This document shows positions 1-64,000 of a stretch of DNA of 64,000 nt, one piece after another. The DNA is taken from NCBI GenBank assembly GCA_035623075.1, contig DASPUC010000030.1:1-64000 (forward strand), read 5' to 3'. Every line of letters starts with the position of its first letter. Position 1 is the stretch's first letter. The stretch comes from Nitrospiraceae bacterium. Its GTDB lineage: Bacteria; Nitrospirota; Nitrospiria; Nitrospirales; Nitrospiraceae. Below the pieces are notes generated by a model that did not search any database, was not told the DNA's origin, and saw only the letters and a program-made list of their open reading frames with translations. A program made the position numbers and the translations under genes.

Positions 1-765
1 GCCGGCCATCGTGAGAGCGGCGTTCTTCGATTCCGGTGGACGGAAGGCCGTGACTCCGTTCGAGATGACCTCTACCCCAGTGAGCGCCGTACAACCGGAG
101 GAGAACGCCCTCAGCAGCAGAAACAACGAGACGGTTTCAACTCCAGCCTGCGCATCGACATTCTGTGGAGTGACCGGATTCACCCGGCCGGACAGGAATT
201 GATAGGCTCCAACTCCTAACATCAATAGGAGCGAGCCGATAAATAAATAAGTTGGTACAGCAAACACCTTTCCCGACTCACGAACTCCCCGCAAGTTGAC
301 GAGCAACACGATCAAAATGGCAAAGACTCCGAGCGCAGTCCGATGGGGAAACAGCGCAGGAATGGCCGAGGTGATGGCCGCAATGCCGGCGGCGACGCTG
401 ACGGCGACGGTCAGGACATAATCGATCATCAGCGACGCAGCGGCGGTCAGCCCGGGCCATTCGCCGAGGTTCGATTTCGAGACGATATAGGCGCCGCCGC
501 CTTCTGGGTATTCGAAAATGATTTGGGAGTAGGACAGTGTCAAAATCGCGAGCAGGAGGACGATCATCATACTGATAGGGATCGAAAAATGAGCGAAGGC
601 CAAGCTCACTGGAATCAACACCAGGAGAATCTCCTCCGTGGCGTAGGCGACCGAGGACAGGGCGTCGGAAGAAAATACGGCGAGAGCCAGGCGTTTTGAG
701 AGCCGTTCGTGCACCGCCTGAGCAGTTTTGAGAGGGTTCCCGACGAGCCAACGCTTGACGAGCAT
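1..765 (-). CDS. APC-family amino-acid/cation permease, N-terminal part (cut by window edge)
   Basis: Reading the minus strand from an ATG at 765 gives 255 codons open to the window edge, so the C-terminal half is missing. The protein begins MLVKRWLVGNP and soon shows FSSDALSSVAYATEE, a first-helix signature typical of APC-superfamily permeases. A second hallmark, FEYPEGGGAY, lies near residue 83. Several hydrophobic segments follow (for example LGVFAILIVLLVNLRGV), consistent with the first six or so membrane helices. An in-frame TAA lies just upstream of the start, and no clear Shine-Dalgarno sequence is seen. It is transcribed away from the multicopper oxidase gene. Substrate cannot be told from this part. 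Confidence 0.85.
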   Translation of the reverse strand, partial: MLVKRWLVGNPLKTAQAVHERLSKRLALAVFSSDALSSVAYATEEILLVLIPVSLAFAHFSIPISMMIVLLLAILTLSYSQIIFEYPEGGGAYIVSKSNLGEWPGLTAAASLMIDYVLTVAVSVAAGIAAITSAIPALFPHRTALGVFAILIVLLVNLRGVRESGKVFAVPTYLFIGSLLLMLGVGAYQFLSGRVNPVTPQNVDAQAGVETVSLFLLLRAFSSGCTALTGVEVISNGVTAFRPPESKNAALTMAG

Positions 766-795
766 GCGAAGATTATCGCACAAACCGCGCGATTA

Positions 796-815
796 CGTGA
801 ATATTCGTGAATATT
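796..815. repeat. Tandem 10-bp direct repeat in divergent intergenic region
   Basis: The decamer CGTGAATATT occurs twice back to back. The junction contains the palindrome GAATATTC. It sits about 30 bp upstream of the permease start, so it could be a regulator binding site for that gene. The function is inferred from position only. Confidence 0.4.
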
Positions 816-917
816 ATTGAGGGCTCGGGAACTATGGGTCAAAAGGCTCAGGCGAGAAAGCCGGCAATGTGACTGTTTGGGGAGATTTTCCAGAGGTGCT
901 GCGGGCGTGTCGGCATG

Positions 918-931
918 CCACCAATTGGTGG
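918..931. promoter_or_regulatory. 14-bp perfect palindrome, possible operator
   Basis: CCACCAATTGGTGG is a perfect inverted repeat whose right end lies 21 bp upstream of the -35 box of the multicopper oxidase promoter. That position suits binding of a dimeric activator. No regulator gene is adjacent, so the binding protein is unknown. The rest of the 353-bp gap (766-1118) contains no convincing gene. Confidence 0.45.
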
Positions 932-952
932 TAGGTGCGGATTTCCAGGGGA

Positions 953-981
953 TTGACAGAGTCTCGGAACTTGAGTATCTT
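953..981 (+). promoter_or_regulatory. sigma70-type promoter for multicopper oxidase gene
   Basis: TTGACA (953-958) and TATCTT (976-981) are separated by exactly 17 bp. The -35 box is perfect and the -10 box matches four of six consensus bases. The likely transcript start near 988 leaves a leader of about 130 nt before the gene. Confidence 0.65.
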
Positions 982-1118
982 CCCTATTCCGTTTATTGAA
1001 AAAAATACCTCTTCGTCCATATGACGAAGGCTGTACCTTCATCGAGGAATCCTTCGGTCGTCATCTAGGTTCAACGGGTTCGGATTCGTTTCACTCTTTA
1101 CATCAAGGAGGCCGGTCC

Positions 1119-4100
1119 ATGTTTTCCCACCACAAACAAAGGGTTTGTGTTTCCACCCGTACGCTCGGCGCGATGGCAGCTGTGGCCCTGCTTTGGGCTC
1201 CGCTTGCATCGGCTGAAACTACATCCCACCAGGAGCAGGCGACGATCCCACAGCATGTGGCGATGAATCACCAGCTTCCTGGCTGGGCGGAGCAGCTCAA
1301 GGGACAGACAATCATCGAGGACACGATGGCGGGAAAGAGCGATCGTGCCGCGATGGTCGAGCAGCAGCACCAGCGCGTCATGCAGCACATGACCCATGAC
1401 CCGCAGGTGCAGGGCGTCAACACCGGTATGTACAACACCCAGTCCATGATGCACCAGTATGGTGCCGGCGGGCAGGACATGCTGCTTGTGTCCGATCCCC
1501 GCGTTGAACCGGTGTCCACGACGAATGGCGGTAAGTGCCCAGCCACGGCCCCGGTTAAGCAATACAATGTGTCCGCGATCAACGTCGAGATCACTCTGAA
1601 TCAATGGCTCGACTTCTATCCCGGGTACATGTACGTGCTCGACGAGAACCTCGACAAGGCTCGTGCAGAAGAGACCAAGAACAAGGAAGCCCGTGATAAG
1701 GAAGGGTACGATCCAGGTGCCGTAATTCCTGGAGTGCAGGCCCAGTGGATTCAACCGCTCGTGATCCGCGGCAATCAGGGCGACTGCGTCAAGATCAAGC
1801 TGTCCAACAAGCTCGAAGAGGGCGGTGGACCAGTCAGTTTGCATATCCACGGTTCCAGCATGGTAGTCAGCGCCACCGGCGCGGCTGCCACCACGACCAA
1901 CCCCGATTCGATCGTCGACGAAAAGAAGAGTGTCGATTTCGAGTGGTACATCAGTCCGACCACGCAGGAAGGAGTTCGCCAGTTCCATACCTATAGCCAG
2001 GACCGTGAATTGACCGTGATGGGCCTGTTCGGAGCCTTTGTCGTGGAACCGCGGGGTTCAAGCTATCTGGAGCCATTGGGTTCAGGTGATGCGGCCCCCG
2101 CCAATAGCGGCTGGCAGGTCATGATCAAGAACGGGTCCGGTCCGGACTTCCGCGAGTTCGTACTGATCTATCACGAAGTCGGCGACGAAGCCTTCCGCCC
2201 GGTCAACAAGAAGGGCGACTTCTTGCCGCAGCGCGATCCGTTGACCGACGCCTATCGTCCCGGCGGCCGTGCGATCAACTATCGTAGCGAGCCGTTCGGC
2301 ATCAACAACATGCATGTGCAGCACGAATACTTCGGCTTTGAAGACGAGTCGATGGGCTACAGCTCCTATACCTTCGGCGACCCGTCCCCGACGATTCCCC
2401 GTTCCTATATGGGTGACCCGGCCAAGTTCCGCTTGGTTCACGGCGGCTCGGAAGTCTTTCATTCGCACCATCCTCATGGTGGAACCATCCGATGGCCGCG
2501 CAGCCCGCGGGCGATCGATGATATGAATCTCTGGGCCACAGCGGTGAACGGCCCGGTGAAGTATCCCGTGATCCGTGCCAAGACCGACCGTGTTGACGTC
2601 GAAGTCATCGGACCGTCCGAAGCGCTGGATCTCGAGACCGAGTGCGGTTCCGGACTCTGCCAGCAATTGGCGGGCGACTTTCTGTTCCATTGCCATGTCG
2701 CGCACCACTATGTCGCAGGCATGTGGGGCTACTGGCGTGTCTATAACACGCTGCAAGTCGGTGACATGCGGAACGACGTCATGCCGGACCTGCGCGAGCT
2801 GCCGGATCGGAAAGGTCGTATCAAGGCGCCAGTGAGTTCCGACAAGCTGATCGGCCAGACCGTCGATTGGTTCGGCAAGCAGTTCACGATCATTGAAAAG
2901 GGCAAGAGCAACTGGAACACGAACCCGGCCACGATTACCGTCAAGGATTGGGTGTCGATGCAGTTGCCGACGCCGGGGAAGCCTGGTCACAAGGACGACG
3001 AGAAAGGCCAGATTGTCTCCTACGACGCGACGGTGTTGGACTGGACGTGGGAGGGCAATCGTGCGATGAGCGAGAAGGAGAGCACGACAGACAATCCCAA
3101 ATACAAGTCCACGCACCCAGGCAAGCGGCATCCGATCATGTTTGAAGCATTGACCGGGAAAGTCGCGTGGCCCCACCTCACGCCGCACTTCGGCAAGCGC
3201 GTGATGTTCTCGCCGAACCACGTGGGTGCACCCTGGTTGGAGATGATCCGTCGGGAAGCCAGCGGCGACGAGAGCAACGATCAGGCAAGGCCAGGTGAGA
3301 ACGGCGTGTGGAGTCTCTGTCCGGAGAACGCCGGACGGAAGGATTACAATGTCCATTTCATCAAGCTCCCGATCAAGATTGCCAAGGCACAGGGCAAAGA
3401 GCCACCCGTGATCGATCCGAACGGATTGATCTATGTACTTCACGAAGAAGAGGCGGCCATTCGTGCCAACGACGATCTGAAATATCCGTTGGTCGTGCGT
3501 GGCAACATCTATGACTGCGTCGATTGGATGCTGACGAGCGAGTGGGACGACGATGACTATACGAACTTCCAGTCGTCGAAGATCAACACGCATTGGCATT
3601 TCCTGCAGTTTGATAACCAGGCCTCGGACGGCGTGATTACCGGCTTCTCCTACGAGCAGTCGGTCCGGCCGTTCACGATGCTTGAGAAGAAAAATAAGAA
3701 AGGCTTGCCGCTTCCAATGAACACGGTGCTCACGGCACCGGCGAAGAAAGGTGGGAGCGCGCTCACCGTCAAGAATGCGGGCCAATATCACGTCGGCACG
3801 CTGATTCTGGTCGGGGCGGATAACGTGAAGGGGAACGAGGTTGTCCGTATCAAGGACATCAAGGGCAACACCATCACGCTCTCCAAAGGATTGAAGAACG
3901 ACCATCCGGCGAACGACATCGTGACGGTCGAATTCGTCCGGCAACGGTTCTGGGTCGATGCTGACGTGGGAACGGTGTTCTGGCACGACCATGCGTTCGG
4001 CGCCACCACTTGGCCTCACGGGGGATTCGGCACCTTTATCGCCGAGCCGGTCGGGTCCACCTATCACGATCCGAAGACCGGGAAGCTCATTCGGAGCGGA

Positions 4101-5990
4101 CCGATTGCAGACATTCGGACGGCCGAACCGGTGGGTCATGGCGTGAACAACAGCTTCCGTGAATTGATGGTGCAGGTGCACGACACGGTGCCCCACACCG
4201 TCAACATCGTGACCGCAGGCAATCCGCCAGGCCAGCCGGTTGAAGTGGCGCTCGAAGCAGGCAAGACCGTGTCGTTTATGATGCCGGAAAAGATCTATAT
4301 GACGCCGATGCCGTTCTTGAACGGCGGGACGCACACTACCGGCAGTGGATTGAACTTCAGGGCGGGACCGATCGCACAGCGATTGGCGACGAACCCTGAA
4401 GCGTCTCAGATTTTCAACAGCGCCATTCATGGAGACCCCTATACGCCGCTGTTGCGCGCGTACGTGGGCGATACGATGGTATTCCGGCTTCTGCACACGC
4501 TCATGAACGAGACGATGACCTGGACGATCTCCGGCCATACGTTCTTGTCCGAGCGGTATGCAGGCGATGCGAACCGGAAGAACTCGATGCACATCGGCAT
4601 CGCCGAACGGTACGATCTTGTCGTGCCGGAAGCGGGCGGGCCGAGGCATCAGGCCGGCGACTACATCCACTTCAACGGCCGGTCCTCCAAGTTCTCAGAG
4701 GGAGCGTGGGGGATCATCCGCGTCTACGACAAGGATCAAGCCGACCTGAAGAAACTGCCGGCCGGGTTCTCGATCAAGGGTGAGATGCCGAAGGCATTGC
4801 CGGTCTGTCCGGCCGACGCTCCGGTGAAGACCTATAACGTCGTGGCGATGGATTACCCTGCGATGAAGTTCAACGCGAAAGCACCCGAGGCGATCGAGGT
4901 GGACTTCGAGCGGAAGATCCTGATCACGAATCCCGAGGCGAAGATTTACGCGTTGGAAGAGGACGCGGCGAAGGTTGGCACTGCGGCGCAGCCGATGCCG
5001 TTGACCCTCCGTGCGAACGTCGGAGATTGCATCAAGGTTAGCCTGAAGAACAAGATGAAAGACAGCCGTGCCTCGTTCTCCGCCATCGGCCTCGCCTTCG
5101 ATCCGAAAGATTCGTTGGGAGCCAATGTGGGGAACAACCAGGGCGATCAGACGATCGCTCCGGGCGGAGAACGGACCTACACGTACTATGCGGATCCGTT
5201 CATTGGGGAAACCACATCCTTGGTATGGGATTGGGGCAACGTGATGGTGAATCCGCGCAACGGACTGTTCGGCGCTATGGTGATCGGGCCAAAGGGCTCG
5301 AAGTACCGCGACCCCAAGACCGGTGCGGACATTTCCACCAAGAATGCCTGGGCCGCCGATGTCATTATCGATCGGTCGGTCCCAGGGAACGAGACGAGAC
5401 CGAACTATCGTGACGTCGCGTTGTTCTTCCAGGACGAAGACAACATCATCGGCACGAGTTTCATGCCGTATGTGCAGAATGTCGCGGGTTTGACCGGTGT
5501 GAACTACCGGTCGGAACCCTATAAGTATCGCGAAGAGCAAGGCTGCTCGTTGGGCAAAGTGTTCCAGCCCTGCAAAGCTGATAAGCCGGAAGATCCGGCC
5601 ACTCCGATCATTGAATCACATGCTGGCGATCCGGTCCGTATTCATGTGATTGGGGCGAGCAATGAGCAGAACGGAATGTTTAGCATCGAAAAGCATGAGT
5701 GGCCGATCGAGCCCTTCATGCGCGGCGCCGATCAGATCAGCGTCGTGGAGTTCTCCGGATCGGAAGTGTTGGATGCCTTCATCCCGTCCGCCGGGGGACC
5801 CTATCGACTGCCTGGCGACTATGTTTACAGCAATCAGCGGTTGCCGTACTCCCAGTCCGGGCAGTGGGGTTATCTCCGAGTGATGCCTGCCGGTGACCAA
5901 CGGTTGTTGCCTCTTGCCGGCAGTGCTGCTGGAATGAAGAGCGCAGCTGTCGAACAGCCGGCGCAAGTCATTCCCATCGCGGTTAAGTAA
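1119..5990 (+). CDS. Very large multi-cupredoxin multicopper oxidase, exported
   Basis: A 1623-residue protein. The ATG at 1119 is chosen because AAGGAGG (1105-1111) lies just upstream and a signal peptide (ALLWAPLASAE cleavage region) follows directly; the frame is open 41 codons further up. Copper-site motifs occur in two sets: HIH near 242, HTY near 290, HSHHPHGG near 448 and HCHVAHH with a downstream Met near 524; then THWHF near 825, WHDHAFG near 956 and WPHGG near 966. A further region near 1126 (LLHTLMNET) and two more cupredoxin-like stretches follow. The motif QFDNQASDGVITGF resembles large MnxG-type oxidases. It probably acts in the periplasm or outside the cell; the substrate (Mn, Fe, Cu or an electron carrier) is not known. 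Confidence 0.85.
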   Translation: MFSHHKQRVCVSTRTLGAMAAVALLWAPLASAETTSHQEQATIPQHVAMNHQLPGWAEQLKGQTIIEDTMAGKSDRAAMVEQQHQRVMQHMTHDPQVQGVNTGMYNTQSMMHQYGAGGQDMLLVSDPRVEPVSTTNGGKCPATAPVKQYNVSAINVEITLNQWLDFYPGYMYVLDENLDKARAEETKNKEARDKEGYDPGAVIPGVQAQWIQPLVIRGNQGDCVKIKLSNKLEEGGGPVSLHIHGSSMVVSATGAAATTTNPDSIVDEKKSVDFEWYISPTTQEGVRQFHTYSQDRELTVMGLFGAFVVEPRGSSYLEPLGSGDAAPANSGWQVMIKNGSGPDFREFVLIYHEVGDEAFRPVNKKGDFLPQRDPLTDAYRPGGRAINYRSEPFGINNMHVQHEYFGFEDESMGYSSYTFGDPSPTIPRSYMGDPAKFRLVHGGSEVFHSHHPHGGTIRWPRSPRAIDDMNLWATAVNGPVKYPVIRAKTDRVDVEVIGPSEALDLETECGSGLCQQLAGDFLFHCHVAHHYVAGMWGYWRVYNTLQVGDMRNDVMPDLRELPDRKGRIKAPVSSDKLIGQTVDWFGKQFTIIEKGKSNWNTNPATITVKDWVSMQLPTPGKPGHKDDEKGQIVSYDATVLDWTWEGNRAMSEKESTTDNPKYKSTHPGKRHPIMFEALTGKVAWPHLTPHFGKRVMFSPNHVGAPWLEMIRREASGDESNDQARPGENGVWSLCPENAGRKDYNVHFIKLPIKIAKAQGKEPPVIDPNGLIYVLHEEEAAIRANDDLKYPLVVRGNIYDCVDWMLTSEWDDDDYTNFQSSKINTHWHFLQFDNQASDGVITGFSYEQSVRPFTMLEKKNKKGLPLPMNTVLTAPAKKGGSALTVKNAGQYHVGTLILVGADNVKGNEVVRIKDIKGNTITLSKGLKNDHPANDIVTVEFVRQRFWVDADVGTVFWHDHAFGATTWPHGGFGTFIAEPVGSTYHDPKTGKLIRSGPIADIRTAEPVGHGVNNSFRELMVQVHDTVPHTVNIVTAGNPPGQPVEVALEAGKTVSFMMPEKIYMTPMPFLNGGTHTTGSGLNFRAGPIAQRLATNPEASQIFNSAIHGDPYTPLLRAYVGDTMVFRLLHTLMNETMTWTISGHTFLSERYAGDANRKNSMHIGIAERYDLVVPEAGGPRHQAGDYIHFNGRSSKFSEGAWGIIRVYDKDQADLKKLPAGFSIKGEMPKALPVCPADAPVKTYNVVAMDYPAMKFNAKAPEAIEVDFERKILITNPEAKIYALEEDAAKVGTAAQPMPLTLRANVGDCIKVSLKNKMKDSRASFSAIGLAFDPKDSLGANVGNNQGDQTIAPGGERTYTYYADPFIGETTSLVWDWGNVMVNPRNGLFGAMVIGPKGSKYRDPKTGADISTKNAWAADVIIDRSVPGNETRPNYRDVALFFQDEDNIIGTSFMPYVQNVAGLTGVNYRSEPYKYREEQGCSLGKVFQPCKADKPEDPATPIIESHAGDPVRIHVIGASNEQNGMFSIEKHEWPIEPFMRGADQISVVEFSGSEVLDAFIPSAGGPYRLPGDYVYSNQRLPYSQSGQWGYLRVMPAGDQRLLPLAGSAAGMKSAAVEQPAQVIPIAVK

Positions 5991-6035
5991 AGCCGGACGC
6001 CCCCGCATCACACGGGGTGTGGGAGGAAGAGAGAG

Positions 6036-6064
6036 GGGGAGGCCGAAAGGCTTCCCCTTTTTCT
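6036..6064 (+). terminator. Intrinsic terminator after multicopper oxidase
   Basis: A stem of GGGGAGGCC (6036-6044) and GGCTTCCCC (6049-6057) with a GAAA loop contains one G-T pair and is followed by TTTTTC. It lies 46 bp after the stop codon, separating the oxidase transcript from the next genes. Confidence 0.8.
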
Positions 6065-6138
6065 TTGTACGGCTCATTTGATACCATGTTGAAAATCTTT
6101 TGCACCGATCAATCGGTCTAATTCGTTCTGGAGGGTAT

Positions 6139-7047
6139 ATGCGTGCGGCCGTGGTGTTTCTATGTGGATCGCTCTTGTTCGGAGCGGCACCGGTTTTCGC
6201 TTATGAAGAGATCCAAGTTTCGGATGGTGGTACCATCACAGGCAAAGTGACGATCACCGAAGGCAAACCTATTCCCAAAGGATTCAACCTGATCACGTTT
6301 CCTGATCCGGTCTACTGCGGGCGTATATCGACTGGAACCGGCTGGCGGATCCTCAAGGAATTTTCCGTGTCGCCTGATGGAGACCTCAAAGATGCGGTGG
6401 TGTTGCTGATGGATGTCGCCAAAGGGAAGCCGTTCAAGTTCGAACCTCCGACAATCGAAGCGCGAGACTGTCGCTTCCTCCCGTTTGTGAACGTGGTAAA
6501 GGATCGGGCTGAGGTGAAAGTCGTGAACATGGACCCGGTCTTCCATGACATACAGGCCTACGAAACGTCTCACCTTGGCCCGCGGGTCTTGTTCAATACG
6601 CCGCTCCCGATGAATCCTCATCACAAGCGGAGCGTCGGATCCGACAGTCATGAGCACCTTGCCGGTCAACCCATGAGTGAAGAAATTCATATGACCAAAG
6701 GACGACGGATTTTTGTGATGCAGTGTGGATTCCATGCCTATATGGAAAGCTGGGGCATGGCAGTGGATAATCCGTACTACATGCTGACGACTGCTGATGG
6801 ACGTTTCTCCCTCACCGATGTTCCGCCCGGCGAATATACCCTTGTCGCGTGGCATCCCGGTGTCGGGACGATGCTGGAGAAGAAAGTCACCGTCCCGGCG
6901 AAAGGAACCGTGTCGGTGAATTTTCAATTTCAATCTCCCAGAGGTCACCGGAGTGCCCATGAGATCGAGGAAAACCCTCATTTCGGGCTGGAGGCGTTAG
7001 GCAAATCGCTTGATATCCGACCGACATTGGAGCTGCAAAAACCGTAA
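6139..7047 (+). CDS. Exported cupredoxin-like protein with carboxypeptidase-regulatory domain (copy 1)
   Basis: 302 residues from the ATG at 6139, preceded by GGAGGG; the frame is open 13 codons further upstream but that part is not signal-like. An N-terminal signal peptide ends near VFAYEE. The core looks like a plastocyanin-type fold: NMDPVFHDIQ gives a His near 136, and MQCGFHAYM gives Cys196, His199 and Met202, the usual set of type 1 copper ligands. The tail (FSLTDVPPGEYTLVAWHPG) is a carboxypeptidase-regulatory-like beta sandwich. It shares the patterns FNLITFPDP and YCGRIS with the next gene and is a weaker match to the gene at 10267. It is probably a periplasmic electron carrier or copper protein. 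Confidence 0.75.
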   Translation: MRAAVVFLCGSLLFGAAPVFAYEEIQVSDGGTITGKVTITEGKPIPKGFNLITFPDPVYCGRISTGTGWRILKEFSVSPDGDLKDAVVLLMDVAKGKPFKFEPPTIEARDCRFLPFVNVVKDRAEVKVVNMDPVFHDIQAYETSHLGPRVLFNTPLPMNPHHKRSVGSDSHEHLAGQPMSEEIHMTKGRRIFVMQCGFHAYMESWGMAVDNPYYMLTTADGRFSLTDVPPGEYTLVAWHPGVGTMLEKKVTVPAKGTVSVNFQFQSPRGHRSAHEIEENPHFGLEALGKSLDIRPTLELQKP

Positions 7048-7067
7048 TGCGCAAAGGGTGAAGCGTG

Positions 7068-7994
7068 ATGCGTGGACCTCATAATGTTCTCCTGATGTTT
7101 TGTGCCCAAGCGTTGCTGTTAGGACTGGCAATCAGTCCCGGTTTGGCCTATGACGTGGTCGAGGTGCAGCACGGCGGGACGATCGAAGGTACGGTGACGC
7201 TGAGCGGCCCGGTGCCGGAGCCGAAGGGGTTCAACCTCATCACGTTTCCTGACCCGGCCTATTGTGGACGCATTTCGAATGGACAGGGCTGGCGTCTCCT
7301 CTACGATTTTGTAGTCAGCCCGCAAGGCGGATTGAAGGATGCCATCGTGTTTCTGGAAGGAGTCGAAGCGGGTAAACCGTTTGAAGTGTCTGTCCCGTTG
7401 ATCGAGGCTCGCGACTGCATGTTTCAGCCGTTCATGACGATCGTTCGCAATGGCCATGCGGTCGAAGTCATCAACATGGACCCGGTGATGCACGACATCC
7501 AGGGATACGAGACGTCCATCGAAGCAGGCGCGCGGGTGCTCTTCAATACCCCGCTTGTCATGAATTTCCAACATCGGCGGGGCGACATCCGCGCGATTCA
7601 CAATCATGCGCCGGGTAAATCGTTGGTCGGGCCGATCTACTTGAACAGGGGTCGTCGGACGTTCTACATGCAGTGTGGATTTCACGCCTTCATGGAAAGT
7701 TGGGCGATGGCCGTCAACAATCCTTATTACGCGTTGACGGATGGCAATGGCGCGTTCAAGGTCGACCATATTCCGCCCGGTACCTACCAGTTGGTGGTGT
7801 GGCATCCTCAGACCGGTCCCGGTGTCACAAAGTCCGTTACGGTTCAGCCGGATGGCACGCTCACCGAGAACTTGTCCCTTGTGGCTCCGAAAGGTAACCG
7901 CTCCGCCTACAAAGTGATGGATAACCCCCGCTTCGGGCCGGACACGCTGGGGTATTCCGTCGATATCCAGCCGCTTGTCGAACATCAACATTGA
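7068..7994 (+). CDS. Exported cupredoxin-like protein with carboxypeptidase-regulatory domain (copy 2)
   Basis: 308 residues from the ATG at 7068 (a GTG directly before it is an alternative), with AAAGGGTG upstream and only 20 bp after copy 1. A signal peptide ends near GLAYDV. The copper-site pattern is retained: NMDPVMHDIQ and MQCGFHAFM, giving Cys203, His206 and Met209. The C-terminal FKVDHIPPGTYQLVVWHP is the carboxypeptidase-regulatory-like part. Close similarity throughout shows a tandem duplication with copy 1. The retained ligands suggest both copies still bind copper. Same operon as copy 1 and the next two genes. Confidence 0.75.
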   Translation: MRGPHNVLLMFCAQALLLGLAISPGLAYDVVEVQHGGTIEGTVTLSGPVPEPKGFNLITFPDPAYCGRISNGQGWRLLYDFVVSPQGGLKDAIVFLEGVEAGKPFEVSVPLIEARDCMFQPFMTIVRNGHAVEVINMDPVMHDIQGYETSIEAGARVLFNTPLVMNFQHRRGDIRAIHNHAPGKSLVGPIYLNRGRRTFYMQCGFHAFMESWAMAVNNPYYALTDGNGAFKVDHIPPGTYQLVVWHPQTGPGVTKSVTVQPDGTLTENLSLVAPKGNRSAYKVMDNPRFGPDTLGYSVDIQPLVEHQH

Positions 7995-8000
7995 TCACCC

Positions 8001-8639
8001 ATGCCGGTGTCTCACCGCGACAAGGTCTGGTGGTGGACGCGCGCCGCTCTGGTTTCATACTGCGTCGTCTGTGCGGGAGGAGTTGTTACGAGTCAGGCTG
8101 GAGATGCGACCGTCCCTCCTGACTTCTCAGGTTCGTTAATTAAGAAAGTCGAGGGGCATCGACATCAAGCGCAAGTTTTCGCCAAAGGCGATCGGCTTCG
8201 CTTGGAGTACAAGTACGCACTCAAGACAGACCGGGGCTATGCCGCCATCGAGATCATCAGGCTTGATAAATTGGAAACGTGGTATGTGTTGGCGCAGCAG
8301 AAAGAATTGCTCGTGACTCCTTTGGATCCTAAGGAGGTCCTGCCGATTCGACCCACGTTACCGGGAGAAAAGCAACGAGTCCTGGTAGGAGCCGCGCGAG
8401 CAAGCGGGCGAGAGGCGCAGCTCTATGACGTGCAGACCGACTACCGCGGCCGCGCCGAACGGTTTTTTGAATGGGTGGATGTTGAGACCGGGGTAGTCCT
8501 CAAGTTGGTCAGTCAGGATAGGGATTGGTCGGTTGAATACGAACGATTCCGCGTCTCTCCTCAGCCTGAGTACTATTTCGATGAGCCGCCGGGTTACATC
8601 AAACGTGTGAGTCCTGCTGGACCTCGCATCCAAGGATAA
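8001..8639 (+). CDS. Exported LolA/DUF4412-like protein of unknown function
   Basis: 212 residues starting 6 bp after the preceding stop. A hydrophobic signal segment (VSYCVVCAGGVVTSQAG) is followed by a soluble domain rich in beta strands. The pattern of KGDRLRLEYKY, a mid-domain WYVLAQQKELLV and a late FEWVDVETGVVLKLVSQD resembles LolA/LolB-like or DUF4412 proteins that hold hydrophobic ligands, but no single motif proves this. It has no Cys in a lipobox that I can identify. It is cotranscribed with the cupredoxin-like genes and the HEAT protein by spacing. The function is unknown. Confidence 0.6.
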   Translation: MPVSHRDKVWWWTRAALVSYCVVCAGGVVTSQAGDATVPPDFSGSLIKKVEGHRHQAQVFAKGDRLRLEYKYALKTDRGYAAIEIIRLDKLETWYVLAQQKELLVTPLDPKEVLPIRPTLPGEKQRVLVGAARASGREAQLYDVQTDYRGRAERFFEWVDVETGVVLKLVSQDRDWSVEYERFRVSPQPEYYFDEPPGYIKRVSPAGPRIQG

Positions 8640-8642
8640 TTG

Positions 8643-10040
8643 ATGACGAGTCGATTGATGAGGTTCGCTCTCGCGTTTCGATCACGCTTGTTTCTTGTGA
8701 TCATTCTTGCTTGGTTCTGCGGGTGGAATGCTAGTCCCAGATCTCTCTTTGCAGCTTCCTCTTCCGTTCCAAAAGAGATTCAGTCGGCGTATGACGGCAA
8801 ACAGTACCAGCAGGTCGTCGATGAGTTGCCGAAGTTGAATCCTGAACAACGTGCGGTTCCGGATGTTCGTCGAGTCGCGATACGTTCGTTGTTAAAACTC
8901 GGTAATCCCAAGGATGCCTTGACTGAATACGACCAACTCGAGGCGTCGCTCAAGCGGGAGGATCCCGCTCTTCTGCATGAGGTGGCCTTAGGGTTCATCG
9001 TGGTGTTGTTGAAGGATATGCGTGAACAGATGCGCGGAGCCGCGTACACCGCACTCAAGGAAATCGATCCAGAGGAGGCTCTTCCTTACTTTGAGGACGG
9101 TTTGAGCGATGGATCAGGTCCGGTCCGGGTTCTGGCGGTTGAAGGGCTGGGTCGATCCGAGGCAGGCCGGAAATCCATGAAGCTTCGGACTGCCCTCGAA
9201 GACCAAGCGGGAATCGTCAAGGCTCGCGCGATAAAGGCCCTTGGCCGAACTGGTGATTGGTCGTTAATCCCGCTTCTTGAGCCAGCGACGAAAGATGAAA
9301 TGGCCATTGCACGGGTGGCGGCCTTTGGTGCCTTGATTCGGTTGGGACAGAAAGGGATGTGGGAATCCCTGCAGCAGGCGGCACAGGCAGCCAATCCGGA
9401 GGATCGTGCCGAGGCTCTCAAAGTCATGGTTGATCTCAAAGATCCGCGTGCGATTCCGATCCTGCTGGAGTTGCTGAGCTATCAGCAGCCTTCCGTTCGT
9501 GGAACGGCAGCCAGAGGGTTGGGCCAACTGGGACAAAAAAACGCCAGAGGGCGGATTGAGCAGCTCTTGAAGGATCCGGTTCCTGCTGTCCGTGAATCGG
9601 CGGCAGCCGGCCTTGCGGACCTCGGAGGGAAGGAGTCGGTTCCATCCTTAACAAAGACTCTGAGTGATGGAAACATGACGGTACGGGCTGCAACAATCGC
9701 GGCGTTGCTCCAGCTTGGCGAGCCGTTTGAGACAGTTGCGCCAACTGTGCTTGGACTGGCGCAACAGAACGATACAGCCGCACGTGCCTCTGCGGCCCAT
9801 GCCCTCGGGAAGGCAATGAAAACCAATGCGAAGGATGCCGTGTCTTTGCTCGTGAGTCTAACAGCTGACCCGCTTCCTGGTCCAAAGATCGTCGCGCTAC
9901 GGTCTCTCGGCCATATCGGAGACCGTGAGGTCTTTCCCGCTCTGAAGGACGCGCTACACGACTCCAATGAGGCCGTTCGTGCGACCGCTGGAGGAGCGCT
10001 CATCCACCTGCTGGTTGAAAAGAGCCAATCCGGAAAATAA
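8643..10040 (+). CDS. Exported HEAT-repeat protein
   Basis: 465 residues from the ATG at 8643 (a TTG at 8640 abuts it), 3 bp after the previous stop. An N-terminal signal peptide (LFLVIILAWFCGW) precedes a TPR-like segment (residues 45-110), then many HEAT repeats of about 31 residues with the pattern VRxxAAxGLGxLG, for example VRGTAARGLGQLG and VRESAAAGLADLG. HEAT arrays are protein-binding scaffolds. The position at the end of the cupredoxin operon suggests a periplasmic scaffold for those copper proteins or a partner. No catalytic site is visible. Confidence 0.75.
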   Translation: MTSRLMRFALAFRSRLFLVIILAWFCGWNASPRSLFAASSSVPKEIQSAYDGKQYQQVVDELPKLNPEQRAVPDVRRVAIRSLLKLGNPKDALTEYDQLEASLKREDPALLHEVALGFIVVLLKDMREQMRGAAYTALKEIDPEEALPYFEDGLSDGSGPVRVLAVEGLGRSEAGRKSMKLRTALEDQAGIVKARAIKALGRTGDWSLIPLLEPATKDEMAIARVAAFGALIRLGQKGMWESLQQAAQAANPEDRAEALKVMVDLKDPRAIPILLELLSYQQPSVRGTAARGLGQLGQKNARGRIEQLLKDPVPAVRESAAAGLADLGGKESVPSLTKTLSDGNMTVRAATIAALLQLGEPFETVAPTVLGLAQQNDTAARASAAHALGKAMKTNAKDAVSLLVSLTADPLPGPKIVALRSLGHIGDREVFPALKDALHDSNEAVRATAGGALIHLLVEKSQSGK

Positions 10041-10064
10041 GAGAGAACCGGCACTTGTTTGAGA

Positions 10065-10094
10065 TTGACGAGGGCGGGTATATTGCTGTATACA
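10065..10094 (+). promoter_or_regulatory. Candidate promoter upstream of third cupredoxin-like gene
   Basis: TTGACG (10065-10070) and TATACA (10089-10094) are 18 bp apart. The leader to the gene at 10267 would be about 165 nt and contains an imperfect hairpin (GCTCTCTCTCGT at 10160 against ACGAGAG...AGAGC ending at 10204), perhaps a stability element. Confidence 0.4.
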
Positions 10095-10266
10095 CACTCG
10101 GTCAAAATCCAGCCTCGCCGCTTTTGGGTCATGCCGATCGAGTGAAGAGGATGGGTCGTGCTCTCTCTCGTTTCCACACTGGCTGACGAGAGTGACAAGA
10201 GAGCAATAATATAAAACGATTCAGCCGGTTTTGTTCATCGTTCGTTCATCACAAGGAGGCAGTCAC

Positions 10267-11064
10267 ATGAAGAAGGGTGTAGTAGCAGTGGTGTTGAGTG
10301 TAGCGGCGGTGGCGCTGATTGCGGCACCTCTCGCTGCGAATGCCGGCGGGACCATTGCCGGTAAGGTTACGTATGCCGGGAAGTCTGAGCAGAAGGAGTT
10401 TCTGTTTTCCAAGTTCCCCAACCCCAAGTTCTGTCCGAAGAACCCGAACAAGAGCCTGATGGACGGGGACAAGCGGTTCTTGAAGACGATCGAAGTAGGT
10501 AAGGACGGTGGTCTGAAGGGCGCGGTCGTTGCGGTCGCGGACATTGAAGATAAGGCGTTCATGGATGGATTCGCCGGGGCAGAGGTCACGGCGGCGTTCT
10601 GCGAATTCCTCCCGTACACTGCCGTGGTGGTGAACACGAGACCATTCAAGGTCGAGAATACCGACTCCGATCCGGACGACCCCAAGTCGACAATGGGTGT
10701 GCTCCACAACCCCCACAGCTTCACCGTGAAGGGCTCCACGTCGGCGACCGGTTTCAACATCGGTCTGGCCAAGAAAGGTGACAAGCTCGAGAAACCGGTG
10801 ACCTTCCGTGGTGGAGCGGAGAAGGAAGGGTATTATCGTTTACAGTGCGACCAGCACGAGTTCATGCAGTCCTTCTTCCTCCCGGTGTCGAATGCCCACT
10901 ATGCGGTGGTCAAGGAAGATGGGTCCTTCGAGCTGAAGGATGTTCCGGCAGGCAAGCACAAGGTGGTGGCCTGGCATCCGTTTGCCGCAAAGGGCAAAAA
11001 GATCGAGTTTGAGGTTGAAGTGCCGGAAGGCGGAACCGCCAACCTCAAGGCCGAGATCAAGTAA
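10267..11064 (+). CDS. Exported cupredoxin-like protein with carboxypeptidase-regulatory domain (copy 3, diverged)
   Basis: 265 residues from the ATG at 10267, with AAGGAGG at 10253-10259. A clean signal peptide ends at AANAGGT. The copper-type motif is LQCDQHEFM, giving Cys194, His197 and Met200; a possible His ligand lies in LHNPHSFTVKG. The C-terminal FELKDVPAGKHKVVAWHP is the carboxypeptidase-regulatory-like domain. It is the same family as the two proteins at 6139 and 7068 but much more diverged, with a Lys-rich surface. The strong Shine-Dalgarno sequence, own promoter and own terminator suggest a monocistronic, abundant periplasmic protein. Confidence 0.75.
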   Translation: MKKGVVAVVLSVAAVALIAAPLAANAGGTIAGKVTYAGKSEQKEFLFSKFPNPKFCPKNPNKSLMDGDKRFLKTIEVGKDGGLKGAVVAVADIEDKAFMDGFAGAEVTAAFCEFLPYTAVVVNTRPFKVENTDSDPDDPKSTMGVLHNPHSFTVKGSTSATGFNIGLAKKGDKLEKPVTFRGGAEKEGYYRLQCDQHEFMQSFFLPVSNAHYAVVKEDGSFELKDVPAGKHKVVAWHPFAAKGKKIEFEVEVPEGGTANLKAEIK

Positions 11065-11099
11065 GCTCGTACGTTTCTCGACGGGTTTCCCCCGTCATC

Positions 11100-11137
11100 G
11101 AAGGGCAGCGGAGCAATCCGCTGCCCTTCGTGTTTTT
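11100..11137 (+). terminator. Strong intrinsic terminator
   Basis: A perfect 13-bp stem, GAAGGGCAGCGGA (11100-11112) and its complement (11117-11129), closes a GCAA tetraloop and is followed by GTGTTTTT. It ends the third cupredoxin-like transcript. Confidence 0.9.
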
Positions 11138-11193
11138 GGCCGCTGGTTGCGCAGCTTTCTCCGCCTTGCCTTTCACTTTCCGATCTAGGTAAG

Positions 11194-12219
11194 ATGCCGA
11201 CTTTCAAAGCTATTTGGCTTGAAGGGATGGGTGTGTCACGGGAACTTTCGCTCGCAGAAATGTTCCAACTCGGCTACTACTGGGAGACAAAGATCCTGCT
11301 CGCAGCCGTTCGGCTGGATATCTTTTCTGCATTGGACGGCAGGCCCAAAACCTCTCGAGACGTTGCCGGGAAAATCGGGGCTCACGAGCAGACGTTGGAG
11401 CTGCTGTTGAACGCGCTTGTGGCGATGCAGTTGTTGACCAAGAACGGAAACTCGTACAGCAACTCGACGATCGCAACCGCCCATCTGGTGCGCCATTCGC
11501 CTCAATACATCGGTCATCTTCTCTTGCTGCATGACGCAGAATGGGAGAACTGGGGCAAGTTATCGCAAACAATCAGAACTGGACAGCGATCGGTCGATCG
11601 CCATGTGTTCGAAACCGACCCGGAACTGGGTGGAAACGTTCTCGCCGTTCTTCATCGGATCGGGCAGCAGAGCGGCCCTGATCTCGCGAAACGACTTCAA
11701 CTGAGCGGTCCGGTTCGAATGCTGGATCTGGGAGGCGGGGCCGGGACGAACGCAATTGCCTTCTGCAGAATCTACCCGGAGTTGACCGCCACGGTGTTCG
11801 ATTTACCTGCCACGCTGCGGCTCACAGAACGAACAGTGAAGGAAGCCGGGTTGGAGTCCAGAATCACGCTGCGTTCAGGTGATTTTAATCAGGACAACCT
11901 GGGTGGACCATACGACTTTGTCCTCATGTCCGATATTCTGCACTATCAAGATTTTCCGACGAATGCTGCCTTGGTCCAGAAGGTCTATTCTCACCTGGCG
12001 CCGGGCGGTCGCCTGGTGATCAAGGATCGATTCCTGGACGAAACAGGAACCGGTCCGGCTTGGACCACCGCGTTTGCCGTGCACATTCTGGTCAACACAC
12101 AGCAAGGTCGTTGTTACAAAACATCGGATGCCATTCACTGGATGACTCAAGCCGGATTCCACTCAGTAAGTGAATTGGAGCGGACAGCGGTTGTACAGGG
12201 GATGAGGGCCGCGAGGTAA
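11194..12219 (+). CDS. SAM-dependent O-methyltransferase (methyltransferase_2 type)
   Basis: 341 residues. An N-terminal helical dimerisation/winged-helix part (AVRLDIFSALDG, then DVAGKIGAHEQTLELLLNAL) is followed by the Rossmann core with the SAM-binding motif MLDLGGGAGTNAIAF near residue 175 and a later YDFVLMSDILHYQDF. This order is typical of hydroxyindole/acetylserotonin-type O-methyltransferases and of relatives in bacterial natural-product or quinone pathways. The ATG at 11194 has only a weak upstream AGG; an ATG at 11227 (MGVSRELS) is an alternative. The stop is 7 bp before the DUF420 gene, suggesting cotranscription. The acceptor molecule is unknown. Confidence 0.75.
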   Translation: MPTFKAIWLEGMGVSRELSLAEMFQLGYYWETKILLAAVRLDIFSALDGRPKTSRDVAGKIGAHEQTLELLLNALVAMQLLTKNGNSYSNSTIATAHLVRHSPQYIGHLLLLHDAEWENWGKLSQTIRTGQRSVDRHVFETDPELGGNVLAVLHRIGQQSGPDLAKRLQLSGPVRMLDLGGGAGTNAIAFCRIYPELTATVFDLPATLRLTERTVKEAGLESRITLRSGDFNQDNLGGPYDFVLMSDILHYQDFPTNAALVQKVYSHLAPGGRLVIKDRFLDETGTGPAWTTAFAVHILVNTQQGRCYKTSDAIHWMTQAGFHSVSELERTAVVQGMRAAR

Positions 12220-12226
12220 TTGCACC

Positions 12227-12940
12227 ATGGACTGGCTACGACATCCCGGATTCTTTGGAACTCATGCCACGATCGGCGCCGACCTCAGCCAACTCATGGC
12301 CACTCTCTTCACCGGTCTGTTCGTGTTCGGTTGGGTTCAAGCGAAGAAGCGCCAGGCAGACACCCACCACTGGCTGATGCTCGGAGGCATGGTGGCCATG
12401 CTGGGGTTCTTCGTGAGTTACTATCTTTTCCGGCAATTGGGCGTGTTGGCCTTTGAGGGGAAAGAAGGCTTCGGTGGCTCGCAGGCGCTGTACGATTATG
12501 TCTTTATCCCCATTCTTACACTTCACATTATTCTGGTCATTGTCGGATTAGTGATGGCGGTCTACATGATCGTGTTGGGTTTCCGGTCGCAGCAGGTCAT
12601 CGATGGAGTCCGCTCGCTCAAAGAATCGCTCCTACAGACTTCTTGGACAAAGATCGGTCTCATCTTCGGAGGCATCACGGCGGTTGTGCTCCTGTTGTTT
12701 TTGTTCCGCGCGATGACAGCAGGATTCTCCATGCGCAAACTGGAAGTCTACATCGGCTTGCTACTGCTCGTCGCGATCGTATTCGCGATTGAGATGGCCA
12801 TCCAGCGGATCTGGCCGAATGGAGCTCGGCGGCACAGGGCGCTTGGTCGCTTCACCATGATCATCTATTGTGTTCTGTTTGTGACGGGCACCACGACCTA
12901 CACGATGCTGTATATCCTCTACCCCGGGAAGATCGGATAG
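12227..12940 (+). CDS. DUF420 / CtaM-like integral membrane protein
   Basis: 237 residues with about six membrane helices. The N-terminal LRHPGFFGTHATIGADLSQL, the central YDYVFIPILTLHIILV and the C-terminal MIIYCVLFVTGTTTYTMLY have the His-rich helix pattern of DUF420 proteins; the Bacillus member CtaM is needed to assemble a haem a3-containing oxidase. Here it sits among bd-like oxidase genes, so a role in oxidase assembly is a reasonable inference. It follows the methyltransferase gene by 7 bp. Function in this organism is not shown by sequence alone. Confidence 0.65.
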   Translation: MDWLRHPGFFGTHATIGADLSQLMATLFTGLFVFGWVQAKKRQADTHHWLMLGGMVAMLGFFVSYYLFRQLGVLAFEGKEGFGGSQALYDYVFIPILTLHIILVIVGLVMAVYMIVLGFRSQQVIDGVRSLKESLLQTSWTKIGLIFGGITAVVLLLFLFRAMTAGFSMRKLEVYIGLLLLVAIVFAIEMAIQRIWPNGARRHRALGRFTMIIYCVLFVTGTTTYTMLYILYPGKIG

Positions 12941-13048
12941 TGATGGGTGACTAGTGACGCGTGACAAGCACAGAGCGCGGGAACCTGGCGAGGGTATCTA
13001 CTCCGCAACTCGTTACATGTCACGCATCACGCATCACGGGGGCTTGTC
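12941..13048. repeat. Intergenic GTGAYGCGTGA-type palindromic repeat
   Basis: Units such as GTGACTAGTGACGCGTGACA near 12947 and the inverse TCACGCATCACGCATCACGG near 13021 form an imperfect inverted repeat across the gap. The same words recur at 13559-13630, so this is a dispersed intergenic repeat rather than a unique site. Confidence 0.55.
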
Positions 13049-13558
13049 ATGTTGACCTGTGGGTGTGGCCGCTGGATGCACACGGAAGGGATCGAAGAAC
13101 GTGCGTATGACGAGGGTATGCCTCAATGGTTTATTCGGAGCGAATGTCGAGGGTGCGGCCTACGAGTGGGTATCGACCTGCCTGCTGGGGAGACCCACGG
13201 CCTTGTCGATAGGCTGATGTGGACGGACGACGCACTCCATCGGCTTGACCGACTGCCTCCCTATGTGGCTCCGTTGTTCCGTGACGAAGTCGAGCAGGAT
13301 GTGCGGGTGCGCGGTGAACGAGTGGTGACCTACGACACGTTGTTTCGGCCGCGAACCGGAGCGCAAATTGTCTGGGACGCTGAGGCGGAGCGACGGCTGG
13401 ATAATGTGCCGGCGCCGGTTCGCGCCATGGCGAAAGTTGAACTGGAGCGGACGGCGGCAGAACGTGGCGAGACCCGCGTGACCGTAGCCCTGATGGAAGA
13501 AATAAAGGCCAAGTATTTCGGCATGGCCGCCTCAAAGGCCGTGACGGGAGAGAGTTGA
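13049..13558 (+). CDS. PCP_red-domain protein with N-terminal zinc-ribbon-like motif
   Basis: 169 residues. The N-terminus carries CGCG at residues 4-7 and CRGC near 33, a possible metal-binding ribbon. The C-terminus from about residue 108 (VWDAEAERRLDNVPAPVRAM, then VALMEEIKAKYFGM) matches the pattern of the proto-chlorophyllide reductase 57 kDa subunit domain (PCP_red, PF08369 by recollection), known from the C-terminal end of dark-operative reductase subunit ChlB but also found in non-phototrophs. No signal peptide or membrane segment. It lies between a CtaM-like and a bd-like oxidase gene, hinting at a haem/tetrapyrrole-linked job, which is inference. Confidence 0.65.
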   Translation: MLTCGCGRWMHTEGIEERAYDEGMPQWFIRSECRGCGLRVGIDLPAGETHGLVDRLMWTDDALHRLDRLPPYVAPLFRDEVEQDVRVRGERVVTYDTLFRPRTGAQIVWDAEAERRLDNVPAPVRAMAKVELERTAAERGETRVTVALMEEIKAKYFGMAASKAVTGES

Positions 13559-13630
13559 CAAGTGACGAATGTTCTGCGAACGGGGGAGTGCGGGCCTGAC
13601 GCGTCACGCGTCACATGTCACGCATCACGA
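13559..13630. repeat. Second copy of the GTGAYGCGTGA-type intergenic repeat
   Basis: TGACGCGTCACGCGTCACAT at 13597 and GTCACGCATCACG at 13618 repeat the words seen at 12941-13048. The ATG at 13615 falls inside this repeat, one reason to prefer a later start for the next gene. Confidence 0.55.
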
Positions 13631-13635
13631 AACTG

Positions 13636-14694
13636 ATGTTGCATCGAATGGCGCTGCGAGTGCTCCCCAGTTTGAGCTTGACCGTCACAGAGGAATCTGT
13701 GCGCAAGAAGAAGCGCCTCGTGATGTTCGTGCCGGGATTGGTTGCGTTCGGAGTCTATCGACTGGCCAAGCATCTGCTGCCATTGTCTGAGCCAGTTGTA
13801 CTGATGCTGGTCAGCGGGGCGGTTGCCACCGTGACATCGTTAATGGTCTATCGAACTGGTCGAGGGGAGCCCTGGCCAACAATCCTCCAACAGGACGGTA
13901 CTCGATTGCTGGCGTGGCTGGCCGGGTGGATCGGATTTGTCTATGGCGTGCAACTGTCGTTGCTCGTGCTGGCACTCCTCTGGCTGGTCGGCTATGACTA
14001 TTTGGCACATCCGGACGGGCCGGCGATGATGGCGATCATTATTTCGTGCACGGCCGTCGCGCGCGATACGTTTGAGATCGGGCACGTGCGAAAACTTTCG
14101 ATAATTGGCCGACCATTTCCGACCTTTCCTGACGGGGCCGCGCTACGAGTAATGATAGGGGATCGTTCGGCCCAACTCGGGCCCTGGTTGATTGCCGGTT
14201 TGGTCGTGGGCTCGCTTGGAGCCTGGCCGGCGAGTATGATCGCGGACAGCTACGTTGCCGTGCTTGTTCAGATTACGACTATCACGATCCTCGGTGGGGC
14301 CGTCGGGCTCTTTGCGTACTTCGGCGGGTTTCGATCGACCACTTCTTGGATGCGCGGGTTCGCGGAAACAAAAACCGGCGAGTTAGTCAAATATTGGTGG
14401 TGGCCGGGGCTCGCCTTTACGTCGACTTACTATCTGGTGGTGGTGGGAGCGTTGCTGTTTCTTGTCAAACAACCGACGATCTCCACGGTGCAAGCCTCTG
14501 TCGGCGGGAGTCTCGTGACCGCCATGATGGCGATCTATTGCTACTATCTCGGGTATCGTCGATCCATTGAAGAGCAACAAGGCCAGAGTCTGTCCGGCGC
14601 CGTGCTTCGTTGTCCGTTTGTCATGGGGATTCTCGGAAAATCCCCGAGTACCATGATGGCAGCCCCCGTCGCTCCTGGCTCGAAGGTCGTGTGA
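13636..14694 (+). CDS. Multi-pass membrane protein of unknown function
   Basis: 352 residues from the ATG at 13636; the ATG at 13615 lies in a repeat, and MALRV at 13648 is another option. None has a good Shine-Dalgarno sequence. There are roughly eight hydrophobic segments, such as LVMFVPGLVAFGVYRLA, IGFVYGVQLSLLVLALLW and a late YLVVVGALLFLVK. A His/Arg-containing loop (TFEIGHVRKL) sits in the middle. I do not recognise the family. Its TGA overlaps the ATG of bd-like oxidase paralogue 1 (TGATG), so the two are translationally coupled and probably functionally linked. Confidence 0.65.
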   Translation: MLHRMALRVLPSLSLTVTEESVRKKKRLVMFVPGLVAFGVYRLAKHLLPLSEPVVLMLVSGAVATVTSLMVYRTGRGEPWPTILQQDGTRLLAWLAGWIGFVYGVQLSLLVLALLWLVGYDYLAHPDGPAMMAIIISCTAVARDTFEIGHVRKLSIIGRPFPTFPDGAALRVMIGDRSAQLGPWLIAGLVVGSLGAWPASMIADSYVAVLVQITTITILGGAVGLFAYFGGFRSTTSWMRGFAETKTGELVKYWWWPGLAFTSTYYLVVVGALLFLVKQPTISTVQASVGGSLVTAMMAIYCYYLGYRRSIEEQQGQSLSGAVLRCPFVMGILGKSPSTMMAAPVAPGSKVV

Positions 14695-16562
14695 TGATAT
14701 CGCGCATGAGGGGTTTCTCAGTTTTCGGTGGGTCTGCTTCTCTGTTCGTGCTTGGTCTGTGGATTGGCTTAAGTCTAGGGGCACAGTCTTCATCAGCAAA
14801 CGATGCAGTCGATCTCTACTTCAACACGCCAGGGACGGTACAGGGACCGCCTGCACCATCTCCCGCAGAAACCACCTATACCCGTTACGGGTCCTTTGAC
14901 AACCGGCTGCTGGTCTGGTTCGTGACCCAACAACATACCTACTTCGGTGGATTTGTGTTGGCACTTCCGATCTTTTGCGTGCTGCTCGAATTTCTTAGAC
15001 TTATCACGAAAAAGTCGGCCTTGTCGCTTCGTTATGACGGACTCGCCCGCGATCTCGCGAAAGTCGCACTGCTGGCGCTTTCCATCACGGCGGTGGTGGG
15101 AAGCCTGATGCTGGCTCTGTTTATTTCTCTCTATCCGAGCTTCATGAAGTATATGGGCGGTACGTTCAAAGCCTTCATGCCGGCCTACGCGATCGTCTTT
15201 GTCAGTGAGTCGTTGCTCTTGATGATCTACTACTACAGTTGGAATCGTATGGCCGAGCCCGCGTTAAAGTGGATTCACGCGGCTATTGGCATTGTGACGA
15301 ACGTGTTCGGTACCGCGCTCCTTCTACTCGCCAATGCCTGGGCAGCCTTCATGATGGCACCGGCCGGGGTCGACGCGCAGGGCCGGTTTCTCGGCAACGG
15401 GTGGCATCTCCTGCATTCAGCCCTGTGGAATCCGCTGAACGTCCACCGCTTCTTGGCTGACATCATGTCGGGTGGCGCGGTTGTGCTGGCTTATGCCTGC
15501 TATCGCTTTTTCACCAGCAAGACGGATGAAGAGCGAGCCTATTTCGATTGGGTGGGCTACATCTTTATCTTTGTCACGGTCTGCGCACTCCTGCCGATGC
15601 CGATTGCCGGCTACTGGCTCATGCGATCCGTCTACGCGTTTCGTCAGAGCATGGGCGTGACTATGATGGGGGGGTTGCTCACGTGGCTCTTCGTCGTGCA
15701 GGCACTCTTGATTGGGGCGCTATTTCTCGGCATCAACTATTACATCTGGCAGAGCATGGCCCGGATCCGAGGCGGGGAACGCTACCAAACGTATTACCAG
15801 ATCTTACTGGGAGCCCTAACGCTCGCGTTGTTTATTTGGCTCACACCTCACACAGTGATGATGTCGGCGAGCGAAGTGAAGGCTATGGGCGGCGCGCAGC
15901 ATCCCGTCGTCGGGAACTATGGAGTGATGTCGGCCAAGAACGGCGCTATCAATATTATGATCCTTATCACGACGTTGAGTTTTATCTATTATCGGCGGGC
16001 AAATCGTACAATGGTCGTGTCGTGGGCCACGAAGGGGAACATCCTGATCGGAGCGCTCTTTGTGCTTGGCGCCATCAATATTATCTGGCTCTCCATTTAT
16101 GGGTTCTATCTGCCGGCCAAGCTCCGCGTTGGTTTGTCCACACCGCAGGCCTTTACGACTCTGACGGTGATTGTGGCGAGTGTGATAATTAATCGTCTTA
16201 TGCTCAAAGGCGCCGTCGTGCACGGTCCGATTCAGTGGGGGAAAATTTCCATGCGCGGGATGGTGGGTCTGTTCGGGTTGGCCGCTGCTTTCTCATGGGT
16301 CATGGGACTGATGGGCTATATTCGTTCGTCCGGACGTCTGACATGGCATGTCAATGAAGTGATGGCTGATGTCTCTCCATGGGCCTTCACGCCGAATTTG
16401 GAATTTGCGGCGAAGATGGTCACGCTGAATATGGCGGTGTTCTGGGGAGCCGTGCTCACCGTGTTCTGGATGTGCCAGCGAGGACAGCAGCCGGTGATGG
16501 GAGAAGAGCCGAGTGAAGAGAAGGCGACGACGCTGGCCCCGTCTTCGTCACAAGAAGCGTGA
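14694..16562 (+). CDS. Cytochrome bd-like oxidase subunit I, paralogue 1
   Basis: 622 residues, about 14 membrane helices. The ATG at 14694 overlaps the upstream TGA; a longer frame exists but would overlap the previous gene. It has an N-terminal signal-anchor, then VTQQHTYFGGF (His81), a membrane Glu172, the run GWHLLHSALWNPLNVHRFL with several His, and TPHTVMMSASEVKAMGG followed by QHPVVGNYGVMSAKNG. These match the second paralogue at 20112 along the full length and the bd-type subunit I family. Compared with that paralogue, two His are Pro here (Pro163 and Pro567). No subunit II gene is near. It is probably a terminal oxidase or a related quinol/cytochrome-interacting protein. Confidence 0.8.
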   Translation: MISRMRGFSVFGGSASLFVLGLWIGLSLGAQSSSANDAVDLYFNTPGTVQGPPAPSPAETTYTRYGSFDNRLLVWFVTQQHTYFGGFVLALPIFCVLLEFLRLITKKSALSLRYDGLARDLAKVALLALSITAVVGSLMLALFISLYPSFMKYMGGTFKAFMPAYAIVFVSESLLLMIYYYSWNRMAEPALKWIHAAIGIVTNVFGTALLLLANAWAAFMMAPAGVDAQGRFLGNGWHLLHSALWNPLNVHRFLADIMSGGAVVLAYACYRFFTSKTDEERAYFDWVGYIFIFVTVCALLPMPIAGYWLMRSVYAFRQSMGVTMMGGLLTWLFVVQALLIGALFLGINYYIWQSMARIRGGERYQTYYQILLGALTLALFIWLTPHTVMMSASEVKAMGGAQHPVVGNYGVMSAKNGAINIMILITTLSFIYYRRANRTMVVSWATKGNILIGALFVLGAINIIWLSIYGFYLPAKLRVGLSTPQAFTTLTVIVASVIINRLMLKGAVVHGPIQWGKISMRGMVGLFGLAAAFSWVMGLMGYIRSSGRLTWHVNEVMADVSPWAFTPNLEFAAKMVTLNMAVFWGAVLTVFWMCQRGQQPVMGEEPSEEKATTLAPSSSQEA

Positions 16563-16576
16563 ATGAAGGAGTGTGA

Positions 16577-17251
16577 ATGCCGGGAAATACGAAGAACATG
16601 ATGCGAACGCTTCTTTGGCTCATCGGCTCTGCCGGGCTGATTCTGACCGTTGAGGCAGAATGGAGGGGGATTGTTTCGGCGCAAAATCAGACGTTGGTGC
16701 TGGAGGACTTTCAGGCGAAAGAGGCCGACGGTTTTCCTTTAAATTGGGATCATGAAAGCCAACGCAGTCAAACAAAGGGCCGGGATGCGTACAAAGTGCA
16801 AACAGAAAATGGCGTGAATTTTCTCACGGCCAGAGACGCAGGCCAGCGCATAAAGAAAAAGAAAATCGATTGGGATCCGAAGGCCTATCCTAACCTGACC
16901 TGGCGGTGGCGGCTGCATAAGGCTCCGGATGGAGCAGAACCGGTAGCCGCGATTTATGCTTCCTTGGATACGGATCTCATGTTTATTCCGGTGTTCACGA
17001 AGTACATCTGGAGTGCGACGAAACCAGAGGGCACGTTGACAGAGGGAGGGATGTTCAGCGGGTCTGAAATCGTGGTACAGAGCGGAACTAAAGAGCTTGG
17101 GCAGTGGTTCGAGGAGCGTGTCAACGTGTACGAAGATTTCAAACGTATTCATCAACATGAACCGGCGGCGAAGGCCTGGGGGATTTCGATCATTGCCGGG
17201 CCGGGCGTGGAAATTGATTTCGGCCCCATGGTTGCGAGCGCAGGGAGATAG
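16577..17251 (+). CDS. Exported DUF3047-family protein
   Basis: 224 residues from the ATG at 16577, with AAGGAG at 16566. A hydrophobic N-terminus (TLLWLIGSAGLILTVEA) serves as signal or anchor. The body carries the DUF3047 pattern: FPLNWDHES, then WDPKAYPNLTWRWRLHKAP, a conserved YIW block, and a final WGISIIAGPGVEIDFGPM. The family is widespread in Gram-negative bacteria without a known role. It is 14 bp after the bd-like oxidase gene, so it is likely cotranscribed. Confidence 0.7.
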   Translation: MPGNTKNMMRTLLWLIGSAGLILTVEAEWRGIVSAQNQTLVLEDFQAKEADGFPLNWDHESQRSQTKGRDAYKVQTENGVNFLTARDAGQRIKKKKIDWDPKAYPNLTWRWRLHKAPDGAEPVAAIYASLDTDLMFIPVFTKYIWSATKPEGTLTEGGMFSGSEIVVQSGTKELGQWFEERVNVYEDFKRIHQHEPAAKAWGISIIAGPGVEIDFGPMVASAGR

Positions 17252-17270
17252 TCCAGGGGAATAGGTCGGC

Positions 17271-17669
17271 ATGAATGAAACCGGAGTCGATTCGCGCATA
17301 GTATGGAAAGTGTTCGACATCCTGTTCGGCGTCGCCGTGATGGGAACGGTGGGAACGCTTATCGGCTTGATTATGGGCGGCGGGATGATGCCGGTGGCGA
17401 TTGGTCTTGGGATCGTCCTCGGTGCGGTTGTTGGCTTTCTCGGCGGGCGCCGGTTTCTCATTAGTATTTTGGTCGGCGCGGTCTTGGGAGGCGCACTCGC
17501 ATGGCTCGTCGCTGGTTTTGATCGCATATCGGTCGGAGCAGGGGCCGGCGCAGCGATGGGAGGATTTTTGGGCGTGCAGATTTCGATGCTGTTGGACATG
17601 CGTGCAGCAAGGAAGTCTTCACTCCTGGCCGACCAACCGAACGGTATCAAAGTGAGCAAGGGAGCGTAA
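17271..17669 (+). CDS. Small Gly-rich membrane protein
   Basis: 132 residues with four to five short hydrophobic helices rich in glycine ([47 protein letters not shown]). Such Gly-zipper helices pack tightly in membranes. I do not recognise the family. It is 19 bp after DUF3047 and 6 bp before the next gene, inside the oxidase operon. Confidence 0.6.
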
Positions 17670-17675
17670 GCGGTT

Positions 17676-18593
17676 ATGGAAAAGAAGGGCGTTCTGATTG
17701 GGTCGATCATCTTTGTATTCGGCTCCTTCATACTGATGATCGGCATGATGCTGTGGGAGTCGAACAAGGCCTATAAAATGAAGGAGTTGGCGCAGTCCGT
17801 TAAGACTGAAAGCCGTTCGGCTTCCAGCAAGGCGCCAGCGCAAGACTACTCGATTTACAAAACCAAAATAGGCGATGAAGGGCGCGAGATGATCCAGATC
17901 CCGGAGGGACCCTTCATGATGGGCGGTAAAGACGGCGATCCGGATGAGGCTCCGGAGCATCAGGTTTATCTCAAGGCGTTCTTTCTCGACAAGAAAGAGG
18001 TGACGCAGGAAGAGTACGCACGATTTGCCAAAATGACAAAGCGACCGATGCCAAAAATCGAAGTGTTTGAGGACGATCAATCCAAGCTTCTCAAACCGGA
18101 ATTCCCCGCGATGAGCGTATCCTGGGACGAGGCCCTGGCCTATTGCAAATGGGCCGGTAAGCGGCTGCCGACGGAGGCGGAATGGGAGAAGGCTGGTCGC
18201 GGCGAGGGCAAACGGAAATATCCCTGGGGCGACAGCTTCGTCACCGGCAATGCGAATGTCGACGGAAGCGAAGACGGTTATAAATACTTGGCTCCGCCCG
18301 GTTCATTTGAGTCGGGCCGCAGTCCCTATGGGATCTACGACATGACGGGGAATGTCGCCGAGTGGGTTGCCGATTCCTATGACGAACATTATTACAAGAC
18401 TTCTCCGTATCGTGATCCCAAGGGACCTGACAACGCCGACCTGAAAGTCGTCCGTGGGGGCTCATGGCGGGAAACGGAGCATAACGCCCGACTGTCCAAA
18501 CGGTTTGCGGCGAAACACTGGCGGACGGATATTACCATCGGCATCCGTTGTGCCGGTGATGCAGATGCCGGAGGCACCCCTTTTCCTTCATAA
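17676..18593 (+). CDS. Membrane-anchored SUMF1/FGE-like protein (copy 1), catalytic Cys absent
   Basis: 305 residues. One N-terminal membrane helix (GSIIFVFGSFILMIGMMLW) is followed by a formylglycine-generating/sulfatase-modifying-factor fold: EMIQIPEGPFMMGGKDGDPD, then DEALAYCKWAGKRLPTEAEW, GNVAEWVAD and VVRGGSWRE near the end. In active formylglycine-generating enzymes two Cys lie just after the RGGSW region; here that stretch (HNARLSKRFAAK) has none. The protein is therefore likely structural or has another activity, as with many such domains in bacterial respiratory or nitrite-reductase loci. A twin follows 6 bp later. Confidence 0.8.
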   Translation: MEKKGVLIGSIIFVFGSFILMIGMMLWESNKAYKMKELAQSVKTESRSASSKAPAQDYSIYKTKIGDEGREMIQIPEGPFMMGGKDGDPDEAPEHQVYLKAFFLDKKEVTQEEYARFAKMTKRPMPKIEVFEDDQSKLLKPEFPAMSVSWDEALAYCKWAGKRLPTEAEWEKAGRGEGKRKYPWGDSFVTGNANVDGSEDGYKYLAPPGSFESGRSPYGIYDMTGNVAEWVADSYDEHYYKTSPYRDPKGPDNADLKVVRGGSWRETEHNARLSKRFAAKHWRTDITIGIRCAGDADAGGTPFPS

Positions 18594-18599
18594 GCAGTC

Positions 18600-19532
18600 A
18601 TGCTTGAAACGAAATTCAAGGTCGCGTTTCTTCTTGTCGTCCTTGCCTTCGCTGCGATGCCCATCATAGGCATTCTCAGTGGCACGAAACTGACCCCCTT
18701 TGAGGAATCGCCTGAGGCGACGCCAGAGTCATCTCTGCCCGGATTGGCCGGACCTGCTGATGACAAGCCGATTCAAAAGGACATGGTTTCAATTTCAGCA
18801 GGTCCCTTCATTCGCGGAACGGACTCGGGCGGTTTTGACGAGCGACCTCAGCGGACTCTTGTGCTGAGCGCCTTTGCCATTGATCGGTACGAAGTCACCA
18901 ATTTTCAGTATCAGCAATTTGTGGATGCGACGGGTCATCGCAAGGCCGGACCGCCCTCACGCTATGCCAAGAACATGGGCAAGATGCGAGGTATCAATCA
19001 ACCTGTCGTCTATGTGTCGTGGGAGGATGCGGAATCCTATTGTCGCTGGAAAGGTAAACGCCTTCCAACGGAAGCCGAATGGGAAAAAGCCATGCGAGGC
19101 ACTGACGGTCGGCTGTGGCCATGGGGCAACAGTGAGCAAGCGAATGGAGCGAACTGGGCACGCGTTCAAGACGGGTACGATGTGACGGCGCCAGTTGGTT
19201 CGTTCAGGAACGATCGGAGTCCCTATGGCGTCATGGACGGGGCGGGGAACGTGATGGAATGGGTTCAGGACTGGTACTCGGAAAGTTATTACAAAGACGT
19301 GTCCGACCAGAACTCTCAGGGACCTGAATACGGGGTGTATCGAGTGTTACGGGGAGGGGGGTACACGACCGCTGGGGGGGACATCCGTATAACCAGCCGG
19401 AGCAAGATGGTGCCAGATTTTCGCGATGAAACAATCGGCTTTCGCTGTGCCGTTTCAGAGGGGCAAAACGAGGTAGGAAAGGGGGTCAAAAACCGCGGAG
19501 AATCTACAGAAAATCAAAGTAGTAGAGAATGA
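18600..19532 (+). CDS. Membrane-anchored SUMF1/FGE-like protein (copy 2), catalytic Cys absent
   Basis: 310 residues, starting 6 bp after copy 1. An N-terminal helix (VAFLLVVLAFAAMPIIGIL) anchors the same fold: MVSISAGPFIRGTDSGG, EDAESYCRWKGKRLPTEAEW, NVMEWVQDWYSE and VLRGGGYTTAG. As in copy 1, the catalytic Cys pair is missing between RGGGY and the closing ETIGFRCAV. The pair probably arose by duplication and may form a heteromer facing the periplasm next to the oxidase. The C-terminal tail is polar and charged. Confidence 0.8.
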   Translation: MLETKFKVAFLLVVLAFAAMPIIGILSGTKLTPFEESPEATPESSLPGLAGPADDKPIQKDMVSISAGPFIRGTDSGGFDERPQRTLVLSAFAIDRYEVTNFQYQQFVDATGHRKAGPPSRYAKNMGKMRGINQPVVYVSWEDAESYCRWKGKRLPTEAEWEKAMRGTDGRLWPWGNSEQANGANWARVQDGYDVTAPVGSFRNDRSPYGVMDGAGNVMEWVQDWYSESYYKDVSDQNSQGPEYGVYRVLRGGGYTTAGGDIRITSRSKMVPDFRDETIGFRCAVSEGQNEVGKGVKNRGESTENQSSRE

Positions 19533-19552
19533 GAAACACGGCCAAAATTATA

Positions 19553-19581
19553 TTGACAACCATTCCGGCCAAAACTATAAT
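19553..19581 (+). promoter_or_regulatory. Consensus sigma70 promoter of the second bd-like oxidase operon
   Basis: TTGACA (19553-19558) and TATAAT (19576-19581), both perfect, are separated by exactly 17 bp. The predicted start near 19588 gives a leader of about 140 nt before the first 40-residue protein. A perfect promoter in this GC-rich sequence predicts strong constitutive expression. Confidence 0.85.
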
Positions 19582-19730
19582 GTCGAACAATTTTGAATTC
19601 TTATCCATGGATTTCTCGATTTTTTTGCTCTCCAACGAGGAATTTTCAATAGCACACGGGTACCTGCGTGTCAAGAAACTCACCCGCATGAACCACTCTT
19701 TTGTGTTCTCACCAGAAGAAGGGAGAATCG

Positions 19731-19853
19731 ATGGCAACGGCAACTGCAGATAGTGAACTCAAGGTCAAGATTGGGAAGATGATCTTCTATATTACCTGTG
19801 CGGTGGGCCTGTGGTTCTTCTATTGGTTCGCTGGCGTTCAGTGCCCCTGCTGA
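19731..19853 (+). CDS. 40-residue single-TM protein A (possible oxidase small subunit)
   Basis: ATG at 19731 with GAAGAAGGGAGA just upstream, stop TGA at 19851-19853. The product starts MATATADSELKVKIGKM, passes one membrane helix of about 18 residues with aromatic residues (GLWFFYWFAG) and ends VQCPC. The tail Cys pair is notable and could bind a metal or form a disulfide. It is the first gene after the consensus promoter and lies 62 bp before a second small protein. Size and topology recall CydX/CcoQ-type oxidase accessory subunits, but no sequence match to those is claimed. Confidence 0.7.
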   Translation: MATATADSELKVKIGKMIFYITCAVGLWFFYWFAGVQCPC

Positions 19854-19915
19854 TCGGGGCCACTGATTCTGCATAACAAAGGATGCGAATGTCTCGTTAG
19901 CGAGGAGGGAGTGAC

Positions 19916-20038
19916 ATGGGGCAGACGATTTTCTACATTCTGATTTCGACCGTCGTATGCGTGATTTATTTTACGATTGTGGATCACTTTTTAATGGATA
20001 TGCAGGGGCTGGATTATTGGTACTTATTCCGCAAGTAG
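19916..20038 (+). CDS. 40-residue single-TM protein B (possible oxidase small subunit)
   Basis: ATG at 19916 with GAGGAGGGAG at 19902-19911, stop TAG at 20036-20038. It starts directly with a membrane helix (MGQTIFYILISTVVCVIYFT) and ends in an aromatic, charged tail (LDYWYLFRK). It is the same length as protein A with the opposite arrangement: tail after the helix rather than before. It lies 73 bp upstream of the bd-like oxidase gene. The excellent ribosome site and context support a real gene; function is inferred as small subunit or assembly factor. Confidence 0.7.
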   Translation: MGQTIFYILISTVVCVIYFTIVDHFLMDMQGLDYWYLFRK

Positions 20039-20111
20039 CCCTGGTCAGGACAATGTTGTTCGAGGAATACATGACTCCATTTACATTTGAATTGCATCAA
20101 GGAGGTATCCC

Positions 20112-22022
20112 ATGGGTCTCGTAACCCGTAAAAAATTATTCTCAATCATGGCGCTGGGCGCGATGGTTGGCCTCCTCCTTCTCCCAATTGCTGTGTCGAT
20201 TCCGTCGCTGGCCATTGGCGCGGATGCAGCGGATGCGGTGAAAAAGGAAGGTGAGGCAAAGGTCGAGAAAGGGCGCGACGTCTACTACAAAACGGAAGGC
20301 ATCGTGGTCGGTGCTCCTGCTCCGAAAACGACGGATAGTCCCAAGGACTATCCTCGTTATAATTTTGAGAGCCGCGTTCTTCTTTGGTTCGCGAACCAGC
20401 AGCACCTCTACTATGGGAGTTTCGTTCTAGCGGTTCCGATCTTCTGTATGATCATCGAATTTATGGGGGTGGTGACCAAGGATAAGGCGCTCGCGAAACG
20501 CTACGATCAATTGGCCTATGACTTCGTCAAGATCAGCTTGACGGCCTACTCGCTGACCGCAATTCTCGGTGGTATCCTGATCTTCACTTTCCTGACGCTC
20601 TATCCGGCCTTCTTCGGCTATCTCTCCAGCATCTTCCGGCCCGTCATGCATATCTATGCCTTGATGTTCGTGGCGGAGAGCGGAACCCTCTACATCTACT
20701 ACTATGGCTGGGACAAGATGAAGGAAGGCTTCCTGAAGTGGATGCATCTGAGCATGTCCGTGATTTTGAACGTGATCGGGACCGTGCTCATGTTCTTGGC
20801 AAACTCCTGGATTGGATTCATGATGTCGCCGGCTGGAGTCGATGAACAGGGCCGGTTCCTCGGAAATATCTGGCACGTAGTGCACACCGCGCTGTGGAAT
20901 CCGTTGAACGTTCACCGCATCCTCGGAAACATGGCATTTGGCGGTGGTGTCGTGGCTGCCTATGCCGCCTACAGATTCCTGGCATCCAAGACTGACGAAG
21001 ACCGGGCCCACTATGATTGGATGGGCTACATCGCAATGGCGATCGGTGTCGCGTTCTTGATCCCGTTGCCGTTCGCTGGTTATTGGCTGATGCGGGAAGT
21101 GTATGCGTATCGGCAACAGATGGGAATTACGCTCATGGGCGGCCTCCTTGCCTGGCTCTTCATTATTCAGGCGACCATGATCGGCATCCTCTTCTTGAGC
21201 TCGAATTATTATCTCTGGCAGGCACTCGGCCGGATGCGCGGCGCCGAGAAGTATCAACGCTATATCAAGTATCTCGTCTTTCTACTGGTGTGCGGGTTCC
21301 TGGTGTTCATCACGCCGCACACCATGGTCATGACCCCAGCCGAGTTAAAAGCGATGGGTGGTCAGCAACACCCCGTCCTTGGCAACTACGGTGTGATGTC
21401 GGCCAAGAACGGCGGCATCAACGTCATCATTACGACCACCGTCCTGAGCTTCATCTGGTACATGCGAGGGAATAAGGTCTCGACTGTATCGTGGTCCAAG
21501 TTCGGGAACATCTTCATGGGAGTGTTCTTCTTCTTTGCCTACGTCAACATCATCTGGTTGGCCATTTACGGGTACTACATTCCCGCCAATGTTCGAGTTG
21601 GTCTGTCTGTGCCCCAGGTGGCCACGACGCTGTCCTGTCTCTTCTTCATGACTACCTTGAACGGGTTCATGATGAAGGGAGCGAAACAGATGGGGCCGAT
21701 CGAATGGGGCAAGATTTCCGCTCGGTCTCAGTATGCCTTGATCATGTTGGCAACCGCATTTACCTGGATGATGGGGTTGATGGGCTATATTCGCTCATCG
21801 GTCCGCCTCTTCTGGCACGTGAATGAGATCATGCGGGACAATTCGCCGTGGGCCTATACCCATACAGTCGGCTTTGCCGCGAACATGATTTCATTCAACG
21901 TGTTGTTCTTCTGGGTCAGCATCCTGTTCGTCTTCTGGCTCGGCAGCTTGGGTGCTAAGAAAGCGCCGGTCGAAGCCAAGGCAGCAGTTCCTGGCGGCGC
22001 ACCGCAACCGGCTGCTCACTAA
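20112..22022 (+). CDS. Cytochrome bd-like oxidase subunit I, paralogue 2
   Basis: 636 residues, about 14 membrane helices, AAGGAGGT at 20099-20106. The N-terminal signal/anchor is followed by a periplasmic stretch and then ANQQHLYYGSF (His98), PVMHIYALMFVAES (His180, Glu189), NIWHVVHTALWNPLNVHRIL, TPHTMVMTPAELKAMGG with QHPVLGNYG, and WHVNEIMRDNSPWAYTHTVG (His584). The many conserved His exceed the ligands used in classical bd oxidase and could hold extra haem or copper, an inference. No subunit II gene is nearby; the neighbours are two tiny membrane proteins and three cytochromes c. It probably receives electrons from cytochrome c and reduces oxygen. Confidence 0.85.
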   Translation: MGLVTRKKLFSIMALGAMVGLLLLPIAVSIPSLAIGADAADAVKKEGEAKVEKGRDVYYKTEGIVVGAPAPKTTDSPKDYPRYNFESRVLLWFANQQHLYYGSFVLAVPIFCMIIEFMGVVTKDKALAKRYDQLAYDFVKISLTAYSLTAILGGILIFTFLTLYPAFFGYLSSIFRPVMHIYALMFVAESGTLYIYYYGWDKMKEGFLKWMHLSMSVILNVIGTVLMFLANSWIGFMMSPAGVDEQGRFLGNIWHVVHTALWNPLNVHRILGNMAFGGGVVAAYAAYRFLASKTDEDRAHYDWMGYIAMAIGVAFLIPLPFAGYWLMREVYAYRQQMGITLMGGLLAWLFIIQATMIGILFLSSNYYLWQALGRMRGAEKYQRYIKYLVFLLVCGFLVFITPHTMVMTPAELKAMGGQQHPVLGNYGVMSAKNGGINVIITTTVLSFIWYMRGNKVSTVSWSKFGNIFMGVFFFFAYVNIIWLAIYGYYIPANVRVGLSVPQVATTLSCLFFMTTLNGFMMKGAKQMGPIEWGKISARSQYALIMLATAFTWMMGLMGYIRSSVRLFWHVNEIMRDNSPWAYTHTVGFAANMISFNVLFFWVSILFVFWLGSLGAKKAPVEAKAAVPGGAPQPAAH

Positions 22023-22042
22023 TCATCTTTTGGAGCTTGGTT

Positions 22043-22076
22043 GGAGAGAGGGGCGATGAGTTTCGTTCCTCTCTCC
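22043..22076 (+). other. Intercistronic hairpin
   Basis: GGAGAGAGG (22043-22051) pairs with CCTCTCTCC (22068-22076); the loop can close further through CGA/TCG. No T-run follows, so this is more likely an mRNA processing or stability element between the oxidase and cytochrome genes than a terminator. Confidence 0.5.
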
Positions 22077-22097
22077 TAACCTCAGGAGGTTAAAACC

Positions 22098-23417
22098 GTG
22101 GTTGATCTGATGAAGGAAGCCCTCTCGATGGGGTGGGTGGCTTTTGCTGCACTCATCGGGCTATTGATCTATTTTCAGGTGTCAATCAGCGACCCTGTTG
22201 CGAAAAGGCGCGCGACATTCAAGACCTTTATAGGAATCATCGCGGCGTACTTGTTGTTCTTCGCAATTGCCAACTACAAAATCAATTTCTATGGCGAGTC
22301 CCGGCTGTTGCCGGTTTCGCTGACAATCATTACATGCACTGCCTTCATGATGGCGCTGTATTTTACTAATCTCAGCGCGCTGTTGAAGATCGGTGGTTTC
22401 ATGTTTCTGGTCGCCGCAGCCCTCTCTGGCTACGGGAATTGGCTGCCGCAGGTTGAAGGTGGATTTCCACCCAAGGAAGAGAAGCTCGATTTCAGTTCGA
22501 TGACTCCACAACAGTTGGCCGACGAGGGTGAGAAGATCATCTTCGGCGGAATTGGCCAAAACAAAGTGCAAGGGGCTATCGGCAAGGGGCAATGCCCGCT
22601 CTGCCATGCCTTCCATGCCGGTATGCTTGGTGAGCGGGCTCCTAACCTCTTGGGAATTCCTGAGCGGGCGGCGAAGGAACGGTTGGAGGACCCCAAGTAC
22701 CACAAGGGTGAGCCGGCCAAGCGTGAATATGTCGATAAGGAAGCATGTCTCGGATGCGGTACCGCCACGACCGGGCAAGAGTACATTGCCGAGTCACACT
22801 CCTGTCCCAGTTGCTATGTCGTGTCAGGATACGGGGTGAAGGGCACCAACGATAAAGAGAGCCCGATGCCCAAGATCCATAAGCCACCAATATCGCTTTC
22901 GTTGCCTGAACTGGCGGCGGTGGACACGTGGCTCTACGTCCGCGAAGGACGTGAGGCACCGTCCTTCGAAGAAATCACAAAGTCCTACGAAAAATTCATC
23001 CCTGAGGCCGAGCGGCCAAAGATGCAGGAGGACAAGCCTGCTGGTGCAGGGGGTGCGCTGCTTGCTGATGGGACAGAGACAGTTGACCAGATTTTCTCGA
23101 AGGCTCAGTGCATAGTCTGCCATACGATCCCTGGAATCCCTGGAGCAACCGGTACGCAAGGTCCCAAACTTGAAGAAGGGACGAATGCGCCTCAACGAAT
23201 CAAGGACCCGGCCTACAAGGGAGTCGCACATAGCACTCCTGAGTACATCATGGAATCAGTGGTATCCCCCAGCACGTACGTCGTCAAGGGGTTTCCTGAC
23301 AACCTGATGCCGAAGGTATTCGGCCAGAAACTCAGCGCGGGCGCGTTGAAAAAGATCGTCGACTACTTGTCGCAGGTGAAAGCAGGAGCGCCGCCTCCTC
23401 CAATTCCTGCTTCCTAA
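22098..23417 (+). CDS. Membrane-anchored dihaem cytochrome c with extra four-Cys insertion
   Basis: 439 residues from a GTG with AGGAGG at 22084. Three membrane helices fill residues 10-115. Two cytochrome c domains follow: CPLCH at 166-170 and CIVCH at 338-342. Both share a pattern ending in a methionine-containing PMPKI or LMPKV ligand region. The first domain has an insertion absent from the second, with Cys217-X2-Cys220 and Cys236-X2-Cys239, the first pair being CLGCG and so not a haem motif. These four could bind Zn or an Fe-S cluster. It is probably an electron-transfer partner of the oxidase encoded just upstream. Confidence 0.85.
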   Translation: MVDLMKEALSMGWVAFAALIGLLIYFQVSISDPVAKRRATFKTFIGIIAAYLLFFAIANYKINFYGESRLLPVSLTIITCTAFMMALYFTNLSALLKIGGFMFLVAAALSGYGNWLPQVEGGFPPKEEKLDFSSMTPQQLADEGEKIIFGGIGQNKVQGAIGKGQCPLCHAFHAGMLGERAPNLLGIPERAAKERLEDPKYHKGEPAKREYVDKEACLGCGTATTGQEYIAESHSCPSCYVVSGYGVKGTNDKESPMPKIHKPPISLSLPELAAVDTWLYVREGREAPSFEEITKSYEKFIPEAERPKMQEDKPAGAGGALLADGTETVDQIFSKAQCIVCHTIPGIPGATGTQGPKLEEGTNAPQRIKDPAYKGVAHSTPEYIMESVVSPSTYVVKGFPDNLMPKVFGQKLSAGALKKIVDYLSQVKAGAPPPPIPAS

Positions 23418-23457
23418 CATGGCTGTCTATCTCTTTTAGACCAGAGGGAGTTAACCC

Positions 23458-24495
23458 ATGAAAGCATTGATGTCAGTTGGCGCACTCGTAGGGGTAGTTG
23501 GCCTACTCTTACTAGTCGGGATGATCCTCGACGTCGTCCCGTCTAATACTGTGCGTTTGGTCGAAGGCTGGATGCCGATGCAGATGCTCACGGAGCTAGC
23601 TCTATTCGTCGCGGGATTCGCGGGTCTGAGCTATCTACTCAGCTCAATGGGCATGCCGTTGCCACGCTTTTGGCAAGGAATCGGTTTTTGGGCGTTTATC
23701 CTCCTTTATCTCAAGTACCGCGTGTATCCGCCCATCCCATTCAGCGTGCGGGCGATGTATGGAACCGTGTCGCTCGTGGCCGTGTTTATGTGGGTCTCAG
23801 CGAACGAGGAAGATTGGAAAAAGTTCAAGCAGCCTATTCTCAATGTGTTGGATGCACAGAGCGGCGGGAACAAGATGCTCCGCTACGCCTATCTGTTCTT
23901 GCTTCCCATTCTGATCGGCGGATTCTCCTTCAACGCAATGAAGCCGAAGTCTGAGGAGCCCATTGAACTACGGACCGTGCACCCGGCTCCTCCTGCCAGC
24001 ACAAAGGTGCATGGCAAGACCTATGTGTTGCAAACCTCGCAAAATCCCTATCGCGTCAATCCCGAAGGGAAGTACGATCAGGAATATACCAACGCGAATA
24101 TCGTCGAACAGGGCATGGGACGGTTGATGAAGCCCAATGCCAATCCTTGGGATCAGAGCAGCCAAGGCTATTTGAAGTATGTGCGTGAAGGAGGAGAGAT
24201 TTTCTTCCAGAATTGTCACTTCTGCCATGGTGACAACTTGAACGGTCGTGGATTGCACGCCTTTGCCTTCAACCCGATCCCGGCAAACTTCACCGACCCA
24301 GGGACCATTGCACAGTTACAGGAGACCTTCATCTTCTGGCGCGTCTCGAAGGGTGGAATCGGATTGCCCAACGAAGGATTCCCCTGGGCCTCGGTTATGC
24401 CACCCTGGGAACAGCATCTGACGGTGGACGAGATCTGGAAAGTCATTCTCTTCGAGTATTGGCACACAGGCTACTATCCGCGGACCTGGGATTAA
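23458..24495 (+). CDS. Membrane-anchored monohaem cytochrome c
   Basis: 345 residues, with GGGAG upstream. Four or five membrane helices occupy residues 5-165 (for example VGVVGLLLLVGMILDVV and MLRYAYLFLLPILIGGF). The periplasmic C-terminal half carries one haem motif, CHFCH at 253-257, and a likely Met ligand in WASVMPPWEQHL. The arrangement of a membrane domain plus a cytochrome c domain resembles subunits that connect quinone or oxidase modules to periplasmic carriers. It lies 40 bp after the previous cytochrome in the oxidase operon. Confidence 0.85.
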   Translation: MKALMSVGALVGVVGLLLLVGMILDVVPSNTVRLVEGWMPMQMLTELALFVAGFAGLSYLLSSMGMPLPRFWQGIGFWAFILLYLKYRVYPPIPFSVRAMYGTVSLVAVFMWVSANEEDWKKFKQPILNVLDAQSGGNKMLRYAYLFLLPILIGGFSFNAMKPKSEEPIELRTVHPAPPASTKVHGKTYVLQTSQNPYRVNPEGKYDQEYTNANIVEQGMGRLMKPNANPWDQSSQGYLKYVREGGEIFFQNCHFCHGDNLNGRGLHAFAFNPIPANFTDPGTIAQLQETFIFWRVSKGGIGLPNEGFPWASVMPPWEQHLTVDEIWKVILFEYWHTGYYPRTWD

Positions 24496-24551
24496 TCGTC
24501 TGCCAATGCAACAGTTCATATTGACCTACGAGATATATTATGAGGACAACC

Positions 24552-26336
24552 ATGAAGAATCGGTGGGTTAGTAAGAAGGCAGGTCTCGTGCTTGCCTCAG
24601 CTTTTGGACTTGTGATGCTGTCCGGGAGCACAGGGATGTGGGTTCATGCCCAGGAAGCCGTTCCTGAAGGCTTCAAGAAAGGCGATCTCGCGCCTGAACC
24701 AAAGGCAGAAATGATTGAAGCCGGGAAGCGGGTTTACTTTACGAAGTGTGTCTGGTGCCATGGAGTCGATGGAGCTGGCGACGGTCCGGGGGCTGACCGG
24801 CTGTGGCCGCGTCCCCGGAATTTTAATCAGGGGACGTTCAAGATTCGGCATACGGCCAGCGGCGAATTGCCGTTGTTTGACGCGGCGAAGCCGGTCCCTG
24901 GTCAGAACGATCTCTTTGAGACCGTCACCCACGGTCTGCCTGGGTCTGCCATGCCGTCGTGGGAAGGTATTTTGACGGAAGAGCAGCGGTTGCAAGTGCT
25001 CTCTTTCGTGACCACGCAATTGGTGAAGGATCGAAAGTTTACAGACAAGCAAAGCGAAACGCAGACTATTCTCCAGCTAGCCGACCTCAAACCGAAACAA
25101 GCCTCGGAAGAGAGCCTGAAGAGAGGGTCCGAACTGATCGTTGAAAAAAAATGCATCGAATGTCATGGCACGGAAGGCCGTGGTGATGGGAACGCGTTCA
25201 ACTTAAAAGACGATTGGGGCTTCGCAATCCAACCGGCCAACTGGCACAAATGTTGGAACTTCCGCGGGAGCCGGCAAGATCCGTACAACGTGACGAACAT
25301 CTTCCGGACCTTTTCAACCGGCGTGAACGGCACCCCCATGCCGTCGTTTGCAGACAATACCAGTATTGATGAACGATGGGATATCGCGAACTGGGTGAAC
25401 TTCCTCTGTGAAAGAGATAAGGAGGGAAAGCCACTTCCGATCGATCCTCTGACAGACAAGCCGAAGATCAACTTCGTGGTCCCAGCAGCTCTTGTGCCTG
25501 AAGGCGGAGAGATTTCAAACGATCCCGAAAATGACATGTGGAAGAATGCCCCACGCCGCTATGTGGCCATGGGTGGTCAGATCACCCACAAGCCCAGAAA
25601 CTTCGTGAATCGTATCGACGATATCTGGGTCAAGGCTCTCTATAACGACAAATCCCTCGTCTACCTATTTGAATGGGATGACCGGACCAAGAGTGTTGCA
25701 GAAGGTAAGCTGCCTTGGGCTCCGATCCAAGTTAACTTGGACATCAAGGAGCAGGATCCTAAGACTGGAGAGGAAGGTTCCATTGCCGCGAACCAGAACA
25801 GGTACAAGGTGTACAACGACGCCATTGCGGTTGAGCATCCGGTGAAGTGGAAAGAGCTTCCGGCTCCCATTAAGCCACGGTTCCTGTTCGGCTCGAATGA
25901 GCAGTATCCCGTCGATATCGTGAAATGGGAAGCTGATGGGTCGATCCGGGCCTTCAAAGGAACCGGCTGGGACAAGGATTTTGAAGAACGTGACACCTAT
26001 GAGGAAAATCTCAAGGTGCTCAAGGCAGAATGGAAGAACGGTCGGTGGTACGTCATGATCCAAAGGCCGCTTGGTAACAAGAAGGACCAGGACTATGACG
26101 AGGACACGTTCTTTGAAACAGGGCAGTACATCCCCACAGTGTTCTTTGCATGGGATGGTCACAACGGGGATGCAGGTCGAAAGATGGCTGTGTCAGCCTT
26201 CTACTACACCTTCCTCGAGCCACCGATTCCGAAAGAGACCTATATCTATCCCGTCGTCATCGCGGGAGGAGTAGTCTTGTTGGAAGGATGGATTCTGACT
26301 CGTCGTGTGAACAAAAGAAAAGGCAAGACTCTCTAG
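24552..26336 (+). CDS. Dihaem cytochrome c fused to an ethylbenzene-dehydrogenase-type haem-b domain
   Basis: 594 residues from the ATG at 24552 (GAGGA at 24542); an ATG at 24540 is less well placed. After a signal peptide, two cytochrome c domains carry CVWCH at 66-70 and CIECH at 201-205, with Met-containing AMPSWEG and MPSFADN regions. From about residue 300 the protein resembles the gamma subunit family of ethylbenzene dehydrogenase/NxrC; the closing FFAWDGHNGDAGRKMAVSAF aligns with the ERNGMKA region of the NxrC-like protein at 42914, where a Lys ligates haem. One membrane helix and a basic tail end the protein. It is an unusual single-chain link between haem c and haem b. Confidence 0.8.
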   Translation: MKNRWVSKKAGLVLASAFGLVMLSGSTGMWVHAQEAVPEGFKKGDLAPEPKAEMIEAGKRVYFTKCVWCHGVDGAGDGPGADRLWPRPRNFNQGTFKIRHTASGELPLFDAAKPVPGQNDLFETVTHGLPGSAMPSWEGILTEEQRLQVLSFVTTQLVKDRKFTDKQSETQTILQLADLKPKQASEESLKRGSELIVEKKCIECHGTEGRGDGNAFNLKDDWGFAIQPANWHKCWNFRGSRQDPYNVTNIFRTFSTGVNGTPMPSFADNTSIDERWDIANWVNFLCERDKEGKPLPIDPLTDKPKINFVVPAALVPEGGEISNDPENDMWKNAPRRYVAMGGQITHKPRNFVNRIDDIWVKALYNDKSLVYLFEWDDRTKSVAEGKLPWAPIQVNLDIKEQDPKTGEEGSIAANQNRYKVYNDAIAVEHPVKWKELPAPIKPRFLFGSNEQYPVDIVKWEADGSIRAFKGTGWDKDFEERDTYEENLKVLKAEWKNGRWYVMIQRPLGNKKDQDYDEDTFFETGQYIPTVFFAWDGHNGDAGRKMAVSAFYYTFLEPPIPKETYIYPVVIAGGVVLLEGWILTRRVNKRKGKTL

Positions 26337-26370
26337 TAGTTGACGAGAAGTTTTTGATTGCTGCAATCAG

Positions 26371-26405
26371 GAGGGGGTGGGGTCAACCCACCCCCTCTTT
26401 GTTTT
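26371..26405 (+). terminator. Intrinsic terminator of the oxidase operon
   Basis: GAGGGGGTGGG (26371-26381) and CCCACCCCCTC (26387-26397) form an 11-bp perfect stem with a five-base loop, followed by TTTGTTTT. Confidence 0.9.
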
Positions 26406-26453
26406 GTCCCGTAGGCTGAATGAAGGAGTTTTCCTTGAACAGACGGAGGTTGT

Positions 26454-27098
26454 GTGGCTGGTAGGAAAGGCATGATCTCAGAGGTCACCGGCGTCCTCTT
26501 AGCCGGAGGAAAAAGCCGAAGGATGGGGGAGGATAAGCGGTACCTGCTGGTTGGAGAGCGGACGTTGCTTGAGCGCAGTCTTGAGATCCTTCAAACAGTA
26601 TTTCAGCACGTGGTGATTGTGATTGCGCAAGACAGTGCTCCTCTCGAACAAGTAGCCAGCCCGGTTATCCGGGACCTCATTCCTGACTGTGGAAGCCTGG
26701 GCGGTCTCTATACAGGATTGAAACAGGCGTCCACCGACCATGTCTTTGTCGTGGGCTGTGACATGCCGTTCTTGAATCCGGTCGTGATCCGCCATTTCGT
26801 GAACCTGAAGACGCAAGCCGATATCGTCATGGCCAAATTGTCAAACGGGTTGCATCCGATGCACGCGGTCTATGGCAAACCGTGCCTCCCTTCGCTGGAA
26901 CAGATGATCGCCGCACGCAATCTGAAGATTCAGGATCTCGCCAGCCAGCCTGCATTACGGGTGCGTTTGGTGACCGCCGCCGATCTTGTCGCGATCGACC
27001 CGACTGCCAGATCGTTTCACAACGTCAACACCCCTGCAGACCTCGAAGCAGCCCGTTCGTTCACCCAGCAGCCCGGTCAACCTCGTTTCCGGTCGTAG
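26454..27098 (+). CDS. mobA: Molybdenum cofactor guanylyltransferase
   Basis: 214 residues. The GTG at 26454 is preceded by CGGAGG at 26443; an ATG at 26472 is possible. The nucleotide-binding signature VLLAGGKSRRMGEDKRYL begins near residue 14, with a metal-binding GCDMPFLNP near 101 and a closing FHNVNTPADLEAAR, all typical of MobA, which attaches GMP to molybdopterin to give the dinucleotide cofactor used by DMSO-reductase-family enzymes. That cofactor is required by nitrite oxidoreductase, consistent with the accessory genes further on. Confidence 0.9.
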   Translation: MAGRKGMISEVTGVLLAGGKSRRMGEDKRYLLVGERTLLERSLEILQTVFQHVVIVIAQDSAPLEQVASPVIRDLIPDCGSLGGLYTGLKQASTDHVFVVGCDMPFLNPVVIRHFVNLKTQADIVMAKLSNGLHPMHAVYGKPCLPSLEQMIAARNLKIQDLASQPALRVRLVTAADLVAIDPTARSFHNVNTPADLEAARSFTQQPGQPRFRS

Positions 27099-27237
27099 TG
27101 TTCAACGCCAGCCCGCTTGTCTGCGGCATGATCGTGTCTCAAATCTCGTTGTTACCTGCCTTGTCTCGGCTCATGCCGTATGTTAGAGTGCCCAATTGGT
27201 TTTCCCTTGCTTTGGTAAGGACTTAGGAGTGGTTTGC

Positions 27238-28992
27238 GTGTCTCAAGGGGTTGTACAAGAGATGGTAGCGAATGCCCTCCTCGGTGCCCTTAATGAGGCC
27301 AAGCAGAAGGGACAACTCAAGACCGACATCTGGCCACAACTGAGCTTGGATGCACCGAAGCGTCCGGAGTGGGGCGATCTTGCCTCGACGGTGGCTATGT
27401 CGCTGGCTGGTCCCGAACAACGTGCTCCTTACGACATCGCACAAATTATCGTCGACAATCTTCCCGAGCGTGAACAGCTTTTCGACCGTGTGGAGATTGT
27501 ACGGCCTGGATTCCTCAACCTCACCATCAAGCCGCTGATCTGGCAAGAGGTCCTTCGAGAGATCGAAGGACGGGGAGTTGCCTATGGGCAAGCTGACCTG
27601 GGAAAGGGGCAGCGAGTCCTGGTGGAGTACGTCAGCGCGAACCCCACCGGGCCGATGCACGTGGGTCATGGTCGTGGTGCGGCGGTCGGACAAGCCCTGG
27701 CACGACTTCTCAAGGCCGTCGGATACGACGTTGTCAGTGAGTACTACATCAACGACGCCGGTCGGCAGGTGAAACTCCTGGGCGCCTCCGTGTATGCACG
27801 GTATCAAGAATTAGCCGGTCGACCGGCGGATTTTCCACAAGACGGCTACCAAGGTGCCTATGTCAGGACGCTCGCAGAACGGACGAGGCAGCACCTTGGT
27901 GCTCGCCTGGACAACGTGCCTCCCGCCGAGGCCGAAGCGCTCTGTCGAGACTTTGCCTATCAGGAAATGCTGGCGGTCATTCGTCAGGACCTGACGGCGT
28001 TCGGAATCGAGTTTGACTCATGGTTCAGCGAGGCGTCGTTGCTCGCGTCACAGACCGTCGAGCGAGTATTCGCTGAGCTGAAGACCAAAGGCCTGCTGTT
28101 CGAACAGGAAGGAGCGCAGTGGTTCCGATCGTCTGCCTTCGGGGATGAGAAAGATCGAGTGGTCCGCAAGCAGGACGAGGAATATACCTACCTCGCCTCG
28201 GATATTGCCTATCACCGTGACAAATTGCAGCGTGGGTACGACCTGCTCGTCGACGTCTGGGGAGCCGACCATCATGGTTATATTCCCCGGATGCAGGGAG
28301 TGATGCAAGCCTACGGCTATCCCAAGGACCGCTTGCGCGTCGTCTTGGTGCAGATGGTAAATCTTCTGCGTGGCGGGAAGAAAGTGGAGATGTCGAAACG
28401 TGCGGGCGAGTTCATTACGCTCCGCGAAGTCATCGACGAGGTGGGAGCCGACGCCGCAAAGTTCTTCTTCTTGATGCGGGATTCCAATACGCACTTGGAC
28501 TTCGACCTCGAGTTGGCCAAGCAACGCTCGGCCGACAATCCCGTGTATTACGTGCAGTACGCGCATGCTCGAATCGCAAGTTTATGGCGGGTGGCTGCCT
28601 CACGAGGGGTGGCCTGTCCGCTGCCGAGCGAAGCGGATTTAACACTCTTAACGGATCCCAACGAATTGGGGCTGATCCGCAAACTCTCGGCCTATCCTGC
28701 CGTGTTGCAAGGGGCTGCGGTCGCCTTTGAGCCACATCGCATGACCTACTATCTGCAGCAATTGGCCGCAGGCCTGCACACGTTTTACAACAAACATCGG
28801 ATCCTCCCACCGGCTGCGGATAGCGAAGTTCTGGCCATGACACCGGAGGGACTGGCGGCGACGGAGAAACGCCAGAAAGAGGAACTCACGCCTCAACGGA
28901 CAGGGGCTCGATTAGCGTTAATGCGAGGCGTGCAGCAAGTACTGAAGAACGGCCTGGGGGTGTTGGGGATTTCAGCGCCTGAGCAGATGTAA
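27238..28992 (+). CDS. argS: Arginyl-tRNA synthetase
   Basis: 584 residues from the GTG at 27238, chosen because AGGAG ends 8 bp upstream; the open frame extends to 27196. Class I signatures are present: SANPTGPMHVGHGR (HIGH variant) near residue 140 and EMSKRAGEFITL (KMSKS variant). The N-terminal additional domain and the C-terminal anticodon-binding helices (ALMRGVQQVLKNGLGVLGI) complete the usual ArgRS order. The stop overlaps the start of tgt by one base. Confidence 0.95.
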   Translation: MSQGVVQEMVANALLGALNEAKQKGQLKTDIWPQLSLDAPKRPEWGDLASTVAMSLAGPEQRAPYDIAQIIVDNLPEREQLFDRVEIVRPGFLNLTIKPLIWQEVLREIEGRGVAYGQADLGKGQRVLVEYVSANPTGPMHVGHGRGAAVGQALARLLKAVGYDVVSEYYINDAGRQVKLLGASVYARYQELAGRPADFPQDGYQGAYVRTLAERTRQHLGARLDNVPPAEAEALCRDFAYQEMLAVIRQDLTAFGIEFDSWFSEASLLASQTVERVFAELKTKGLLFEQEGAQWFRSSAFGDEKDRVVRKQDEEYTYLASDIAYHRDKLQRGYDLLVDVWGADHHGYIPRMQGVMQAYGYPKDRLRVVLVQMVNLLRGGKKVEMSKRAGEFITLREVIDEVGADAAKFFFLMRDSNTHLDFDLELAKQRSADNPVYYVQYAHARIASLWRVAASRGVACPLPSEADLTLLTDPNELGLIRKLSAYPAVLQGAAVAFEPHRMTYYLQQLAAGLHTFYNKHRILPPAADSEVLAMTPEGLAATEKRQKEELTPQRTGARLALMRGVQQVLKNGLGVLGISAPEQM

Positions 28993-30179
28993 TGGGACGC
29001 GAACGTATGACCGGCTTTTCCGTTACACAGATAGATCGGCTGACCGGCGCAAGGCGAGGGACGCTGACCACGGCTCACGGCCAGATCGATACGCCGATGT
29101 TCATGCCGGTCGGGACACTGGGTCCGGTCAAGGGGGTTGACCCGGACGACCTCCAGCAACTCGGGTTTCGGCTGATGCTGAACAACGCCTATCATCTGTA
29201 TTTGCGGCCGGGGCACAAGGTTGTGGCAGAATTGGGCGGGCTCCACGCGTTCACCGGTTGGCCAGGGGCGATTCTGACCGACAGCGGTGGATATCAAATT
29301 TTCAGTTTGGCGAAGTTCTGCAACGTGACAGACGGGGGTGTAAGTTTTCAGTCCCATCTCGACGGTTCAACGCATTTCATCACGCCGGAAACAGCCATTG
29401 GGATCGAAGAGGCCTTAGGGGCCGATATCGTCATGGCGTTCGATCAATGCGTCGCGCTCCCGGCTTCTCCCGACGCCCTTCGTGACGCCGTTCGGCGCAC
29501 GAAGCTCTGGGCCGAACGGTGCCAAACCAGCCGTCGCCGGACCGATCAAGCGCTTTTTGGAATTGTGCAGGGAGGGCTGGATGCAGAACTGCGTGTGACC
29601 GCGGCACGAGAGCTGGTCGGTCTTGGGTTTGACGGTTACGCCGTCGGGGGCCTGTCGGTGGGCGAGTCCAAAGCCGAGATGTACGCCACGCTTGACGTCA
29701 CGGTGCCGGAACTACCGCCTTCGAAACCACGCTATCTCATGGGCGTCGGCATGCCTGAAGACCTTGTTGAGGGCGTGGCCCGAGGCATTGACCTGTTCGA
29801 TTGTGTGGTCCCGTCCCGCCACGGGCGGACCGGCTGGCTCTTTACCAGCTTCGGCCGGGTCCTGATCAAGCAAGCGCAGTATGTTCGTGACGAGCGGCCG
29901 ATCGATCCTGCCTGTGGTTGTCCGGTGTGCCTGCGGTACTCGCGGGCCTATTTGCATCATCTGTTCAATGTGAAAGAAATGCTCGGCTCAAGACTCAATA
30001 CCATTCACAACCTCTGGTATTTCGCTGATCTGATGCGTCGCATCCGGGTCGCGATTGAGCAGGGGGCGTTCAGTTCGTTTTGCACCGAGTTCTACCGGAC
30101 TCGCGAGCAGCTGGAAACCGAGATCGTGCTGAATTCGACGGAGGATATAGACCACAGCCGCCGAACGAGACAGGATTAA
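28992..30179 (+). CDS. tgt: Queuine tRNA-ribosyltransferase (tRNA-guanine transglycosylase)
   Basis: 395 residues; the ATG overlaps the argS stop (TAATG). Signatures include TPMFMPVGTLGPVKG, the substrate-binding LTDSGGYQIFSL with the catalytic-type Asp, FGIVQGGLD, and the second active-site FDCVVPSRHGRTG. The zinc site is visible as CGCPVC followed by a His pair in YLHHLF. It exchanges guanine-34 for a queuine precursor in certain tRNAs. It heads the common tgt-yajC-secD-secF order. Confidence 0.95.
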   Translation: MGRERMTGFSVTQIDRLTGARRGTLTTAHGQIDTPMFMPVGTLGPVKGVDPDDLQQLGFRLMLNNAYHLYLRPGHKVVAELGGLHAFTGWPGAILTDSGGYQIFSLAKFCNVTDGGVSFQSHLDGSTHFITPETAIGIEEALGADIVMAFDQCVALPASPDALRDAVRRTKLWAERCQTSRRRTDQALFGIVQGGLDAELRVTAARELVGLGFDGYAVGGLSVGESKAEMYATLDVTVPELPPSKPRYLMGVGMPEDLVEGVARGIDLFDCVVPSRHGRTGWLFTSFGRVLIKQAQYVRDERPIDPACGCPVCLRYSRAYLHHLFNVKEMLGSRLNTIHNLWYFADLMRRIRVAIEQGAFSSFCTEFYRTREQLETEIVLNSTEDIDHSRRTRQD

Positions 30180-30205
30180 CTGAGCCGGGAGGGGAAGATA
30201 CCGAC

Positions 30206-30538
30206 ATGGTGATGCACTCAGTCGCATGGGCTCAAGGGTCGACCGGGAGTGGAGGGGGAATGGGATCGTTGTTGTCCCTGGTTCCCTTCGTCTTAATCTT
30301 CGTCATTTTTTATTTTTTGCTGATCCTGCCTCAGCAGAAGCGGCAGAAACAACAGAAAACGATGATGGAAGCGTTGAAAAAAGGCGACAAAGTCATCACG
30401 GCGTCCGGTATCTGGGGAACCATCGCCAATTTGGGTAAAGACACCGTGACGCTGCAAATTGCCGACAACACGAAGATCAAAATTCAACGGGAACATATCG
30501 CGCGTCTTCGCGGAGATGAAGACGACAAAGAATCGTAG
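30206..30538 (+). CDS. yajC: Preprotein translocase subunit YajC
   Basis: 110 residues from the ATG at 30206 with GGGAGGGG nearby. One membrane helix (LVPFVLIFVIFYFLLILPQQ) leads into the family signature RQKQQKTMMEALKKGDKV and a small beta domain (ITASGIWGTIANLG). It assists SecDF and YidC at the Sec translocon. The position between tgt and secD is the conserved one. Confidence 0.95.
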   Translation: MVMHSVAWAQGSTGSGGGMGSLLSLVPFVLIFVIFYFLLILPQQKRQKQQKTMMEALKKGDKVITASGIWGTIANLGKDTVTLQIADNTKIKIQREHIARLRGDEDDKES

Positions 30539-30568
30539 TCTGCAAGCTAAGAAGGGGTTGGAAATACT

Positions 30569-32212
30569 ATGAAGAGAGTGGGTGGGCGGTTACTGCTCCT
30601 AAGCTCGGTCATCTTGGTGTCGCTCGTTTTCTTTGTGCCAACGTATAGGCCGCTGTATCAGGCCGTGCCGGATTGGGCCCGTAAGCTGTTCCCGGATAAA
30701 GGCATCACGCTTGGACTGGACCTACAGGGAGGCATCCATCTTGTGATGGAGGTCGACGAAGATCGAGCGGTCGAAATCGCTCTCGATCGGACGGTCGTCT
30801 CCTTACAGGATTTACTGCTTGAGAAGAAGATTCCTATCGAGTCGGTCAAGCGGACCGGGCTCAACCATCTCGCCATCAACTTCCAAAACCCTGAGCTGAA
30901 GGACCAGATCAAGAAATTGATCGATGACTACCCCACGTTTACCGACACCGAGTCGGCGGGTTCGAGCAACACCGTGGTATGGGAACTTCGTGATATGGAA
31001 ATAAAGCGGATCAAAGACTCTGCGATCAACCAAGCGTTGGAAACGATCCGGAATCGAATCGACCAGTTCGGCGTGGCCGAACCGTTGGTCCAACGACAGG
31101 GGCTCAAGCAAGTTGTGGTGCAGCTCCCCGGCGTCAAGGATCCGAAGAGAGCGAAGGATCTCATCAAGGAAACGGCGTTGCTGGAATTCAAGATGCTTGA
31201 CGAAGACAACCAGCTCAAGCTCGACCTTCCGGCTCGCGTCCCGAAGGACAGGGAAGCGGACGTCCTGAAGCAGGCTGAGGCCAAGCTCCCTGAGGGTGAC
31301 CAAATCCTCTTCGAGCGAGTGGTTGAGAAAGATACAGGCCGTGAATATCGCATCCCTTACGTCGTCAAAAAGCGGGTCATGTTGACCGGAGATGTCCTGA
31401 GCGACGCACGGGTGGCGATCGGCCAATTTAACGATCCGTATGTGTCCATTACGTTCGATGCCAAAGGGGGAAAGGAGTTTGACCGGATCACCGGGGAGAA
31501 TGTCAAAAAACGGATGGCAATCGTTCTCGACAACACGATCTACTCCGCTCCCGTGATTCAAGAACGTATCACCGGAGGCCGTGCGCAGATTACCGGGACA
31601 TTTTCGACGCAGGAAGCCAATGACTTGGCCATCGTGCTGAGAGCCGGGGCATTACCGGCTCCCTTGAAGATCATCCAAGACCTCACGGTGGGACCCTCGC
31701 TGGGGCAAGATTCCATCGATAAAGGGGTGCGGGCGACGTTGGTTGCCGGCGCAATGGTCGTCGTCTTTATGATCGTCTATTACAAACTCTCCGGCGTGAT
31801 CGCGGATTTCGCGTTGATTCTGAACCTCGTCTGTTTGATCGGAGCCCTGTCCGCCTTGAATGCGACACTGACTTTGCCCGGCATCGCCGGCATTGTGCTG
31901 ACCATCGGGATGGGCGTCGATTCGAACGTCTTGATCTTTGAGCGCATCCGGGAAGAGCTGCGGCAGGGAAAACCGGTGCGGCTGGCGGTGGACGGGGGCT
32001 ACGACAAGGCCTTGCTCACAATCGTGGACTCCCATGTCACGACATTGATCACCGGTGTGGCGCTTTTTCTGTTTGGGACCGGCCCGATCAAGGGGTTCGC
32101 TGTGACCCTGTGCCTTGGTATTGCCATTAATCTCTTTACCGCGTTGGTCGGCACAAAGGTAATTTTCGATATCATGAATCAACGACAGAAAGTGGAGCAG
32201 TTGAGTATCTAG
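30569..32212 (+). CDS. secD: Protein translocase subunit SecD
   Basis: 547 residues. An N-terminal membrane helix is followed by the periplasmic domain with LGLDLQGGIHLVMEV and the signature RNRIDQFGVAEP, and five C-terminal helices containing IVLTIGMGVDSNVLIFERI with its conserved Asp used for proton flow. It uses the proton gradient to drive late steps of protein export. It is separated from secF by an 84-bp repeat-bearing spacer rather than the more common tight junction. Confidence 0.95.
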   Translation: MKRVGGRLLLLSSVILVSLVFFVPTYRPLYQAVPDWARKLFPDKGITLGLDLQGGIHLVMEVDEDRAVEIALDRTVVSLQDLLLEKKIPIESVKRTGLNHLAINFQNPELKDQIKKLIDDYPTFTDTESAGSSNTVVWELRDMEIKRIKDSAINQALETIRNRIDQFGVAEPLVQRQGLKQVVVQLPGVKDPKRAKDLIKETALLEFKMLDEDNQLKLDLPARVPKDREADVLKQAEAKLPEGDQILFERVVEKDTGREYRIPYVVKKRVMLTGDVLSDARVAIGQFNDPYVSITFDAKGGKEFDRITGENVKKRMAIVLDNTIYSAPVIQERITGGRAQITGTFSTQEANDLAIVLRAGALPAPLKIIQDLTVGPSLGQDSIDKGVRATLVAGAMVVVFMIVYYKLSGVIADFALILNLVCLIGALSALNATLTLPGIAGIVLTIGMGVDSNVLIFERIREELRQGKPVRLAVDGGYDKALLTIVDSHVTTLITGVALFLFGTGPIKGFAVTLCLGIAINLFTALVGTKVIFDIMNQRQKVEQLSI

Positions 32213-32296
32213 CGCGGAAGGTGTCAGCGATCAGCTCTTCAGTAAAAAGCTGACGGCTGATGGCTGAACGCTGATAGCGTTTATGAGGGAGAGAGC
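32213..32296. repeat. Intergenic AGCTGAYGGCTGA-type palindromic repeat between secD and secF
   Basis: The spacer contains GTCAGCGATCAGCTCTTCAG and, inverted, AGCTGACGGCTGATGGCTGA. The two arms can fold into a hairpin around AAAA. It has the look of a dispersed intergenic element inserted inside a conserved operon. No gene fits within it. Confidence 0.6.
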
Positions 32297-33214
32297 ATGC
32301 TAGAAATTCTCGGGAAGACCAATTTCGACTTCATGAGCAAGCGCCGTATTGCTTTCACATTTTCCGGCGTCATGGTGCTGCTGGGAATTATCGCGGTGAT
32401 TCAGATCGCTCGGGGGTCGGCGAATCTGGGGATCGATTTCGCAGGAGGGACCGCGGTCCAATTGAAGTTCGATCAGCCGGTCCGAATTGATGAGGCGAGG
32501 AAGGTGTTGGAAGGAAACGGATTAAGGGATGCTGAACTACAGGAATTTGGGCAAGACAACAAACTGCTGATCCGCGTGAAGGCATCCACGACGATAGAAG
32601 AAAAGGTGGCCGAACGAGTCGTGGGCGTGTTCACGAAGGAATTCCCCTCCAACCACTTCGTGGTCGAATCTAGTACTGAGATCGGCCCGACGATCGGTAA
32701 GAAGCTTCAGGAAGATGCGTTAATCGCAGTCGTCATTTCATTTGCCGGAATCATTCTCTATATCGCGGCCCGGTTCGAATTTCGATTCGGCATTGCCGCA
32801 GCGGTCGCCACGTTTCACGATGTCTTAGCCGTCTTGGGCGCCTTTTACCTCCTGGATAAGGAAATCACCCTGCTCGTCGTCACCGCGCTCCTCACCTTGG
32901 CGGGCTACTCTCTGACGGACACAGTTGTCGTGTTTGACCGCATTCGTGAGAATCTGCGGACGCGGAGACGAGACACTGAAGAGACGATGATCAATAATGC
33001 CGTCAATCAAGTCCTGAGCCGGACGATCGTAACGAGTTTGACGGTCGTCCTGGTGTTGATACCGTTGACTGTGGCGGGCGGAGAAGTACTTCACGATTTT
33101 TCGCTCGCCTTGCTTTGGGGCGTCATCTTCGGCACCTATTCGTCCGTGTTCGTGGCCAGCCCGTTGTTGTTATTATGGCCGGGGACGCCCGGTCGGTTGT
33201 TAAAACGCAGTTAG
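32297..33214 (+). CDS. secF: Protein translocase subunit SecF
   Basis: 305 residues with GGGAGAG upstream. The SecF signature LGIDFAGGTAVQLKF lies near residue 48, and the helices carry ATFHDVLAVLGAFYLL and YSLTDTVVVFDRIRENL, the conserved Asp region. Six membrane helices are expected. It works with SecD and YajC. Confidence 0.95.
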   Translation: MLEILGKTNFDFMSKRRIAFTFSGVMVLLGIIAVIQIARGSANLGIDFAGGTAVQLKFDQPVRIDEARKVLEGNGLRDAELQEFGQDNKLLIRVKASTTIEEKVAERVVGVFTKEFPSNHFVVESSTEIGPTIGKKLQEDALIAVVISFAGIILYIAARFEFRFGIAAAVATFHDVLAVLGAFYLLDKEITLLVVTALLTLAGYSLTDTVVVFDRIRENLRTRRRDTEETMINNAVNQVLSRTIVTSLTVVLVLIPLTVAGGEVLHDFSLALLWGVIFGTYSSVFVASPLLLLWPGTPGRLLKRS

Positions 33215-33268
33215 CCGGATGGGCCGGAATCGAAGAGCCTGACAACGTCAGGCCTTGCTCATACACCC

Positions 33269-36200
33269 ATGAAGATCTGGAGTCGGTCTCACAGTCTCCA
33301 GCGGAAGATCATCGCGGCAATCGTGATGGTCGGCCTCCTGCCACTGACTCTCCTCCTCGCTCTGACCTATCATGAAGAGCTGCGCTCGCTTCAAGAAACC
33401 ACTGGAGCGAACTTCAAGGAAGTTGCGGTTGAAGCGTCGCGTCGAATCGAGATGCACATCAGCCGCGGGATGAGCGAAGCCCAGCAACTGGCGACGACCC
33501 CGTTTCTCAGGACAGCGGTAACCGAATCCAATCGGACCTATGAGGACAAAGATCCTGCCACGATCCAGGGCATGATCAAGGATTGGCAACAACGGTGGAA
33601 GCAACGAGACAAACGAAGTGAATTTCCCCTCTTCATTAACCAAATCGTCACCAATTATCTGATCCGCTGGCACGACATTCGGAAAGCCGACTATGTCGGC
33701 ATCTTCGTGACCGACAATCAGGGCGCCCTCGTCATCAGCTCGATTCCGCAAGTGGAATATTTCTACGGGAAAACGGCCTGGTGGCAGGCGATCGTGAAGG
33801 CCAACGCTCCTCATGTGTACGTGACCGACATCGCGTTTGATCCCAACTTTGGTACCCATGTGGTCGTCGTGGCGGCCCCGATTCTGGATGACGCACAACA
33901 TGTCGCCATCGGCGCTATCACGATTTTGTTGCGTCGGGACACGTTGTTCCATTCTATTTCCGAAGTCACAGTCGGCTCGACCGGCCATGCGATGTTGTTT
34001 AGTTCGGACGGAGTGCCGGTCATCTGTCCGGTCTTGTCCCTTGAAGAACATACGGTCACGCCGGAATTGATCGCGACCATCAATCAGGCGAAATCAGGAT
34101 GGGCTGTTGCTTCGGATGACTCGCATGGGAGTCGCAATTCGCTGATCGGGTTTGCTCCGGTCCGGTTCGGTGAAAGCTTAGCACCAGGCAGCATCGGTGG
34201 AAAACATTGGATCACGGTTGTGCGACAGGATCCGCGAGAGACCTATGCGCCCCTCGCCGATCTGGTGGCAAAGGTGTTGTTGTACGGATTGGCCGTGCTT
34301 GCGGTGCTTTCGGGAACCGGTGTCGTGGTGGCGCGCCGGATCGCCCGTCCGATCCAACTCCTACATGATGGTGTACGAGAAATCGGGAGTGGCCGGTGGG
34401 ACCAGCGACTCGATCTCAAAACAGGTGATGAAATCGAGCATCTCGCCGAGGCGTTCAATCGGATGGCGGCGAATCTTAAGGTCTCGTTTGCGCAGATCGA
34501 ACAACGCATGGCGGAGGTCCATCGTCTTGAGGAAAAATATCGCGACCTCATCGAGCACTCTCCAGAAATGATCTACCAGTTGAACCGCGGCGGTCAGTTT
34601 GTCCACGTGAACAAAACAGGTCTCGATAAATTGGGCTATACCCTGGACGAGATGCTGGCGATGCGGCTGTGGGACATTGTGCCGAAGGGACAAGAGACCT
34701 TGGTGTTGAATTACCTGGAACGGCTCATGTCCCAGGGACAAAGCTCGATCGAGACGATATTGGTGTCGAAGGATGGTCGACCGGTCGACGTCGAGATTCA
34801 TGCGACGGCTTTGCTCGACCAAGAACGAGGCGGGCTCGTGCATTCGCGCGCGTTCGTCCGCGACATCACGGAACGGCGCCAACTGGAACGGCAGCTCCAA
34901 CAGTATACGACCAAGCTGGAACAAGCGGTGTCGGAGCGAACCCAGCAGCTCGTTGCCTCGCAAGCACGCTATAAGGCTCTCTTTGATCTCGTGGCCGACT
35001 CCGTGTTTATGGTGGATCCTGAGGGCGTGGTGGTGGCGGTGAACAAGCGGGAAGAACAAGCGCTCGGCTATGCGGAATCCATGGTGGTCGGGAAGAGTCT
35101 GTTTGACGTGGCGACGCCGGAACATCGGGAGGTGCTGCGCGAGCTGCTGACGAACCTCATGGTGGGACAGCGGCAGGCGCCCACCAAGGAAATCACCGTA
35201 CGACATGCCACTGGACGAGAGATGCCGGTCGAGATGGACCTCATTCATGTTGGAGCGGGGGAGAGTCCGTTGGTGATGGTTCAGTTACGCGACATCACGG
35301 ATCGGAAACTGCTTGAGCGTCAATTGCAGACCTATCGAGAGGAACTTGAACTCAAAGTCCGTGAACGGACGAGAGAAATTGAAGAAACCAAACAATATCT
35401 CGAAAACTTGCTCGAAAACGCGAACGACGTCATCTACACCTTGGATACGGATCAACACTTCACCTACGTGAATAGTAAAATTGAGGCATGGGGCTATCGC
35501 AAGGACGATTTGATCGGGCGGCCGTATCTCTCGTTGTTGTCGAAGCGGCATCGGGGACGTCGTTTGAAAAACACGCTCGATATCGGTGCGAAGCAGGTCT
35601 ATGAGGTGGAAGTGGTTACGCGTATGGGAGAGGCGAGAACCGTTATGGTGAGCGTCTCGCCGCTTCACGGGGTTGGAGGGACGATCCTCGGAGTCCTAGG
35701 CATCGCCCGAGACATGACGGAAACCAAGAAACTGGAACAACAGATTCGGAATTCAGAAAAGTTGGCGTCGGTCGGGAAGCTGGCTGCCGGCGTGGCGCAC
35801 GAGATCAACAATCCGCTGGGAGGGATGTTGAACTGTCTCTACAATCTGCGCAAAGGCACCCTCTCTCCGATGCGACAAGAGGAGTATGTCGCCTCGATGG
35901 AAGATGGGGTGCGCCGCGTGCAGAAAATCGTTCGACAGCTGCTTGATTTCTCCCAGCAGCATGAGCCGGCCTTCGCACCAGCCGACATCAATCAGATCAT
36001 CGACCAAGTTCTGGTTTTGACCACTCATTTGTTCGCTCCCAATCAGATTGTGCTGGAAACTTTGCTTGGTCATGGGTTGCCGAGCTTGATGGTCGACCGT
36101 CATATGATCGAGCAGGTTCTGATGAATTTAATCCTCAACGCGGTGCAAGCGATGAAAGGCGGCGGTGTTCTGACGATTCGCACGTCTGTGGTGGAAGGCG

Positions 36201-36448
36201 TGTGCCTCGTTGAGGTGTGTGATACGGGATCGGGCATCGCGCCAACCGTGCTGCCCAAAATTTTTGATCCGTTCTTTTCAACGAAAGGTGAAGGGGAAGG
36301 GACCGGGCTGGGTCTTTCGGTCAGCCTCGGGATTGTGGGACGCCACGGAGGAAAAATTCTCGTGGAGAGCGAAGTCGGCAAAGGTACGACGTTTACTCTT
36401 TGCTTGCCCCTTTCCCGCGACCGGTCGTTCGTGGAGAAGACGTCATGA
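33269..36448 (+). CDS. Multi-PAS sensor histidine kinase
   Basis: 1059 residues. A membrane helix (AAIVMVGLLPLTLLLAL), an extracytoplasmic Cache-type sensor (about 35-310), a second helix and a HAMP linker (RRIARPIQLLHDGVREIG) are followed by three PAS domains (starts near 430, 570 and 705), two of them closed by RDITERR/RDITDRK-type motifs and coiled coils. The HisKA box is VAHEINNPLGG (His844) and the ATP-binding part has MNLILNAVQAM, CDTGSGIAP and GEGTGLGLSV. The stop overlaps the start of the regulator gene (ATGA). Signal unknown; small-molecule or redox sensing is likely from the Cache and PAS parts. Confidence 0.9.
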   Translation: MKIWSRSHSLQRKIIAAIVMVGLLPLTLLLALTYHEELRSLQETTGANFKEVAVEASRRIEMHISRGMSEAQQLATTPFLRTAVTESNRTYEDKDPATIQGMIKDWQQRWKQRDKRSEFPLFINQIVTNYLIRWHDIRKADYVGIFVTDNQGALVISSIPQVEYFYGKTAWWQAIVKANAPHVYVTDIAFDPNFGTHVVVVAAPILDDAQHVAIGAITILLRRDTLFHSISEVTVGSTGHAMLFSSDGVPVICPVLSLEEHTVTPELIATINQAKSGWAVASDDSHGSRNSLIGFAPVRFGESLAPGSIGGKHWITVVRQDPRETYAPLADLVAKVLLYGLAVLAVLSGTGVVVARRIARPIQLLHDGVREIGSGRWDQRLDLKTGDEIEHLAEAFNRMAANLKVSFAQIEQRMAEVHRLEEKYRDLIEHSPEMIYQLNRGGQFVHVNKTGLDKLGYTLDEMLAMRLWDIVPKGQETLVLNYLERLMSQGQSSIETILVSKDGRPVDVEIHATALLDQERGGLVHSRAFVRDITERRQLERQLQQYTTKLEQAVSERTQQLVASQARYKALFDLVADSVFMVDPEGVVVAVNKREEQALGYAESMVVGKSLFDVATPEHREVLRELLTNLMVGQRQAPTKEITVRHATGREMPVEMDLIHVGAGESPLVMVQLRDITDRKLLERQLQTYREELELKVRERTREIEETKQYLENLLENANDVIYTLDTDQHFTYVNSKIEAWGYRKDDLIGRPYLSLLSKRHRGRRLKNTLDIGAKQVYEVEVVTRMGEARTVMVSVSPLHGVGGTILGVLGIARDMTETKKLEQQIRNSEKLASVGKLAAGVAHEINNPLGGMLNCLYNLRKGTLSPMRQEEYVASMEDGVRRVQKIVRQLLDFSQQHEPAFAPADINQIIDQVLVLTTHLFAPNQIVLETLLGHGLPSLMVDRHMIEQVLMNLILNAVQAMKGGGVLTIRTSVVEGVCLVEVCDTGSGIAPTVLPKIFDPFFSTKGEGEGTGLGLSVSLGIVGRHGGKILVESEVGKGTTFTLCLPLSRDRSFVEKTS

Positions 36449-37896
36449 AGGGACTCAGAATCCTCATCGTCGATGATGAGCCGTTGATGCGGCTTTCGAT
36501 GGCGGATGCTTTGGAAGCCGTGGGCTATGACGTTCAGGCTGCGGCATCCGGGACGGAGGGGATCGAGGCCATCCGCCTGCGCGAATTCGATCTTGTGATC
36601 ACAGACTTGCGTTTGCCCGGCGCGGACGGTTTGGCGGTTCTGAAGGCAACCAAGGAGAAGGCTCCTCAGACCGATGTGGTGGTGATCACAGCGCACGGAT
36701 CCGTCGAAACGGCGGTGGGAGCGATGAAGCTCGGCGCCTTTGACTACATCACCAAGCCGTTTCAAATGGATGAGTTGCTGCTGATCGTCGAGCGTGCCGG
36801 CAAGGTGATCGCGTTGCGGCGGGAAAATCAGGATCTCAAGGAAACCCTGGAAGACAAGTTCAGCTTCGGCGGGATTCTCGGAACCAACAGCCAGATGCGG
36901 GCGGTGCTCGATAAGATCAAGCTGGTGGCGGCGACCGATTCCACGGTCTTGATACTGGGTGAAAGCGGGACAGGGAAAGAACTGGTCGCCAACGCCATTC
37001 ACCAGAATAGTCCGCGGAGCCACTATCCCTTGATTAAAGTGAGTTGTGCCGCGCTCCCTGAAACGCTGCTCGAAGCCGAACTCTTCGGTCATGAGAAGGG
37101 CGCCTTCACGGGAGCGCTTCGCCAGCGACGGGGTCGGTTCGAACTGGCGCATAAAGGCACGCTGTTTCTGGACGAGATCGGGGAAATTTCTCCGGTTGTG
37201 CAAGTGAAGCTGCTCCGCGTGTTGCAAGAGAGAAAGTTTGAGCGGGTCGGTGGCAACGACACCATCGATGTTGATGTCCGGCTCGTCTGCGCGACGCAAA
37301 AGGATCTCCGCAAAGAAGTGGCGCAAGGCCGGTTTCGCGAAGACCTCTTCTATCGTCTCAACGTCGTGCATGTTGTGATTCCTCCGCTGCGTCAGCGGCA
37401 GGAAGATACCATGCTGATCGCCGAGCATGTGCTGAACACCTGCTCGGTCAAGATGAACAAGAAGTTGCGAGGCTTCTCGCAACAGGCCAGGGAACTGCTC
37501 CTGCGCTATTCGTTTCCTGGGAACGTTCGGGAATTGGAAAACATGGTCGAACGTGCGGTGGCGTTGGGACGGGACCGAGACGCAATCCAACCATCCGATC
37601 TCTGTGGGTTCCAATCCTGTCCCTTCGCCGGTGGCGCACCCCAGGAATCGTGCGGCTTTTGCAGCGAGGGACTTTCCGGGGTAGGGACACGACGGCATGC
37701 GCAGCCCTTGACCTCGTTGGCCACAGCGCGCGAGCAATTCGAGCGGGAATATATCGTCGCTGTGTTGGAACGGGTTGAAGGAAGCCGGACGACGGCGTCG
37801 AAAATTCTGGGGCTCTCGCGCAAGGCTCTCTGGGAAAAATGCAAGCGGTACAAAATCCCGTCGGCGAAGGGCGAAGCGGAGGAGGAAGGCGAGTAA
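36445..37896 (+). CDS. NtrC-family sigma54-dependent response regulator
   Basis: 483 residues from the ATG at 36445. The receiver has the phospho-acceptor Asp54 (ITDLRLPGADG). The AAA+ domain has Walker A GESGTGKELVANAI, the sigma54-contact loop GAFTGA, and TLFLDEIGEIS; a Fis-type helix-turn-helix (SKILGLSRKALWEKCKRYKI) ends it. Between the AAA+ and the DNA-binding parts lies a Cys-rich linker, LCGFQSC then SCGFC, which is unusual and could bind a metal or sense redox. Coupled to the kinase gene by a 4-base overlap. Targets are unknown; sigma54 promoters were not confidently found in the window. Confidence 0.92.
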   Translation: MKGLRILIVDDEPLMRLSMADALEAVGYDVQAAASGTEGIEAIRLREFDLVITDLRLPGADGLAVLKATKEKAPQTDVVVITAHGSVETAVGAMKLGAFDYITKPFQMDELLLIVERAGKVIALRRENQDLKETLEDKFSFGGILGTNSQMRAVLDKIKLVAATDSTVLILGESGTGKELVANAIHQNSPRSHYPLIKVSCAALPETLLEAELFGHEKGAFTGALRQRRGRFELAHKGTLFLDEIGEISPVVQVKLLRVLQERKFERVGGNDTIDVDVRLVCATQKDLRKEVAQGRFREDLFYRLNVVHVVIPPLRQRQEDTMLIAEHVLNTCSVKMNKKLRGFSQQARELLLRYSFPGNVRELENMVERAVALGRDRDAIQPSDLCGFQSCPFAGGAPQESCGFCSEGLSGVGTRRHAQPLTSLATAREQFEREYIVAVLERVEGSRTTASKILGLSRKALWEKCKRYKIPSAKGEAEEEGE

Positions 37897-38160
37897 TTGA
37901 TGGTGGCGGGCGAGAGAAGCAGACTCTCTGGCTTACTCACCGTGCTCGCGCCCCGCGCGGCACCCAAGGTAGGTTTTATCCCGTCGCCAAGAACCATCGA
38001 AGGGCTCTGGGTCGAACAAGTTCTGTTTGGCGGTGCTCGCTAGGGTCAATGGCGCGTCTCGGCGCGCCAGGGGTTGGGCGGGTGACAAAGAGGCGCCGCA
38101 ATCAAGGATCGACCAGGCCGCTTCGCGAAGAGATGATTATGTGCTGAAGGGCCGATGGAC

Positions 38161-38345
38161 GTGCGCAGTTGCGAGTGAGCCACCTCGTCCCCAACTTTAA
38201 GGAGTGTGGGCGAGGACAAACTGCTGAGCGGCCTATCCCCGCTTGAAGCAGGGAGAAGGCAATAACCTGAAGCGAACCACTGAACGGGGCCGAGTGTTAA
38301 GAAGGCGACAGGCTTGGAAACGGCCTGTCGCCTTTCTATTTTTTT
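38161..38345 (+). ncRNA. Candidate structured RNA, possibly a group II intron domain I remnant
   Basis: The 672-bp gap 37897-38568 has no convincing gene. From 38161 it starts GTGCG, the 5' consensus of group II introns. CAGTTG (38166-38171) can pair with CAAACTG (38217-38223), enclosing a stem of CCTCGTCCC (38183) and GGGCGAGG (38208-38215), and the stretch ends in a strong hairpin. A further perfect hairpin lies at 38459-38482. No domain V or reverse transcriptase is visible. The fold is seen; the identity is a tentative inference. Confidence 0.35.
38302..38345 (+). terminator. Strong hairpin with T-run (terminator-like)
   Basis: AAGGCGACAGGC (38302-38313) and GCCTGTCGCCTT (38323-38334) form a perfect 12-bp stem followed by TCTATTTTTTT. 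It may end the transcript of the two-component genes or of an RNA in this gap. Confidence 0.75.
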
Positions 38346-38458
38346 CCTCTTGCGGGTAGCTTGTGCAAAGGTGCCTGCCGGAAAGCTTCGTGCCTTCATC
38401 GGAGAAACCGGGACCCAACGAGACTGTGCCGAGAGGGAAAGCTGGAACTGACCGACGC

Positions 38459-38482
38459 GTCACGGTCTGGTAAGACCGTGAC
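38459..38482. other. Perfect 9-bp stem-loop
   Basis: GTCACGGTC and GACCGTGAC flank a six-base loop (TGGTAA). It is not followed by a T-run. It may belong to a structured RNA in this gap or to the 3' region of the WD40 gene on the other strand. Confidence 0.4.
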
Positions 38483-38568
38483 GGAGAGAATTCCAGAAGG
38501 CTTCCGCTCGGGGCAGTCCGGAAGGGTGGTTTCGGGAGATGAGGAGCGAAGCTTTCCGGGAGGCGCCG

Positions 38569-39672
38569 CTATTCTTGATGTTCCGGCCCGCACTCCCACA
38601 GTTTCACCGTCCGGTCCCAGGCCGCGCTGGCCAGTCTCGTGCCGTCGGATGACAGGACCACCGTACGAACACCGCCGCTATGTCCCTTCAGGGTCCGGAA
38701 CACGCGGCCGGTCGAGAGATCCCAGAACTTGATCGTCTGATCGTCGCTGGCGCTAATGAGGACTTTCCCGTCAGGGCTGACAGCCAGCGAACGGACCCAT
38801 CCCGTGTGTCCCGTCAAGGTCCGTCGTTCGAGGACATTCGGCAAGTCGAAGAGCTTGATTGTGGTATCGCGACTTCCTGTGATGAGCGTCTTTGCATCGG
38901 GCGTAAACGTCATGGCGCCGATCCAATAATCCATCGGCTTTTGGAAGCCGCCGTCGTCCTCGATGTAATACCCGCGTGTTTCCGTCGAGTCTTCCTCATC
39001 TTCTTTCCAGTGGCCGTTGTGGAGCACTTTTTCTTCTCCACTCGGGAGGACTTCCCAAAGCTTAATTTTGCCGATATCGCTGCCGCTGGCGAGATGGATT
39101 CCGTCTGGTGAAAACGCGACACAAGGCGACCAGTGGTGGTCATATTGGTCTTTTCCGAGCAGGGTCATGAGCTCGGTGCCGGTCGTGACTTCCCAAATCT
39201 TGATGTCTTTGTTGTGGCTCCCTCGGGCCAGCATGAGGCCGTCGGGTGACAGAGAAAGACTGCACACGTTGTGATCATAGCGGGTGAAGAGCAGTTTCAA
39301 TGGTTCGCCGGTCCGAGGATTCCAGAGCCGGATGGTTCGATCGTCGCTTCCTGTTGCGAGAGTCTGTCCATCAGGCGTATAGACCACTGCCCGGATATCG
39401 TTCGTATGTCCCCTGAGAGACCGGAGCAGCCGCCCCGTTTCAATTTCCCAAATCCGGACGAGACGATCCACGCCTCCACTCGCTAGGGTCAACCCATCCG
39501 GTGCAAAGGCCACCGACCAGACTCCGTGAGAGTGGCCACGGAATGTTCGAATTTCCCTCGCGTCGGCTTTCCAATATTCGAGACAGTCGACCGGTTGCTT
39601 GGTCATTCCCGGTCCTGCTGAGCTTGAGGAATGGGTTGGTGCGATCGGCGTCGTTGTAACAGGGTCAGCCAT
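38569..39672 (-). CDS. WD40-repeat beta-propeller protein
   Basis: 367 residues from the ATG at 39672, chosen because AAGGAAG lies upstream on that strand and the longer frame has no signal. Seven blades are apparent, with repeated GHTxxVRSLAVSPDG and DRTIRLWN-type motifs, for example HSHGVWSVAFAPDG, TGSDDRTIRLWN and HTGWVRSLAVSPDG. An insertion rich in acidic residues (WKEDEEDSTETRGYY) lies near the middle. No signal peptide, so it is probably a cytoplasmic scaffold. It is the only long - strand gene in the central part and is divergent from the HExxH gene. Confidence 0.9.
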   Translation of the reverse strand: MADPVTTTPIAPTHSSSSAGPGMTKQPVDCLEYWKADAREIRTFRGHSHGVWSVAFAPDGLTLASGGVDRLVRIWEIETGRLLRSLRGHTNDIRAVVYTPDGQTLATGSDDRTIRLWNPRTGEPLKLLFTRYDHNVCSLSLSPDGLMLARGSHNKDIKIWEVTTGTELMTLLGKDQYDHHWSPCVAFSPDGIHLASGSDIGKIKLWEVLPSGEEKVLHNGHWKEDEEDSTETRGYYIEDDGGFQKPMDYWIGAMTFTPDAKTLITGSRDTTIKLFDLPNVLERRTLTGHTGWVRSLAVSPDGKVLISASDDQTIKFWDLSTGRVFRTLKGHSGGVRTVVLSSDGTRLASAAWDRTVKLWECGPEHQE

Positions 39673-39727
39673 GGTGAATCTTCCTTTGCACGAAACGGAT
39701 GCGCTTCCGGCCACCGCCCTGACTTGA

Positions 39728-39757
39728 TTGCAAAACGGCGATTCGGGCCAGTATAAT
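39728..39757 (+). promoter_or_regulatory. Candidate promoter for the HExxH protein gene
   Basis: TTGCAA (39728-39733) and a perfect TATAAT (39752-39757) are separated by 18 bp in the divergent gap upstream of the gene at 39887. The leader would be about 120 nt. Confidence 0.5.
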
Positions 39758-39886
39758 TTCGCTGCGATCAGTCGTGATCGTAAGAGATGCCCAGTCGCCA
39801 AGTCAAGCCGGCGATCGGGGCGTTTTGCCGGTCCGTCAAGGAACTTTCGAAGTCTTCCACGCTATGGGAAGTGATTGAGGACGAGT

Positions 39887-40885
39887 ATGGAACTTCGCTT
39901 TCAACCCGCGTTGCTTCAAGAAGTCATCGACTCGTTTGTCGAAAAGACAGAACGGGAGGGCGACCCCACCTATTATAAAGAATTCCACGAATTGGCCGAT
40001 CCGATTTACGAGAAGTTCACCCTCGACGATCGCGAAAGTGAGTTTAAGAAGCTCTACCAGTATCTGTTCGGGATCTGGGGATTTTCAGACATTATCCGCG
40101 ATGCGTTCAACGAGTACCCGGTCCTCAGGAAGAGCATCGGGATTGTCCTGGTCAAAGGCGTACTCAAAGAGGATCAGGAAGGGGTGGATATTCTCAGAAA
40201 ATGGGGCTCGGTTGAGCAGGAACTGGCCAAACAGTTTGAAGAGAAGGGGCTGAAAGGCGTCGGCATCAAGCTCATTCCGCGCCGATTCTACGATCCCGCC
40301 CTAACTCGTTATTGCCGTCACGAACTCATGCATATCTCTGACATGCTGGATCCGCTGTTTGGGTACGATCCTGATACGAAGGTGGGACAAAACCCCGGTG
40401 AAGAGACACTGATTCTCCACCGGTATCGGGTGCTCTGGAGCATCAGCGTGGACAGTCGCCTGGTAACGGCCGGTAAAGAACCCATGTTGCCGAAGGAGGA
40501 TCGCTTCAAAGAATTTCGCTCCTGGTATCGGAAAATTCCCGCTCCTCAGTTGAAGTCCGTCTTCGAGGGACTCTGGCAGACGGGATTCTTTACCCATTCA
40601 GAGTTGATCGAGATGGCCACGGATACGTTGCGTGTGATGGACCGAGCCGTGGATGTCGAAGGAGGCGAAGTTCCGGACACGGCCAACAAGGTCATGCTCA
40701 TGCCGGGATTTCCGTGCCCGCTCTGCCGGTTTCCCACCTATTCCTGGGTCGAGGACATGGACAATAAGGTCGAGTCCTATGTGTTGGATTTCATCCGCGA
40801 GAATCATCCCGGTTGGGATATCGAGTTCGGCGCCTGTGACCGCTGCATTGAGGTCTACAAACTCCGAGCGGACGGCGTGATGTAA
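39887..40885 (+). CDS. Unknown protein with HExxH motif and two CxxC pairs
   Basis: 332 residues from the ATG at 39887 with GAGGACGAG upstream; a TTG four codons earlier is less likely. I do not recognise the family. The N-terminal half is helical and charged. A zinc-protease-type motif HELMH lies at 145-149 (context CRHELMHISDMLDP). Near the end CPLC (277-280) and CDRC (317-320) form a possible zinc or Fe-S binding pair. No signal peptide. It precedes the ferredoxin and TorD-like genes. A metalloprotease or maturation factor role is possible but unproven. Confidence 0.7.
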   Translation: MELRFQPALLQEVIDSFVEKTEREGDPTYYKEFHELADPIYEKFTLDDRESEFKKLYQYLFGIWGFSDIIRDAFNEYPVLRKSIGIVLVKGVLKEDQEGVDILRKWGSVEQELAKQFEEKGLKGVGIKLIPRRFYDPALTRYCRHELMHISDMLDPLFGYDPDTKVGQNPGEETLILHRYRVLWSISVDSRLVTAGKEPMLPKEDRFKEFRSWYRKIPAPQLKSVFEGLWQTGFFTHSELIEMATDTLRVMDRAVDVEGGEVPDTANKVMLMPGFPCPLCRFPTYSWVEDMDNKVESYVLDFIRENHPGWDIEFGACDRCIEVYKLRADGVM

Positions 40886-41030
40886 CGCAGATGGTGAAAC
40901 CGCCCATCAGCATCGTTCTCGTATCGCTCAAGGGCTCGACGTACAGAAAAAAGTACGCCTCGACCTTTCGCTCGCTGCGGCCTTGCTGCATAGACAGTTT
41001 GACCATCTCCCCAGAATAACAATTCATACT

Positions 41031-41630
41031 GTGGCCACCGATCCGAAATACGGCCGGCGCGACTTCTTCAAAGACTCGGTCCTATCTGTTGCCAAAGCCG
41101 CTCGTGAATTTTCCATCCATAGCAACGAGACGCCTGAAAAACCGGCCGCGCCGCTTCGCACGGATTGGCTGCGTCCTCCTGGCGCGGTCGACGAGGCGTT
41201 GTTTCTCGAGCGGTGCACGAAATGCAGCGACTGCGTAAAGGCCTGCCCACACGGCTCGATCGTCTTCCATCAGCAGGACGGAACGCCCGTAATTTTTCCG
41301 GATCAAGTTCCATGCTATCTCTGTGACGACACGCCGTGTATTGCCGCCTGCGCCACCGAAGCCTTGGTGCCGGTCGGGGAACGAGATGACATTCGGATGG
41401 GGCTCGCAACGGTGTCGCATCAGTTGTGTACGGCGGCGCAAGGTTGTCATGCCTGTGCGTCCAAGTGCCCGACGCAGGCCCTCTCAATGGATTTTGACGT
41501 CCAACGCCTGGTCGTAACGGCTGAACGTTGTGTGGGCTGTGGCCAATGTGAGCAAGTCTGTAAAACGGTGAATGATCACATCGCCATCAAAGTGACACCG
41601 GCTCGTCTTTGTCCACAGAAGTACCCCTGA
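41031..41630 (+). CDS. NapG/NapF-like four-cluster ferredoxin with twin-Arg motif
   Basis: 199 residues if it starts at the GTG at 41031; the frame is open to 40983 and no start has a good ribosome site. The N-terminus has GRRDFFKDSVL, resembling a twin-arginine export signal but without a strong hydrophobic core. Four Cys clusters follow: CTKCSDCVKACP, CYLCDDTPCIAACA, CTAAQGCHACASKCP and CVGCGQCEQVCK, for up to four [4Fe-4S] clusters. The layout is that of MauM/NapG or NapF polyferredoxins, which serve periplasmic nitrate reductase. Here it may help supply electrons or mature a molybdoenzyme such as NXR. Confidence 0.8.
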   Translation: MATDPKYGRRDFFKDSVLSVAKAAREFSIHSNETPEKPAAPLRTDWLRPPGAVDEALFLERCTKCSDCVKACPHGSIVFHQQDGTPVIFPDQVPCYLCDDTPCIAACATEALVPVGERDDIRMGLATVSHQLCTAAQGCHACASKCPTQALSMDFDVQRLVVTAERCVGCGQCEQVCKTVNDHIAIKVTPARLCPQKYP

Positions 41631-41740
41631 AAAACCAATGAATTCTGAGCTAACCCGTGATCATATAGACCAAGACACATCGAAAAGAAAGCCCAGGGAA
41701 TCAGAGCTTTTTCCTGTGGGCAGCGAGGATCAGATCGGGC

Positions 41741-41769
41741 TTGACATGCCCCAGGCCTTTACCTATCAT
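41741..41769 (+). promoter_or_regulatory. sigma70-type promoter upstream of TorD-like gene
   Basis: TTGACA (41741-41746) and TATCAT (41764-41769) are 17 bp apart. A small hairpin, CGCCG with an A-rich loop and CGGCG, follows in the leader near 41801-41820. Confidence 0.65.
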
Positions 41770-41850
41770 AGCGAACCTCAGCAGTGGTCTGACTGCTAGC
41801 GCCGAGGAAAAAAACGGCGTGGTGCGCGCCAGACAGGAGAGCTGATTCTC

Positions 41851-42819
41851 ATGACGAGTAAACAGCCAGTGCCTGCTTCACAGTCCGCAGCCGCTGTAAT
41901 GACTAACCCCCCAGCAATCAAAGATTCTCCAGCAGTCGAACGAGCCCTCAGTCGCAGCAAGTTGTACCTCCTCCTTTCGTGGAGCCTCCTCTATCCGGAG
42001 GACGAAGAATTTCTCGATTACATGCAATGCGGAGAATTCGTCGAAGACGGCCGCGCCGCACTCGATGCGTTGCAGGCTGCACTCGATGGTTTTGGCGGCG
42101 AACGGGCCAAACAGAAGATTGCGCTCTTGCAGAAGCATTTTGACCACATTGAAAAACTCGTCGTCTCGGAGTGTGTGAATTGGCAACTTTCCGACCTGCA
42201 ATCCGAACATCGACGCGTGTTCAGCAATGTGATCACGCTCGACTGTCCGCCTTACGAAACTCTGTTCGGGAACGACCACGTGTTTGCCCAATCGCACGTC
42301 ATGGGCGACATTGCCGGCTTCTACAAGGCGTTCGGCGTAGAATTGTCGAAAGACATTCACGAACGACTGGATCACCTCAGTGTCGAATTCGAATTCATGC
42401 ATTTCCTCGCCTATAAAGAATCTTACTCCCGCTGTCATGACAGCGCAGAGAAAACCCAGATCGTAGTCGATGCCCAGAAGAAATTCGTCAAGAATCACAT
42501 CGGGCGCTGGGTGCCGCTCTTCTGCCGGATGCTGGTGAAGAAGGCTGATTCAGGCCTGTTCAAGATCGTGGCGGACATGACCTCAGACTGGATGGACTTC
42601 GAAGCCGCGTTTTTAAACGTAACCGCGCAACCCTACTCAGAGGCCGATTATCGGCCTGCCACCTTCAATGCCCCTGAAGGCCAAACGTACGAATGCGGTG
42701 CGCAGGATCAAGGCAACGAACTGAGTCTGTTGCTGAACGAAACGGGTGCACAGAATTTCATGGATCACAAGGACAAAGAGCAAGACAAGGAGGAGGGGGG
42801 GCCGGTCGGAACCGCCTAG
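41851..42819 (+). CDS. TorD/DmsD-family molybdoenzyme chaperone
   Basis: 322 residues, ATG at 41851 with AGGAGA 10 bp upstream. The all-helical TorD pattern is seen in LSRSKLYLLLSWSLLYPEDEEFL, then DCPPYETLFG and a late DHLSVEFEFMHFLAYKE, the last being the family hallmark. Such proteins bind the signal and the apo-form of DMSO-reductase-family enzymes until the molybdenum cofactor is loaded. Longer than usual because of a poorly conserved N-terminus (about 30 residues) and a charged tail. Placed directly before an NxrC-like gene, it is a good candidate for the nitrite oxidoreductase chaperone. Confidence 0.85.
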   Translation: MTSKQPVPASQSAAAVMTNPPAIKDSPAVERALSRSKLYLLLSWSLLYPEDEEFLDYMQCGEFVEDGRAALDALQAALDGFGGERAKQKIALLQKHFDHIEKLVVSECVNWQLSDLQSEHRRVFSNVITLDCPPYETLFGNDHVFAQSHVMGDIAGFYKAFGVELSKDIHERLDHLSVEFEFMHFLAYKESYSRCHDSAEKTQIVVDAQKKFVKNHIGRWVPLFCRMLVKKADSGLFKIVADMTSDWMDFEAAFLNVTAQPYSEADYRPATFNAPEGQTYECGAQDQGNELSLLLNETGAQNFMDHKDKEQDKEEGGPVGTA

Positions 42820-42913
42820 CTGGTTGAGTCTTTATCGTGTCGCGGATTTTTTCTTTGCAGGCAGTCATACATTGGTTGGTGTTTAATCTTTTAATAGAGG
42901 AGGGTATAGTCAC

Positions 42914-43864
42914 ATGAGAGTAGTGCAGACACACAACAAGCATGTGGTGTTTGGCATTCTTCTCTCTGCGTTGATCGTCGGCGTGATGTTGACGATCGGG
43001 CAGGTACCGTTGGCCGTCAGCCAACCGGTGACCATTCCGGCGAAGACCGTCAAGGGGCCGATCCCGATGGATGGCGCGAACCCGGTTTGGGAGAGCGTCC
43101 CGGGCGTGATCGTGCCGCTCAGCGGCCAGCTGATTACCACGCCAATGCATCCGAACATCTCCGTGAAATCGGTGTTTGTGAAGGCGATGACCAACGGCAA
43201 AGAGGTCGGGTTGCGTCTGGAATGGAATGACCAGACCAAGAATGATACAACCATTGGTCCGCAGGACTTCCGCGACCAGGTTGCCATCATGTTCCCGGTC
43301 AATACCTCTGGTGCGCCACCGTTCCAATGCATGGGCCAATCCGGCGGGACCACCAACATTTGGCGGTGGAACGCGGAGTGGCAGAAGGATCTCGGTAAGG
43401 ACAGCGCCGGGATTTGGGACGTCGACGATCAATATCCCGGGATTTTCTGGGACTATTACTTTGAAGAGCCTGCGGGCGGTGTGACCTATCCGGATCGGAT
43501 TGGGCGCAGCCTCGGACCCTTCAATCCCGGAATCTGGTCCGGCAATATCATGTCTGACCCGACGTTGCGCGTGAGCTCGGTCGAGGACCTGAATGCCAAC
43601 GGCTTCAGCACCCTCACGACGCAGGCTCACCAAGACGTAATCGGGAACGGCGTGTGGGAACCGGCAGGATCCGTCAAGGGCGGAGGGTATTCCGGCCCAA
43701 CCTGGCGCGTGGTCGTCAAGCGATCACTGGAGACCGGTGATGCTAACGACGTCCAGCTCAAGGGCGGCATGACGGTACCAATTGCATTCGCCGTATGGGA
43801 TGGTAACAACATCGAGCGTAATGGGATGAAGGCGCTCTCCACCTGGTTCTCGCTCAAGCTATAA
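42914..43864 (+). CDS. nxrC: NxrC-like haem-b protein (ethylbenzene dehydrogenase gamma family), copy 1
   Basis: 316 residues with GAGGAGGG just upstream and a signal peptide ending near AVSQPV. The fold is that of the gamma subunit of ethylbenzene dehydrogenase, selenate reductase and nitrite oxidoreductase: PIPMDGANPVWESVPGVIVP near the N-terminus, FQCMGQ with Met140, and ERNGMKALSTWF with Lys306, the Met/Lys pair that ligates haem b in this family. It would pass electrons from the Fe-S subunit to a periplasmic cytochrome c. No nxrA or nxrB is in the window. The gene symbol is tentative; NxrC is assigned by family and context. Confidence 0.75.
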   Translation: MRVVQTHNKHVVFGILLSALIVGVMLTIGQVPLAVSQPVTIPAKTVKGPIPMDGANPVWESVPGVIVPLSGQLITTPMHPNISVKSVFVKAMTNGKEVGLRLEWNDQTKNDTTIGPQDFRDQVAIMFPVNTSGAPPFQCMGQSGGTTNIWRWNAEWQKDLGKDSAGIWDVDDQYPGIFWDYYFEEPAGGVTYPDRIGRSLGPFNPGIWSGNIMSDPTLRVSSVEDLNANGFSTLTTQAHQDVIGNGVWEPAGSVKGGGYSGPTWRVVVKRSLETGDANDVQLKGGMTVPIAFAVWDGNNIERNGMKALSTWFSLKL

Positions 43865-43928
43865 CGAGCAGACAGGTGGTTGACGAAACCACCTCTCGTC
43901 TCTCGGGACGAGGGCAACAGTAGCTAAG

Positions 43929-43990
43929 AAAATCCCCTGGGGTTGCGGTCGCGCGAGTGACGGTCGATCCCGGGGGATTTCTTTTTTTTT
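43929..43990 (+). terminator. Intrinsic terminator after NxrC-like gene
   Basis: AAATCCCC near 43930 pairs with GGGGATTT ending at 43980 across a GC-rich inner loop that has its own short stem. The right arm is followed by a C and a run of nine T. Confidence 0.85.
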
Positions 43991-43999
43991 CACCTATTT

Positions 44000-44049
44000 T
44001 TGGAGGTAGAGGCATCCCTGTCGATTAAGTGATGCCCTGAAGCCTCCAA
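44000..44049 (+). other. Leader or intergenic stem-loop upstream of radical SAM gene
   Basis: TTGGAGG (44000-44006) pairs with CCTCCAA (44043-44049), and GGCATC (44011-44016) with GATGCC (44031-44036). The nested pairing gives a clear two-part hairpin that lies upstream of the candidate promoter at 44064. It could be an operator-like site. Confidence 0.4.
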
Positions 44050-44063
44050 CGAGACGGTCAGGG

Positions 44064-44093
44064 TTGATTTTCGCGCCTTCCGGAGTGTATAAG
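44064..44093 (+). promoter_or_regulatory. Candidate promoter for radical SAM gene
   Basis: TTGATT (44064-44069) and TATAAG (44088-44093) are 18 bp apart, giving a leader of about 55 nt before the gene at 44155. Confidence 0.4.
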
Positions 44094-44154
44094 CCATGGA
44101 AGGTCTATATCTTAATTTCGTCTTATATTTCATACTGGTCGGTAGAGATTTCCT

Positions 44155-45936
44155 ATGAAAGTGTCTCTGCTTTTTCCCCCTACCTGGCACCCGTCCCAAC
44201 CGTACCTCAGCCTTCCCTCTCTGACCGGATTTCTCAAGCAATCAGGGGTCACGGGTGTCTCCCAGCGGGACCTCGGCATCGAATTGTTGGATCATGTTCT
44301 GACTCGGTCCTATGGAGCTGATCTCTATCAACAGCTGATAGAGAAACGCCGGGCGCTGGACCATGAGCGGACCGGGGAGACAGGGCCAGGAAGTGCGGAG
44401 CATCACGCTCGCATCGTGGAGTCGTTGGACCGGTTCCCCTATTTGATCGATCGGATCGAGCCAGCCAAAGAGACGCTGCGAGGTGAAGGTTTCTATGACA
44501 TGGAGGCCTACCGCGAAAGTCTGTTTCTGATCGATAAATGGCTGGAACTGATTTCCACGCTGTACTTTCCCACCCGCATGACGGTCGTCGACAATCAATT
44601 CAGCACCTATTCCATCTATTCGTCCAAGGATCTGATGACAGTGATCCGGGACGAGAGCCAAAATCCCTATATCAGCCTGTTTCGTGAGTCGTTTCTACCC
44701 TCGATCCTCGGAGGCCATCCCGACTTAATCGGAGTGTCCATTACGGCGACGTCCCAGATCATCCCGGGCCTCACGCTTTGCCGCCTCATCAAGGAACGTG
44801 CACCGGAGGTCCATGTTACGATCGGAGGAAGCATTTTCACCAGGCTCGTGGATAACCTGCGCCGCTGCCAGAATCTCTTTGATTTGACCGACGACATCAT
44901 CGTCTTCGAAGGAGAAACGGCGCTGCTCGAGCTCGTGAATCAACTGGCCGGGAAGAAAGACTTCAGTAAGGTGCCGAACTTGATCTATCGCCAGAACGGC
45001 AAGATCATCGTGAACCAGCCGTTCTATTCGGAGAACGTCAACCAACTCCCGGCCCCCAACTACGACGGCTTTCCACTCAACCGCTATTTATCTCCGGAGC
45101 CGGTTCTGCCGGTCCAATTCTCACGCGGCTGTTACTACAAAGATTGCGCGTTTTGCGCGCTCACCCTGGATCATCAGAACTTCCGCCAAAAGGAACCGGC
45201 CCGCACCGTCGGAGAGTTGGAATGGCTGAAACAGCGTTATGGGGCGCAATTCTTCTTCTTTACCGACGAATGTTTCGCGCTGTCGCCGACCAAGCGGTTG
45301 TGCCAGCAGATGATCGAGCGGCAGCTTGATGTGAAATGGACCTGCGAGATGCGGTTCGAAAAGCATCTGACGCGTGACCTGCTGGCTTCGATGCGGGATG
45401 CCGGATGTCTCAAGATTGTCTTTGGTCTCGAATCGTTCAACCAGCGGATCATGGATTTCATGAAAAAAGGGATCAAACAAGAGTGGGTCCGCCGCATTTC
45501 GGACGACTGTGTCGATCTCGGCATCGCCGTCCATTGTTACATCATCGTGGGATTCCCGACGGAAAAGGAAGAGGAGGCCCTCGAGACGATGAATTTTATC
45601 GTGCAGAACAAGCGGCTCAACGAGTCGTACGGCTTCTCCTGTCAGCCCTGCTTGTTCGATTTGGAGAAGGAAGCTCCGATTATGAGCGACCCCGGCGGAT
45701 ACGGAATTCGTCGGATTATGCGGCCCGCCGCGGAAGATTTGAGTTTAGGATTCTTTTACGAGGTGCAGGAGGGAATGACCCCGGATCAGGCTGAACGGCT
45801 CTACCAGCATGTGTATGAAAAAATCAGTGAGGTCGTATGCGAGTTGCCGTTCAACTATTCGATGGCGGATGGCCTTCTGTACATTGCGCGTGCAAAGGCA
45901 CAGCCGGTGACTGTGGCACAGTCGGCCGGTTCCTAA
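44155..45936 (+). CDS. B12-binding-domain radical SAM protein
   Basis: 593 residues. The N-terminal part (MKVSLLFPPTWHPSQPYLSL) begins like cobalamin-binding radical SAM proteins, with a Rossmann segment later (HPDLIGVSITATSQIIPGL, then VHVTIGGSIFTRL). The radical SAM core starts near 320 with the cluster motif CYYKDCAFC, in which the first spacing is four residues (CX4CX2C) rather than the usual three. FTDECFALSP and GLESFNQRIMDFMKKG follow as normal for the family. The classical cobalamin His motif is not seen. Target unknown; methylation or RiPP-type chemistry is possible. No substrate peptide was recognised nearby. Confidence 0.85.
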   Translation: MKVSLLFPPTWHPSQPYLSLPSLTGFLKQSGVTGVSQRDLGIELLDHVLTRSYGADLYQQLIEKRRALDHERTGETGPGSAEHHARIVESLDRFPYLIDRIEPAKETLRGEGFYDMEAYRESLFLIDKWLELISTLYFPTRMTVVDNQFSTYSIYSSKDLMTVIRDESQNPYISLFRESFLPSILGGHPDLIGVSITATSQIIPGLTLCRLIKERAPEVHVTIGGSIFTRLVDNLRRCQNLFDLTDDIIVFEGETALLELVNQLAGKKDFSKVPNLIYRQNGKIIVNQPFYSENVNQLPAPNYDGFPLNRYLSPEPVLPVQFSRGCYYKDCAFCALTLDHQNFRQKEPARTVGELEWLKQRYGAQFFFFTDECFALSPTKRLCQQMIERQLDVKWTCEMRFEKHLTRDLLASMRDAGCLKIVFGLESFNQRIMDFMKKGIKQEWVRRISDDCVDLGIAVHCYIIVGFPTEKEEEALETMNFIVQNKRLNESYGFSCQPCLFDLEKEAPIMSDPGGYGIRRIMRPAAEDLSLGFFYEVQEGMTPDQAERLYQHVYEKISEVVCELPFNYSMADGLLYIARAKAQPVTVAQSAGS

Positions 45937-46004
45937 GCGGGCGGTGTAGCCCCTCGTGTTCGTCGATTGGGACGATGTGTTAGTCCCATAAGCAGGAGAT
46001 CCTC

Positions 46005-47126
46005 GTGACAGCACTCACAGCGGCCAGCGAACGGGTGACTGGAAAATTGGGGGATCAGACCCTCCTGTTCCAATATACGATCAAGCTGGTGCTACTGATC
46101 TCGTTCCTGGAATTGGTCCTCTACCGCCTCGTGTCACGTCTGGGGATGCATCTCAGCAAATTGGCGGCGGAACACGGATGGATTGTTCCAACGTTTACGG
46201 CGCTCACAGAGATCGGGCAGTGGCTGTTGAATGCAGTGGCGATTTTGCTCTTTCTCGGCCTGGGTGTTGCGATTCTCAACCGATCAGTCGGACGGAGCAT
46301 GAACGGATTCGACAAGATCACGGTTCCCTGTATTGCGCTGTTGCTTCTGTTGACGGTGGGGTTTCTCTTCGTCCAGCCGACGATGCTGGGGTCCTCTCTC
46401 TATAATCTGGTCGCATTGGTGACGCTCATTTGTCTTATGACGGAGTATCTGTCCACACACGAAGAATGGTCTCACCGTGCAATGGGGCTCACGTATCTGT
46501 TCGGGATCGGGGGATGGTTGTATTACCAGATTGTCTCGACGGCGTATAGTTTTCTCGGCACGGTCGCTGCGCCACCCATGGTCTACGAAGCACATCGAGC
46601 CGGCGAGGCCCTCATGGTTCTGTCCAGCATGCTCGTATTCTGGGCGTATGGACAGGGGGTCTCGATTCGCTCGCGCAATCAGCGTCAACGGCACCGCGCC
46701 ATCTGGTTTTGGACCACCGCCGCGTCGATCTTCGTGGGGATGCTGGTTTTGGATTATCTTCTCGACCACTACAATTCAGCGATGGCAGCAAATATCAGAA
46801 GCGGCGCAAGAGGCATCGGGTGGATTTTTCAATTCGGGATGGGGTACACCTTCTACTTGCCGTTTGCATTCTATATGGCCGGGTTGATTTGTTGGTCCTA
46901 TACAGTGATCAAGCTGCTGACCATGGGCCGTCTGGCCGGGTACGGGATCGGTCTGATGTTTATCGCAGGCTATGCACTGTTGTATTCAAACTTGACGCTC
47001 ATGGTCATTCTGGGCGTCATGCTCTTGACGATGGATCGCGTCAAACGAGAGTCGGTGGAATCCGCACCAGCCTCGAGCGCGTCGATGATGGGGACTCCCG
47101 ACACACTGGTGAGCGGACATGTATAA
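46005..47126 (+). CDS. Multi-pass membrane protein of unknown function
   Basis: 373 residues from a GTG with AGGAGATCC upstream. About nine hydrophobic helices, for example LVLLISFLELVLYRLVS, LLLLLTVGFLFVQP and LMFIAGYALLYSNLTLMVIL. His and Arg residues occur in several loops (EHGWIVPTF, THEEWSHRAMG). I do not recognise the family. It lies between the radical SAM and TPR genes and is followed 27 bp later by the latter, so it is probably part of one operon. A role as a membrane subunit for the nearby cytochromes is only a guess. Confidence 0.65.
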   Translation: MTALTAASERVTGKLGDQTLLFQYTIKLVLLISFLELVLYRLVSRLGMHLSKLAAEHGWIVPTFTALTEIGQWLLNAVAILLFLGLGVAILNRSVGRSMNGFDKITVPCIALLLLLTVGFLFVQPTMLGSSLYNLVALVTLICLMTEYLSTHEEWSHRAMGLTYLFGIGGWLYYQIVSTAYSFLGTVAAPPMVYEAHRAGEALMVLSSMLVFWAYGQGVSIRSRNQRQRHRAIWFWTTAASIFVGMLVLDYLLDHYNSAMAANIRSGARGIGWIFQFGMGYTFYLPFAFYMAGLICWSYTVIKLLTMGRLAGYGIGLMFIAGYALLYSNLTLMVILGVMLLTMDRVKRESVESAPASSASMMGTPDTLVSGHV

Positions 47127-47153
47127 TGTAACCGTCTTGGAATAGGATCACGT

Positions 47154-47963
47154 ATGAACGAACCAGCCTCGACTCCTCACGAACCGAGCCCTGCAGCAGT
47201 CGATCCCGGCGATATGCCGCTGGCGCCGGATGAAGAAATCGCCGAACTCGAAAAGATGCTGGCGGCCGAACCGGACGATTTTCAAGCGCGCTGCCGGCTC
47301 GGAGAACTCTATTTCAGCAAGGGAAGGCTGGATGACGCCCTCGTCGAAGTCAAGAAATCCATCGAGATGGCGGAGGGGTTGCGGGCGGAAATGAATCGCT
47401 CACTCGCCATGTACTATTCGAACTTGGGTACGATCTACGCTACGAAGAACATGGCGGACGAGGCCCAAGCCGAGTTCAAACATGCGCTTGAAGTCTTCCC
47501 GCATGACGTGCTTGCCCTGTTCAACCTCGGACGGCTTCATGCGGACAAGAAACAGTACTTGGAGGCCAAGAGCTATTACGAACGCCTCGTGGAAATCACA
47601 CCGGACGATCCGATCGCCTGGTACAACATCGCGGGCGTTTATGTCGAGTTGGATAATCCGCAGGTGTCGGACTACAACACTATCGATATGGCGATTCAGT
47701 GCTATCTCCGCACGCTGGAACTGGACCCGAAGCATCTGGAGGCCAGTTTCAAGCTGATGGATTTAGCACTCAACCATAAAAAGACGGATCTCGCCATCCG
47801 AGTTATGGAAGACGCCGTCGAACAAAATCCGGACGAGCCACTGGCCTACTACAACCTCATCAACGTGTACGACAAGTGCAAGATGTTCGAGCAGGCTGAA
47901 CAGACCAGGCAGCGGCTCAAAGATCGATTTGCAAAACGGGCCAAGGAAAGCGCATCATCTTGA
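47154..47963 (+). CDS. Tetratricopeptide-repeat protein
   Basis: 269 residues, no signal peptide. An acidic, Pro-rich N-terminus precedes about six TPR units with the pattern [22 protein letters not shown] (residues 120-145) and [18 protein letters not shown] arrays mediate protein contacts. It may assist assembly of the respiratory proteins encoded around it. The stop is 23 bp before tatA. Confidence 0.8.
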
Positions 47964-47985
47964 TTTACAGACGGAGGAGTATACC

Positions 47986-48267
47986 ATGTTTGGGAGTCTT
48001 GGTTTCACAGAGTTGATCCTCATTCTTGTCATTGTGTTGATCATTTTCGGAGCGGGCAAGCTGCCGCAACTGGGTGAAGGGATCGGCAAGGCCATTAAGG
48101 GCTTCAAGAAGTCTGTGCACGAAGCCGATGCGATCGAAGCTGAAGCTCAGGCGGCCCAGCAGCAGACGGCGGCCACGCCTCAGCAGGCGATACCGGCTGC
48201 ACCGGCGCCAGCCGCTCCTGTTGTCGAGCAGCATGCCGCGACCGCCCAACCGGCCTCGCGAGGATAG
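47986..48267 (+). CDS. tatA: Sec-independent protein translocase protein TatA
   Basis: 93 residues from the ATG at 47986 with CGGAGGAG upstream. The membrane helix [20 protein letters not shown] followed by the amphipathic helix [15 protein letters not shown] is diagnostic of TatA/E. The tail is Ala/Gln/Pro rich and probably flexible. It is a stand-alone copy without tatB or tatC next to it. In this place it may serve export of a folded, cofactor-loaded enzyme such as NXR. Confidence 0.9.
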
Positions 48268-48297
48268 GTTCCGGGCCACAAGCGAGGATCGGAAGGT

Positions 48298-49551
48298 ATG
48301 GAAACAGACGTTCAACTCGCGACGGGGTACATCGAAACTTTCGCGGGCAACGGGAAGGCCCGCAGCACCGGAGACGGTAAACGCGCCGTCAAGGCGGGGA
48401 TTCCCTTGCCGCATCACGCCGCGCTCGACAAAGAGGAGCGATGGCTCTATTTTGCCGAGTCCGGATCCGACCGCATCCGACGCATCGATCTCCAGGAAGG
48501 CACACTGCACAATTTCGCCGGCATCGGCGAGACCTGCTATAGCGGGGACGACGGTCCCTGCGGAGAAGCGGGCCTGTACCTTCCGCTCGATCTCGTGTTC
48601 GACTCCCGCAACGATCTCTACGTCTGTGACTCCGGCAGCAATCGAATCCGTAAAATTGACCGCGAGACCGGCATCATCACCACCGTAGTGGGAACCGGGC
48701 AACATGGGTTCAATGGGGACGGTCCCGCACTCGAGATCAACCTGACGTGGCCGGCCGCCATCGCCTTCGACAGCAACGACGTGATGTACATCGCCGACAC
48801 CCAGGCACACCGGGTTCGTCGGTTCGATCCGCGGACGGGTCTGGTCACGACGATTGCCGGCGCGTGGACGGCGGAGGATGATGCCCGCGAACAGCCGCTT
48901 GTGGCCAGGAACCTCGTTGTTCTGTCCGGTGATGCGATCGGAATCGATTTCACCGACGACCACGGCTGGCTGATGCCGGTCTGCTCAGATGGGCTGGACC
49001 TCTCGATGTATCTGGACGACGGCAAGTCGGCTTCGGAGGCGAGGCTCTATGACATTGTGGGGATTGCCGTCAACAGCAAAGGCGATGTCTACGTCGTCGA
49101 CAAAGGCAGCAATCGAGTCCGCAAGATCGACATCCCAAGCGGGATCATTTCGACCGTTGCAGGCGTCTGCCGGTACGGCTTTGACGGCGACAACAAGCCG
49201 GCCACGAAGGCGATGCTCCATGCGCCAGAAGCCGTCGTATTCGACCCCCAGGATAACATGTATATCTCCGATACGATGAACCACCGTGTCCGGCGGGTCG
49301 ATGCCAAGACCGGTGTCATCACCACGGTCGCTGGTAATGGCGACAGCGGCTATGAAGACAAGAACATGGGTGGCTGCGGAGCCGCCCGATTTGTGGCGAA
49401 AGAATCCGCCGGTACGCTGAAACATGGTGATGGCCTGCTCGGCGTCGAGGCGGTGGTGAACTCTCCGGTCGGGCTCGCCCTGGACTCTCAAGGACATCTC
49501 TTTGTCTGCGAACGGGGTGAAAATAAAATTCGTCGCGTGAAGCTCTGGTAG
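48298..49551 (+). CDS. NHL-repeat beta-propeller protein
   Basis: 417 residues, starting 30 bp after tatA. No signal peptide is visible. Repeats of the form FDSRNDLYVCDSGSNRIRKID, GIITTVVGTG and YVVDKGSNRVRKI recur about six times, giving a six-bladed NHL propeller. The words GDG and GFNGDG before each blade are typical of bacterial relatives. Such proteins bind other proteins or ligands, or act as hydrolases; none of the latter's metal residues can be assigned with certainty. It is encoded with NxrC-like and cytochrome genes. Confidence 0.8.
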   Translation: METDVQLATGYIETFAGNGKARSTGDGKRAVKAGIPLPHHAALDKEERWLYFAESGSDRIRRIDLQEGTLHNFAGIGETCYSGDDGPCGEAGLYLPLDLVFDSRNDLYVCDSGSNRIRKIDRETGIITTVVGTGQHGFNGDGPALEINLTWPAAIAFDSNDVMYIADTQAHRVRRFDPRTGLVTTIAGAWTAEDDAREQPLVARNLVVLSGDAIGIDFTDDHGWLMPVCSDGLDLSMYLDDGKSASEARLYDIVGIAVNSKGDVYVVDKGSNRVRKIDIPSGIISTVAGVCRYGFDGDNKPATKAMLHAPEAVVFDPQDNMYISDTMNHRVRRVDAKTGVITTVAGNGDSGYEDKNMGGCGAARFVAKESAGTLKHGDGLLGVEAVVNSPVGLALDSQGHLFVCERGENKIRRVKLW

Positions 49552-49643
49552 CGTCGCCGGCGGTTGTCCCGTTCGGTCTCGCGCCTCGTGTGTGATAGGC
49601 GGAACCTCTCGCGACATAGGCACTGGTCATCCGAGGGCCCTGC

Positions 49644-50474
49644 ATGGTGCGCATGACGACGGCTAACCGTTCTCGTCCCCTCTGGCTCTTCTTTCTCTCC
49701 CTTCTGAGTGTGGCAGGTGTGTTGGGAGGCCTCGGTATTCCTTTGGTAAGTTCAGAGGGTATGATCATCCGGTCGCAGCTCGTTGACGGGGAGTTGCCGA
49801 CAACCCCAGAAGATGCGGCCTGGTCCAAGGTGCCACCGATGACCCTTCCGTTGAGCGGTCAGGTCATCACGAGGCCGGTCTGGCCGGAACCGACCGCCCG
49901 TGCCCTGACCGTGCGGTCGTTGCACAACGGCACCGAGATCGCGTTTCTGCTGGAATGGCAAGACAATACAAAGAACGACCGTCTGACGCCCGGGACCTTT
50001 CGAGACGGGGTCGCGATCGGACTTCCACTCGGCGATGCGCCGGCGTTCTTTTGCATGGGCCAACTTGATCACTACATCAACATTTGGCATTGGAAGGCGG
50101 ACTGGCAGAGCGACATCGATCGACGGGCGGCTCGAGCCGGAGAAAAGAAAAGTGGCGAAGTACGCACGTTCGAAGTCATCCCTCGCCGGATCTCGTCGGT
50201 GGAGGATCTCATCGGCGGCGGGTTCAGTACGCTGACGACGAAAGAAAAGCAGGGACGGGTGCAGGGCAAGGCCACGTGGAAGGACGGTGTCTGGCACGTC
50301 GTCATGCGGCGGCCGCTCTCAAGCGACGAGCAGGAAAACGAAGCCAAGTTGATTCCCGGCCGAATCCAAACGGTGTCGTTTGCAGTCTGGAATGGGGAGA
50401 ACAAGGAGCGGAACGGGCAGAAGGCCGTGGCGCCGTGGTTTCAGCTGGTGATCGATCCGGTTGCGAAACTGTAG
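49644..50474 (+). CDS. NxrC-like haem-b protein, copy 2
   Basis: 276 residues, shorter than copy 1. An N-terminal hydrophobic segment (WLFFLSLLSVAGVLGGLGI) acts as signal or anchor. Conserved family elements are MTLPLSGQVITRPV, FFCMGQ with Met138, the ISSVEDLIGGGFSTLTT stretch and ERNGQKAVAPWF with Lys260. The Met and Lys positions match the haem-b ligands of the gamma family. Compared with copy 1 it lacks an insertion near the middle (residues around 165-210 of copy 1). It lies upstream of a PDZ protein and two pentahaem cytochromes. Confidence 0.75.
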   Translation: MVRMTTANRSRPLWLFFLSLLSVAGVLGGLGIPLVSSEGMIIRSQLVDGELPTTPEDAAWSKVPPMTLPLSGQVITRPVWPEPTARALTVRSLHNGTEIAFLLEWQDNTKNDRLTPGTFRDGVAIGLPLGDAPAFFCMGQLDHYINIWHWKADWQSDIDRRAARAGEKKSGEVRTFEVIPRRISSVEDLIGGGFSTLTTKEKQGRVQGKATWKDGVWHVVMRRPLSSDEQENEAKLIPGRIQTVSFAVWNGENKERNGQKAVAPWFQLVIDPVAKL

Positions 50475-50527
50475 GTTTCTTGGTGTGATGTAAAAAAGTA
50501 CTCGCCGGCATTGGAGGAGAGATCGGT

Positions 50528-50995
50528 TTGACGGATCGACGACAGCAAGCCCTTCGCCACAGGAGGGCTTTTTTTATGTGCGTTGGCCTTTCACTTATTA
50601 TGATGGTGGGAGGAGGTGTGCCCGCTGACGGATGGGCGGCCGACCAGGAACCCATGACGGTCGAAGAGGCGACTCGACTGGGCGAAGAATTCGGGGTCAT
50701 CGTGGGGGAAGTCGATGAAGAGATCCAGAAGGAGTTAAAGCTGCAGCGACCTCAGGGCGTCGCGGTATTTGAGGTAATTGGTAATTCTCGAGCCGATTAT
50801 GCGGGGATTAAGGTGCGATCGGTCATTAAGGAAATCGATAAGAAAGAAATCAAGAACATGATCGACTTCGGGCGATCGATCAAGGTGGCGATGAAGGAAT
50901 GTAACTTTACACTCGGGACCTACGAGCCCGCCGATCCGGGCGATCCGGTCGGGTGGGGTGTCAACTTTCACTTCGTCGGGTGTAAGCGGGATTAG
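50528..50995 (+). CDS. Exported PDZ-domain protein with two possible starts
   Basis: 155 residues from TTG at 50528, preceded by GGAGGAGA with 7 bp spacing. An ATG at 50576 also has AGGAGGG in front. The longer form has a basic N-region (MTDRRQQALRHRR) before the hydrophobic segment and so makes the better signal peptide. A PDZ-like fold follows: VAVFEVIGNSRADYAGIKVR and the later VIKEIDKKEIKNMIDFGRSI. It probably binds a protein partner in the periplasm. It is 9 bp before the first pentahaem cytochrome. Confidence 0.7.
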   Translation: MTDRRQQALRHRRAFFMCVGLSLIMMVGGGVPADGWAADQEPMTVEEATRLGEEFGVIVGEVDEEIQKELKLQRPQGVAVFEVIGNSRADYAGIKVRSVIKEIDKKEIKNMIDFGRSIKVAMKECNFTLGTYEPADPGDPVGWGVNFHFVGCKRD

Positions 50996-51004
50996 GAACG
51001 ATCC

Positions 51005-52300
51005 ATGCGCATCAGACACCGCTTAGCCGTCGGACTTTTTCTCGCCATCGTGGTAGCCGTCAATGGCCTGTACCATGGGTCCGCGATTGCGCAGAAGGCT
51101 GACGGTCAGGCACCGGCCGACTGGATAGCAGAGATCGAAAAAGTCTTCATTCGGTCGGAAGACTGCAAACAGTGTCATGACCGGCACTATGAAGAATGGA
51201 AGGGCATGCGGGAGCAGACGCCCGATCTGAAGACGTTCGGTCGGGTCGATGCCGCGCTGCTGCACGGCACCTCGCTGGAGTCTCCGGTATTCCGCACCGT
51301 CCTGGGTGTCTGGATGCAGACGAATCCGACCGCCGAGGAGCGGCGTCGCTGCCTGTCCTGCCACGTGCCTTCCACGACGGTATTTCCGCAGCATGCTGAA
51401 AAAATTGTCGGGCAGGTGTTAGCTGGAAAACCAAAGATCGAAGGGATCGGCTGCGCCTCCTGCCATTTGATCAAGCAAGTTGAGTCGGCGCCGAGTCCTC
51501 CTCCAACGTTCAAAATTGAGCCAGGGAAGATGATCTACGGCCCGTACAAAGATCCGGAAGAGAATCTCGTCCACCCGGCCACGCAATCCGACCTCTTCCG
51601 CGGCGCAAACTACTGCGCCTCCTGTCATTTCGATAAGGTCAAGGACGTGACGCAGAAGGATATTCCGGGAGAAATTCTGCAAGGTACGATCTGCCAGGAT
51701 TGCCACATGGAGCCGTCGACCGGCAGTTCGACGTCCAAACGCGGCGCGATGACGCGATCCATCGGCCGGCATTGGTTCCGTGGCGTCGTGATTCCCGGCA
51801 TTCTGCTCAAGAACAGAAATCTTCAGGCGGAATGGATGCCGCGTGTCGACATCGATGCGACCAAATCCGCCTCGGGTGTCGAAGGCAAGGCCTTGGTCAA
51901 AGTGGGAAGCCTGCCCCACAGTTTTCCGGACGGTGATCCGGTCTTGAAGCAATTCTTCCTCACGATCACGGTCAAAGACGCTCAAGGCAAGGTCTTGAGT
52001 CAGGAGACGAAGCAATTTGGACTGCCCTACGACAAGATTCTGCGCGGGCCGATTCCCGATCCGTTCATCAAAGGCGGAAATACAAGAAAGGTCCCGTTCT
52101 CACAAGCAATCCCTGCCGGGGCCACGGCGGCGACGGTCGAGGCTGTCCTGAGTTATGCCTTGATCCCAACGCCGGATGCTGCATTGCGCGACAAGTATCT
52201 GGCGACACTGGCGAACGACAAAGAACGGGATGCGGCAAAGAACATTCTCGACGACTATACCCAACCGCGTGTGCTGACCTATCGAGCCAAAACCTTGTAG
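51005..52300 (+). CDS. Exported pentahaem cytochrome c (copy 1)
   Basis: 431 residues with a signal peptide. Five haem motifs occur in order: CKQCH, CLSCH, CASCH, CASCH and CQDCH, all in the first half (about residues 54 to 237). A beta-rich C-terminal domain (EFFLTITVKDAQGK-type and later YALIPTP) follows. The order and the spacing match the cytochrome c554/multihaem family used in nitrogen-cycle respiration. The twin gene starts 22 bp later and shares CHLIKQV, GPYKD and a related C-terminal domain. It is a likely periplasmic electron carrier for the NXR-type system. Confidence 0.85.
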   Translation: MRIRHRLAVGLFLAIVVAVNGLYHGSAIAQKADGQAPADWIAEIEKVFIRSEDCKQCHDRHYEEWKGMREQTPDLKTFGRVDAALLHGTSLESPVFRTVLGVWMQTNPTAEERRRCLSCHVPSTTVFPQHAEKIVGQVLAGKPKIEGIGCASCHLIKQVESAPSPPPTFKIEPGKMIYGPYKDPEENLVHPATQSDLFRGANYCASCHFDKVKDVTQKDIPGEILQGTICQDCHMEPSTGSSTSKRGAMTRSIGRHWFRGVVIPGILLKNRNLQAEWMPRVDIDATKSASGVEGKALVKVGSLPHSFPDGDPVLKQFFLTITVKDAQGKVLSQETKQFGLPYDKILRGPIPDPFIKGGNTRKVPFSQAIPAGATAATVEAVLSYALIPTPDAALRDKYLATLANDKERDAAKNILDDYTQPRVLTYRAKTL

Positions 52301-52322
52301 CGGCAACGTAAGGAGAAGCGGC

Positions 52323-53567
52323 GTGATCGTCAGTCAATCTCGACGTGTGAGAGTTGCGGTAGGAACCGCCATCGTGCTGTCTCTGCTGGTCGGTGGACAT
52401 CTGGTTTCGACCGGTCTTTTTGCACAAGAACCGGCCAAGTCTCAGGCGACCGTCGAGAAGGCCTTTCCCAATTCGAGCAAGTGCAAGCGGTGTCACGAGC
52501 GGGTGTTCGAGGAGTGGGAAACGTCGCCCCTCTCCCGCTCGATTCATTCCCCGGCCTTCCGTACGGCCCTCGATGAATATGTCCAGTTTTCTGGAGGGAA
52601 GGACAACGCCCTCTGTTTTCGCTGCCACGCGCCGCATGTCCGCGAGTTTCCCGATCATGCCAAGCTTTTTCTCGATCAAGTCAAATCCGGCGAGCCGGCG
52701 ATCGATGGAGTGGCTTGCGCGCAGTGCCATTTGATCAAACAGGTCGATCGCGCCAAACACCCGCCGGAACCAAAATACGACGTCGGGAGCAAGGTGCTCT
52801 ATGGGCCGTATAAGGATTTCGTGCAGAACCTGGCACATCAATCGATGGATCTGGATCTGTTCCGCAAATCGGATCTCTGTCTGAACTGTCATCAATCAGT
52901 GCCGAGTGCGGCGAATCTGGGAAAGACCAACGATCTCCTGGGTAATTGGGACCAGAGTAAAGCGGTGAAGTCGGGCAAGGAATGCCAATCGTGCCACATG
53001 CCGGAGCAGATCGGGGAGTCGGCGAACGGCGAGAGCAAGCGCAAAGTCGCCAACCATACCTTTCCCGGCCGCATCGGCAAGTTGCGGCAGGAAGCGGCCA
53101 AGCTAGACGTCCAAACAAAGATCGACGGCGACAAGACGACGCTGACCGTCAAGGTTCAAAGCCTGGTTCCGCACAATTTGCCCACGACTCATCCGGCCTG
53201 GGCCAGTGTGGTGTTGGATCTCGATATCAAAGGCAAGAACCTCAAGACCGTCTTTACCGACAAGCGCGTCTACGGACGGGTCTATCAGGATGCCAAGGGC
53301 CAGAAGACGAACTTCGATTTCGAGGCGGTGAAGGTGGTGGAGGATACGGTCCTGAAGCCGGAAGAAACGCGCGTCGAAACCTTCACTTTCCCGACGCCCA
53401 AGGACACGAAGAGCTTCGATGTGGAGATCTCGCTCAACTATGCTGCTATCAGTGGACCTGCGGCGTTCCTCCAGCGCGTCGAAGCTGAATCGCCTAAGGG
53501 GTCACAGGACCCCGTGTTCCAACCGATTACTATCGTCAAATATACCGAGAACATTCCGATTAAATAA
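52323..53567 (+). CDS. Exported pentahaem cytochrome c (copy 2)
   Basis: 414 residues from a GTG with AAGGAG at 52310. A signal peptide ends near GLFAQEP. Five haem motifs: CKRCH, CFRCH, CAQCH, CLNCH and CQSCH, in the same order as in copy 1. The C-terminal half is a beta-sandwich (VKVQSLVPHNLPTTH, then ETRVETFTFPTPKD). Tandem duplication with copy 1 is evident from the shared CHLIKQV and YGPYKD regions. The two may form a heteromeric relay. Confidence 0.85.
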   Translation: MIVSQSRRVRVAVGTAIVLSLLVGGHLVSTGLFAQEPAKSQATVEKAFPNSSKCKRCHERVFEEWETSPLSRSIHSPAFRTALDEYVQFSGGKDNALCFRCHAPHVREFPDHAKLFLDQVKSGEPAIDGVACAQCHLIKQVDRAKHPPEPKYDVGSKVLYGPYKDFVQNLAHQSMDLDLFRKSDLCLNCHQSVPSAANLGKTNDLLGNWDQSKAVKSGKECQSCHMPEQIGESANGESKRKVANHTFPGRIGKLRQEAAKLDVQTKIDGDKTTLTVKVQSLVPHNLPTTHPAWASVVLDLDIKGKNLKTVFTDKRVYGRVYQDAKGQKTNFDFEAVKVVEDTVLKPEETRVETFTFPTPKDTKSFDVEISLNYAAISGPAAFLQRVEAESPKGSQDPVFQPITIVKYTENIPIK

Positions 53568-53574
53568 CAGTTAC

Positions 53575-53672
53575 AAGCAAGAGGCTAGGGGCAAGGGGCG
53601 AGAGGCCCGGAGCGGGGAGTCTCGCGCGAAGATCCTATCCCTCTCACCACTAGCCTCATGCCACTCGCCCGC
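53575..53672. repeat. Intergenic AGGCTAGGGGCAAGG-type palindromic repeat
   Basis: GAGGCTAGGGGCAAGGGGCG at 53581 pairs with the inverse sequence between 53641 and 53670 (CTCTCACCACTAGCCTCATG, then CCACTCGCCC). It forms a long imperfect hairpin after the second cytochrome gene and may end transcription. It is a third repeat family distinct from those at 12941 and 32213. Confidence 0.5.
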
Positions 53673-53675
53673 GGG

Positions 53676-54020
53676 TCACTCAAAAATGATGCGTGATCCC
53701 GGAGACTTCATCTTAAAGATTTGGAGGGCGGAGTAGATGCCCTTGGCTGGATGATTCAGGATGAGACGGGAATTTGTGATGTGAGTGTCGATGAGTTCGT
53801 ATTGCCCACCGCTGTAGTAAATATCACAGTCGTCGATCTGACAGCTTTTATACACGTGATTGTCCAACGCCAGCTTCGCTTTGCTGAAGGTCTGTCCATC
53901 AATAATAATATAGTTCGGTTCTAAGCCCATCTCGCGGCTCTCTGAGTCGCCGCGCACTATAGCAAAGTCGATTATTGGCGTAAACCGGCTTTCCTCTGAG
54001 GCCGGATGGGCCAGGTTCAA
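53676..54020 (-). CDS. Small conserved hypothetical protein (- strand)
   Basis: 114 residues if the ATG at 54020 is used, or 84 from the ATG at 53930 (MGLEPNYIIIDG), which looks the better core. The pattern YIIIDGQTFSKAKLALDN, then HVYKSCQIDDCDIYYSGG and YELIDTHITNSRLI resembles short beta-helix-like hypothetical proteins where each strand repeats. No signal peptide. Its function is unknown. It lies at the edge of an AT-richer stretch and is convergent with the cytochrome genes. Confidence 0.5.
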   Translation of the reverse strand: MNLAHPASEESRFTPIIDFAIVRGDSESREMGLEPNYIIIDGQTFSKAKLALDNHVYKSCQIDDCDIYYSGGQYELIDTHITNSRLILNHPAKGIYSALQIFKMKSPGSRIIFE

Positions 54021-54123
54021 TAACCCATCTAGAACTCATCGCGCAACTCCGCGTAATATCAGGCCGACCGTTATGTGAGAAGAGTAGGTCAACAACAAAC
54101 CCTAGAAGTATGTTCTGCTATCA

Positions 54124-54729
54124 ATGACACAGACTGAGATACTGATAACATCTTTGCTCGTTGTTGTAGCGGCTCGTATCTTCGGCGGGCTCTGGGTCGA
54201 ACAACGCAGACGTTTTCAATGTCTCCAGCAATTAGCAAGTGATTACGGGGGGAAATGCTATCGCGATCCGTCCTTTCTCATAAACTATGTATGCTCCCTT
54301 CGCCATAACGGCCGTGATTACTATGTGACGTATCGTCCCGTACCAGGACAAGGCAGTGATGGTCCGGACCAGTTGCTTTTCGTATGCAAGGTCATCACGC
54401 AATTTACGTTTAGTATCTCTAATGGTGATCGGGCGCCTTGGTGGCAGCGCCTTGGCGGGTCCACTGCAGAAGAATGGCCCCGAGTTCAAGTCTCTGAAAT
54501 GGATTCCCAACTGATTTTTTATACGCCTGAGGAGGAGCGGTTAAGAAAGTGGTTGAAGAATCAGACCGTACGGCAGGCTATTGACCAAATAATGAACGAG
54601 ATGAGTCGAATTAGAGCCATGGGAAATGAGTTACAGATTGGAAAAGAAATTCTGCGCGGCAATACTGACCCTGCAAAGATCAAAGGGTGGATTTCACAGA
54701 TTGATCTACTTGCGGAAAACTTAAAGTGA
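54124..54729 (+). CDS. Orphan membrane-anchored protein
   Basis: 201 residues. One N-terminal helix (ILITSLLVVVAARIFGGLW) is followed by a soluble domain with WWQRLGGST, EEWPRVQVSEM and a helical C-terminus (AIDQIMNEMSRIRAMGNEL). I do not recognise it. Codon use is AT-richer than in the neighbouring respiratory genes, consistent with recent acquisition. No strong Shine-Dalgarno sequence is seen at the ATG. Confidence 0.55.
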   Translation: MTQTEILITSLLVVVAARIFGGLWVEQRRRFQCLQQLASDYGGKCYRDPSFLINYVCSLRHNGRDYYVTYRPVPGQGSDGPDQLLFVCKVITQFTFSISNGDRAPWWQRLGGSTAEEWPRVQVSEMDSQLIFYTPEEERLRKWLKNQTVRQAIDQIMNEMSRIRAMGNELQIGKEILRGNTDPAKIKGWISQIDLLAENLK

Positions 54730-55401
54730 GGTTGCTGAACCCTAAAAATCTGGCTTATCGAACTGGCTAATTCAAAATCAGTTCCTTGTGAGCCGTTAGA
54801 TCGTGACTAGGAACCGCTTGAAATGTCCCGAATCCATAGTGATAGATCCGGAGGGTAATTGAACATTCCAAACTGAAAAAGGCTTGACCAGCGATTGAAA
54901 GCCGCGAATCTGCAATTCGCGGACACCAAGACTCCTTCTTCAGATTTCTTGGACTAAGCAACAGGTACTCAACCTGGAACCCCATGAACCTCTAGGTTTC
55001 GCACTCAATACGCTCGGTACCCTGAAGAATTGTCCAGCGTATCTATCAAGGCTGTACGGGACCTTGCATTGCGACCGGAGAAAAACCCCGCTCTTTAATA
55101 CCGAGAAAATTGTGAGAACCTACCTCTCAGTGGAGATGCCAATTTTTGGCATTTCTAAGCAGAATACGGTATGAGCGCGGTGGGAAATGAGGGATAATGA
55201 TGGGTTGATTTTTCCGAACGCGTTGATTTAGCGTTTGTTTTGAGCGATGGCTCTGGACAAGTCTTCCTGGCATCGAAGGTGCTGATACATGCCCCCATAT
55301 TTATTAAGGTCGTAATCTATGCACGTGTCTCAGGGTTTATAGAGCGGACAACAGAACAAACCACGGACTGTCAGAGAGGCACCAATAAGGGTGGCAGAGT
55401 A
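54730..55401. other. Gene-poor, AT-richer stretch
   Basis: 672 bp with no supported gene. A 72-codon frame on the - strand (54767-54985) has no ribosome site and was not accepted. It holds the palindrome at 55136-55152 and the long leader of the pilin gene. No promoter could be fixed with confidence. Confidence 0.5.
55136..55152. promoter_or_regulatory. 17-bp palindrome, possible operator upstream of pilin gene
   Basis: ATGCCAA and TTGGCAT are perfect inverses separated by TTT. It lies about 250 bp upstream of the pilin start. It could be a binding site or a small hairpin. Confidence 0.4.
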
Positions 55402-55932
55402 ATGAGTAAGCAGTTGAAGGCACAAAAGGGGTTTACCCTGATTGAATTGATGATCGTGGTCGCGATCATCGGGATTTTGGCGGCCATTGCCGTCCCGAAC
55501 TTCTTGGCCTACCAGGCCCGGTCCCGCCAGGCTGAAGCTAGGACCAACCTGGGCGGGGTGTTCGTGTCGGAGACGGCGTGGTTCGGGGAGAACAACTTCT
55601 ACTCGAACTTTGCCACGATCGGTTTTAACGTGGCCTCCGACAGCAACCGTTACACGTACCGAAGCCCGAATGTCACAGGAACAGCTGCCTCAACAGATGC
55701 CCAAGGCCTAGATATGTTCGCCAGCCTTGCAGGCTCGTCGACGGTTGGGGGAACAATTCAGCCGGAACAGGCGGTCGGGCCTGCAAGCGGTGCTGTGGTA
55801 CCGGCTGCTGGTGTCGCCGGTTCGTTCACCGCGACGGCCAATGGGAACATCGACGGCGATCCGACGGTCGATAAATGGAGCCTGAATGACATTAAGCAGC
55901 TCGTCAACCAGATCAATGATGTGACTGGCTAA
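55402..55932 (+). CDS. pilA: Type IV major pilin-like protein
   Basis: 176 residues from the ATG at 55402, with AAGGGTGGC upstream. The prepilin leader [10 protein letters not shown] is followed by the cleavage and helix motif [20 protein letters not shown], with Glu at position 5 after cleavage. The C-terminal part is Gly/Ala rich and ends [14 protein letters not shown]. No Cys pair is seen, unlike many pilins that have a disulfide loop. It is alone: no pilB, pilC or pilD gene is near. Role: attachment, motility or DNA uptake; a biofilm lifestyle fits. Confidence 0.9.
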
Positions 55933-56345
55933 ATGATCCTCAGCGCGTAGTAATCTGGCGGTCGGCAGCATCAGGGTTTCAAATCCCTCCCCCCTCCGTC
56001 GTCAAAGCTCGGGCCACTGTGCTCTACTCCACCTTGTAACTTTCCTATCTGAATCCGTGTCATAGCATCGCACATTCACCCAGGGCACGATAGACCGATC
56101 CACCTCGGGTCCTCAGAGGCCGTGAGTGAGCCTCCCCGCGCATGAGGTTGATCAGGAGTCCCTCTCGATTTTGTGTTGCACCTCCGCACGTAGCTGTATA
56201 GAATGACCAGACTTTTCGGCTAGTTAGCTTCTGCTGAATCAGCACCACCCTGCGGTTTTCCCTCTTGATTAATGTACTTTAATGAGGGAAACCAAGGCGA
56301 ACTGTGCGATATAAAAAGCCCCTCAACCTGTAGGAGGAGACTCTC
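55933..56345. other. Intergenic stretch without a supported gene
   Basis: 413 bp between pilin and pyrophosphatase genes. Apart from the inverted repeat at 56257-56291 I see no gene, terminator or RNA in it. Confidence 0.5.
56257..56291. promoter_or_regulatory. Inverted repeat upstream of pyrophosphatase gene
   Basis: TTTCCCTC (56257-56264) and GAGGGAAA (56284-56291) are perfect inverses, with an inner ATTAA/TTAAT pair. No T-run follows. It lies 55 bp before the gene and may be an operator or an mRNA-end hairpin. Confidence 0.4.
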
Positions 56346-58403
56346 GTGAGCGACTCAGCGATTGTGACGTTTGCATTGATAGCAGCCGTGGCCGGCATTG
56401 CCTATGGCCTGTACTTGGCCATGTGGGTGTTCAAGCTCGACGCCGGCAACGCGAAAATGCAGGAAATTTCCAAGGCGATTCAGGAGGGGGCTAGCGCCTA
56501 CATGAATCGTCAATACAAAACCGTCGGCATCGTGGCGGCCGTTTTGTTCGTGATCCTGTGGGGGGCAGGCGCCTTCTCTGACAAATTCGGTATGCTGACG
56601 GCGGTCGGATTCCTCGTCGGTGCCGGTGCCTCGGCGATCGCCGGTTATGTCGGTATGATCATCGCGGTTCGCGCGAATGTGCGAACTGCGCAAGCAGCGC
56701 ATGATGGGCTGAACGCCGCGCTCACCGTGGCCTTTCGCGGAGGGGCGGTGACCGGCCTCTTGCTTATCGGCCTGGGATTGCTGGCCATCACCAGCTTCTA
56801 TATGATCGCGGCTCAATTCGCAGGGCAAGAAAAAGCAATCCATGCATTGTTGAGCCTCGGGTTCGGCGGCAGCTTGATCTCTGTGTTTGCCCGTGTCGGC
56901 GGCGGCATCTACACCAAAGCGGCGGACGTGGGCGCCGACCTGGTCGGTAAAGTGGAAGCGGGGATTCCAGAAGACGATCCACGGAATCCGGCAGTCATCG
57001 CGGACAACGTGGGCGACAACGTTGGTGACTGCGCCGGAATGGCGGCGGACCTCTTTGAAACTTACGCCGTCACGACGGTCGCGGCGATGGTGCTCGCCTT
57101 TACTCTGTTCAAAGGTCAGAGCTCACCGGTTCTCTATCCCCTGGCTCTGGGTGCGGTGACCATCTTTGCGACAATCATTGGCATTCTGTTCGTGAAGGTG
57201 AGCCCGGGCGGTGAGATTATGCCGGCACTGTACAAGGGGCTTTTTGTGGCTGGCGGTCTCGCGGCCGTGGCCTTCTTCCCGATTACGACAAAAATCATGG
57301 ACGGTGTCGGGGGCGTGAGCGGCGTGAGCTATTACATTGCCGCACTGCTTGGTTTAGTTGTGACCTTGGCCTTGGTATTTATTACCGATTACTACACGTC
57401 CAAGAACTACGCGCCGGTGAAGGATATTGCCAAGGCTAGCGAGACTGGTCATGCGACCAACATCATTGCAGGCCTTGCGGTGGGGATGCAGGCGACATCA
57501 GCTCCGGTGGTCGTGATTGCCGCCGCGATTCTGGGAAGCTACTGGATTTGCGGAGGCGCGGCCTCAGGCGGCCTGTATGGTGTCGCCGTAGCTGCCGTGT
57601 CGATGCTGTCGATGGCTGGGATCGTCGTGGCGATCGATGCCTATGGTCCGATCACAGACAATGCCGGTGGAATCGCTGAAATGTCGCACCTGGGCAAAGA
57701 AGTGCGGAATATTACAGACCCGTTGGATGCAGTCGGCAATACGACAAAGGCGGTAACAAAAGGGTATGCGATCGGGTCGGCTGGTTTGGCGGCGATTGTG
57801 CTCTTCGCGGAGTACGCGCGAGAGGTGTCCGCGCATGGTTCGGGATCAGCGGCATTTGACTTATCCGACCCGCGAGTGATCGTGGGGCTGTTCCTTGGGG
57901 GCATGCTGCCGTTCTTGTTTGGCGCGCTTTGTATGAAGGCTGTCGGGCAGGCTGGTGGTTTGATTGTCGAAGAAGTGCGGCGGCAGTTTAGGACGATCAA
58001 AGGCATCATGGAAGGGACGGGAAAGCCGGAGTATGGAACCTGCGTAGACATCGTCACGCAAGCGGCCATCAAGAAGATGATGGTCCCCGGGTTGATTCCG
58101 GTTTTATCTCCGATCCTCGTCGGCGTTATTCTTGGGCCCCAGGCGCTCGGTGGCATGCTTGTGGGCAGCATCGTCACTGGACTGTTCGTCGCGATCTCAA
58201 TGACAAGCGGCGGCGGTGCATGGGACAACGCGAAAAAATTCATCGAAGAGCAGGGGAAAAAAGGTAGCGAGACGCACAAGGCCGCAGTGACTGGCGACAC
58301 AGTGGGTGATCCCTACAAGGACACCGCCGGGCCGGCGGTCAATCCGATGATTAAAGTCATTAATATCGTCGCGCTGCTCATCGTGTCGCTGATCGTGAGA
58401 TAG
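56346..58403 (+). CDS. hppA: Membrane-bound proton-translocating pyrophosphatase
   Basis: 685 residues from a GTG with AGGAGGA upstream. About 15-16 membrane helices. The active-site motifs are [37 protein letters not shown] and [13 protein letters not shown], and a second set near the end ([15 protein letters not shown]). The sequence [17 protein letters not shown] carries Lys where potassium-dependent enzymes have Ala, so this is probably the K+-independent, H+-pumping type. It recovers energy from pyrophosphate, useful for an energy-limited chemolithotroph. Confidence 0.95.
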
Positions 58404-58586
58404 CGCAGCGTGCCTCTCGTTCAAGCATGATTCGGTTGTATGGTCTTCGAGAAACGTTTCGTGAGAGACAGTTCGCGTTTTTCACCCTTGGCTTGACGGC
58501 TGAAAGAACCGTGGGGTATGGTGATCGTACGGGATCAGGTGGTTGGCTGATCCACGAGAGTTCCCAGATCCACGGGAGGTGCTCGG

Positions 58587-58784
58587 ATGGAGAAACAAGA
58601 ACGCAAGCAGGAACCCAGGCGAGAGCCGCAGTCGAAAGACGACGTCAAGGCTAATCCCAAAGTCGTCGAGGCCGGCAAGAAAATCAAGGAAGACATCGAT
58701 AAACTCGTCGACGAAATCGACGACGTCCTCGAAAAGAACGCGGAAGAATTCGTCAAGAACTACGTCCAAAAAGGGGGAGAGTAA
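58587..58784 (+). CDS. pup: Prokaryotic ubiquitin-like protein Pup
   Basis: 65 residues with GGGAGG at 58575. The N-terminus is very polar (KQERKQEPRREPQSKDD), and the C-terminus is the Pup hallmark: NAEEFVKNYVQKGGE, with the final GGE. Ending in Glu, it needs no deamidation before the ligase PafA can attach it to a Lys of target proteins. A central helix (AGKKIKEDIDKLVDEIDDVL) is the proteasome-ATPase binding region. No mpa, dop, pafA or prcBA gene is in the window, so it is separated from its partners here. Pup is best known in Actinobacteria; its presence here suggests old transfer. Confidence 0.9.
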   Translation: MEKQERKQEPRREPQSKDDVKANPKVVEAGKKIKEDIDKLVDEIDDVLEKNAEEFVKNYVQKGGE

Positions 58785-58818
58785 CCGTCGATCGGACGGT
58801 CCTCTTCCCCTTCTTCTT
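58784..58818 (+). terminator. Weak terminator after pup
   Basis: ACCGTC (58784-58789) and GACGGT (58795-58800) form a short stem overlapping the stop codon, followed by a pyrimidine-rich tail (CCTCTTCCCCTTCTTC). Confidence 0.45.
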
Positions 58819-58971
58819 TTCTCGCAACCTCCGAGTGGTTTCGCTTCGCATCCACGCAGTCCTTTATCTCCATAGCCGCTGGTTTGACAAAGCCCGAGCG
58901 AACTTATAGTATCCCCTTAATTCTCAGACAGTTACGTTGCTTCGAGCCTCAGGCCCCTTCGTGAGGTCAAG

Positions 58972-60669
58972 ATGAAGCCCAAGCTCTGGGTCTTCCGCGA
59001 TATCGATCCATCTCAGCGGGCGAATTTGGTCCGTGCCCTCTCGATCGCTCCCGCAACCGCGTCATTGCTTCTCGCGCGCGGTGTGACCACGCCGGACCAG
59101 GCGACCGAGTGGCTCTCTCATCGGCTGCCGCACGATCCGTTGCTCATTCCTGACATGGAGCCAGCCGTCGAGCGGCTCCATCGAGCGGTTACGACCTACG
59201 AGCCGGTCTGTTTTTACGGCGACTATGATGTCGATGGGATTACGGCCACCAGTGTCTATCTGTCGTTCTTCGGCGGGTTGGGAGCCAACGTCCGTGCCTA
59301 TGTTCCGCATCGTCTCCGTGAAGGGTATGGACTCAATGCCGGTGCGATTCAACGGCTGCGTGATGAGGGGATTACGCTGTTGGTGACGTCGGATTGCGGG
59401 ACGACTGCCCATCGAGAAGTGGGGTTGGCTGGCCAATTGGGTATGGATGTGATCATCACCGATCACCATCAATCCGACGAGCAATTGCCGTCGGCCATGG
59501 CAGTCCTCAATCCGCATCGCGGCGATGCGCGCTATCCGTTTCGAGGCCTGTGCTCCGCCGCGCTGGCGTATAAGGTGGCGCAGGCGTATCAGCGGCGCTA
59601 CGGCCAAGCCGGCGTGCTGTTGGAGTCATTGCTTGACCTTGTCGCGTTGGCCACTATTGCGGATGTCGTCCCGTTGCAGGATGAGAATCGAGGGTTCGTT
59701 CGGGAGGGCCTCGCCCAATTGACGAGAGGAGCCCGCTGCGGTGTACGGGCATTGAAGCAGGTGGCTGGGGTGACACGTGATTGCACGGCGGAGACCATCG
59801 CTTTCAAGCTCGCGCCGCGCATTAACGCCGCCGGGCGGTTGGATGATGCAATGTTAGGGGTACGGTTGCTGACCACTGAATCACCATCTGAAGCGCAGTG
59901 CTTGGCGGATAAGCTCGAACGACTCAATCGGGAACGGCAACAGATTGAGGCCGATATCATGGCCGAAGCCTTGACAGTGTTGAAAAACCAGGAGTTGATG
60001 CCGGCGATCGTGGTGGCGTCGCGTCGATGGCATCTAGGTGTGGTCGGGATTGTCGCCTCACGTCTGGTCGAACGGTTCCAGCGCCCCGCGATTGTCATGG
60101 CCGTGAACGAGCAGGGGATCGGGAAGGGATCGGCTCGCACGATCGGTGAGTTCGACCTCTACAAAGGATTGGCTGCCTGTCGGGATGTCGTGGAGGCGTT
60201 TGGCGGCCATCCGAGTGCAGCCGGTGTCACGGTGCGTGAATCCCATCTCGATGAGTTTCGCGCACGCTTCTGTGACGTGGTCGCGGGACGGACAAGCGAT
60301 GCGACCACGATTCCGACGCTGGATGTCGATGCGGAGCTGCGCCTGGACGAGGTGAATCTGCGATTGATGCAGGAGATCGGCGCCCTTCATCCGTTCGGTG
60401 CCGGGAATCCAGAGCCGACCTTTGCCGTGATTCGGCTTGAAGTGATGGACGCGCGCACCGTCGCTGAGAAGCATCTCAAAATGACGGTACGGCAGGGCGG
60501 ATCGCTCCCGTTCGACAGCATCGGATTCGGCATGAAGTCTCTGGGAGAACGAGGCATCTCGTCCCGCGCCCCGGTTGATCTGGCGTTTACACCGGAACTC
60601 AACCGTTGGAACGGCTATGACCGGATTCAGCTCCGCATCCGCGATGTCCGGCCGAGCGTGGTAGAGTGA
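58972..60669 (+). CDS. recJ: Single-stranded-DNA exonuclease RecJ
   Basis: 565 residues. DHH-family motifs: FYGDYDVDGITAT, SDCGTTAHRE and ITDHHQSDEQ (the DHH), and the DHHA1 domain with GGHPSAAGVTV. LAPRINAAGRLDD is also typical of RecJ. The C-terminal OB-like part completes the usual length. It digests 5' ends of single strands in recombination and repair. The gene starts 187 bp after pup and ends 3 bp before the (p)ppGpp synthetase gene. Confidence 0.95.
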   Translation: MKPKLWVFRDIDPSQRANLVRALSIAPATASLLLARGVTTPDQATEWLSHRLPHDPLLIPDMEPAVERLHRAVTTYEPVCFYGDYDVDGITATSVYLSFFGGLGANVRAYVPHRLREGYGLNAGAIQRLRDEGITLLVTSDCGTTAHREVGLAGQLGMDVIITDHHQSDEQLPSAMAVLNPHRGDARYPFRGLCSAALAYKVAQAYQRRYGQAGVLLESLLDLVALATIADVVPLQDENRGFVREGLAQLTRGARCGVRALKQVAGVTRDCTAETIAFKLAPRINAAGRLDDAMLGVRLLTTESPSEAQCLADKLERLNRERQQIEADIMAEALTVLKNQELMPAIVVASRRWHLGVVGIVASRLVERFQRPAIVMAVNEQGIGKGSARTIGEFDLYKGLAACRDVVEAFGGHPSAAGVTVRESHLDEFRARFCDVVAGRTSDATTIPTLDVDAELRLDEVNLRLMQEIGALHPFGAGNPEPTFAVIRLEVMDARTVAEKHLKMTVRQGGSLPFDSIGFGMKSLGERGISSRAPVDLAFTPELNRWNGYDRIQLRIRDVRPSVVE

Positions 60670-60672
60670 TGT

Positions 60673-62853
60673 ATGCCCTACGAAACTGTCATGGATCTCG
60701 ACCAGCTGCTGGATCGGGTGAAAAGTTATCATGCGGAGGCCGACCTCGGTCTAGTCCGCCGAGCCTATGAATTTTCCGCCAAGGCCCACGAAGGTCAGCG
60801 CCGTCGATCCGGCGAACCCTACCTACAGCATCCCATCGCGGTAGCCGGTGTCCTCACATCGTTGAAGACCGATGTCACCGCGATCGTAGCCGGGCTTCTC
60901 CACGATACACTCGAAGATACCCTTGCGACTCCGGACGAGCTTGAGAAGGAGTTCGGCAAGGATGTGGTCCATCTTGTCGACGGGGTCACCAAGATCGGCA
61001 AGATTACCTTCCGCAATTACGAAGAGAAGCAAGCCGAAAATTTTCGCAAAATGGTCCTCTCGATGGCGGACGATATCCGAGTCGTCCTCATCAAGCTGGC
61101 AGACCGGCTGCATAACATGCGCACACTCGAGCATCTAAGCAAAGTCAAGCGACAGGAGATCGCACAGGAAACCTTGGAGATCTATGCGCCACTGGCGAAC
61201 CGGCTCGGGATTGGGTGGATTAAGAACGAGTTGGAAGATCTGTGTTTGAAGCATCTGAAACCAGACGTGTACGAAACCCTGCGCGTGCGAGTCGCCAAAC
61301 GGGATGAAGATCGGCAACAGTACATCCAAGAAGTCATCCAGCTGGTCAACAAGGCCATGCAGGAAAACGGATTACCGGGGGAAGTCTATGGCAGGCCGAA
61401 GCATCTCTATGGCATCTACCAGAAGATGAACAAGCAATCGATCACGTTCGAGGAGGTGTACGATCTGACTGCCTTGCGGATCGTGACGGACACAAAGATG
61501 AATTGCTACGCCTTGCTTGGGGTGATCCATTCCTTGTGGAGACCGGTCCCAGGACGTTTCAAAGACTATATCGCGATTCCAAAGTCAAACCTCTATCAAT
61601 CGCTCCACACGACAGTGGTAGGGCCGAAAGGCGAGCATGTCGAATTTCAAATCCGGACGGAAGACATGCATCGTGTCGCAGAGTACGGAATCGCCGCGCA
61701 TTGGAAGTATAAAGAGCAGGGACGTGTCGGGGATCGGGACAGCAAAGCCTTTGGCTGGCTCCATCAGTTCGTCGAATGGCATCAAGATTTGCCGGACAAC
61801 CGCCAGTTCATGGATTCAGTGAAACTCGATCTCTTTCACGACGTGGTGTACGTGTTTACGCCAAAAGGTATTGTCAAAGAGCTGCCAAAAGGGTCAACTC
61901 CCGTCGATTTTGCCTACGCGATCCATACTGAAGTGGGTGATCATTGCGTTGGAGCCAAGGTAAACGGGAAAATCGTCCCGCTCAAGCATCAATTGACCAG
62001 TGGCGATACGGTCGAAATCCTCACCTCCGCGACTCAAACGCCTCACAAGGATTGGCTGAAATTTGTCCGCACCTCAAGAGCCAAGACCAAAATCAAACAC
62101 TGGATCAAAATCGAAGAACAAAAGCGAAGTATCGAGATCGGTCGCCGGCTGTTGGAGTCCGAATTCCGCCGTCATGGGATGGCGCCGGCCCAAATGTTGA
62201 AGTCCGACGAATTACTCGATGCGGCTCGTGAATCCGGGTTTGAGACGATCGATGAATTGACGGCTGCAGTAGGGTTCGGTCGGGTGGCGACGGCTCAGGT
62301 TATTGAAAAACTGAAAGGACTGGAAACAGGCGAAGCGAAGACGGGGCCGGAACGGCCAGCCGTTCCCAAACGGGTTGCCGGCAAAGCCGATGAGAAAGGG
62401 GTCAAGGTCAAGGGCGCGCGGGATCTGTTGATGCAACTGTCTCGCTGCTGTAATCCGGTTCCTGGCGACCGCATCCTGGGATACATCACGCGTGGCCGCG
62501 GGCTCACCATCCATACGGTTGATTGTCCCAATCTGGAGGCGTTGGATTATGATCGTGATCGACTTGTGGAGGTTGAGTGGGATGCCTCAACGCCCAGCAC
62601 TCATGCCGTGAAAGTGTCTGTGATGGCGGTCGACAAAACGGGAGTGTTGGCTAATGTGTCGTCAGCAATTGCTGAATGCCATGCCAACATCAGCCGGGCT
62701 GAAATTACCACGCGAGAGGATCGCAAAGCGGTCTTGGATTTTATCGTGGAAGTGTCCGATACCCACCATCTCGAGCAGGTGTTGAAGGCCGTGGAGCGTG
62801 TCGACGGTGTCATTACGGCGCGACGAATTCGAGCCTGGCAAGAGCGACCGTAG
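60673..62853 (+). CDS. Bifunctional (p)ppGpp synthetase/hydrolase RelA/SpoT
   Basis: 726 residues. The HD hydrolase has HDTLEDTLATPDELE and the histidine-containing RRSGEPYLQHPIAVAG; the synthetase has YGRPKHLYGIYQKM and HTTVVGPKGEHVEFQIRT; TGS (VYVFTPKGIVKELPKGSTPV), a zinc-finger-type region with LMQLSRCCNPVPGD, and a C-terminal ACT domain follow. All HD residues expected for hydrolysis appear present, so it is likely a Rel-type enzyme with both activities. It controls the stringent response. It starts 3 bp after recJ. Confidence 0.95.
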   Translation: MPYETVMDLDQLLDRVKSYHAEADLGLVRRAYEFSAKAHEGQRRRSGEPYLQHPIAVAGVLTSLKTDVTAIVAGLLHDTLEDTLATPDELEKEFGKDVVHLVDGVTKIGKITFRNYEEKQAENFRKMVLSMADDIRVVLIKLADRLHNMRTLEHLSKVKRQEIAQETLEIYAPLANRLGIGWIKNELEDLCLKHLKPDVYETLRVRVAKRDEDRQQYIQEVIQLVNKAMQENGLPGEVYGRPKHLYGIYQKMNKQSITFEEVYDLTALRIVTDTKMNCYALLGVIHSLWRPVPGRFKDYIAIPKSNLYQSLHTTVVGPKGEHVEFQIRTEDMHRVAEYGIAAHWKYKEQGRVGDRDSKAFGWLHQFVEWHQDLPDNRQFMDSVKLDLFHDVVYVFTPKGIVKELPKGSTPVDFAYAIHTEVGDHCVGAKVNGKIVPLKHQLTSGDTVEILTSATQTPHKDWLKFVRTSRAKTKIKHWIKIEEQKRSIEIGRRLLESEFRRHGMAPAQMLKSDELLDAARESGFETIDELTAAVGFGRVATAQVIEKLKGLETGEAKTGPERPAVPKRVAGKADEKGVKVKGARDLLMQLSRCCNPVPGDRILGYITRGRGLTIHTVDCPNLEALDYDRDRLVEVEWDASTPSTHAVKVSVMAVDKTGVLANVSSAIAECHANISRAEITTREDRKAVLDFIVEVSDTHHLEQVLKAVERVDGVITARRIRAWQERP

Positions 62854-62863
62854 TGAGACGTGG

Positions 62864-63331
62864 CTAGGGCACGCGAAATCTGAGCGTGGCACCCTTCTGA
62901 AGCTTGAAGTGTTCTGCCATCCCTCCACCGAGTTCCAAAACATATAAGGCCGGTTCGTTGGGTTGATACTGGCGGCACCCGTCATCGCTTCGCGTACAAA
63001 TCGGGACGTTCGCCTCAATATGGACGATTTGCTTTTTTTCATTCATCCAAATGATGTCGAGAGGGATTTTCGTATTCTTCATCCAAAAGGTCCAGGGTTG
63101 GGCCTGGTCAAACGTAAACAGCATGCCTCGATTCTTGTCGAGGTGGTCGCGGTACATTAATCCTTCCGCACGTTTCCGCGCAGTATCAGCAATTTCAGCG
63201 TGAATCAGACCGCCTCCGGGGAGCGTAATAGGAATCAAGCCCTTCGTAGATGAATCAGTGCCGGCTTGTGTGCCTAAAGGGTCGAACAAGGCGAGGACGA
63301 GGAGAAAGACGCTCAATCGTCGTGGCTGCAC
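62864..63331 (-). CDS. Exported DUF192-family protein
   Basis: 155 residues from a GTG at 63331 on the - strand. A signal peptide (LSVFLLVLALFDPLGTQAG) precedes the DUF192 signature: RKRAEGLMYRDHLDKNRGML, then WTFWMKNTKIPLDIIW and a final YVLELGGGMAEHF. The fold is a small beta barrel of unknown role. It is convergent with the RelA/SpoT gene, 10 bp apart. Confidence 0.85.
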   Translation of the reverse strand: MQPRRLSVFLLVLALFDPLGTQAGTDSSTKGLIPITLPGGGLIHAEIADTARKRAEGLMYRDHLDKNRGMLFTFDQAQPWTFWMKNTKIPLDIIWMNEKKQIVHIEANVPICTRSDDGCRQYQPNEPALYVLELGGGMAEHFKLQKGATLRFRVP

Positions 63332-63446
63332 GGCGAAATCCTATCGGTCGTTGAACAGAGAGTCAAGATCTGCTTCCAGGCGGACGCGGCTTGCAATCGC
63401 AGCGGGCCCTGTGCCATTCTCGGCCTGATTTTTAGGGAGGTTCTCC

Positions 63447-63632
63447 ATGCAAGAGAAACGTCGGGTGCTGTACAAAAAGGGAGTCTTCGTCTGCCCCAAG
63501 TGCCGTCAATCGTATGTCCAAGAAAAGTGGATTGAGGAATGGCGCATTCGTTGTCACCTGTGCGACTATCGCGGAACCCTAACGGAAGTATCGGTCGAAG
63601 AACACATGGAGGAAGAAACGATTCGGCGATAG
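63447..63632 (+). CDS. Small zinc-ribbon protein
   Basis: 61 residues with GGGAGG at 63435. Two Cys pairs, CPKC near 16-19 and CHLC near 36-39, fit a four-Cys zinc ribbon. The C-terminal half is acidic (EEHMEEET). No membrane segment. Function unknown; possibly nucleic-acid or protein binding. Confidence 0.65.
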   Translation: MQEKRRVLYKKGVFVCPKCRQSYVQEKWIEEWRIRCHLCDYRGTLTEVSVEEHMEEETIRR

Positions 63633-63711
63633 ATTGTTTCAGTGTTTCAAGAGTTTCCTCCTGTCAATTCCAATCCAGAGCCGCGCTGGGTATTTCGCCA
63701 TCTAGGTACAT

Positions 63712-64000
63712 ATGAATCGCAAAAACATCAGGAGCGGTCGATGCGCGATTGTGCTGCTGCTGGTGATGGGGGTTATCTATGTCTGGCCCGCATGGGCTGA
63801 TGAGGGTCAGCCGGCGATTAAGGTTCTCGTCGTATACCATTCTTTAACAGGAAATACGGAACGGATGGCCGAAGCTGTGGTGGAAGGGGCCAAGAGTGTG
63901 GTCGGGACTGACGTCGTGCTGAATCGAGTCGGACTGATCACGGCAGATGAGCTTTTTTCCGCCGACGCCATCATCGTGGGGTCACCGGTCTATTGGTCGA
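63712..64000 (+). CDS. Exported flavodoxin-fold protein, N-terminal part (cut by window edge)
   Basis: The ATG at 63712 opens 96 codons to the window end. A signal peptide (IVLLLVMGVIYVWPAWAD) is followed by a flavodoxin core: VLVVYHSLTGNTERMAEAVV with the FMN phosphate loop SLTGNT, and a later ADAIIVGSPVYWS. Flavodoxin/WrbA-type domains are normally cytoplasmic, so the export signal is unusual. The rest of the protein is outside the window. Confidence 0.8.
   Translation, partial: MNRKNIRSGRCAIVLLLVMGVIYVWPAWADEGQPAIKVLVVYHSLTGNTERMAEAVVEGAKSVVGTDVVLNRVGLITADELFSADAIIVGSPVYWS

Follow-up and report, generated by a model that had tools for sequence, protein, structure and literature searches.

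The main finding of this analysis is a set of three conserved and seemingly uncatalogued microproteins, S1, S2 and S3, which are encoded beside the bd-like gene BD3 in a Nitrospiraceae DNA stretch of 64,000 nucleotides (the window). We consider it likely that each of the three is a so far unrecognised accessory subunit, with a single helix, of a bd-like complex linked to NXR. The preliminary description of this DNA had proposed two small membrane proteins, encoded downstream of a perfect-consensus promoter, as possible new oxidase subunits. Both proteins proved to be genuine, but the set comprises three members including S3, homologues of which also occur in other phyla. The promoter was found at exactly the claimed site, though not in free intergenic DNA: it lies within the conserved minus-strand gene of S3. 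The earlier idea was right in direction and missed S3, the promoter overlap and the breadth of the distribution.

Table 1. Features of the BD3 locus with their positions in the window.
Feature	Position	Strand	Description
S3	19504..19608 (stop codon included)	-	34-aa single-helix microprotein gene, antisense to P+
P+	19553..19581	+	TTGACA-N17-TATAAT, perfect sigma-70-type consensus; predicted transcription start near 19588
P-	19646..19674	-	TTGACA (19674-19669), N17, extended -10 TGC TATTGA (19651-19646); faces P+; presumed S3 promoter
S1	19731..19853	+	40-aa single-helix microprotein; C-terminal Cys-Pro-Cys invariant in Nitrospiraceae
S2	19916..20038	+	40-aa single-helix microprotein; C-terminal motif (V)DHxLMDxQGLDxWYLFRK
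BD3	20112..22022	+	636-aa bd-like oxidase subunit, CydA fold; published as bd-like_3
C1	22098..23417	+	membrane-anchored c-type cytochrome; conserved after BD3
C2	23458..24495	+	membrane-anchored c-type cytochrome; conserved in cluster
Alternative NxrC	24540..26336	+	two cytochrome c domains and an ethylbenzene-dehydrogenase-type heme b domain; EB_dh 3.1e-11, DMSO_red_II_gam 7.5e-20

For the conservation analysis we sampled 147 Nitrospiraceae genomes and pooled the substitution statistics over 62 distinct loci. S1 was found in 132, S2 in 129 and S3 in 135 of the 147 genomes. In nearly all genomes that miss S1 or S2, BD3 is absent or lies at the end of a contig, and every genome without S3 is also without a BD3 orthologue. 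The pooled pN/pS was 0.138 for S1, 0.251 for S2 and 0.117 for S3, and no in-frame stop was encountered. Between 55 and 69% of the differences fell on the third codon position and most other frames were full of stops. The low pN/pS values, the third-position changes and the absence of in-frame stops show that all three are protein-coding. A chance origin of the S1 and S2 ORFs is excluded because both recur across these genomes with coding-type substitution patterns. The preliminary description had named conservation among relatives with the oxidase as a check on its proposal, and conservation is what we observed.

S1 and S2 each consist of 40 aa plus a stop codon with one hydrophobic stretch. 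Shine-Dalgarno-like sites are located at 19720-19725 (AGGGAG, S1) and 19903-19908 (AGGAGG, S2), which confirms the two 40-residue single-helix ORFs with ribosome sites that had been described directly before the bd-like gene. The translation of S3, taken from a listing of short frames on both strands, is MDKNSKLFDIIVLAGMVVNIILAVFLILYYFDFL. Within the Nitrospiraceae, S2 carries the invariant motif H..M..QGLD.WY and S3 the invariant residues F-D-I-I-V-L..G...V-N. For S1 we dropped the Cys-Pro-Cys end as a universal feature: it is confined to the Nitrospirales, outside of which the protein often ends in His, and in many lineages it has neither. In some genomes further S1-like genes were encountered far from any BD3 (L115-L122), one of them (L120) near cupredoxin and squalene/phytoene synthase genes; their products have an acidic extension at the N-terminus and end in the same ...NGIQCPC.

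In agreement with what had been stated for S1 and S2, none of the known small-subunit families searched in Pfam, NCBIfam and PDB could be assigned. S1 had no sequence match in these three databases and S2 no credible one, PDB sequence searches with the profiles of all three microproteins gave nothing credible, and none of the three showed a credible profile match to CydX or the other known small-subunit families in the same databases. There is also no clear relationship among S1, S2 and S3 themselves (hhalign probability 25% or less). A search for natural fusions with BD3 or with one another found none; what looked like fusions came from S1 sequences that cross-matched the S2 profile weakly and from a run of N. 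A literature search confined to open-access papers returned no description of S1-S3 in the text available, so an earlier mention elsewhere is possible.

BD3 matches Pfam PF01654 (Cyt_bd_oxida_I) with 1.6e-14 and 53.8 bits at a curated cut-off of 26.2. The best matches of its structure model (pLDDT 80.6) are CydA chains with Z of 30-33 and 344-359 residues aligned, compared to lower Z values for the membrane subunits of alternative complex III. His98, His212, His268, His403, His420 and His569 are invariant in 55 sequences and are possible heme b ligands. By cluster content BD3 is bd-like_3 of Nitrospira moscoviensis, and by cluster position the alternative NxrC corresponds to alt_NxrC_2 of the same organism. 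According to PMC6606698, bd-like_3, alt_NxrC_2 and the two cytochromes c are among the 40 most transcribed genes of N. moscoviensis and their products were proposed to form a complex. The Nitrospina genome paper (PMC3578206) counts 14 helices in the bd-like protein, reports that the canonical quinol site (Q-loop) is absent and calls the role enigmatic, and that BD3 works as a terminal oxidase is accordingly doubtful in the literature. On the strength of that account we use "oxidase" for BD3 as a convention and not as a demonstrated function. As the preliminary description had observed, no CydB gene is located beside BD3, whose neighbours are the cytochromes c and the NxrC-like gene. Such a partner is not expected, as the bd-like proteins of Nitrospira are treated as relatives of OR-N, of the CydAA' type (PMC10839748, PMC12342949). 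The same conserved gene block holds a second CydA-like (bd-like) paralogue, BD4 (14694-16562), which is about half identical to BD3, has no small ORFs upstream and is possibly a CydA'-type partner.

BD3-like proteins were detected in 146 of the 147 Nitrospiraceae genomes. We compared the regions from 20 genomes of many genera, covering every genus with a sufficient contig among the fetched regions, and observed one fixed order: FGE2, S3 (backwards), S1, S2, BD3, C1, C2, NxrC. S1 and S2 always stand directly before BD3 in the family. When the search was extended across the phylum, the sister family showed S1 at its BD3 gene, and other families of the class had weaker S1/S2 matches ahead of their BD3 homologues (60-67% identity). 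In further classes of the Nitrospirota the order is S3-S1-S2-BD3-C1-C2-NxrC with all genes on one strand, and because S3 is co-directional there we assign it to the same unit as S1, S2 and BD3.

For a wider test we built profiles of S1-S3 from these sequences and applied them to 80 BD3-type loci of named organisms, which belong to Nitrospirota, Nitrospinota, Proteobacteria and Mariprofundus. Within 1.3 kb before the BD gene we detected 54 matches for S1, 65 for S2 and 43 for S3, compared to only 1, 1 and 10 in the other 784 kb; the S3 matches elsewhere include several sulfur-oxidiser loci in which S3 lies ~4 kb upstream. S1 and S2 always point in the same direction as BD, S3 is backwards in 24 loci and forwards in 17, and C1, C2 and NxrC follow BD in nearly all of the 80 loci. 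The hosts include Gallionellaceae, Nitrosomonadales, Acidiferrobacteraceae, Alphaproteobacteria, Deltaproteobacteria, Mariprofundus, Sedimenticola and Thiodiazotropha. In the distant phyla the individual matches are weak and their assignment as homologues relies on position. Most Nitrospinota loci with the same BD/C1/C2/NxrC cluster were without detectable S1-S3 (L176, L177, L179, L182, L187), and a search for small transmembrane ORFs in the Nitrospinota loci lacking matches yielded nothing convincing. The trio is thus either dispensable somewhere or diverged beyond detection.

In a FastTree tree of 137 BD proteins the microproteins go with the BD3-type genes. We found no S1-S3 beside BD4, beside two OR-N1/N2-like paralogues on contig C3 or beside recent duplicates of BD3. 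These duplicates (L148, L171-L174) are about 75-82% identical; L171 adjoins a molybdopterin oxidoreductase and an FGE-type gene, and L174 adjoins multicopper-oxidase-like genes. One Nitrospirota family (L164-L166) has a different bd-like type, which precedes C1, C2 and NxrC at L164 and L165 and has no S1-S3. In other phyla (L226, L197, L188, L245) the cluster neighbours include PCP_red domains joined to radical SAM or Usp and, in Sedimenticola, an SCO1-type protein, all of them possible maturation factors.

P+ matches the vegetative sigma-70 consensus in 12 of 12 letters with 17-bp spacing. The site had been called rare, and this holds: it is the sole perfect match with a spacing of 16-18 in the window, 100 dinucleotide shuffles gave none, and base composition predicts 0.0085 such sites per 64 kb and 0.45 per genome. 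There are 7 in the genome as a whole, compared to 0 for a reversed-pattern control, and the six others are located on contigs C8, C19, C22, C26, C29 and C49. P+ is letter-perfect in all 62 distinct Nitrospiraceae loci and identical in each of the 6 loci from a second family, giving 68 of 68 for the order Nitrospirales. Its conservation and position suggest that it drives the S1-S2-BD3 operon. P-, the presumed promoter of S3 by its motif and place, is present as TTGACA-N17-TGnTA (extended -10) in 60 of the 62 loci at -61 to -84 from the S3 start, mostly at -62 to -69; TTGACA alone would be expected in 1.9 of 62 shuffled S3 upstream stretches.

Two of the alternative explanations concern the overlap of P+ with S3. 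That the TTGACA/TATAAT match is a by-product of S3 codons and no working promoter is suggested by its location entirely within the coding part of S3, where it falls on Ile-Ile and Val-Val-Asn codons. However, the codons under the hexamers, Ile10 ATT, Ile11 ATA (rare), Val17 GTT and Val18 GTC, are fixed and their four wobble positions are constant in 67-68 of 68 loci, whereas the neighbouring Ile20 (ATA/ATC/ATT) and Val24 (GTG/GTC/GTA) vary. Furthermore, S3 homologues outside the Nitrospirales have similar residues yet match P+ in only 4-9 of 12 letters, and we regard the by-product explanation as very unlikely. The reverse case, an untranslated S3 ORF whose DNA is conserved merely as a promoter region, draws on the overlap with a perfect promoter that is fully conserved in the order. 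It is extremely improbable, as the changes outside the hexamers fall on third codon positions of the minus-strand frame, with the pN/pS given above and no stops in 62 loci, and as other phyla have S3 homologues next to BD3 that lack the promoter and in many cases lie on the opposite strand. Because P+ is fixed in the Nitrospirales and absent from S3 genes elsewhere, the simplest history would be that S3 is older and that P+ apparently arose within the pre-existing gene in an ancestor of the order. At one locus (L064, G093:C99:2006-2155) the N-terminal half of S3 is tandemly duplicated in frame together with the embedded promoter, which could be real or an assembly error.

The remaining alternatives concern what the proteins do. 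S1 and S2 are located between a promoter and BD3 with short gaps, as would regulatory leader peptides or ORFs for translation coupling, which serve the expression of BD3 through their sequence and not as proteins. Against this, their amino-acid sequences are conserved (pN/pS 0.14-0.25), they are recognisable across phyla despite different upstream DNA, S1 is also present unlinked to BD3, and a conserved membrane helix is not a usual trait of leader peptides; we judge this explanation highly unlikely. The main rival is that S1-S3 are transient assembly factors, or factors for heme or metal insertion into BD3 and the cytochromes, and not subunits. They are encoded together with the complex, the C-terminal CPC of S1 in the Nitrospirales, often His elsewhere, could carry a metal, one Sedimenticola locus has the SCO1-type protein beside the cluster, and there are unlinked extra copies of S1. 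On the other hand, none of the three is large enough to act as an enzyme, the C-terminal Cys/His of S1 is missing in many lineages and three separate single-helix chaperones for one complex would be unusual. We therefore consider assembly factors improbable, though a more serious candidate than the explanations above.

Accessory subunits are the best explanation because of the strict association with BD3, the shared orientation in deep lineages, the small size and the single helix of each protein. We infer this status from the co-occurrence of the genes, their synteny and the topology of the proteins; membership in a complex, the topology itself, the activity of the promoters and any interference between P+ and P- are likewise read from sequence. 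Several observations count against subunits: the trio is mostly undetected in the Nitrospinota, S3 is ~4 kb away in several sulfur-oxidiser loci, S1 has unlinked copies in some genomes and no natural fusion with BD3 was found. The proposed complex would consist of BD3, the two membrane-anchored cytochromes c, the NxrC-like heme protein and S1, S2 and S3. The charge distribution predicts an inside N-terminus and a periplasmic C-terminus for S1 and S3 and probably the opposite orientation for S2. Most likely the three helices would pack against BD3 and the cytochrome anchors and stabilise the complex and its heme sites, and they would thereby support the passage of electrons between the membrane chain and an electron donor in the periplasm, which in Nitrospira is NXR. 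In the Nitrospirales P+ would transcribe S1-S2-BD3-C1-C2-NxrC and P- would transcribe S3 backwards. As the two promoters face each other, the predicted transcripts would be complementary over about 50 nucleotides at the 5' end, and a polymerase starting from one promoter would have to cross the other. A bolder reading, which we put forward tentatively and hold to be doubtful as a whole, combines two parts: S1-S3 would form an unseen three-helix layer of small subunits in a complex common to nitrite, iron and sulfur oxidisers, and the face-to-face promoters would act as a built-in switch controlling how much S3 is made relative to the rest of the complex, via polymerase interference and 5'-end pairing.

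Small subunits of this kind have precedents. The CydX, CydS and CydH, CcoQ, CcoM and CtaJ types resemble S1-S3 in having one short hydrophobic helix, 30-45 residues and a gene that lies beside that of an oxidase and was missed by annotation; S1-S3 likewise have a single helix, fewer than 50 aa and genes placed with the oxidase. In contrast to these types they match no sequence family, are three different proteins instead of one and go with a bd-like protein that has no CydB-type partner. The usual place of the CydX gene is on the other side of the large-subunit gene. That bacterial enzymes of the CydA fold carry single-helix small subunits such as CydX has been described (PMC4325964). The published bd-like_3/alt_NxrC_2 cluster of Nitrospira, Nitrospina and anammox bacteria has the same order of BD3, two cytochromes c and alternative NxrC and was described as a possible NXR-linked membrane complex (PMC3578206, PMC6606698). 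The available text of these accounts mentions no small subunits, whereas we found three, and the range observed here extends to Proteobacteria and Mariprofundus. The OR-N-type CydAA' proteins, thought to accept electrons from cytochrome c, are like BD3 CydA-like, are without the quinol site that is also reported absent from bd-like oxidases, and have several paralogues in the Nitrospirota (PMC10839748, PMC12342949). The literature places the bd-like proteins of Nitrospira in OR-N; the OR-N1/N2-like paralogues of this genome differ in being without microproteins. The antisense overlapping genes ano and laoB of E. coli O157:H7 (PMC5960689, PMC5810103) likewise place a coding frame over functional DNA of the other strand, but the overlap of S3 and P+ is one of a microgene with a promoter, not of two genes, and is conserved across an order.

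As an example this overlap is a clean one: a promoter was apparently born inside an existing microprotein gene, the codons of which were then frozen, and the case illustrates how such genes evade annotation. S1-S3 accompany a bd-like gene in nitrite-oxidising Nitrospira and in many bacteria that oxidise iron or sulfur. The bd-like/NxrC complex belongs to the most transcribed systems in a Nitrospira according to PMC6606698 and stands at the junction of nitrite oxidation and the respiratory chain. S1-S3 are probably overlooked parts of this key respiratory complex; they offer new handles to purify, label and model it, and the trio is also a marker of related complexes in oxidisers of iron and sulfur.
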